Origin: a virus
Direction: 5' to 3' (one strand)
Length of the DNA stretch: 26,448 nt
IMG/VR virus record: IMGVR_UViG_3300046320_000037
Location: 1 to 26,448 of that record
Numbering within the stretch: position 1 is the first letter of the stretch; the number at the start of each line of letters is the position of its first letter. Shown here in pieces: positions 1 to 26,448 of the stretch. The notes beneath the pieces were generated by a model. The model did no database searches and had not been told where the DNA came from. It worked only from the letters and a program-made list of their open reading frames with translations. The translations under genes and the position numbers were made by a program.

Positions 1-1695
1 CAATTTAACGTTAAAGTACCTTCTCTATTTGAAGGCAATTCTGAATTTAAAGGAGCTAATTTAAAAATCAACGTTGGTTCTCCAGCTGTCGATAAACTTT
101 TAACATCAACAGATAATCAAGGTACAGTTGCTTGGAAATCTATTACAGAGATACAAGCTGGTGTTCCAGTTGGAACTATAGTTCCAATTTTATCTTCTAT
201 TTTCAATGATTCAAATAATTTTGATAAAGGTTTTAATTTACCAAACTCTACTTCACCAATAGAAGTTTATTTTGGTAGAGGTAAAAACAATTATAGAGGA
301 TGGTACCTGTGTCACGGAGAAAATTGGATTAAACCAAATACAACTAATACATTTGAAGTTCCAGATTTATCATCTTTTACATATCACATCGATGCTAATC
401 CATCAGGAGCTGGCCAAGGTGTTGCTGATAAAACTGACAATGTACAAACTATTGTGGGCGGAAGCGATATGACAATGATTGCGACTTTTGCAGGTAGCCA
501 GTACAGTATTATATCTTCATTTGACACATCATCGGTTTCTATATACAATCCAAGTTCAGGTGGAACTCAGCTTGAAATGCAAAGATTTATATATGTTGTA
601 TTTTTAGGTGAAGATGATTTATATTGGCAAGATAATGGAACAATTGCTGGTAATAATTCTGACTTAGTATTTAATAACGTAACCTTTAAATATGCGGATA
701 ATAATGTTATAACGCCAACCCAAACACTTATTCCTTCTAATTTAGGATCTTCTAGTTCTGGTGGAACAGCGATGGGTACACTAGTAGTACCAGGAAACAA
801 TCCATCATATAATGATTGGAATTCTGTTTATAACGCAGGCTCATGGACTCAATCTACGTTAGATGATGCTTGGAAAAATCCAAGTTTACAATACTGGACA
901 GGAGCAGCTGGAGAAGATGTTAAATTATATACAGATACGAATTTAAATTCATTCGTAGCTCAAGGTACTTGGATTAAAAATAGTTATTTAAGATTTGTTA
1001 AATCTTCAGATGGTAAAGTATTTGATAATGGTACAGGATTCCAAGATGGAGACGACGCTATGACAATATTAGTAGTTAGTAATACGCATTCGGGCGGTGG
1101 TACCACAGGTACTTCATTAATAAATACTAACTTTACTTTAAATTCAAGTGTTACTGCTCCAACGTGGAAAGGATCAGCAACTTATGCGTATCAATGGCAA
1201 ATTAGTACAGATAATGTTGCATGGTCTGATATTTCAGGTGCTACTTCAGCTAGTTTAACAACTACTCAAGCCGGAACAGGTACAGTATATTATAGAGTAA
1301 CTGCAAAAATAAATGAGCCTGGAACAAACGGTGTTGGTAAATCTTTTTATGCTACTACACCAATTACAATGACATTTCTTGGAAATACAATTTCAGGAAA
1401 TACCGTAGTAAATTGTTCTACACCAACTGTTGCTACTGGCTATATTACAGTAAATGTTGCACCAGCTACTATTAAATACTCAACAATAGGTGGATATTCA
1501 TCTAATAACTGTTATTGCGATAGTTCTTTAGATATACAAAACGTAGGATCTTATTCGACATATAAATCGGATGAACAACAGGATGAACAACCAATAACAA
1601 TATCAAATGTTGGAACTTATTCGTTTACTCTAAGTGCAGCTGGACCATCATGTAGTTTATGCGGAAGTTGGGACACTAGAATTCAACTTCAATAA
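1..1695 (+). CDS. Tail fibre / tail collar-domain protein, 5' truncated by window edge
   Basis: The reading frame is open from base 1 to the TAA at 1693-1695, giving 564 residues; the true start lies upstream. Numbering from the window edge, residues about 54-120 resemble a phage tail collar domain: a GTIVPIL strand near residues 58-64, then GWYLCHGENW at 100-109 and a FEVPDLSSF segment, the usual order of that family. Residues about 375-440 look like an Ig-like module with YQWQ (397-400), a SDISGATSASL stretch and YYRVTA, a pattern common in Bacteroidota surface adhesins. The C-terminal part has several cysteines (CYC, CSLC). The protein probably contacts the host surface at the tail tip. 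It sits directly upstream of other virion genes. The broad class (tail fibre or adhesin) is fairly sure; the exact position in the virion is not. Confidence 0.75.
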   Translation, partial: QFNVKVPSLFEGNSEFKGANLKINVGSPAVDKLLTSTDNQGTVAWKSITEIQAGVPVGTIVPILSSIFNDSNNFDKGFNLPNSTSPIEVYFGRGKNNYRGWYLCHGENWIKPNTTNTFEVPDLSSFTYHIDANPSGAGQGVADKTDNVQTIVGGSDMTMIATFAGSQYSIISSFDTSSVSIYNPSSGGTQLEMQRFIYVVFLGEDDLYWQDNGTIAGNNSDLVFNNVTFKYADNNVITPTQTLIPSNLGSSSSGGTAMGTLVVPGNNPSYNDWNSVYNAGSWTQSTLDDAWKNPSLQYWTGAAGEDVKLYTDTNLNSFVAQGTWIKNSYLRFVKSSDGKVFDNGTGFQDGDDAMTILVVSNTHSGGGTTGTSLINTNFTLNSSVTAPTWKGSATYAYQWQISTDNVAWSDISGATSASLTTTQAGTGTVYYRVTAKINEPGTNGVGKSFYATTPITMTFLGNTISGNTVVNCSTPTVATGYITVNVAPATIKYSTIGGYSSNNCYCDSSLDIQNVGSYSTYKSDEQQDEQPITISNVGTYSFTLSAAGPSCSLCGSWDTRIQLQ

Positions 1696-1708
1696 AAATT
1701 AATTAAAA

Positions 1709-2539
1709 ATGAACTTTATTAATTCAATCTATAATTTTTTAAAAGGCTTAAATAAGAATACTATTATTTTTATTTTAGGAGCTCTATTTGTCTTATTGTT
1801 TTTAAAACAATGTAATGATAAAACAAATCTAAAGACTGAATTGAGTCAAGTTAAAATTGAAGCTGAAAGAGCTCATAATAATTATGTAGCTGCGCAAGAT
1901 ACTATCAAATATTATAGAGCTGAAAACGGCGGATTAATAGCAGAAAAAAGGGCTTTTGTTTTTACTCAAGAAGAGTTTGAAAAAAACTACAAAGATCTTA
2001 AAGCTGAATATACAGACGCTTTAAATTTGGGTAAAAATTTAAGTAAACAAAATGTTTTATTAAAATCACAGATAGAGATTTTATCTACTATTAAACCAGA
2101 AGGTACAGTAGCTCAACTTAACGATTCATCTGCATTTATTAATTTTACTAAGTTTGATGATTTTGGAATGGGTAATTCTAGAACATTTACAGGTAAAGCT
2201 AAAGTTTTATATTTTGATAAAAAATTCTTATTAGATAGTACACAAACTCAATTTGATATTAAGCAAAACATAAAATTATATGCATCTATAGACGAATCTA
2301 AAGGATATAAAGAAGTTAAAATGGCATCTTCATATCCTGGTTTGAATGTCTTAGATATTGAAAATATAAATTTGATAAATAATAAACTGAATGAAGTTCC
2401 TAAAAAGAGAGATCGTTGGGTTATGGGAGTTGGAGTTGGTTATGGTGTTTCTTTAGTAAACGGATCAACTTTAAGTTTATCACCATGGATTGGCGCATCT
2501 TTACTATGGACACCTAAATGGTTACAATTCGGAAAATAA
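1709..2539 (+). CDS. Membrane-anchored coiled-coil protein, possibly spanin-like
   Basis: This 276-residue protein is not recognised as a named family. Residues about 18-34 form one hydrophobic membrane segment preceded by lysines, so the body probably faces the periplasm. Residues about 40-130 are rich in charged and leucine residues and look like a coiled coil. A middle domain follows, and the last 40 residues have alternating Gly/Val/Tyr strands (VMGVGVGYGVSL, then LSPWIGASLLW) that resemble a membrane beta-hairpin. An inner-membrane anchor, a rod and a distal beta region would suit a spanin that fuses the two host membranes at lysis; this is inference from topology only. A structural or tail-associated role is the alternative. 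It starts 13 bases after the tail fibre gene and ends 12 bases before the next virion gene. Confidence 0.6.
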   Translation: MNFINSIYNFLKGLNKNTIIFILGALFVLLFLKQCNDKTNLKTELSQVKIEAERAHNNYVAAQDTIKYYRAENGGLIAEKRAFVFTQEEFEKNYKDLKAEYTDALNLGKNLSKQNVLLKSQIEILSTIKPEGTVAQLNDSSAFINFTKFDDFGMGNSRTFTGKAKVLYFDKKFLLDSTQTQFDIKQNIKLYASIDESKGYKEVKMASSYPGLNVLDIENINLINNKLNEVPKKRDRWVMGVGVGYGVSLVNGSTLSLSPWIGASLLWTPKWLQFGK

Positions 2540-2551
2540 TAAATAATATAA

Positions 2552-4597
2552 ATGGCTAGATCATCAAAATTTTTAAGATTAGATAAAGACGTATTGCTGG
2601 AATTCATTTACCATGATCAGTCTAATCCTGCTTTGTCTACTATTGAAACTGATAATAATGGAAGCCATATTAAATTTTTAAATACGGTTGACGGAGATAA
2701 TACAGCGTCAAGATACTTAATTCACGAATTGGGTGGAGATGTTGTAAATTTTACTGTAGATGTTTCAGGTATTTACATTGCTGTAAACAATTTTTCTAGA
2801 AGAGAATTACAATTACAAAACGGTAAAACATACGAGTTTGATTTATCTAACTTGGCAACACCTTCTAATTTTTCTATTAGTGCAGGTGGTAGTTTTACTA
2901 TAATTGGTTCTAAAGCTATTTATGTTCCTAATACAAATGGAACTTATTCATATTCATATAGTGTCGGTGCAACTGCGTATTTGGGTGGTTCAATTATAGT
3001 AAGTGATAAAGCTAATCCTTTATTTGCAACACCAGATCAAGAAACTGGAAATACAATTAAGACCGGAACTGGTGAAGTTGGTAGATATTACGCAGTAGAA
3101 TACAATACTGATGGAACTAAATTTGCATTATTAGACAATACATTAGGTTACTTAGCTACTCAAAATTGGAATGGTAGTACATCTATTTCTAATGAAGTTA
3201 TTGCAAGTAATTTAGTTAATTACGATACTATAAGATTGCACTTAAGAACTGGATTTTCATTCTCTAATAGAGGATATGAAGGTTTCTTATTTCAAGTAAA
3301 AGCTAAAAGAAATTCAGGTGTTTACAACTACTTTACTTCTTTAGCATATTTAAATTATTCAAACTACGAACTTCAAAATCCAACACCTTTTGTTTTAGGA
3401 GGAGTTGCATTTTCTAAATTCATTGAAGTTAAAGTACCTTCATTAGTTGACATGTATGATAATACATTAAACTTAGATTTTGAAGAAGCTTTCTTTGGAA
3501 CTCAAGGTACACAAGATGCTTTAAATCCTACTTCTAATTATGAAATAGTTTTTAAATTAATCGACAGTGTTTATGAAGTTAATAATGTAAAATACGTAGA
3601 TGCTGCTGAAGTTCTATTAGTTACATTAGCTCAAGAAGATGAATATCAAGATATTTCGGCTGTTATTGAAGAAGCAGCAGATGGAGATTACTTTAAAATC
3701 TACGGATTAAAAGATGGATCTATTGATAATTTTGCTAGATATGTAAACCTAAGACATCAAACTTCAGGAGATGATATTACAGTATTTCATGATATAGAAG
3801 TTTTAGAACAATCTGGAAATACGTTTAATCAAACTTCAAATGTAACTTATGCTCAAGTAGATAATTTAGACAAGCCTATTTTATTTAGACCTATTATACA
3901 ATCTGCTAATATAGCAAATTCTTTTTTAATTAATTATACGTTAAGAATTTATAACGAAACAGATAATACTCAAATCGTAAAGCAAGCTTCTTTAATTTAT
4001 AAGAAACCTAGCAAGTACGCTAAGAGAATGATTCAATTGAATAATGTTTTAGCAACTACTAAAGTTTACAATAAAATTGCTAGCACAGCTGCGAGTTCTT
4101 CTATTAATAATTTTGTTAATTCTATTAGACCTTCGGTTGGTGAAACTAAATATGTACCAGTTGCAGTAAATACAACTAATATTAATGTATCAAGTACAAA
4201 CGTACAATTAGATGGAGCAAACGTAACTGCTTTAAATAATATGACATATTACGGAATGGGTCAGGGTTCTATAACTCTTTCTAAAGTTTCAGATAATTTT
4301 ATTAAGTTTAGAATTGCACAATTAGAAGCTGATACTTTAAAAGAAGTTTCATTAGTAAATGCTGAACAAATAGAATTGATCTTAAAAAGCGGAAACATTG
4401 AACAAATCATATACGCAGATCCTACATTCCCAAATGTAGATATGGGTAAAGGTGAAGTTTTATTTAAAATTGATAAATCGGTTGCAACAAGATTTGATCA
4501 ACCAGATGCTAATATAGCAAGCGATACATTTTACATAAATATTAAAAATGGTTCAACATCATCTATGTTGTATCACGGAAAAGTAAATATCATATAA
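2552..4597 (+). CDS. Large virion structural protein, probably tail or baseplate associated
   Basis: A 681-residue protein with long beta-rich, Asn/Thr/Ser-rich stretches and no signal peptide or membrane segment. I recognise no enzyme motif. The first 20 residues (basic, then LRLDKDVLLEF) look like a short docking segment before the beta domains. Composition, length and position between a tail fibre gene and a tail-tube-like gene point to a virion structural component. Its stop codon overlaps the next start in TAATG (4595-4599), which suggests translational coupling with that gene and joint assembly. It could equally be a neck or fibre-attachment protein. Confidence 0.6.
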   Translation: MARSSKFLRLDKDVLLEFIYHDQSNPALSTIETDNNGSHIKFLNTVDGDNTASRYLIHELGGDVVNFTVDVSGIYIAVNNFSRRELQLQNGKTYEFDLSNLATPSNFSISAGGSFTIIGSKAIYVPNTNGTYSYSYSVGATAYLGGSIIVSDKANPLFATPDQETGNTIKTGTGEVGRYYAVEYNTDGTKFALLDNTLGYLATQNWNGSTSISNEVIASNLVNYDTIRLHLRTGFSFSNRGYEGFLFQVKAKRNSGVYNYFTSLAYLNYSNYELQNPTPFVLGGVAFSKFIEVKVPSLVDMYDNTLNLDFEEAFFGTQGTQDALNPTSNYEIVFKLIDSVYEVNNVKYVDAAEVLLVTLAQEDEYQDISAVIEEAADGDYFKIYGLKDGSIDNFARYVNLRHQTSGDDITVFHDIEVLEQSGNTFNQTSNVTYAQVDNLDKPILFRPIIQSANIANSFLINYTLRIYNETDNTQIVKQASLIYKKPSKYAKRMIQLNNVLATTKVYNKIASTAASSSINNFVNSIRPSVGETKYVPVAVNTTNINVSSTNVQLDGANVTALNNMTYYGMGQGSITLSKVSDNFIKFRIAQLEADTLKEVSLVNAEQIELILKSGNIEQIIYADPTFPNVDMGKGEVLFKIDKSVATRFDQPDANIASDTFYINIKNGSTSSMLYHGKVNII

Positions 4598-5148
4598 TGA
4601 TTTTAAATAGTAGAAACAATTTATTTAACTTTAAGTTACCTAGGACTTTTATTCCTAAGGAAGTTGCTGACAAATATAAAAAATATTTAAACAGAATTCC
4701 TGGCAATTTAATAACTGAGCCTATTGACTTTGTTAATTATTCTATTCAAGGTATCAATTTACCTGGTTTAAGTTTTGATCCTATTAGTCAAAATAATAAT
4801 GATGGTACTACTAGATATTTTAGAGGTGCAATACCTATTCAAAATGTAATTGATAGAACATTTACTATTAAGATGCAAATGTTAGATGGTTATATCAATT
4901 ATTGGATCATGCAAGATACTCTTTTGTATTATTATTCAAAGGCTGTTAAAGAACCTTATACATCTGATTTAAAATTACAAATTATGGATGCAGAAGGAAT
5001 TCATCTAGTTTCTGCAGTGTTTGAAAAACCAATATTACACCAAATTTCAGAGATTGATCTAAATATGAGTTCTAATATTGCCGAGTTTGATACTTTCGAA
5101 TTATCATTCACATATAATAAATTTAATATCGAACTAGAAATAGATTAA
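4597..5148 (+). CDS. Tail-tube-like virion protein (gp19-type fold suspected)
   Basis: 183 residues, close to the length of T4 gp19-like tube proteins. The sequence has the feel of that fold: an N-terminal helix (PKEVADKYKKYL), then strands around YSIQGINLPGL, a FRGAIPIQ turn, RTFTIKMQMLDGYINYWIMQD in the middle, which resembles the strand-helix region of tube proteins, and a final FDTFELSFTYNKF strand. Baseplate tube-initiator proteins share this fold, so it may be a baseplate cap instead of the main tube. It overlaps the upstream structural gene by one base (TAATG). The fold call is by pattern only. Confidence 0.5.
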   Translation: MILNSRNNLFNFKLPRTFIPKEVADKYKKYLNRIPGNLITEPIDFVNYSIQGINLPGLSFDPISQNNNDGTTRYFRGAIPIQNVIDRTFTIKMQMLDGYINYWIMQDTLLYYYSKAVKEPYTSDLKLQIMDAEGIHLVSAVFEKPILHQISEIDLNMSSNIAEFDTFELSFTYNKFNIELEID

Positions 5149-5158
5149 TATATAGGAT

Positions 5159-5527
5159 ATGAAAACATTTGTACAACACTTAGAAGAGCAAAAAGTAACT
5201 GGTTCAGAATGGACTTTATTACAAGAATCTTTAACTTCTGAACTTACTCCAGAATTAGAAGAAAAAATAGATAGAGCTATTGATGAATTTATGGCTCAAT
5301 ATACCAATGAAGACGGTATCGTTGAAATCGCAAGATTTAATGAAGACGTTACTAATGAAGGTTTCTTAGGATCTATTTTAGGCGGTTTAACTGGTTTTGC
5401 ATTAGGAACTTCAGTTGGTAAAATAGTTGCTAAAGCTTTAGGTGTACAATCTGGTATTTTATACGATTTACTAACTTCTAGATTAGTTGGAGCCGCAGTT
5501 GGTTCTGCTCTTGGTACTAGATTCTAA
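5159..5527 (+). CDS. Small head-protein-like precursor with glycine-zipper C-terminal half
   Basis: 122 residues. The N-terminus MKTFVQHLEEQ resembles the leaders of T4 internal head proteins (for example IPIII begins MKTYQEF). Residues 62-69 read NEDVTNEG; the VTNE/G at 64-68 matches the [VIL]-x-E-[AG] type site of the T4 prohead protease gp21. After residue 67 the protein changes from acidic and helical to a hydrophobic region full of GxxxG-like spacing (GSILGGLTGFALGTSVG, then LVGAAVGSALG), a glycine zipper with at least two potential membrane segments. Cutting at 67 would release a 55-residue membrane-active peptide. A prohead core protein that is degraded is the alternative. It lies 10 bases after the tail gene. 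Confidence 0.55.
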   Translation: MKTFVQHLEEQKVTGSEWTLLQESLTSELTPELEEKIDRAIDEFMAQYTNEDGIVEIARFNEDVTNEGFLGSILGGLTGFALGTSVGKIVAKALGVQSGILYDLLTSRLVGAAVGSALGTRF

Positions 5528-5537
5528 TTCATTTAAT

Positions 5538-6185
5538 ATGAACATAGTCGCTATTGACTTCTCACTTAATTCACCAGGTATTGTAATTTCAAAAAAGGAT
5601 TCAGTTCACTTCATATCTTATATTAAAGATGGAATTGGAACTAAAGCTGAAACTAAAATGAATGAAGAACTTGCTTTATGTAAAGACATCTCTTTTAAAA
5701 TACAACCAACTTTTACAACTTCAAAAGACTTTTCTGAAAAAGAAATATCTAAGCTTCAACGTTTTATAACAATGGCTAAAGATATGATTGAAATGATTCA
5801 ACCCCATATAGATCTTAATGAACCTATTGTTTTTGGGTTTGAAGGAGTTTCTTATGGTTCAGGCGGAGGTGGTACAAACAATCTAATTGATTTAGCAGCT
5901 GCTGCAGCTATCTTTAAATATTCTCTTCTTTTGTATTATAGAGATTATAAAGTTAACATTGTGACAGTTGCTCCTACTACAATTAAGAAACATGCAGGCA
6001 ACGGTAGACTCAAGAAAAGAGAATTGTGGGATGTATTTGTTGAAAACCAACTTAATGATTCTTTATTAAATGAAAATTCTGTGTGGGGCTTTGCCAACAA
6101 CCTTAAAATTGGGGCCAAAGTTCCAAAGCCCTTTGATGACATAATAGACGCTTATTTTTTAGCGTCATACCTTAAGGCCCTTTAA
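5538..6185 (+). CDS. RuvC-like Holliday junction resolvase (RNase H fold)
   Basis: 215 residues when started at the ATG at 5538, which has the TTAATATG context shared by neighbouring genes; an upstream ATG at 5487 lies inside the previous gene and is less likely. The RNase H-fold acidic residues are visible: D7 in VAIDFSLNSPG, E102 in FGFEGVS, and D200, D201 and D204 in FDDIIDA. A glycine-rich loop (GSGGGG) follows E102 and a basic KKHAGNGRLKKRE stretch precedes the last acids, as in RuvC-like nucleases. It probably cuts branched recombination and replication intermediates before packaging, the task of endonuclease VII (gp49) in T4. It heads the block of recombination genes. Confidence 0.8.
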   Translation: MNIVAIDFSLNSPGIVISKKDSVHFISYIKDGIGTKAETKMNEELALCKDISFKIQPTFTTSKDFSEKEISKLQRFITMAKDMIEMIQPHIDLNEPIVFGFEGVSYGSGGGGTNNLIDLAAAAAIFKYSLLLYYRDYKVNIVTVAPTTIKKHAGNGRLKKRELWDVFVENQLNDSLLNENSVWGFANNLKIGAKVPKPFDDIIDAYFLASYLKAL

Positions 6186-6332
6186 AGTTTTAAACCCTTC
6201 CCATAATAACCTTTCACCGACGCTAAAGAACTTAACTTATATAGGTTTGGCCCAGGTTTGTTTCAAAAAAAGTAAAAATAATTTAAAATAAATTAAAAAG
6301 AAACAAAATAAGGTTGAGATATATAAGATAAT
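6186..6332 (+). other. Intergenic leader upstream of the replication block
   Basis: 147 bases without a convincing ORF. The second half is almost pure A/T with runs of A before the next start (GATAATATG). A TAGGTTTG at 6242-6249 fits the Bacteroidota -7 consensus TAnnTTTG, but I see no matching -33 TTG at the right distance, so a promoter here is only possible. No hairpin with a T tract is evident. Confidence 0.3.
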
Positions 6333-6545
6333 ATGATTCTTAATAACTACATTCAAGCACAAGAAATGACAACAACAGATCATTTTGATTTACACAATGT
6401 CTTAAATAAGATGGTGTTAATGGATAAAATTTCTCAAGAAGAAATGGATAATCTCTTAACTAAATCAGGTTTAACTAAAATAGAAACCGGTGTTTTCAAA
6501 GATGAAAATGGTGCAGTGTTGACAATGAAGGTTTTGAAACAGTAA
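6333..6545 (+). CDS. Small protein of unknown function upstream of gp32
   Basis: 70 residues, mostly helical and slightly acidic in the first half (DHFDLHNVLNKM, then ISQEEMDNLL) with a short beta-like C-terminus (GVFKDENGAVLTMKVL). I do not recognise it. The start at 6333 is favoured by the TAATATG-type context; a later in-frame ATG near residue 12 is possible. Its place between the resolvase and the ssDNA-binding protein suggests a replication or recombination accessory role, but that is position only. Confidence 0.55.
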   Translation: MILNNYIQAQEMTTTDHFDLHNVLNKMVLMDKISQEEMDNLLTKSGLTKIETGVFKDENGAVLTMKVLKQ

Positions 6546-6627
6546 TTTTTTATCATATATAAAAGGTATAAACAGTCTCACGAAGAGGCAAACTAAACAA
6601 TTTAAACGTAATTAAAGTATTAAAGAC

Positions 6628-7563
6628 ATGGCAGAATTTGACATTTTCAATCTGAGTGTAACCGATGTTGACACTCACGAAACCGCAACAGCATCATCTA
6701 CAAATGATGTTTACAAACCAACAGCCGATCAAGGCAAAGACGGAACTTACAAAGCACTTATTCGTTTTGTTCCAAACCCAGCAAATCCACGTAATTCATT
6801 AGTTAAAAAGTATGTACATTGGTTGACTGACGCTTCAGGCGAAGGTAAACTAGTTGACTCTCCAACTTCTATTGGTGAAAAGTGTCCTATTGCTGATGCA
6901 TTTTTCAAACTACGTAAGTCTGATTCAGCAGTAGATCGTAAAATGAGTGAGAAATTAAAAAGACGTGAACAATATTACGCTCTTATTAAAGTAATCAAAG
7001 ATCCTCAGTTCCCAGAAAATGATGGTACTTACAAAATCTTCAAATTTGGTTATAAAATCAAAGAGAAAATTGATGAAGAATTAAAACCAGCATTCGGTGA
7101 ACCAACACAAGTATTCGATTTATTCGAAGGTAAAAACTTTGAATTGATTATTACTCGTCAAGGTGACTATAATAACTATGACAAATCTAAATTTTCAGCT
7201 TCTAAAAGCGCAATCAGCGTTGATGGTAAAACAGCTGAAAAAACTAAAGAGGTTATGTCAGCTATCAAGGCAGAATTAGACAAAGCTCCATCATTAGAGC
7301 CTTATGAGTACAAACCATGGGACGATGAAGCAAGAGATTTTGTTAATTCAATCTTACGTCAGTATTTAAATCCAGGTTCAGCAATGGACGAGATCGTTAA
7401 TACTAAGAAAGCAACAACTAAAGCTACAGCAGCTGCAAAAGCACAAGAAAGTTCAGATGATTTCGATTTCGATACTACATCTGCACCAGCAGCAAGCGCT
7501 ACAACTTCAAGTGTTGATTCTTCAGACGATTTAGATGCATTCTTGAATGACCTTGACATCTAA
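6628..7563 (+). CDS. 32: Single-stranded DNA-binding protein, gp32 family
   Basis: 311 residues, close to T4 gp32 (301). The core is recognisable: KALIRFVPN near 42-50, KKYVHWL at 60-66, GEKCPIADAFFKLRKS at 83-98, KLKRREQYYALIKVIKD, then FKFGYKIKEKI and FGEPTQVFDL. The C-terminal 45 residues are low-complexity, Ala/Ser/Thr with acidic clusters ending DDLDAFLNDLDI, the usual tail that recruits other replication proteins. It coats ssDNA during replication, recombination and repair. Of the T4 zinc ligands (H64, C77, C87, C90) only H64 and C86 have counterparts here; the last cysteine of the CPxC pair is alanine, so zinc binding is probably lost. The last 17 bases overlap the primase gene. Confidence 0.93.
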   Translation: MAEFDIFNLSVTDVDTHETATASSTNDVYKPTADQGKDGTYKALIRFVPNPANPRNSLVKKYVHWLTDASGEGKLVDSPTSIGEKCPIADAFFKLRKSDSAVDRKMSEKLKRREQYYALIKVIKDPQFPENDGTYKIFKFGYKIKEKIDEELKPAFGEPTQVFDLFEGKNFELIITRQGDYNNYDKSKFSASKSAISVDGKTAEKTKEVMSAIKAELDKAPSLEPYEYKPWDDEARDFVNSILRQYLNPGSAMDEIVNTKKATTKATAAAKAQESSDDFDFDTTSAPAASATTSSVDSSDDLDAFLNDLDI

Positions 7564-8623
7564 AATATCAGAACAACTTAAAGGTAGAATTAAATTATTA
7601 GTTAAGCAAGTTATTACTAAAGAACATGCTCAACCAAATAAACATACTCTAAAAGACATGCCAGGGCGAATAACTCTGGCATGCCCTTATTGTGGCGATT
7701 CAACAACAGATGATAATAAGAAGCGTGGCAATCTTTATTGGGCTACGCTTCAATATCACTGTTTCAATTGTTCACATCACACTGACGTATATGGTCTTTT
7801 AAAAGATCACGGCATTAGATTAAATACAGATGAGACCATTGAAATCATCGATTATGTTAAAGAACATAAATTAGAAACTCGTGATGTAGAAGTTTTACAA
7901 CATGGTATCTTTGCTAAAGTTTTAGAAATAGCACCAACCAAACAAGAGCTTAGACAAAAATTAGGATTTGTCGATATAGAGCCAGGCGATCCAGCTTTCT
8001 TTTATCTAAGAAAGAGATTATTATCAAATAAATTAGAACATTTCATGTATTCGCCTAAAGATAAAAGGCTTTACATTTTAAATATAGGACCAGAAGAAAA
8101 GGTTATAGGTATGCAATCTAGAACTTTGGTCAAATCTACAAATAGTAGATATTTAACATACGACTTAGGCAAGCTTAAAGAATGGCTAGGCACTCCTTTA
8201 GAATTAACAGAAGAAGAATTAGTTCCTATTAACAAAATGTCAACATTGTTTGGTATTATGCAAGTTAATATGATGATTCCTGTTACGATCTTCGAAGGAC
8301 CATTAGACAGATTATTCATGCATAATTCATTAGCATTAGCTTCAGCTCACAGAGACACTGAAGAATTAGATGAAATACCAACCATCAGATACATGTTTGA
8401 TAATGATGAAACTGGCAAAAAGAAGATGATGCAAAAGCTTAAAAAAGGCAAAGGCGTATTTACTTGGAATAAATTTCTAACCGAAAATAAGTTAGATACA
8501 TATTCTAAACAAATAAAAGACTTAAATGACTTGGTATTAGTTGCTTTTCAAACAAAGAGCAAATGTCTAAAAGAATTAGAAACTTATTTTAGTGATTCAC
8601 AATTAGACGCATATTACCTATGA
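7547..8623 (+). CDS. 61: DNA primase, gp61-type
   Basis: 358 residues (T4 gp61 is 342). An N-terminal zinc-ribbon has C46-x2-C49 (CPYCGDS) and C72-x2-C75 (HCFNC). The TOPRIM core follows, with the catalytic glutamate in TIFEGPLD (E250) and the acidic motif MFDNDETGKKK (D285, D287). The protein synthesises RNA primers for the lagging strand, working with the replicative helicase gp41, which is not in this window. Translation starts inside the end of gp32 (17-base overlap) and the stop overlaps the next start in ATGA, so these genes are probably translated together. Confidence 0.9.
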   Translation: MTLTSKISEQLKGRIKLLVKQVITKEHAQPNKHTLKDMPGRITLACPYCGDSTTDDNKKRGNLYWATLQYHCFNCSHHTDVYGLLKDHGIRLNTDETIEIIDYVKEHKLETRDVEVLQHGIFAKVLEIAPTKQELRQKLGFVDIEPGDPAFFYLRKRLLSNKLEHFMYSPKDKRLYILNIGPEEKVIGMQSRTLVKSTNSRYLTYDLGKLKEWLGTPLELTEEELVPINKMSTLFGIMQVNMMIPVTIFEGPLDRLFMHNSLALASAHRDTEELDEIPTIRYMFDNDETGKKKMMQKLKKGKGVFTWNKFLTENKLDTYSKQIKDLNDLVLVAFQTKSKCLKELETYFSDSQLDAYYL

Positions 8624-8841
8624 TTTTAGAAAGATTATTACAAATGGTTGACGAAGAACTAGAAGATTTTCAAAATGAAAAAGAAAAAAGAAAGGGTTTA
8701 AAATCTCTTGTCGATTTTACTTCTACGAGCACGCAATATGATGGTAACGCTTTGGGATTTGAAATTAAACCAAAGTTTAAACAAAAGGTAAAATCTTCTG
8801 TTTATATTAAAGAAGACAAGAACAAGCGCTCACTATTTTAA
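8620..8841 (+). CDS. Small replication-block protein with a clamp-binding-like C-terminus
   Basis: 73 residues, not recognised. The first 30 residues form a charged helix (LLQMVDEELEDFQNEKEKRK); the rest is basic (KPKFKQKVKSS) and ends in KRSLF at the carboxyl terminus. A terminal SLF preceded by a short linker resembles the peptide (QL[SD]LF type) by which many proteins bind a sliding clamp. T4 gp33, the late-transcription coactivator, is also a small protein, encoded near gp32, that binds the clamp through its C-terminus, so a gp33-like role is possible but unproven. The start overlaps the primase stop (ATGA). Confidence 0.55.
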   Translation: MILERLLQMVDEELEDFQNEKEKRKGLKSLVDFTSTSTQYDGNALGFEIKPKFKQKVKSSVYIKEDKNKRSLF

Positions 8842-8851
8842 AAAGTAACAC

Positions 8852-9295
8852 ATGCAAGATACACCAATATCAAAGGTAGTTAATAAAGTTGTACAATTAG
8901 ACGAATTATTCGGCACACAACGACTATCATGGACTAACAAAATCAAAGATTTAGCTGAAGATTTAAAACATGGAGAAAACTTACATGAAGTTGCTTCATA
9001 TACTTTAAGTTATAGGCAAATATTGGTTGAAAACATTGCATCTGTTTCGTCTAAGATCAGAACTAATAAAGCTAGAGTAGACAAAAACTTTAAAGAAGCA
9101 TGGATTCGTTACTATCAATACGAATACAAATTAAACGATAAACAACGCGAGAAATTCATAGAAGCTGATATGGCTGAAGACCTACAAGTCCAAGATTTAT
9201 TAGTATCTCACAAAGAATTTTTAACAGCGTCTATCAAAACTCTTGATAACATGGGCTTTGCAATAAAGCAGCGTATGGATATGAAGCAGATTTAA
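8852..9295 (+). CDS. uvsY: Recombination mediator UvsY
   Basis: 147 residues (T4 UvsY is 137). The sequence is almost entirely helical and charged, with KIRTNKARVDKNFKEAWIRYYQYEY in the middle and the closing motif LDNMGFAIKQRMDMKQI, which lines up well with the T4 ending (a GFAIK followed by a Met-Arg helix). UvsY loads the UvsX recombinase on gp32-coated ssDNA. Its place immediately before UvsW agrees with the T4 gene neighbourhood. UvsX itself is not in the window. Confidence 0.8.
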   Translation: MQDTPISKVVNKVVQLDELFGTQRLSWTNKIKDLAEDLKHGENLHEVASYTLSYRQILVENIASVSSKIRTNKARVDKNFKEAWIRYYQYEYKLNDKQREKFIEADMAEDLQVQDLLVSHKEFLTASIKTLDNMGFAIKQRMDMKQI

Positions 9296-9311
9296 AAATA
9301 TCTAATATGTT

Positions 9312-10820
9312 TTGGTTCTAACCCTAACAGAGGATAACAGATTTTTAAGGATTGATGAGGCTAATGAACTTGAGTTAGAGCAATTAAACATTTCACTAAC
9401 AAAAAGAATTGATAGTTGGAGATTTAATCCACTTGTAAAGCGAGGCTTATGGGACGGTTATGTTTCTTATATTAAAGATGACAAATGGATTCCAGTAGGT
9501 TTATGGCGATATGTCATGACGCTTTGCAAAGAATATAGATTCGAATTAAAAGTTAATGGTATCACAAGACTTTTTGATCCTAACATTACCATGGAATCTT
9601 TCGAGGCCTGGGTTAATGATTTCTTTAATGGATCAAAGATGGTTCCAAGGGACTATCAAGTAGAAGCAGCTTTCAACATACTTAAATTTAAAAGATGTTT
9701 AGCAGAATTAGCTACATCAGCAGGTAAGACTATGATTAGTTTCATGGTCGTTTCATATATGCTTGAAAAACAAAAAGCAACTAAGATTTTATTTATAGTG
9801 CCTAACGTATCTTTGGTGGTTCAAGCTACTGAAGATTTTTACGAGTACAATTGGCAAAATAGAGTTAAGATCAAAGTGCAACAGATATATGCTGGTCAAA
9901 AATTAAAACCAAATGCAAATATTGTTATAGGTACGTATCAGTCACTTGTTAAAAAAGACAAAGATTATTTTGATGAGTTTGACGCAGTTATCGTCGATGA
10001 AACACACAAAGCTAAATCACAATCTATTAAAGACATTTTAGCTAAATGTAGAAATGCACATTATAAATTCGGTCTTTCTGGTACTTTGCCAAAAGACGGT
10101 ACGCTTGATAAATTAACTTTAATGAGTCAAACTGGCCCAGTAATTACTGAGGTTAAGGCTTCATTCTTGCAAAAAGAAGGACACATTGCAGGTTGTAAAG
10201 TTAAAATCATTGAAATGGATTATGCTCCAGAATCAGCTAAAATTGCCTTTCAAGAATTGGCTCAAAATAAATACGAAAGTAAAGATGTTTTTCAACTTGA
10301 ACAAAATTATGTGGTTAACAATCAAGCACGTCTTGACTTTGTTGTGTCTGTTATATCCAGAATTCCAAGGAATTCTTTGGTACTTTTCCATAGAATCGAA
10401 CATGGCAAGAAAATATACGACGCCCTTAGACAGAATAGCGATAAAAAAGTTTATTACGTCGATGGCTCTACAGACACAGATATTAGAGAAGAACATAAAA
10501 AGAAGATGGAAAACGGTGAAGAAATCGTTATTGTAGCTTCTTATGGTACATTCTCAACAGGTATCTCTGTTAAGAAAATTCACAACATCTTTTTCACAGA
10601 GTCGTTTAAATCTGAAGTAATTATTAGACAGTCTATTGGTCGTGGTCTAAGACAACACGAGTCTAAAACAGATGTACTTATTATAGACTTTGTAGATAAT
10701 ATTTGTACTTTAGAATGGGAAAACTATCTATATAAACATGCCCTTGAAAGACAGCGTATATACAGACAGGAGCAATTTGAATATGATATTAAGAAAGTCA
10801 AATTCGAAGGAGATATATAA
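9312..10820 (+). CDS. uvsW: UvsW-type superfamily 2 helicase (start uncertain)
   Basis: 502 residues, as T4 UvsW (about 500). An N-terminal domain contains RFNPLVKRGLWDGYVSYI, typical of the family, followed by the helicase motifs: Walker A ATSAGKT at 134-140, DETH at 229-232, FGLSGT (motif III) and QSIGRGLRQ at 440-448 (motif VI). It unwinds branched DNA and R-loops and helps switch from origin- to recombination-dependent replication. No in-frame ATG exists near the N-terminus: the frame would begin at TTG 9312. An ATG at 9307 has the TAATATG context seen at other starts here but lies in another frame. One extra T in the T run at 9310-9313 would join it to the gene. Either a TTG start, a programmed shift or an indel is possible. 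Confidence 0.92.
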   Translation: MVLTLTEDNRFLRIDEANELELEQLNISLTKRIDSWRFNPLVKRGLWDGYVSYIKDDKWIPVGLWRYVMTLCKEYRFELKVNGITRLFDPNITMESFEAWVNDFFNGSKMVPRDYQVEAAFNILKFKRCLAELATSAGKTMISFMVVSYMLEKQKATKILFIVPNVSLVVQATEDFYEYNWQNRVKIKVQQIYAGQKLKPNANIVIGTYQSLVKKDKDYFDEFDAVIVDETHKAKSQSIKDILAKCRNAHYKFGLSGTLPKDGTLDKLTLMSQTGPVITEVKASFLQKEGHIAGCKVKIIEMDYAPESAKIAFQELAQNKYESKDVFQLEQNYVVNNQARLDFVVSVISRIPRNSLVLFHRIEHGKKIYDALRQNSDKKVYYVDGSTDTDIREEHKKKMENGEEIVIVASYGTFSTGISVKKIHNIFFTESFKSEVIIRQSIGRGLRQHESKTDVLIIDFVDNICTLEWENYLYKHALERQRIYRQEQFEYDIKKVKFEGDI

Positions 10821-10856
10821 TTAACATAATAACTTATTAAAAAATAAAAAAATAAT

Positions 10857-13145
10857 ATGTCAGTACAAAAAATTTCATCATTTAAGTCCTTTACTGAGGT
10901 TAAAAACCAATCAAAGGCAGCTCAACTTCATGAAGAAGGTAAAGCCAAAAGAGCAGAAATAGTATCTAAAATCGGTGCAGCTCTTGAAGAAATGGGTGTT
11001 ACTTCACTACAAGAATTAGATGAAGAAAAAAGAAATGCCTTAGTTGCTAAAATCTTTAATGAAGATGAAGCAGAAGAAATTGAAAAAGATATTGTTAAAT
11101 TAGGTGAACCTAAAAAAGAAGATCCTAAAAAAGGCGAAGAATTAACAAACGAGGCAGTTATCAATGAAGGGACAAGATCTCAAATTGGTAAAATTGACAA
11201 GTCAGGTAAAATTGTATCAACTTATGTACATTATGATGGTTATCCAGAAAATATGGTACCATTATTGAAAAATTACAAAGACACTAAATCAGTAGATCAA
11301 TTATTAAAATTAGGTAAAGCTGGTATTTCATACTTAGATGCTAAAATTGGTGATAAACCAATGGATTTCAGTAATCCAGAAAAAGGCGTTACTTTATTTT
11401 ACGGAAGAGATAGAAATGAAAAAGGTGACATGACTACTAAAGCAGACGTTAAAAACGTAGCTAAGTATTTGAAAGGTGTTGCAAACCAATCAGGCGCAGA
11501 ATATGCTTATTTATACGATGAAAGAGACGGTAAATGGTACATGGCTGACACATACGAAGATAAAGAATTAAAACCAGTTGCAGAATCTTTATTAACTGAA
11601 GGTAATGCTTTTGGAGCTGCAGTTACTAAAGCTAAAGAAGCTGGAGAAAAAGAATTTGAATTTGACGGTAAAACTTACAAAGTTAAAGAAGATAACGCAT
11701 CTGAATTTGACGTAATTGATGATGTATTCGAAGCAAACTATAATGTTTCTAGATCAGCTATAGGTAGAATGGGTGGTTTAGTGCCAATTAAAGAAATGAA
11801 TTCTTTGATAGATTGTTCTAAAGCAGTTATTGAAGATCTATATGAAGAAGGTTTTGAATTAGATGAAATCATCGGTTACATTGCATACAGAATCAATGAT
11901 AAATTTGAAGGCGTGTATGAATCAGCATTAACCGAAGGTTCACACGGAATGGCGACCAAATTACTTCAAGCTATTGTAGATGGAGATTCTTCTAAAGCAG
12001 AAGGTGTTAAAATGTCAAAAGAATTAGCACAACACGCCATAGATTGGATTAAAACTTCTCCATTTGGTAAAAAATACGGAAATTTACCGTTGTATATGTT
12101 AATTAAAGCATCTATTAACTGGGGTATTGAAAGAGGTTTAGATTCAAGCTTAAAAGCTGAATTAAAATCTTTAGTAAATTCTTTAAAAGAATCTACTGAA
12201 TCAATCGAAAGCGATGACGTAAACGAAGCTAGATCAATTAATAAAATCCAGACAGAATGGACTAAAGTTACTAATGCAATGAAAGACACTGCAGCTAGTT
12301 GGAAAGCAGCTGAAGGTGATGCAAAAACTGCATTATTAACAACTTTAAAAGAAATGACAGCAAAAAAGAAAGCTCTAGAAGCTGAATTAGATGCAGTTGT
12401 TTCAGATAAAGACAAAGACTTAGAATTAGCAATGGAATCTTTAGACGTTAATGAAGGTTTTGAAGTTCATTACTCAGATGGTGTAAGAGCATTCAAAAAA
12501 TTCGGTAACCAAAGTCAAGCTATGGCTTTTGCAAAAGACTTAATCAAAAATAAAAAAAGTTTACAATTCGTAGATGTTTTTAATGCAGGGTCAGGATTTC
12601 ACTCAACATCTGATACAAATGCTATCGTAGCATTTTGGGGAGATGGTTCTTACACAGACAACGTTTCTAAGAAAGATGCTAAATTAGCTGCTAAAAAAAT
12701 TCAAGAATCAGTAGAATTTAATGAAGAAGACATCAAGTCTGATGATCAATTTAAAGAATACGCAATGACAGTTTTAAAAGATGCATTCAAAGATGAATTC
12801 GATGAAGCTAAAGCAAACGATGTTATCAAAGGAATTCTTGGTAAAGTTGATGGCGATTACGGCGCAGCTATCGGAATGTTAACAAGTTCTTTAGGAGAAT
12901 CAGTTACAAATGAAGCTACTGTTGAAGTAGATGCTACAGACCCTAAAGATAAAAACTTAGCTAAATTATTAAAGAAACACAATGTTACTTTAGAAGTAAT
13001 TAACAAAAAGGGACCATCGGGTTATCCAGAAGTTAAATTAACTGGAGATACTAAAGATCTTAAAGCAGTTTTAGCAGATGACGAATATGGCTGGGACGAT
13101 GAAGATCTTGCAGATTATATTGAAGAATCAAACACTGAAAACTAA
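10857..13145 (+). CDS. Modular internal head protein precursor (predicted polyprotein)
   Basis: 762 residues, acidic. The N-terminus (MSVQKISSFKSFTEVKNQ) resembles a capsid-targeting leader. The protein divides into modules of about 75-145 residues separated by sites of the prohead-protease type, several preceded by ES: TNE/A at 99, INE/G at 104, LTE/G at 248 and 360, VNE/A at 457, VNE/G at 533, FNE/E at 623, TNE/A at 686. The module at about 105-248 has RSQIG, YVHYDGYPENM and a LKNYKD-LLKLG stretch, a domain I know from stand-alone phage proteins of unknown function. Module 249-360 contains a FEFDGKTYKVKED hairpin and module 534-623 FEVHYSDGVRAF. No catalytic motif is visible. A scaffold (gp22-like) or a bundle of injected proteins are both possible. 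The gene follows UvsW and ends at a strong terminator. Confidence 0.65.
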   Translation: MSVQKISSFKSFTEVKNQSKAAQLHEEGKAKRAEIVSKIGAALEEMGVTSLQELDEEKRNALVAKIFNEDEAEEIEKDIVKLGEPKKEDPKKGEELTNEAVINEGTRSQIGKIDKSGKIVSTYVHYDGYPENMVPLLKNYKDTKSVDQLLKLGKAGISYLDAKIGDKPMDFSNPEKGVTLFYGRDRNEKGDMTTKADVKNVAKYLKGVANQSGAEYAYLYDERDGKWYMADTYEDKELKPVAESLLTEGNAFGAAVTKAKEAGEKEFEFDGKTYKVKEDNASEFDVIDDVFEANYNVSRSAIGRMGGLVPIKEMNSLIDCSKAVIEDLYEEGFELDEIIGYIAYRINDKFEGVYESALTEGSHGMATKLLQAIVDGDSSKAEGVKMSKELAQHAIDWIKTSPFGKKYGNLPLYMLIKASINWGIERGLDSSLKAELKSLVNSLKESTESIESDDVNEARSINKIQTEWTKVTNAMKDTAASWKAAEGDAKTALLTTLKEMTAKKKALEAELDAVVSDKDKDLELAMESLDVNEGFEVHYSDGVRAFKKFGNQSQAMAFAKDLIKNKKSLQFVDVFNAGSGFHSTSDTNAIVAFWGDGSYTDNVSKKDAKLAAKKIQESVEFNEEDIKSDDQFKEYAMTVLKDAFKDEFDEAKANDVIKGILGKVDGDYGAAIGMLTSSLGESVTNEATVEVDATDPKDKNLAKLLKKHNVTLEVINKKGPSGYPEVKLTGDTKDLKAVLADDEYGWDDEDLADYIEESNTEN

Positions 13146-13161
13146 AATATCTATAAAATTA

Positions 13162-13189
13162 AAAAGACCCAATTAATCTTGGGTCTTTT
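13162..13189 (+). terminator. Intrinsic terminator after the long precursor gene
   Basis: An 11-bp perfect stem (AAAAGACCCAA pairing with TTGGGTCTTTT) with a 6-base loop and a T-rich right arm lies 16 bases after the stop at 13145 and just before the next start at 13204. It separates the precursor gene from the ligase-like gene. The A tract on the left arm means it could also act in the other direction. Confidence 0.85.
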
Positions 13190-13203
13190 ATATTTCTCCT
13201 AAT

Positions 13204-14484
13204 ATGAAAACACTTTTAAACTACACAGAGTTCCTTATTGAAAAATGGAATCAACAATATCCAGACATTATCTTAGAAGGTGGAGCAGCAGGACACATGA
13301 TGCATCCATTTGATGATGAAACTCTTACATTTGGTGAAATCAAACACATTATTGATGGTGCTTTAGAAGGTCGTTTAGATTTCGAAGCGGCTCCTACTGA
13401 AAAAACAGACGGACAAAATGTATTTGTTACAGTTAAGAATGGTCAAGCAATGTTCGCTAGAAATAAGGGACAGATGAAACAACCGATAGATCTTAATGGA
13501 ATCACACAGATGTTTCAGGATCATCCATCAACCGGCGTTAGAGATACATTTACGTTCGCTGCACAAGATTTGGCCAGCGCGTTACAATCACTATCTACAA
13601 AGGATCAACAAGAATTTAATGATGGAACCTCATTTATGAATATGGAATTAATTTACTCTGGTAATTCAAATGTAATTGCTTATGGTAAAGATGTTATTCA
13701 ATTTCACGGCATGGTTCATACTGATGGAGAAGGTAATCAAATAGGTTCTGATTCTAAATTAGCTGGTAAAATAGCAAACGCATTAAAATCAGTTAATTCA
13801 CACGTACAAAAAACATTTGAAATCATTCCACCTCAGGAATTACAAATAGGTAAATCAATTGACTTTGAAGAAAAGAAAGGTTATTTCTTAAATAAGGTTA
13901 ATGTTTTACAAAAAAGATATAACTTACAAGATACTGAGCCAGTTTCTAAATATCACGAAATGTGGTGGAAAGAACTTATAGATAAAGACTTTTCAAAATT
14001 AGATGAAATTGACAAAGCAGGTTTAGTACAAAGATGGGCATTCAATGACAAGAAAACTTTAAATATTAGAGATCTTGCAAAGAAAATGGATCCAACAGAA
14101 TATAAAGCATTTCAAAAATTTGACAAAGAAGACTCAGTTAAAAAATTTAAAGAAAACATTTTACCATTTGAAAACTTATTCTTAGAATTAGGTTCAGTTG
14201 TATTAAAGAATGTTTCTAATCTTTTGGTTGCTAATCCAGCTCAAGAAATGCAGAGACTACATACACAAATTAAAACAGAGGCTGATAAAATCAAACAAAA
14301 CGGAGATTTAACTCAATTAGCTAAAGTAGAAAAGGAATTGGCTAGATTAGATTCTATCGGTGGTATTGATTCTATCGTACCTTCAGAAGGCTTAGTTTTT
14401 CAATATAAAGGTAAATTATTTAAGCTTACTGGAACATTTGCTGCCATTAATCAGCTTATGGGTATTATAAAATACGGAAGATAA
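13204..14484 (+). CDS. Ligase-type covalent nucleotidyltransferase with head-targeting leader
   Basis: 426 residues. The first 25 residues (MKTLLNYTEFLIEKW, then IILE/G with the glutamate at 25) match a T4 internal-protein leader and cut site; the mature protein would begin GGAAGHMMHPFDD. The body shows the motifs of ATP-dependent DNA/RNA ligases and capping enzymes in the right order: motif I EKTDGQN with the nucleotide-accepting lysine K67, a basic RNKG at 86-89, motif III MELI at 147-150, motif IV EGLVF at 395-399 and motif V GKLFKL with K404 and K407. The 245 residues between motifs III and IV are more than usual, indicating an inserted helical domain (about 210-370). It probably seals nicks or breaks in DNA or RNA. 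The leader suggests it is packaged and injected. The start has the CTAATATG context. Confidence 0.72.
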   Translation: MKTLLNYTEFLIEKWNQQYPDIILEGGAAGHMMHPFDDETLTFGEIKHIIDGALEGRLDFEAAPTEKTDGQNVFVTVKNGQAMFARNKGQMKQPIDLNGITQMFQDHPSTGVRDTFTFAAQDLASALQSLSTKDQQEFNDGTSFMNMELIYSGNSNVIAYGKDVIQFHGMVHTDGEGNQIGSDSKLAGKIANALKSVNSHVQKTFEIIPPQELQIGKSIDFEEKKGYFLNKVNVLQKRYNLQDTEPVSKYHEMWWKELIDKDFSKLDEIDKAGLVQRWAFNDKKTLNIRDLAKKMDPTEYKAFQKFDKEDSVKKFKENILPFENLFLELGSVVLKNVSNLLVANPAQEMQRLHTQIKTEADKIKQNGDLTQLAKVEKELARLDSIGGIDSIVPSEGLVFQYKGKLFKLTGTFAAINQLMGIIKYGR

Positions 14485-14496
14485 ATAAAATAAATC

Positions 14497-14504
14497 TATA
14501 AATA
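14497..14504 (+). promoter_or_regulatory. Possible T4-type late promoter TATAAATA
   Basis: An exact match to the T4 late promoter octamer lies in the intergenic space, ending 51 bases before the ATG at 14556. In T4 this element is read by the gp55 sigma with the sliding clamp. In such AT-rich DNA chance matches are expected, so this is weak alone, but it is one of two intergenic exact matches noted. Confidence 0.35.
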
Positions 14505-14536
14505 TTTTCATATATCAAATAGATTTAGTATATTTG
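14501..14536 (+). promoter_or_regulatory. Candidate promoter, AATATTTT then TATATTTG
   Basis: AATATTTT at 14501 is followed 28 bases later (start to start) by TATATTTG at 14529-14536, which fits the Bacteroidota -7 consensus TAnnTTTG. The same two boxes occur with the same offset at 22343-22378 before another gene. The A-rich leader and ATG at 14556 follow. It would drive the ligase-NMNAT fusion gene and the genes behind it. Confidence 0.4.
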
Positions 14537-14555
14537 TAAAACAAAAATAAGAAAA

Positions 14556-16436
14556 ATGGCATTACAAAAATTAAGAGATTTTTATCAAGGTACTAATCCC
14601 AATACATTTAACGATATGTTAAAATCAAGAGTTGTTGTAACTGAAAAGATTGCAGGAGCTTCATTTCATGTTAGAAGAGCAATGGAAGGTTTTGAGTATT
14701 TCAAATCTGGAAATAACGAAGCTATGAATATCATAGATAGAACGTTAACTTCAGTATATGAAAATGCCATTAAACACTTTCAAAGTTTAACATTAAACGA
14801 GAAAAATCAAATGCCAAGTGATTGGAAGTTTGGATTTGAATATTTACCAGAATCTAACATGTCTTCTGTTGAATATGATTCAACGCCTTTCAATTTTATG
14901 ATATTAACACACATTCAAGTTTTAGGAACTAATGGCAAAGCTAAAAAAGTTTTAACAGATCCTAAAATTTTAAAAGAATGGGCACAAAAACTACAAGTAC
15001 AAGGACCATCAATCATTTTCGATGGTATGTTAAATGAGGATCAAAAGAGAAATTTAGTGACATTGCTTTCAATGTCAAACGAATCATACGCTAAAAGATT
15101 TGGAAATGAAGCGTTCACCAACCACGTTTACAAATTATTTAATCCAGGAGCTTATAAAACCATTTTAAATGAAGATTTAATCAAACCGATTGATGGTTTA
15201 ATAGTCTCTTTCGTAGATTCAACACAAATTAAAAGTTTTAAATTAGAAGAGTTTAAACCAGCTAATGAAGCTGAAACTTCCAACAGAGAAGCAAGTCACA
15301 TGTATCAAATTACAATGGTTGATTTGTTAGAATTCTTTTCAACAGTAGACCTAGATAGTATTGAGCTTTTAGAAACAGCTTCAGATAAAAGATATATTGA
15401 GTTGATTTCAGCAATGTACAATTCGTATGTTAAAGAAAATGCTACTAAATATGTAGGAGTTGATTTTGGAGCAGCTGATTTTTCTAAATCTGCATTATTC
15501 AATATCAATACAAAATATATTGACAACGAAAAGACATTAGAATATTTAGAAAATCCAGTCTTAGCAGAACTTTATAAAATTATGTTAAGCTCTTTTTCTA
15601 AAAAGAAAATAAAAGAATCTGCTCTGCTAAATTCAAATATACTAGAACAATTAAATCAAATCATTGACGTAATTGAACAAAAAGTATTTGTAGAAAACGC
15701 AGATGAAAATGCAATTCACAACTTCAATAATTTCTTAATGCACAATAAGATTTCTGCTAGTAAAACTAACATGAACGAAGCATTAAAAATTAATTATTCA
15801 GAACAAGGTAAAGAAAAAGTAAATATGTTTGTTGGTAGATTCCAACCATTTACTCTTGGACATGCTAAAGTTTTAGAAACAATCCACAAACAAAATGGTT
15901 ATCCAGTCGTAGTATTTTTGGTTAAAGCTGCAAAGGCTCAAAAAGACGATGCTGTTAAAAGACCGTTTGATACAGAAACACAAATTCAAATGTTTATGCA
16001 AGTGCAAAAACAATATCCTTTCTTAAAAGAGATTTTTGTAATTCCATCAGCTGGTATCGATTTGATGTTTAATGAAATGAGACCTAAATATGAACCAGTT
16101 TTATGGGGAACAGGCACAGATCGTTTCAAAACTTATGGCTATCAAGTAAACAATGACAAATATAGAGATGAACTTGGTGTTTTGCCAGAGTTTGGTTTAT
16201 ATGAGATCAAAAGAGACGATGAAGATATTTCAGCAACTAAAGTTAGAGAAGCTTTATTAGCTAATGACAAAAAGACTTTTGACAAAATGACACCAAAAGC
16301 TTTAGGTCCTTTATTTAATGAACTTAAACAAAAGTTAGAAACTTCATTAAAGATTTCAGAAGCTATTGAAACAGAAGCAAGTACAGATGTATTAACCTTT
16401 GAACAATTTAAATTAAATACTAATATTATTAAATAA
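14556..16436 (+). CDS. Fusion of RNA-ligase-like domain and NMN adenylyltransferase-like domain
   Basis: 626 residues. Residues 1-240 resemble an Rnl2-type RNA ligase: motif I TEKIAGASF with K31 as the likely adenylated lysine, motif III FGFEYL (E95), motif IV DGLIVSF (213-219) and motif V IKSFKL with K226 and K229. A helical region spans about 240-405. Residues 425-600 form a Rossmann nucleotidyltransferase: GRFQPFTLGH at 427-436 (the HxGH-type motif with Thr first) and ISATKVR at 558-564, the signature pair of NMN adenylyltransferases (NadM/NadR). An MNE/A site at 406-409, 18 residues before GRFQPF, could let the prohead protease separate the two enzymes. ISE/A (602) and TE/A (607) sites and a LTFEQF segment lie at the C-terminus. 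No leader is seen at the N-terminus. Other cytidylyltransferase-like substrates cannot be excluded. Confidence 0.75.
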   Translation: MALQKLRDFYQGTNPNTFNDMLKSRVVVTEKIAGASFHVRRAMEGFEYFKSGNNEAMNIIDRTLTSVYENAIKHFQSLTLNEKNQMPSDWKFGFEYLPESNMSSVEYDSTPFNFMILTHIQVLGTNGKAKKVLTDPKILKEWAQKLQVQGPSIIFDGMLNEDQKRNLVTLLSMSNESYAKRFGNEAFTNHVYKLFNPGAYKTILNEDLIKPIDGLIVSFVDSTQIKSFKLEEFKPANEAETSNREASHMYQITMVDLLEFFSTVDLDSIELLETASDKRYIELISAMYNSYVKENATKYVGVDFGAADFSKSALFNINTKYIDNEKTLEYLENPVLAELYKIMLSSFSKKKIKESALLNSNILEQLNQIIDVIEQKVFVENADENAIHNFNNFLMHNKISASKTNMNEALKINYSEQGKEKVNMFVGRFQPFTLGHAKVLETIHKQNGYPVVVFLVKAAKAQKDDAVKRPFDTETQIQMFMQVQKQYPFLKEIFVIPSAGIDLMFNEMRPKYEPVLWGTGTDRFKTYGYQVNNDKYRDELGVLPEFGLYEIKRDDEDISATKVREALLANDKKTFDKMTPKALGPLFNELKQKLETSLKISEAIETEASTDVLTFEQFKLNTNIIK

Positions 16437-16440
16437 TATA

Positions 16441-17895
16441 ATGGCAATAACACCCGGAGATATTAGAGCAAGATTTCAAGCTGAATTAAATAAACAAAAC
16501 GGAGCAATAAACGAATCCAAATCGGGTGATGAAAGCGCTTTGATTAATTATCTAAGACCTATCTTTGATAAACAAGGATACGATGGTAAAATAGAATCAG
16601 GTAGAAGACCTAAACATTTAAGATATATGTTAGGAAAATCTGTTAATGATTCATTAGATCATATCAATTCAATTCTTAAAAAAGAATTGAATAACTATTC
16701 AATAGATGCAATTTCACCTAAAGATTATAAAGCAGGATCATATTCAGGTACATATTATACATATTTAGTTACTTTGCAAGATTCAGTTACCATTAAAGGT
16801 ATTGAATATCACGCTGGTTTACAATTTCATATTGTAAACGATGACGTTCCTAATGGATCATTCACTTCTAAAATTCTAACTCCTTCTGGATTAGGCTTAC
16901 CGCCATCATATTTAAATAAAGGTCAATTAGTTGAATTGACAAAAAAAGCTGTTCGTTCTAAATTTACAGAACAAGATAATATTGTCGGTTTATTAACATC
17001 AATGGTTGATGATGTAGCTGGACATTCATCAAAGCATAGTTTTGAATCTGCAGGCCATGTAGATACTTTTGAAGAAACTATTAAATATTCACCAAATACT
17101 GCAGGATTTGTTGCTAAATTTGATCCATCTGATTTAAACACAGTTGGTAAAGATTTTGGTGAAATTCTTGGAGCTATTTATATGATGAATGCGTGCGGCT
17201 ATGAAAAAGGTGTTGAATTTCCAATTGGAAATAATCCACTTGTAGATTTTTATATAGACGGATACGGAGTATCTTCTAAATATAAATCAGGAGCTGCACC
17301 GACATTGACTGGAATTATTAAAAATGTAGATTCAGATCAATTAACTACACAACCCCAAAGAGAACTTTGGCAAATTTTTAATACAGTTGAGAGTAATAAA
17401 GTATCTGCAGGATATTTAGCAATTTCACAATTACTTAATTTACCAGGTTACCAAAAATTAGTTGAAATAACTAAAGAAAAGAATGTAACTACTGATAGTT
17501 TAAATAAATTTATCACAGATCTTTTAGCTAAAGATCCCGATTCATTCATGCAAGTTTTCGATGGTTTCTATAGTACAATTGGAAGATACCCACAAGGTAA
17601 AACAGTTGAGTGGAATAAAATCAAAAACACTAAACTATATGGCGCAATTATTGGGCCTATGAGTTACCACGTAACAGATTATTTAAATAATAATGGAACA
17701 TATCAAGAATCATTGACAGAATTGTTATCTAAATTAGAAGTAAAACAATTATATTTAGATTTTGCCCCAAAGAAACAAGAGATGATGTTACATCTTAAAT
17801 CTTTTTCTACAACTGGAGTTAAATTTACATTCGAGGCACCAAATCAGTCTGTGTATAGCCCAGATAATGGTAAATTAGGATTTAAAATGAAATAA
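16441..17895 (+). CDS. Unrecognised protein, possibly a PD-(D/E)xK-like nuclease
   Basis: 484 residues, soluble. The first 30 residues include INE/S at 23-26, near the cleavage pattern of the neighbouring genes, but no clear leader. A central segment has FGEILGA (E241), then GNNPLVDFYIDGYGVSSKYKSG with D269 and K280 or K282. This order, Glu helix, Asp strand, then a strand with Ser-Ser-Lys, resembles the PD-(D/E)xK nuclease core with Ser in place of the second acidic residue. I would call that a suggestion. The gene begins four bases after the ligase-NMNAT gene (ATAATATAATG), so the two are probably co-translated and may act together on nucleic acid ends. It could instead be a non-enzymatic cargo protein. 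Confidence 0.5.
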   Translation: MAITPGDIRARFQAELNKQNGAINESKSGDESALINYLRPIFDKQGYDGKIESGRRPKHLRYMLGKSVNDSLDHINSILKKELNNYSIDAISPKDYKAGSYSGTYYTYLVTLQDSVTIKGIEYHAGLQFHIVNDDVPNGSFTSKILTPSGLGLPPSYLNKGQLVELTKKAVRSKFTEQDNIVGLLTSMVDDVAGHSSKHSFESAGHVDTFEETIKYSPNTAGFVAKFDPSDLNTVGKDFGEILGAIYMMNACGYEKGVEFPIGNNPLVDFYIDGYGVSSKYKSGAAPTLTGIIKNVDSDQLTTQPQRELWQIFNTVESNKVSAGYLAISQLLNLPGYQKLVEITKEKNVTTDSLNKFITDLLAKDPDSFMQVFDGFYSTIGRYPQGKTVEWNKIKNTKLYGAIIGPMSYHVTDYLNNNGTYQESLTELLSKLEVKQLYLDFAPKKQEMMLHLKSFSTTGVKFTFEAPNQSVYSPDNGKLGFKMK

Positions 17896-17932
17896 TATAT
17901 TAATATATAGATAAAGAAAAATAATAAAAACT

Positions 17933-19930
17933 ATGAATTTTCAAAACTTTCTTAACGAGAAATATGGCAAAGATGACATCAACACTGCGTATGGCTTCTT
18001 TGGTGCCATGGAAGATGTGCATAATGAAAAAATAGCATACGAAATATTTGATGCAGCTGTTAAAGACTTAATGAAAGAATTTGGTCTTAAAGATGCTGAA
18101 GCAGTAGCTTTATTAAATAGCAAAGCAGGTAGACAAGCAGCTGATGCAATTATTGCAGGAGAATGTGAAGATAATGTTGTTGCAGGAATGTATTGGTACT
18201 TTGGCAAAAACAACAAATCAAAAATTGTTAGTGCTGCTAAAAATGCAATTAGCGAATCTAATGAATTAGATGAAGCTTCTAAATTTGGAGCTCCAGCTGG
18301 TTTAACTAAAGCTCAAACTAAAAAGGTTGCAGAAACTTTAGCTAAAGCAATGTCAAAGGCTGATAATGCTAAAGTAACAGTTAATCTTAGAACATTAGAA
18401 GAAGATTCTTTTGATTTAGATTATGATGGAGAAGAATATGACGGTGGTTCATATAATATTTATGACGATGGTTCTGTTGTCAATCATGCAGTAACACCTA
18501 ATGAAATTTATGGAACTTCTGATTCTTCAGTTGAAGATTTTATTAAAGGTTTAAAAAAGCCTATTAAAGAATCTGAAGAAGTAACAGAATCTAAAATTAC
18601 TTTAAAAAGACAATACACTGAAAATTATCCAGCTAAAACAACTGGAAAACACGCAGCTATTAGAAATAAAATCATCGAAGCTTTAAAAGACGGTGAATTA
18701 ACTAAAGAAGAATTTGACACTTTAGTTTCTGGTTTAACAGAAGATTCTAAAAGATGGTTAAGAAGAAATTCAACATTCTTTAATATTCAGGAAGATAAAG
18801 TTGGTTTAACAAAATCTGGTCAAAAAATTGCAGCAGCTATTTACAGAACAGATAATAAATTAAAAACAAACGAAAATAGCAATACAAACATGGAAACTAA
18901 ATTCATTTATGAATCATTTTCTGAATTCGTTAATTCAATTGATGAATCTTTTGAATTAGTTTCAGAATCATTTAAATCATCTATGTTAGCTGGTTTATTT
19001 ACAAGACAAGGTAAATTTGATGCTACATTAGCAAAAGCATTTTACGGAGCTACTAAATTAAAATTAGATCAAATTGAAGATGAAGATTTAATTACTACAA
19101 CACCTGCATTAGCATACAAAAACAAATTAGAAAGCTCTATTGTTTTTTATATCTCTGATGTAGAAAAACCAAATACGTATGCACCTTCAGATGCATATTA
19201 TACAAGTAAAACAATTCCAGGTGAAGGCTATTTATTGGCTGTAGCTTCAGGAGATAATAAATTCTATGATAATGTTTGGACTGGTGGAAGATGGGACAGA
19301 AATCCAAAAAATAGAACATTAAAACAAGTTGATAACAATCCAAGCGATTCAATTGGTATTAATAAAAAATACAGCGGATGGGATGCAACAGGACTTTACA
19401 ATGTTAAAAGAATTTCAGAAGTAGCTGATAGAGCAATTGTAATCAATACAGCTTTATTGAGACAAAAATATTCAGCAGAAGCTGAAAGAGCAGAAAGAGC
19501 AGCGGCTAAAAAAGGTGCAATTGCATTTAAATCAGATAAAGATTTTAAAGCCGAAAACATGGCAAGATATAATCAAATCATTGCTCAGAAAGCCACTCAA
19601 ATGCCAATGGACAGTTTAGTTTCAAAAGCAATCGAAAGAATGTCTGAACAAATCAAAGACGGTTTAGCTAAACAAACTAAAGGACGTTATGGCGAAATTA
19701 TCGTAGGTACAAATGCAAAAGGCGCTGAAGCTAAATTAGCAGATGTTGCTAATCACATGCAACGCATCTTAGATGATTATTCTGGATATGTTCGTGTTGT
19801 TGCACAACAAGAAGATTCAGTTGCTAAATACGGAGAAGCAGAGTCTTGGTATAAAAGAGAAGTTGAACAAAAAGCAAAAGAACTTAAAGACAGACTTGAT
19901 AAAATAGAATCATTCTCTTATATCTGGTAA
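17933..19930 (+). CDS. Second long internal head protein precursor
   Basis: 665 residues. The N-terminus MNFQNFLNEKYGK looks like a capsid-targeting leader with NE at 8-9. Possible processing sites are LDE/A at 112-115 and VTE/S at 217-220. Region 115-215 has AGLTKAQTKKVAETLAKAM and a Tyr/Asp-rich hairpin stretch; region 220-315 looks helical with LTKEEFDTLVSGLTEDSKRW. At Met320 a new leader-like sequence begins (METKFIYESFSEFVNS), preceded at DNA level by AATACAAAC, nearly the leader used before the gene at 21394; internal initiation or an old gene fusion is possible. The C-terminal 340 residues are a larger domain (GGRWDRNP, then long charged helices after about 500). No catalytic motif is recognised. 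Confidence 0.6.
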   Translation: MNFQNFLNEKYGKDDINTAYGFFGAMEDVHNEKIAYEIFDAAVKDLMKEFGLKDAEAVALLNSKAGRQAADAIIAGECEDNVVAGMYWYFGKNNKSKIVSAAKNAISESNELDEASKFGAPAGLTKAQTKKVAETLAKAMSKADNAKVTVNLRTLEEDSFDLDYDGEEYDGGSYNIYDDGSVVNHAVTPNEIYGTSDSSVEDFIKGLKKPIKESEEVTESKITLKRQYTENYPAKTTGKHAAIRNKIIEALKDGELTKEEFDTLVSGLTEDSKRWLRRNSTFFNIQEDKVGLTKSGQKIAAAIYRTDNKLKTNENSNTNMETKFIYESFSEFVNSIDESFELVSESFKSSMLAGLFTRQGKFDATLAKAFYGATKLKLDQIEDEDLITTTPALAYKNKLESSIVFYISDVEKPNTYAPSDAYYTSKTIPGEGYLLAVASGDNKFYDNVWTGGRWDRNPKNRTLKQVDNNPSDSIGINKKYSGWDATGLYNVKRISEVADRAIVINTALLRQKYSAEAERAERAAAKKGAIAFKSDKDFKAENMARYNQIIAQKATQMPMDSLVSKAIERMSEQIKDGLAKQTKGRYGEIIVGTNAKGAEAKLADVANHMQRILDDYSGYVRVVAQQEDSVAKYGEAESWYKREVEQKAKELKDRLDKIESFSYIW

Positions 19931-19932
19931 TT

Positions 19933-19982
19933 AAAATAAAACAAAATAGATAAATATAAAATAAAACAAAATAGACAAGTAT
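19933..19982 (+). repeat. Two tandem copies of a 25-bp A-rich repeat
   Basis: Copy 1 is 19933-19957 and copy 2 is 19958-19982; both start AAAATAAAACAAAATAGA and differ only at two positions near the end. A third copy, identical to copy 2, is at 20303-20327. Copies 2 and 3 each end three bases before an ATG. The repeat may carry the translation start region or a promoter (it ends GTATAAAATG when joined to the start). Confidence 0.8.
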
Positions 19983-19985
19983 AAA

Positions 19986-20309
19986 ATGAAACACATTAAA
20001 CTATACGAAGAATTTGTTAATGAAGACAAAAGCAAAAAGAATAGATTTTTAGGAGTCTTTGCCCCTGGTAAAGAAGTATTCCAAAGAGTAATAAAAAAAG
20101 TAGATGCATCATCTATTGAGGATTTGATTAAGTACACTGAATCTAACGGAGATGAGGTTGAAAGACATGGTACCTCAGCATGGGCAACAACCAAAGAAAG
20201 TAGAGAAAACGGACAAACAGTATGGAGTTATGATGGAAAAGATTTAATGTTTGTTAATCCAAATACACCATCAATATACGACGAATATATTCGCAAGAAA
20301 ATAAAATAA
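19986..20309 (+). CDS. Small internal-head-protein-like protein with N-terminal leader
   Basis: 107 residues. MKHIKLYEEFVNE/D (glutamate at 13) is a clear relative of the T4 IPI/IPIII leader and of the two genes that follow. The mature part is basic at first (KSKKNRFLG), then has a helix around ASSIEDLIKYTE and short strands (TSAWATTKES, then VWSYDGKDLMFV). I do not recognise it. By analogy with T4 internal proteins it would be packaged and injected; T4 IPI protects incoming DNA from a restriction enzyme, but nothing here shows that activity. The stop codon lies within the third copy of the 25-bp repeat. Confidence 0.65.
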   Translation: MKHIKLYEEFVNEDKSKKNRFLGVFAPGKEVFQRVIKKVDASSIEDLIKYTESNGDEVERHGTSAWATTKESRENGQTVWSYDGKDLMFVNPNTPSIYDEYIRKKIK

Positions 20310-20327
20310 AACAAAATAGACAAGTAT
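20303..20327 (+). repeat. Third copy of the 25-bp A-rich repeat
   Basis: Identical to the copy at 19958-19982. It contains the stop codon of the preceding gene (20307-20309) and ends three bases before the ATG at 20331, so the repeat has been kept or copied together with the leader of the internal-protein genes. Confidence 0.8.
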
Positions 20328-20330
20328 AAA

Positions 20331-20849
20331 ATGAAACATATTCAATTATTCGAACAATTTATTAACGAAGCTAAAGCTGAAGTTAAATTAGGTAGAGTGA
20401 CACCTAAAAACATAGATGAAAAGGCACAACAGGTGTTAGAAGTTTTACAAGGAGCAGTTGGTAAAACTATTAACGGAGAAGAACTTAAAAAAATGGTTGG
20501 TAGAAACTGGGGAGGTCCAGGCGCAAGTAAAGGTCTTAAAAATGCTAAAATTGAAATTATTGCAGTTCACGTAGGACACAATAACAGTTATATTTCTATG
20601 CAGTTTGTATATAAGACTGATTCAGATTTATTCGATAACCACGCCGAAGGTAATCAAAAATTAAAAGATCTTGAAGGTTGGGCCAAAGTAGCAGACGGTA
20701 TGCGTTCTATGAAAGCAATCGACGGTAGTAATAAAGAATACAAAAGCGATGCATCACACCAAGTCAAAGAACTTGTATTTAATAGTTTAAGTCCTAAAAA
20801 CTTAGAAAATGCATTATCTATTTTAAAATTAGGTGATATTATCCTATAA
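20331..20849 (+). CDS. Internal-head-protein-like protein, tandem paralogue A
   Basis: 172 residues. The leader MKHIQLFEQFINE/A (cut after E13) is nearly the T4 IPIII pattern. The mature part begins with LGRVTPKNIDEKAQQVLEVLQGAVG, followed by GEELKKMVGRNWGG, strands IEIIAVHVGHNNSYISMQFVY and a C-terminal helix ending SILKLGDIIL. It is roughly three-quarters identical by eye to the next gene. I do not know the family. A packaged, injected protein is inferred from the leader alone. Confidence 0.7.
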   Translation: MKHIQLFEQFINEAKAEVKLGRVTPKNIDEKAQQVLEVLQGAVGKTINGEELKKMVGRNWGGPGASKGLKNAKIEIIAVHVGHNNSYISMQFVYKTDSDLFDNHAEGNQKLKDLEGWAKVADGMRSMKAIDGSNKEYKSDASHQVKELVFNSLSPKNLENALSILKLGDIIL

Positions 20850-21388
20850 AATAAAACATAAACAACATGAAGCATATTCAATTATTCGAACAATTTATTA
20901 ATGAAGCCAGATCTGAATTTAAAGTAGGCAGATTAACACCTAAAAACATAGATGAAAAAGCACAACAAATATTAGAAGTTTTACAAGGAGCTGTTGGTAA
21001 AACAATTTCTGGAGAAGAACTTAAAAAAATGGTTGGAAGTAACTGGGGTTCAAGCGCAAATAAAGGTCTTAAAAACGCTAAAATTGAAATTATTGGAGTT
21101 CACGTAAATCACAATAACAGCTATATTTCTATACAACTTGTATATACAACAGATTCTGATTTATTCGATACTTGGGCTACCGGTAATCAAAAATTAAAAG
21201 ATCTTAAAGAATGGACTGATCAATTTGATAGAATGATGCATACCAAAGCAATTGATGGTAGCATTGAATACAAAGATGACGCGGCGCACATGGTCAAAGA
21301 TCTTACATTTAATAGTATGAGTCCTAAAAAATTAGAACCTACTTTGTCTATTTTAAAATTAGGTGATATTATCCTATAAAATAAAACA
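20817..21388 (+). repeat. Direct repeat at the 3' ends of the tandem paralogues
   Basis: About 42 bases covering the last codons and the junction (from TCTATTTTAAAATTAGGTG through CCTATAAAATAAAACA) occur identically at 20817-20858 and 21347-21388. Together with near-identical 5' ends this marks a fairly recent tandem duplication of a unit of about 530 bases, the coordinates here spanning both repeat copies. Confidence 0.75.
20867..21379 (+). CDS. Internal-head-protein-like protein, tandem paralogue B
   Basis: 170 residues with the same leader, MKHIQLFEQFINE/A, and the same domain order as the preceding gene. Leader, TPKNIDEKAQQ region and the last nine residues are identical or nearly so, while residues about 105-145 (the DLFDTWATGNQ to HTKAIDG region) have diverged most. 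Relative to paralogue A it lacks two residues near 62 and one near 132. The identical ends and variable middle fit a duplicate that keeps its packaging leader and fold while a surface region changes. Confidence 0.7.
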   Translation: MKHIQLFEQFINEARSEFKVGRLTPKNIDEKAQQILEVLQGAVGKTISGEELKKMVGSNWGSSANKGLKNAKIEIIGVHVNHNNSYISIQLVYTTDSDLFDTWATGNQKLKDLKEWTDQFDRMMHTKAIDGSIEYKDDAAHMVKDLTFNSMSPKKLEPTLSILKLGDIIL

Positions 21389-21393
21389 CAAAC

Positions 21394-21840
21394 ATGCCAG
21401 CAAAATCAAAAGCACAACAAAGATTAATGGGACTAGCATATTCAGTTAAGCAAGGTTACATGAATATTGCTCAAGTTGGTGCAGAGTATAAAGATAAAGT
21501 TAAAGAACTTGTTAATTCAATGAGCATCGAACAACTTAAAGATTATGCTACTACACCGCATGAAGGTTTACCAGATACAGTAGAGTCAGATTCAAATGAA
21601 TCTATGGGTTTTGCAACTGGATCAAATGGACCGCAATCTGTTGGAATGCCAGGTATGGGTATGGGCAAAATAGCTTTACCAGATTTAGGTACAGGCGCTG
21701 TTGGTTCTGGTGATAAACCAGCCGGTAGAGGTGATGCCGATGATGAATACGAAAAAGAAAAGAAGAAGAAAAAGAAACGCGAGAAAAAGCTAGCGAAATC
21801 ATACGAATCTTTTATTTTCGAAAAGTATGGAAAGCTTTAA
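21394..21840 (+). CDS. DUF3008-like protein with basic tail and leader-like C-terminus
   Basis: 148 residues. The N-terminus MPAKSKAQQRLMG followed by a VKELVNSMSIEQLKDYA helix and HEGLP matches the small DUF3008-like proteins found in many bacteria and phages, of unknown function. The middle is Gly/Met/Pro-rich and flexible (85-120). A lysine run (about KKKKKK at 125-133) follows. The last residues SYESFIFEKYGKL resemble the N-terminal leader of the gene at 17933 (NFQNFLNEKYGK), so packaging through a C-terminal signal is conceivable. The gene begins 14 bases after paralogue B and ends at a terminator. Confidence 0.65.
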   Translation: MPAKSKAQQRLMGLAYSVKQGYMNIAQVGAEYKDKVKELVNSMSIEQLKDYATTPHEGLPDTVESDSNESMGFATGSNGPQSVGMPGMGMGKIALPDLGTGAVGSGDKPAGRGDADDEYEKEKKKKKKREKKLAKSYESFIFEKYGKL

Positions 21841-21852
21841 ATAAACAAATTA

Positions 21853-21882
21853 AAAAAACTCAGTATAAAAGCTGAGTTTTTT
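21853..21882 (+). terminator. Intrinsic terminator closing the cargo block
   Basis: An 11-bp stem (AAAAAACTCAG with CTGAGTTTTTT) and an 8-base loop sit 12 bases after the stop at 21840, with a T run in the right arm. It likely ends transcripts from the internal-protein genes. Confidence 0.85.
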
Positions 21883-21895
21883 ATTTTATAAAGAT

Positions 21896-22138
21896 ATGGA
21901 TATATTCAAAATATTTAAAGTAGATTATGAAAAGTGGTCGCATGCAGCTATTGACAAAATAATCAAATGCGTAGATACTTCTAATACTGAAGAGCATTTT
22001 CAAACTTGTAAAAGAATGATAGATCAATTTGTGTTAGCGTCTGTTGTAAATTCTAATTTTAATGCAGATGAATTACAAAGAATTGTCAAATTACTAAATA
22101 CATATTTAAATACTAAAAAAAGTCTAACCGTTGGTTAG
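21896..22138 (+). CDS. Small helical protein of unknown function
   Basis: 80 residues, predicted mostly helical (VDYEKWSHAAIDKIIKCVD, then EEHFQTCKRMIDQF). I do not recognise it. It starts 13 bases after one terminator, and its last codons and stop lie inside the next hairpin (22116-22146). There is no room for a promoter of its own except within the terminator spacing, so it may depend on read-through. Confidence 0.55.
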   Translation: MDIFKIFKVDYEKWSHAAIDKIIKCVDTSNTEEHFQTCKRMIDQFVLASVVNSNFNADELQRIVKLLNTYLNTKKSLTVG

Positions 22139-22146
22139 ACTTTTTT
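22116..22146. terminator. Bidirectional intrinsic terminator between convergent genes
   Basis: A 14-bp perfect stem (AAAAAAGTCTAACC with GGTTAGACTTTTTT) closes on a 3-base loop. Both ends carry a T run on their own strand, so it can stop the plus-strand gene at 21896 and the minus-strand gene that ends at 22149. It overlaps the last codons of the plus-strand gene. Confidence 0.9.
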
Positions 22147-22148
22147 AT

Positions 22149-22280
22149 TTAACGACCTTGTCCTCTATACTTTTTCTTGTAGTTTTTAGAGTGCTTGTTG
22201 TTAGATTGTTTCTTTGATGCTTTACCAGATTTTTTAGTCTTTTGAAAAGCGCCACCGTTTGGAGAAGAAGCTTTAGCCAT
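22149..22280 (-). CDS. Very basic 43-residue protein
   Basis: On the minus strand an ATG at 22280 opens a frame ending with TAA at 22149. The product begins MAKASSPNGGAFQKTKKSGK and ends YKKKYRGQGR; 14 of 43 residues are Lys or Arg. Codon use fits the window, and it ends just before a bidirectional terminator facing it. It is the only minus-strand gene I would call. Such small basic proteins often bind nucleic acid or ribosomes, but I recognise no family; the Bacteroidota ribosomal protein THX is similar in size and charge but not in sequence. Confidence 0.68.
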   Translation of the reverse strand: MAKASSPNGGAFQKTKKSGKASKKQSNNKHSKNYKKKYRGQGR

Positions 22281-22342
22281 TGGTTATCAATAGTTTATTT
22301 AAGTCGGTTATTCGACAAACTATTTATTAAAAAAGTTGCTAA

Positions 22343-22378
22343 AATATTTTTATATTTGAGATTTTTTTTGTATATTTA
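22343..22378 (+). promoter_or_regulatory. Candidate promoter, AATATTTT then TATATTTA
   Basis: AATATTTT at 22343-22350 and TATATTTA at 22371-22378 have the same 28-base offset as the boxes at 14501 and 14529. It lies between a minus-strand gene and the plus-strand gene at 22403, the one divergent intergenic region, where a promoter is required. Confidence 0.45.
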
Positions 22379-22402
22379 CTACATAATTAAAAGAAAGAAA
22401 AA

Positions 22403-22876
22403 ATGAATACACAAGATAAAGATTTTGCGCCTCTTATATGGGCCGCAGTTCAATGTTATAATAAAGCAAGCAGCGATTATTCTAAAAAGAAACTTAAAGA
22501 AGCTTTAAAAGATTGTTTAAAAAAATGGAGCGATCAACCAGTTAAAATGATTTCAGAGGCAGTTCAAAACTTAAATGTAGATGGTACTAAAAATCCATTT
22601 GATTTAATGTGGACTGACAGAAATATTTTCGGTAAGATTAATAATAAATCTATGATTGTGTGGGAGCATACAACACCTTTAAATGAATTTTATCAAACGT
22701 TAGTTAAATGTAAATCTTTTGAAGAAATAGAAATGGCTCTATCAAATTATAGTGGAGTGTGTTGGATCACTAGAGATGAAGATAATCTTTTAAATAAGAA
22801 TAAATTTAGATCTAATAGACCAGGTGGATGGGAGTCTTGTTATAGTTCATGTGGAATTAAACTTATTAAAAAATAA
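22403..22876 (+). CDS. Protein of unknown function, first gene after a divergent promoter region
   Basis: 157 residues, no membrane segment or signal peptide. An N-terminal helical part (LIWAAVQCYNKASSDYSKKKLKEALK) is followed by a mixed domain with MIVWEHTTPLNEFY, GVCWITRDEDNLL and a Cys-containing end (ESCYSSCGIKL). I do not recognise the family. Its stop overlaps the next start in TAATG, so it is coupled with the following small gene. Confidence 0.65.
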   Translation: MNTQDKDFAPLIWAAVQCYNKASSDYSKKKLKEALKDCLKKWSDQPVKMISEAVQNLNVDGTKNPFDLMWTDRNIFGKINNKSMIVWEHTTPLNEFYQTLVKCKSFEEIEMALSNYSGVCWITRDEDNLLNKNKFRSNRPGGWESCYSSCGIKLIKK

Positions 22877-23139
22877 TGAAACCATATACAATTTATTATT
22901 TACACTACAAAGATGAAATGTTATTAGTTCCAAACTGGAGCAATAAGTCTGATTTTGTTGCATGTGTAATGGCTGAAGATGCTCAAATGGCCATAGATAA
23001 AGTAAAAGCATTTACATGTGGCTTTATTAAAGTTATGGGAGTTGCCTCGGGTAGAGAAGATTGGGTGAATGAAAATGGTCCAATCGATAATGGTAAAATT
23101 ATGCCGTTAGGTGGTTGGCCAAAAACTGAAACAAATTAA
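22876..23139 (+). CDS. Small protein of unknown function
   Basis: 87 residues. The start of the protein is a beta-hairpin-like YTIYYLHYKDEMLLVP, then a helix (EDAQMAIDKVKAF) and a Gly-rich end. I do not recognise it. It is translationally coupled (one-base overlap) to the gene at 22403. Confidence 0.6.
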   Translation: MKPYTIYYLHYKDEMLLVPNWSNKSDFVACVMAEDAQMAIDKVKAFTCGFIKVMGVASGREDWVNENGPIDNGKIMPLGGWPKTETN

Positions 23140-23143
23140 TTCG

Positions 23144-23151
23144 TATAAATA
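23144..23151 (+). promoter_or_regulatory. Possible T4-type late promoter TATAAATA
   Basis: An exact TATAAATA octamer in the gap between two genes, ending 20 bases before the ATG at 23172, a spacing suited to a short leader. Chance matches are likely in AT-rich DNA, so confidence is low. Confidence 0.4.
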
Positions 23152-23171
23152 TAATATCTAAAACATAATCT

Positions 23172-23471
23172 ATGAACATATTAGACCAAGCAAATAAGAT
23201 TATTAATGAACGCTCTGAAGAAAAAGAACGTCAATATGGTCCATTTGAAGAAGGTATGCGCAGAGCCGCACAAATTGCCAGCGGTATGACTGGTAAAGAT
23301 TTTTCTGGTAGTGACATGTATGCAGCTTTAGTTGCATTAAAATTAAGTCGTCACTCATACAACTACAAACAAGATAATTTATTAGATGCAGTAGCTTACT
23401 TAGGTGCTCTAGATAATTATGTTGAAAAATTCGGTTATAAAGACACTGAAAAACCAGTTACGAATGAATAA
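23172..23471 (+). CDS. DUF6378-like phage protein
   Basis: 99 residues. The pattern ILDQANKIINERSEEKERQYGPFEEG, then ALVALKLSRHSYNYKQDNLLDAVAYLGAL, is the all-helical layout of the DUF6378 family found in many phages, whose function is not established to my knowledge. The downstream gene starts at 23464, within its last codons. Confidence 0.7.
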   Translation: MNILDQANKIINERSEEKERQYGPFEEGMRRAAQIASGMTGKDFSGSDMYAALVALKLSRHSYNYKQDNLLDAVAYLGALDNYVEKFGYKDTEKPVTNE

Positions 23472-24543
23472 TCAAGAGTTTAGTTATTTTACAGACTACG
23501 TTACTGACAAATCAGCTAAGATTGGTATTTCAGCTCTTGTTGGTAAATTAAGCCCTAAGATTAGTTCACATAAATCTGCGTGGTGTTTTATGATTGCCAA
23601 TCAATTGACAAATGCTGGATTTGAAAGCGTAGATGTTATCACATCAAACGAAACTGATTGGAATAACTATGACATTATCTTAATCGATCATGGTATGGAA
23701 TTCAAAGGCAACTTTAATATTTTTGGAGGAGCTAATGATGATTTATATAATCAAATAATTCGCATTAAGAGTAAAGTTAAGATGTACAGTTTACATCATG
23801 AGATGCCATGTATTGGTGCTTTAATCGAACAACGATTAAAAACAGGTACAGATTTGTTTAAGACTTTAGAACAAGACATTGATTTGATCAAAGGTATTTG
23901 TGCTAATGACATTCCTAAAATAGATCATATTGAAAAAACAGACAAACTTTGTTTTGGTGATAGTCACTCATTTGGAATGTATCAAGCTGGTTATATGTGT
24001 CAAAGACACGATGGTTTAACAATGCACGGCGCTCTTAAAAGAGGATTAGATTCTTACATTTATCCATGGATAAAAACACTAACGTGTTATATGGGTAATA
24101 TTGATGTTAGACATCACTTGATGAGACAAGCTAATCCTAAAAATGCAGTTGAAATCATGATGAAAAATTATGAGCAACAACTTAAATCATTACAAGAAAA
24201 CGGAGTTAGTAACATCGAATTGATCCATGTTTTACCAATAGAAAACGAATCAAGAGTTTTGCCAAAGACCGGTTACTATAAAGACACTCCATTTTATGGC
24301 TCTTGGTTAGAACGTACTCAATTGTCTAAAGAAATCAATAACTATATTGATGAAATGTGTAAACGAAATAATTGGAAAGTTTACAAACATTCAGATGTTT
24401 ATTTTAATGATAAAGGCGAATTAACGTTTGATGTGATGGAACAACCAAAATCTGTTCATATTTCTAGAGAATATTATAGATGGGACATGGCAGCAAATTG
24501 CCCAAACAAAAGATTAGAAAAGAAAACAATGTCCTTATTTTAG
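23464..24543 (+). CDS. GDSH-motif protein, possibly SGNH-like, unknown substrate
   Basis: 359 residues from the ATG at 23464, which overlaps the previous stop by eight bases; an earlier ATG at 23419 would lie deep in that gene. An N-terminal domain (about 1-160) has YDIILIDHGMEF and SLHHEMPC segments. From residue 163 comes FGDSHSFGMY (S167), then MGNIDVRHH at 210-218 and SVHIS (H332). The order GDS, GN and a late His resembles the SGNH hydrolase blocks I, III and V, but it is not a standard member and the enzymatic role is unproven. The protein ends KKTMSLF, a terminal SLF like that of the protein at 8620. It precedes a thioredoxin gene and two unrecognised genes. Confidence 0.65.
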   Translation: MNNQEFSYFTDYVTDKSAKIGISALVGKLSPKISSHKSAWCFMIANQLTNAGFESVDVITSNETDWNNYDIILIDHGMEFKGNFNIFGGANDDLYNQIIRIKSKVKMYSLHHEMPCIGALIEQRLKTGTDLFKTLEQDIDLIKGICANDIPKIDHIEKTDKLCFGDSHSFGMYQAGYMCQRHDGLTMHGALKRGLDSYIYPWIKTLTCYMGNIDVRHHLMRQANPKNAVEIMMKNYEQQLKSLQENGVSNIELIHVLPIENESRVLPKTGYYKDTPFYGSWLERTQLSKEINNYIDEMCKRNNWKVYKHSDVYFNDKGELTFDVMEQPKSVHISREYYRWDMAANCPNKRLEKKTMSLF

Positions 24544-24561
24544 GATTTAAAACCAATATTT

Positions 24562-24816
24562 ATGAAATATTTATATTTTTCTGCACCTTGGTGTGGCCCA
24601 TGTAGAATGTTAGGACCAATTATGGAAAAGGTTAGTCAAAAATATGCAGTTGAAAAAATCAATGTAGACGAGAACGAAGAGTTATCAACACAATTTGGAA
24701 TTAGAAGTGTGCCTACTGTTATTTTAGTAGATGAATCAAACACAGAATTAGAACGTCTTGTTGGTGTAAAAGCTGAAGGAGACTATTATGATATTTTTGA
24801 AAAGCATAACGCGTAA
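24562..24816 (+). CDS. Thioredoxin
   Basis: 84 residues, about the size of phage T4 NrdC and shorter than host thioredoxin. The active site is WCGPC (W10 to C14) and the cis-proline is P51 in RSVPTVIL. The family reduces disulfides, typically those of ribonucleotide reductase, supplying deoxynucleotides. The stop overlaps the next start in TAATG, coupling it to the gene at 24816. Confidence 0.92.
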   Translation: MKYLYFSAPWCGPCRMLGPIMEKVSQKYAVEKINVDENEELSTQFGIRSVPTVILVDESNTELERLVGVKAEGDYYDIFEKHNA

Positions 24817-26039
24817 TGAAAATTCAAACTACAAGATATTACGACGAGTTTATAAGATACTTTGATCTTGCGCAAAAGCAGCAAGATCTTTGTAATTTAG
24901 GAACAGTTGGATATATGGAAAGCAATATGGGCGATTCTTTAATGGAGCACATAGAACTTTATGATGTTGTTGAAAGAAAATATGCAGGTTTTTCTCAAAT
25001 CGTAAACGATATTTTTTATGGTTGGACACCAGAGCATCCTTATTGGGATAAAATGAAAAATGGCATTTACACAACACAACGAGAAGAAGTTGCTAAAAAC
25101 TGGACAGGAAAGCAGAAAATATTTGGATTAGAAGAATGGCTTTATCTTTTTATTCTACACAGAGTTACAGGTTCTGGCATTAATTATGCAACTAAACCTT
25201 CTGGTTATCACAACACAATCTTATTTCATTTACATGAATGTGATACTATAGAAGATATGTGCGAAGTGATTAAATCACACCAATATCCATTTTATACTTC
25301 AGTTGGTTATCAATTTCCAGCCTTTCCAAAGCCACCAGAAAATCAAACTAATTCAGAAGATTTATTTGTTGGTATGTCAGGATTTTCTAACGAAGTAAAA
25401 TACACTTACAAAAGAGGTGGAGATTATTATCTTTGTGAATTTGCACCAAGATTAGCTAGAGAATTAGCAACATATTTAACAACTGGAGAAAAGAAACAAC
25501 TTAGAGAATTAGGTGAATGGCTTTTTAAATGGAACTATGATAATGGTTTAAGAGCTTATAGATTTCAATATGCTGCAGTTATTGCAGACATCGCAGATTG
25601 GTACCCAGAATATGTTGTTAGAGAATCTATGTTTTACTATGGAACTAACGCAGTAGAATGTATTGGTTATTTAGCAGATCCTGAAAATGGTAAAGGTAAT
25701 AAAAAAGGAGAAGAATTCTTAGATGCTGTTATGACTAAGATCTACGCAGATACAGGATCGCTGCCATATAACGCAGAAGATGTGGCCTGTGATTATATTA
25801 GATGGATCGAAAACTACTTAAGGCCAGGAAAAGATTACAACCACGTAGATATGGACACAGTCTGGAATAGTAGCGTAATAAAAGATCATCCGTTTGGCAG
25901 ACAAAAAGCCATGTTAGATTTAGGTATAGTTAAGACGTTTAATGGAATGACTAGTCACCCATCAGATGATAAAATTTTAGTAGAAGCTGGTCTAACAGTA
26001 GATCAATATAAAGAAATGGTTAAAAAAATATACAAATAA
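24816..26039 (+). CDS. Unrecognised helical protein, possible DNA-base modification role
   Basis: 407 residues, soluble and mostly helical. Notable segments are FILHRVTGSGINY, GYHNTILFHLHE, EFAPRLARELATYL, RAYRFQYAAVIADIADWYPE, SLPYNAEDVACDYIRW and KDHPFGRQKAML near the end. The conserved-looking polar residues suggest an enzyme. It brings to mind the helical families described in phage thymine-hypermodification clusters (pyrophosphorylase or 5-hydroxymethyluracil kinase types), but I cannot confirm this and it should be treated as unknown. It is translationally coupled to the thioredoxin before it and to the gene after it (TAATG at both ends). Confidence 0.6.
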   Translation: MKIQTTRYYDEFIRYFDLAQKQQDLCNLGTVGYMESNMGDSLMEHIELYDVVERKYAGFSQIVNDIFYGWTPEHPYWDKMKNGIYTTQREEVAKNWTGKQKIFGLEEWLYLFILHRVTGSGINYATKPSGYHNTILFHLHECDTIEDMCEVIKSHQYPFYTSVGYQFPAFPKPPENQTNSEDLFVGMSGFSNEVKYTYKRGGDYYLCEFAPRLARELATYLTTGEKKQLRELGEWLFKWNYDNGLRAYRFQYAAVIADIADWYPEYVVRESMFYYGTNAVECIGYLADPENGKGNKKGEEFLDAVMTKIYADTGSLPYNAEDVACDYIRWIENYLRPGKDYNHVDMDTVWNSSVIKDHPFGRQKAMLDLGIVKTFNGMTSHPSDDKILVEAGLTVDQYKEMVKKIYK

Positions 26040-26448
26040 TGAATACTCTATTAGCAGAAGATTTTATAAGACCAGATGCTTGCGAATTACCAAAAGCAAA
26101 AAAGAAATATCAGCATGCAGAATCTTTGTTTGAAGACGAAGGTGTTCATTATACAAACATTGAATATCCAAATACGGCTGATGTTAAAATGAAAAATGGC
26201 AAGCCTATTGAATCTTGGATGAAAGATTGGACTCAAGAAGAACGTTTTGATAAATTCTTTGAATTTTGCGAAGCCTTCGATAAAAGACAAGACAAATTAT
26301 TAGCCGAAGATTATCAGATATTTTCACACAGATTACACTGGCATGAACATCCTTTTTGCGATTTAATGAAAGATGTGACTGATCCAATGAAAAGACTTTG
26401 GTATACTTTGGTGTTTTCATTTACTAATGAGCATTGGGGAACTTTAAC
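26039..26448 (+). CDS. Unrecognised protein, 3' truncated by window edge
   Basis: The ATG at 26039-26041 overlaps the stop of the preceding gene (TAATG). The frame stays open to the window end, giving the first 136 residues: MNTLLAEDFIRPDACELPKA, later WMKDWTQEERFDKFFEF and FSHRLHWHEHPFCDLM. Several His and Trp residues are clustered near 111-116. I do not recognise it. The coupling suggests a function shared with the gene at 24816. Confidence 0.65.
   Translation, partial: MNTLLAEDFIRPDACELPKAKKKYQHAESLFEDEGVHYTNIEYPNTADVKMKNGKPIESWMKDWTQEERFDKFFEFCEAFDKRQDKLLAEDYQIFSHRLHWHEHPFCDLMKDVTDPMKRLWYTLVFSFTNEHWGTL

Follow-up and report, generated by a model that had tools for sequence, protein, structure and literature searches.

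Predicted T4-type capsid-targeting leaders on proteins of a large uncultured phage and its relatives

In internal protein (IP) III of phage T4, the capsid-targeting sequence (CTS) directs targeting mainly through residues 4 and 7 and processing through residues 8 and 10, as far as the account in PMC9026906 goes. The same account has T4 Alt processed at both ends by gp21, and its accessible text describes no C-terminal targeting signal (PMC9026906). For T4-related phages, "at least 10" IPs are reported in the available part of PMC12373910. In jumbo phages of the phiKZ/SPN3US type, the prohead protease cleaves behind Glu, injection of head proteins takes place, and Tad1, which is active against Thoeris and CBASS, is injected by phiKZ; several propeptides exceed 100 residues, and the excerpts of these sources describe no comparable modular tag (PMC13282480, PMC5694885).

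We analysed a window (the whole stretch of DNA under study) of 26,448 nucleotides that encodes proteins with N termini of the T4 CTS kind. Indeed, their spacing is the same as that of the mutationally dissected T4 CTS (PMC9026906, in the part available), which upholds the likeness proposed in the initial annotation. As with T4 IPI to IPIII, a short N-terminal tag with the same aromatic/Glu pattern is found on unrelated mature parts and together with an S77 protease, and both direct and shifted cut-site layouts are present; a hydrophobic-x-Glu site displaced downstream is also the layout of IPI, the mature form of which has 76 residues. With our score matrix, T4 IPII and IPIII reached only 9.8 bits (ranks 3 and 4 of 249 open reading frames [ORFs]) and IPI was not within the best 8 of 249; therefore, the resemblance rests on spacing and layout and not on the matrix score. 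T4 has three IPs with a tag of 10 residues, whereas here the consensus has 13 residues, a looser pattern picks out 12 to 45 genes on each long contig (chance expectation, 2 to 8), 14 of the 15 genes of one array carry a strong leader, and the predicted cargo is enzymatic and anti-defence in character. The T4 ADP-ribosyltransferase Alt is a model for a packaged enzyme, but the conserved enzyme described below has a leader-like motif at the C terminus itself. The phiKZ/SPN3US type shares the cut after Glu and the injected head proteins, which in our case are predicted from genes, but UvsW and the head genes mark the present clade as T4-like. P-SSM2, Vibrio phage V09, and Pelagibacter phage Mosig possess an S77 protease and a few N termini of the MKSFKQFLEE or FDEYLNE type; at least 12 bits were reached by 1 of 295, 1 of 318 (94% of the genome read), and 0 of 180 genes, respectively, and the looser pattern gave 11 (3.8 expected), 5 (3.2), and 6 (3.4) genes. 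In P-SSM2, a single N-terminal cluster of this type with four members was found. The mechanism is one known from T4, and the scale, the anti-defence cargo, and the C-terminal tag look new. We regard it as highly probable that the leaders are T4-type CTSs and that their bearers are loaded, cut, and injected, part of them serving in anti-defence or repair.

Leaders of the window proteins

Leaders were scored with a matrix of 10 residues. Its training set consisted of 14 leaders from the array of contig G001, which is of the same species, and contained neither window genes nor their orthologs. The initial annotation had listed seven N termini of one type, with Glu13 in the three closest, and all of this is present in the window. 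The three closest leaders, all on the plus strand, are MKHIKLYEEFVNE followed by D (19986..20024, on a 107-aa protein; 27.0 bits), MKHIQLFEQFINE followed by A (20331..20369, on a 172-aa protein; 25.1 bits), and again MKHIQLFEQFINE followed by A (20867..20905; 25.1 bits) on the protein encoded at 20867-21379, a paralog of the 20331 protein. None of 238 internal windows from the 28 window proteins reached 8 bits. Apart from near-identical copies, the relatives of the 20331 protein matched over residues 1 to 85 at most, and in two of them the match was confined to residues 1 to 17 or 1 to 19. The remaining leaders scored 6.9 (13204), 4.6 (5159), 0.1 (10857), and -2.8 bits (17933), so that by the matrix alone they are non-members and their membership rests on orthologs. 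The three strong leaders are of the MKHI(K/Q)L(F/Y)E(E/Q)F(V/I)NE type, and the orthologs make membership of the four weaker ones probable.

Leader MKTLLNYTEFLIE, followed by K (13204..13242, plus strand), has the same Glu13 in all 18 aligned sequences, that of the window among them, and the linker behind it is hypervariable; in the structure model, a helix (residues 7 to 18) is followed by a low-confidence stretch (18 to 31). In leader MSVQKISSFKSFTE, followed by V (10857..10898, plus strand), the motif starts at residue 7; orthologs have MAQVNKISSFKSFTE, MQKLKSFDQFSTE, and MYKLKSFDQFSTE. The short leader MNFQNFLNE, followed by K (17933..17959, plus strand), recurs as MKFQDFLNE, MNFNEFLNE, and MSFKDFLNE on relatives with other module orders. 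MKTFVQHLEE, followed by Q (5159..5188, plus strand), has the T4 length and stands on a conserved 122-aa protein (5159-5527), the 78 orthologs of which gave 26 distinct N termini of the MKTFLDYxxE type; a Glu at position 10 or its equivalent, the predicted cut position, was present in 22 of the 26 by hand count. A small residue follows the Glu in only two of the seven window leaders. A possible second leader type, MAITPGDIRARFQAELNKQNGAINE (16441..16515, plus strand), has a counterpart on a second, unrelated body family, and these two families point only weakly to such a type. The AlphaFold2 model of the 16441 protein had a pLDDT of 44, so that its PD-(D/E)xK-like look stays a mere lead, and a scan for relatives gave only close copies (93 to 100%).

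The general pattern is aromatic-x-x-aromatic-aliphatic-x-Glu. We collected 100 leaders, 69 canonical and 31 non-canonical, 17 of the latter forming a strict subset. The 69 canonical leaders, picked with the helix matrix and with Glu in place, have the first aromatic residue in 68, the second in 68, and I/L/V in 64 cases, and A/G/S directly follows the Glu in 39 (background, 22%). In 21 of the 31 that lack the Glu at its usual place, a hydrophobic-x-Glu site follows within 14 residues (p = 3e-6 against a background of 27%), and the same holds for 14 of the 17 strict ones. To judge from these sequences, the targeting part and the cutting part of the leader are separable. A few of the 31 non-canonical leaders, e.g., G001_75266, G004_177885, and L009_9545, are probably chance members. 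Codon entropy inside the leader was 0.94 bits at position 3, compared with 0.84 at position 1 and 0.56 at position 2, and about 1.7 bits downstream; since the third position is fairly conserved, part of the likeness could lie at the DNA level.

Predicted cargo domains, possible mosaics, and C-terminal motifs

The protein encoded at 13204..14484 (plus strand) is a predicted cargo enzyme, an RNA-ligase-like nucleotidyltransferase. Its family has the conserved stretches EKTDG, NMELI, EGIVF, and KLTG, which we take to be ligase motifs, and all 50 matches listed by VIA were ligases or guanylyltransferases, with Z values of 5.0 to 7.8, although values below 8 are common without a clear match. Foldseek gave no match at E ≤ 0.001. 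Relatives outside the clade (Microcystis phage Mel-JY01 and LR756508.1) aligned only from residues 21 and 28. The next protein (626 aa; 14556..16436, plus strand) lacks an N-terminal leader, has a cytidylyltransferase/NMNAT-like domain at residues 424 to 565 (PF01467, E = 7e-9) and, by eye, a ligase-like motif in its N-terminal part, and ends with the leader-like tag VLTFEQFKLNTNIIK (16389..16433, plus strand). (L/M)TF-x-(Q/E)-(F/Y) was found near the end in 22 of 24 distinct C termini of its orthologs; the ortholog in relative W01 lacks the motif. The DUF3008 protein (21394-21840; E = 3.6e-10) has YESFIFE at its C terminus (21802..21822, plus strand), with similar ends in two of eight distinct relatives and in W01. 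A general C-terminal tag found no support, as the C-terminal core motif comes mainly from the 14556 family.

The G001 array encodes Pfam-level Acb1 (anti-CBASS), Tad3 (anti-Thoeris), a zeta-like kinase, and a GNAT protein. Both anti-defence matches lie in the array of this relative, outside the window: Tad3 (PF25185) scored 68.0 bits over residues 47 to 168 of 254, and Acb1 (PF23474) scored 28.3 bits, barely above the cutoff, which is 27 bits for either family. The Acb1-like protein has two HxT motifs, H60CT and H135MT, presumably catalytic; the counterparts in T4 57B are H44ST and H113IT. In IMG/VR, a leader was found at 7 of 7 Tad3 loci and at 20 of 80 Acb1 loci, the latter count being favoured by the choice of the best-scoring start codon per locus, and the neighbours of leader-bearing Acb1 genes include other leader genes. 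Tad3 relatives in a phage collection (nine records) matched only from residue 39, so that their alignments contain no leader. NAMPT, a gene of known counter-defence type on the same contig as an Acb1 match, has no leader. A PADLOC scan of 86 leader proteins (the 69 canonical and 17 strict ones, 14 of the 100 being left out) gave ten families with one member each, the best with an E value of 1.6e-4, and these matches were left out of the assessment. No paper turned up in literature searches that combined Tad3 and Thoeris or capsid targeting and anti-defence, which does not imply absence from print.

Two large window proteins look like cleavable mosaics. The one at 10857..13145 (plus strand; 762 aa) has 18 hydrophobic-x-Glu-(A/G/S) sites, and modules of it recur in other leader proteins and in a protease-scaffold fusion; the other is encoded at 17933-19930. 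Module boundaries lay near a site in 82 of 139 and 29 of 58 cases, with raw p values inflated by related hits; at the cluster level, p was 0.018 and 0.027 (clusters of at least three) or 0.08 and 0.10 (all clusters). If the leader proteins were structural or scaffold parts of the head, i.e., core proteins lost at maturation and not injected cargo, such site-rich mosaics, one with a module of the protease-scaffold fusion, would be expected, as would the leader protein that lies within the prohead gene cluster. Acb1-like, Tad3-like, GNAT, and kinase domains among the array members do not fit this reading, nor does a leader set that changes from contig to contig, as accessory genes do, and we consider it improbable, though the strongest of the alternatives.

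Extent of the leader set and prohead gene context

The block from 10857 to 21840 does contain leader genes, but three of its nine genes (14556, 16441, and 21394), conserved ones among them, have no N-terminal leader, and the 11-kb cargo locus initially proposed was not borne out: the leader set is genome-wide, and the real array lies elsewhere in the genome. When the leader profile was run over the genome and its relatives, the same-species 256-kb contig G001 gave 25 strong leader genes, of which 14 lie in a single array of 15 genes. In G001, 25 of 318 genes reached at least 14 bits (14 of the 25 having served to train the matrix), as did 14 of 155 in G007, 8 of 201 in G004, 6 of 127 in G008, and 10 of 627 in W01; internal windows gave an expectation of 0.00 and shuffled N termini one of 0.20 at most. 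An unsupervised test counted non-homologous pairs at N-terminal versus internal positions: 199 versus 2 in G001, 51 versus 1 in G007, 19 versus 1 in G004, 9 versus 0 in G008, and 332 versus 17 in W01. Furthermore, among the bodies of 22 leader proteins only 1 of 231 pairs was similar, so the tag is common to unrelated mature parts. Chance and simple paralogy as origin of the leaders were ruled out by the chance expectations, the body comparison, and the pair test. A late-promoter-like motif was no consistent mark of leader genes in G001 and G007: TATAAATA was found upstream of 0 of 22 leader genes versus 6 of 295 others in G001 and of 3 of 12 versus 5 of 143 in G007.

The initial annotation had named a gp21-type protease as a check, and Peptidase_S77 was indeed found in all of the 12 long relatives searched, G001 among them; T4 and three cultured T4-like phages were positive in the same search, and the 26-kb window fragment gave no match to the profile. 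In a second search of three contigs with leader-type Acb1 or Tad3, S77 was found in two, and the third, a 110-kb fragment, gave no match. In four genomes, a leader protein is encoded between portal and protease, the place that prohead-core genes occupy in T4. PHROGs identified the portal, the protease, and the major head protein of G001; the leader protein between portal and protease had one weak PHROGs match and no other family assignment, and no relative of it was found in W01.

A short helix could have many binding partners and packaging is a predicted step, so that the leader might instead be an N-terminal localisation signal for a membrane, the replication compartment, or the degradation machinery. 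Its presence on the protein encoded between the portal and protease genes, its T4 CTS spacing, an end motif that resembles the gp21 site L/I-x-E, and the tendency of hydrophobic-x-Glu to occur downstream when the Glu is out of place all argue against this, and we consider it quite unlikely. That the leaders are relics of duplication or start-region recombination without function in the protein is hardly credible: 20331 and 20867 form a paralogous pair (identity of 96% and 76%, respectively, to the copy in G001), identical 24-base stretches precede 19986 and 20331, and third codon positions vary less in the leader than downstream, but 230 of 231 body pairs are unrelated, the DNA upstream of leader genes is not conserved, and the constraint on Glu13 in the 13204 alignment, ahead of a hypervariable linker, speaks against functionless relics.

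Proposed packaging route and its meaning

What the sequences show directly are the leaders, the protease gene, the neighbourhood of head genes, the motif statistics, and the homologies of the cargo; from these we infer core binding, cleavage, presence in the virion, injection, and function in the new host, as in T4-type capsid targeting. The N-terminal helix, in which two aromatic residues stand three positions apart, would bind the prohead core, and its bearer would be built into the prohead. Once the shell is closed, the S77 prohead protease would cut after the Glu of hydrophobic-x-Glu and release the cargo within the head, from which it would pass into the host together with the DNA. The clade would use the tag far more than T4, with some 10 to 40 tagged genes on each long contig, and the cargo would in part be anti-defence (Acb1-like, Tad3-like) or repair machinery (the RNA-ligase-like enzyme). 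Tentatively, and as a wider reading that we hold somewhat short of probable, core-binding helix and protease site could form a portable two-part tag, usable at either protein end, as a general addressing system that loads heads with anti-defence islands (Acb1, Tad3, GNAT, kinase) and with polyproteins that the prohead protease would split into exchangeable modules. Dialects of the tag, such as MKIIITES... and MNLQENIxRIxxMMGxxxE..., may be in use in other phages with an S77 protease.

The genes suggest that this phage and its relatives inject a ready-made arsenal alongside their DNA. If so, a 13-residue tag would suffice to predict which first-minute weapons large uncultured phages carry, Acb1-like and Tad3-like proteins, two known kinds of anti-defence, would move into the packaged class, and CBASS or Thoeris could be disarmed before any phage gene is expressed. 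Tagged proteins of no known role would be a ready list of candidate anti-defence factors, and the tags would be usable for putting foreign proteins into large heads. If other S77 phages use dialects, injected arsenals would be legible from genome sequence alone.

A shared leader across the window and its relatives

The T4-type genes of the window encode a tail tube protein, a RuvC-like protein, a gp32-like protein, a primase and UvsW. The UvsW of G001, a same-species 256-kb IMG/VR contig that contains the window region in reverse, was reported as 100% identical to that of the window (locus L006); identity to the UvsW of LR756500.1 (W01), an uncultured 462-kb phage, is 55%, and to the 29 other records listed it is below 40%. 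Genome-scale context was provided by G001, G004 (179 kb), G007 (145 kb), G008 (123 kb) and W01, which were read as overlapping pieces with genes from a simple ORF caller.

All seven leaders claimed in the initial annotation were found as described. A matrix trained on 14 leaders from one G001 array gave 27.0 bits for the gene starting at 19986 and 25.1 bits each for 20331 and 20867, and the remaining four (5159, 10857, 13204 and 17933) scored ≤6.9 bits. Orthologs support these four as putative leaders: Glu13 of 13204 is invariant in 18/18 aligned sequences including the window's, with a hypervariable linker behind it; the Glu of 5159 is retained in 22 of 26 distinct N-termini (counted from the list); and the leaders of 10857 and 17933 were seen again in relatives.

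When the N-terminal 28 residues of all genes were scored, at least 14 bits were reached by 25 of 318 genes in G001 (14 training and 11 new), 14/155 in G007, 8/201 in G004, 6/127 in G008 and 10/627 in W01; the expectation from internal stretches of these proteins is 0.00 in each genome and that from shuffled N-termini ≤0.20. A matrix-free test for pairs with similar N-termini and unrelated bodies gave, for N-terminal versus internal pairs, 199 versus 2 in G001, 51 versus 1 in G007, 332 versus 17 in W01, 19 versus 1 in G004 and 9 versus 0 in G008. With a looser pattern, the genes found (expected) were 31 (5.9), 16 (2.2), 12 (3.3), 12 (2.1) and 45 (8.4) in G001, G007, G004, G008 and W01. A single 15-gene array at G001 193,196-200,277 bears the leader on 14 genes. 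Thus, the proposed 11-kb cargo locus (10857-21840) does hold leader genes, but these are not confined to it and occur genome-wide. In contrast, cultured T4-like phages are leader poor at 12 bits (T4, 0/249 ORFs; P-SSM2, 1/295, plus one N-terminal cluster of four; V09, 1/318; Mosig, 0/180), and the looser pattern gave 5 (2.2), 11 (3.8), 5 (3.2) and 6 (3.4) genes, respectively.

In a different S77-bearing phage (G012, the 322-kb contig behind L213), unrelated genes share N-termini of non-KLFEEF type, namely MKIIITESQYRxL on a 27-gene cluster, perhaps including a few chance members, and MNLQENIxRIxxMMGxxxE on six genes, one of them Acb1 (examples at 313405-317767 and 28023-31747); these are possibly other tag dialects. 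Elsewhere in G001, a two-gene cassette is present in two copies (170500-171200 and 171545-172245) with equal lengths and N-termini. Inspection of the window by eye revealed an 84-aa thioredoxin-like protein with a CGPC motif at 24562-24816. The product of 16441-17895 has conserved E241, D269 and S278-x-K280, which we take to resemble a PD-(D/E)xK nuclease site; fold prediction for this product was unsuccessful.

The leader as a module resembling the T4 capsid-targeting sequence

At the sequence level, the leader is a module: in a set of 22 leader proteins from G001, mean leader identity was 59%, whereas 1 of 231 pairs of bodies matched (BLASTP E<0.01). The DNA upstream of the genes is not conserved, and entropies at codon positions 1, 2 and 3 were 0.84, 0.56 and 0.94 bits in the leader (downstream, about 1.7), so that constraint is strongest at the protein level, yet third positions are not free. 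The consensus of 86 aligned leader proteins is MKxIKLFExFxNE, beyond which no residue has a majority.

T4 IPII and IPIII begin with MKTYQEFIAE. For IPIII, ten residues are described as enough, with targeting mainly by residues 4 and 7 and processing by 8 and 10, and gp21 as cutting after L/I-x-E (PMC9026906). At the equivalent positions, canonical leaders have an aromatic residue in 68/69, again an aromatic in 68/69, I/L/V in 64/69 and then Glu (by selection). Asn precedes the Glu in 39/69 (background, 5.5%) and A/G/S follows it in 39/69 (background, 22%). These counts are partly circular because the rows were chosen by a helix matrix. The 31 leaders lacking Glu at the canonical position offered a fresh test. 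A hydrophobic-x-Glu motif occurs within 14 residues in 21 of them, compared with 5,589 of the 20,541 internal windows (p=3e-6) and 20/69 behind canonical sites (p=4e-4), and in a strict subset 14/17 have one. T4 IPI, MKTFKEFTSTTTPVSTITE followed by A, has the same shifted layout; its primary product is 95 residues long and its mature form is given as 76 (PMC3012670). The leader thus looks like a T4 capsid-targeting sequence (CTS).

Gene 14556 lacks an N-terminal leader and has a leader-like motif at its C-terminus. In its family (55 orthologs), (L/M)TF-x-(Q/E)-(F/Y) occurs in 22 of 24 distinct C-termini, a few residues short of the end and behind a variable linker. In L069 the protein is split, with an N-terminal leader on the NMNAT-like part and the C-terminal motif on the other. 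We infer a targeting signal at this end; gp21 is described as processing the C-terminus of T4 Alt (PMC9026906). The products of 10857 and 17933 are, by their sequences, mosaics. They contain 18 (shuffles, 7.0 ± 2.5) and 9 (5.2 ± 2.2) hydrophobic-x-Glu-(A/G/S) sites, and module borders lie near sites in 5/7 (p=0.018) and 3/5 (p=0.027) cases for clusters of at least three, or 7/15 (p=0.08) and 3/8 (p=0.10) for all clusters. In L057, the final module of 17933 forms a leader protein on its own.

Protease and head genes

The search for a protease gave 0 matches within the 26,448-base window, and control genomes were equally silent in it. The gp21-type protease gene named as a check in the initial annotation was present in the relatives, with Peptidase_S77 in 12/12 long ones. 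Its open frames span 602 to 694 aa in 11 of these (240 aa in the twelfth) and therefore comprise the protease joined to a scaffold-like region; most of this fusion is covered by a 519-position protease family that exists in PHROGs. In a second set, 20 contigs with Acb1 or Tad3, S77 was found in 13, including two of the three with the leader type described here; the third, a 110-kb fragment, had no match. Hydrophobic-x-Glu sites in five scaffold regions numbered 32, 29, 41, 25 and 37, versus 19.6, 15.9, 18.6, 14.8 and 26.9 in shuffles.

In G001, the genes for the major head protein, the portal and the protease were identified with PHROGs. One leader protein lies between portal and protease in G001 (MKKLIKTFEQFIFE followed by A, preceded by five extra residues), G007 (MKIIKTFEQFTSSLQE, then D), G008 (MKYLRLFEQFIKE, then A) and G004 (MKHLKTFKNYSNLTE, then D), the interval equivalent to that of T4 genes 67 and 68; it has no convincing family match. 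A plausible cut site, H(K/E)LYE(D/N)A, is conserved around residue 44 of the major head protein in 5/5 genomes.

Predicted cargo

Packaging, cleavage and injection of the leader proteins are predictions. A Pfam search with the 86 leader proteins (25 of 30 families listed) found Tad3, Acb1, zeta-like kinase, GNAT, ATP-grasp, leucine-rich repeats, DUF2201 metallopeptidase and cytidylyltransferase, among others. The G001 array includes Tad3 (199513-200277; 68.0 bits, cutoff 27), Acb1 (198662-199201; 28.3 bits, cutoff 27; both HxT motifs present), a kinase/zeta member (196667-197386) and a GNAT member (197942-198292); the others mostly had no Pfam match. The leader is present at 7/7 IMG/VR Tad3 loci, including G001. 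Among the best 80 of 83 IMG/VR Acb1 loci, 20 bear a leader by score (18 of KLFEEF type, 2 MKIKNYIQF). Another leader gene lies within 3 kb at 16 of these 20 versus 1 of the 60 others (Fisher p=3e-12, inflated by close kinship among loci), and 51/188 versus 1/491 neighboring genes carry one. Where Acb1 relatives lack the KLFEEF leader, a different short extension that ends in hydrophobic-x-Glu frequently stands at the N-terminus, immediately ahead of the domain (L184, L200, L202, L205, L210 and L224); those of L232-L253 mostly begin at the domain.

For the internal proteins of T-even phages, tagging of this kind, unrelated mature parts and a role against restriction are described (PMC3012670, PMC9026906, PMC12373910). 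According to a 2026 review, jumbo phages have so far yielded a single described anti-defence protein, Tad1, which phiKZ injects (PMC13282480). A search of titles and abstract openings in one literature collection found no report of CTS-tagged Acb1 or Tad3 or of similarly large arrays. The tag principle is thus known, and the tagged Acb1 and Tad3 and the array size are apparently new.

One cargo candidate in the window is 13204, a putative RNA-ligase-like nucleotidyltransferase whose model (pLDDT, 81.6) gave VIA Z scores up to 7.8, all 50 matches listed being ligases or guanylyltransferases. Its neighbor with an NMNAT-like domain and unknown proteins are further candidates in the window. G001 also encodes a NAMPT-like nicotinamide phosphoribosyltransferase without a leader (215167-216636; L106:5167-6636), so that NAD salvage together with a packaged NMNAT-like enzyme could possibly counter NAD-depleting defences.
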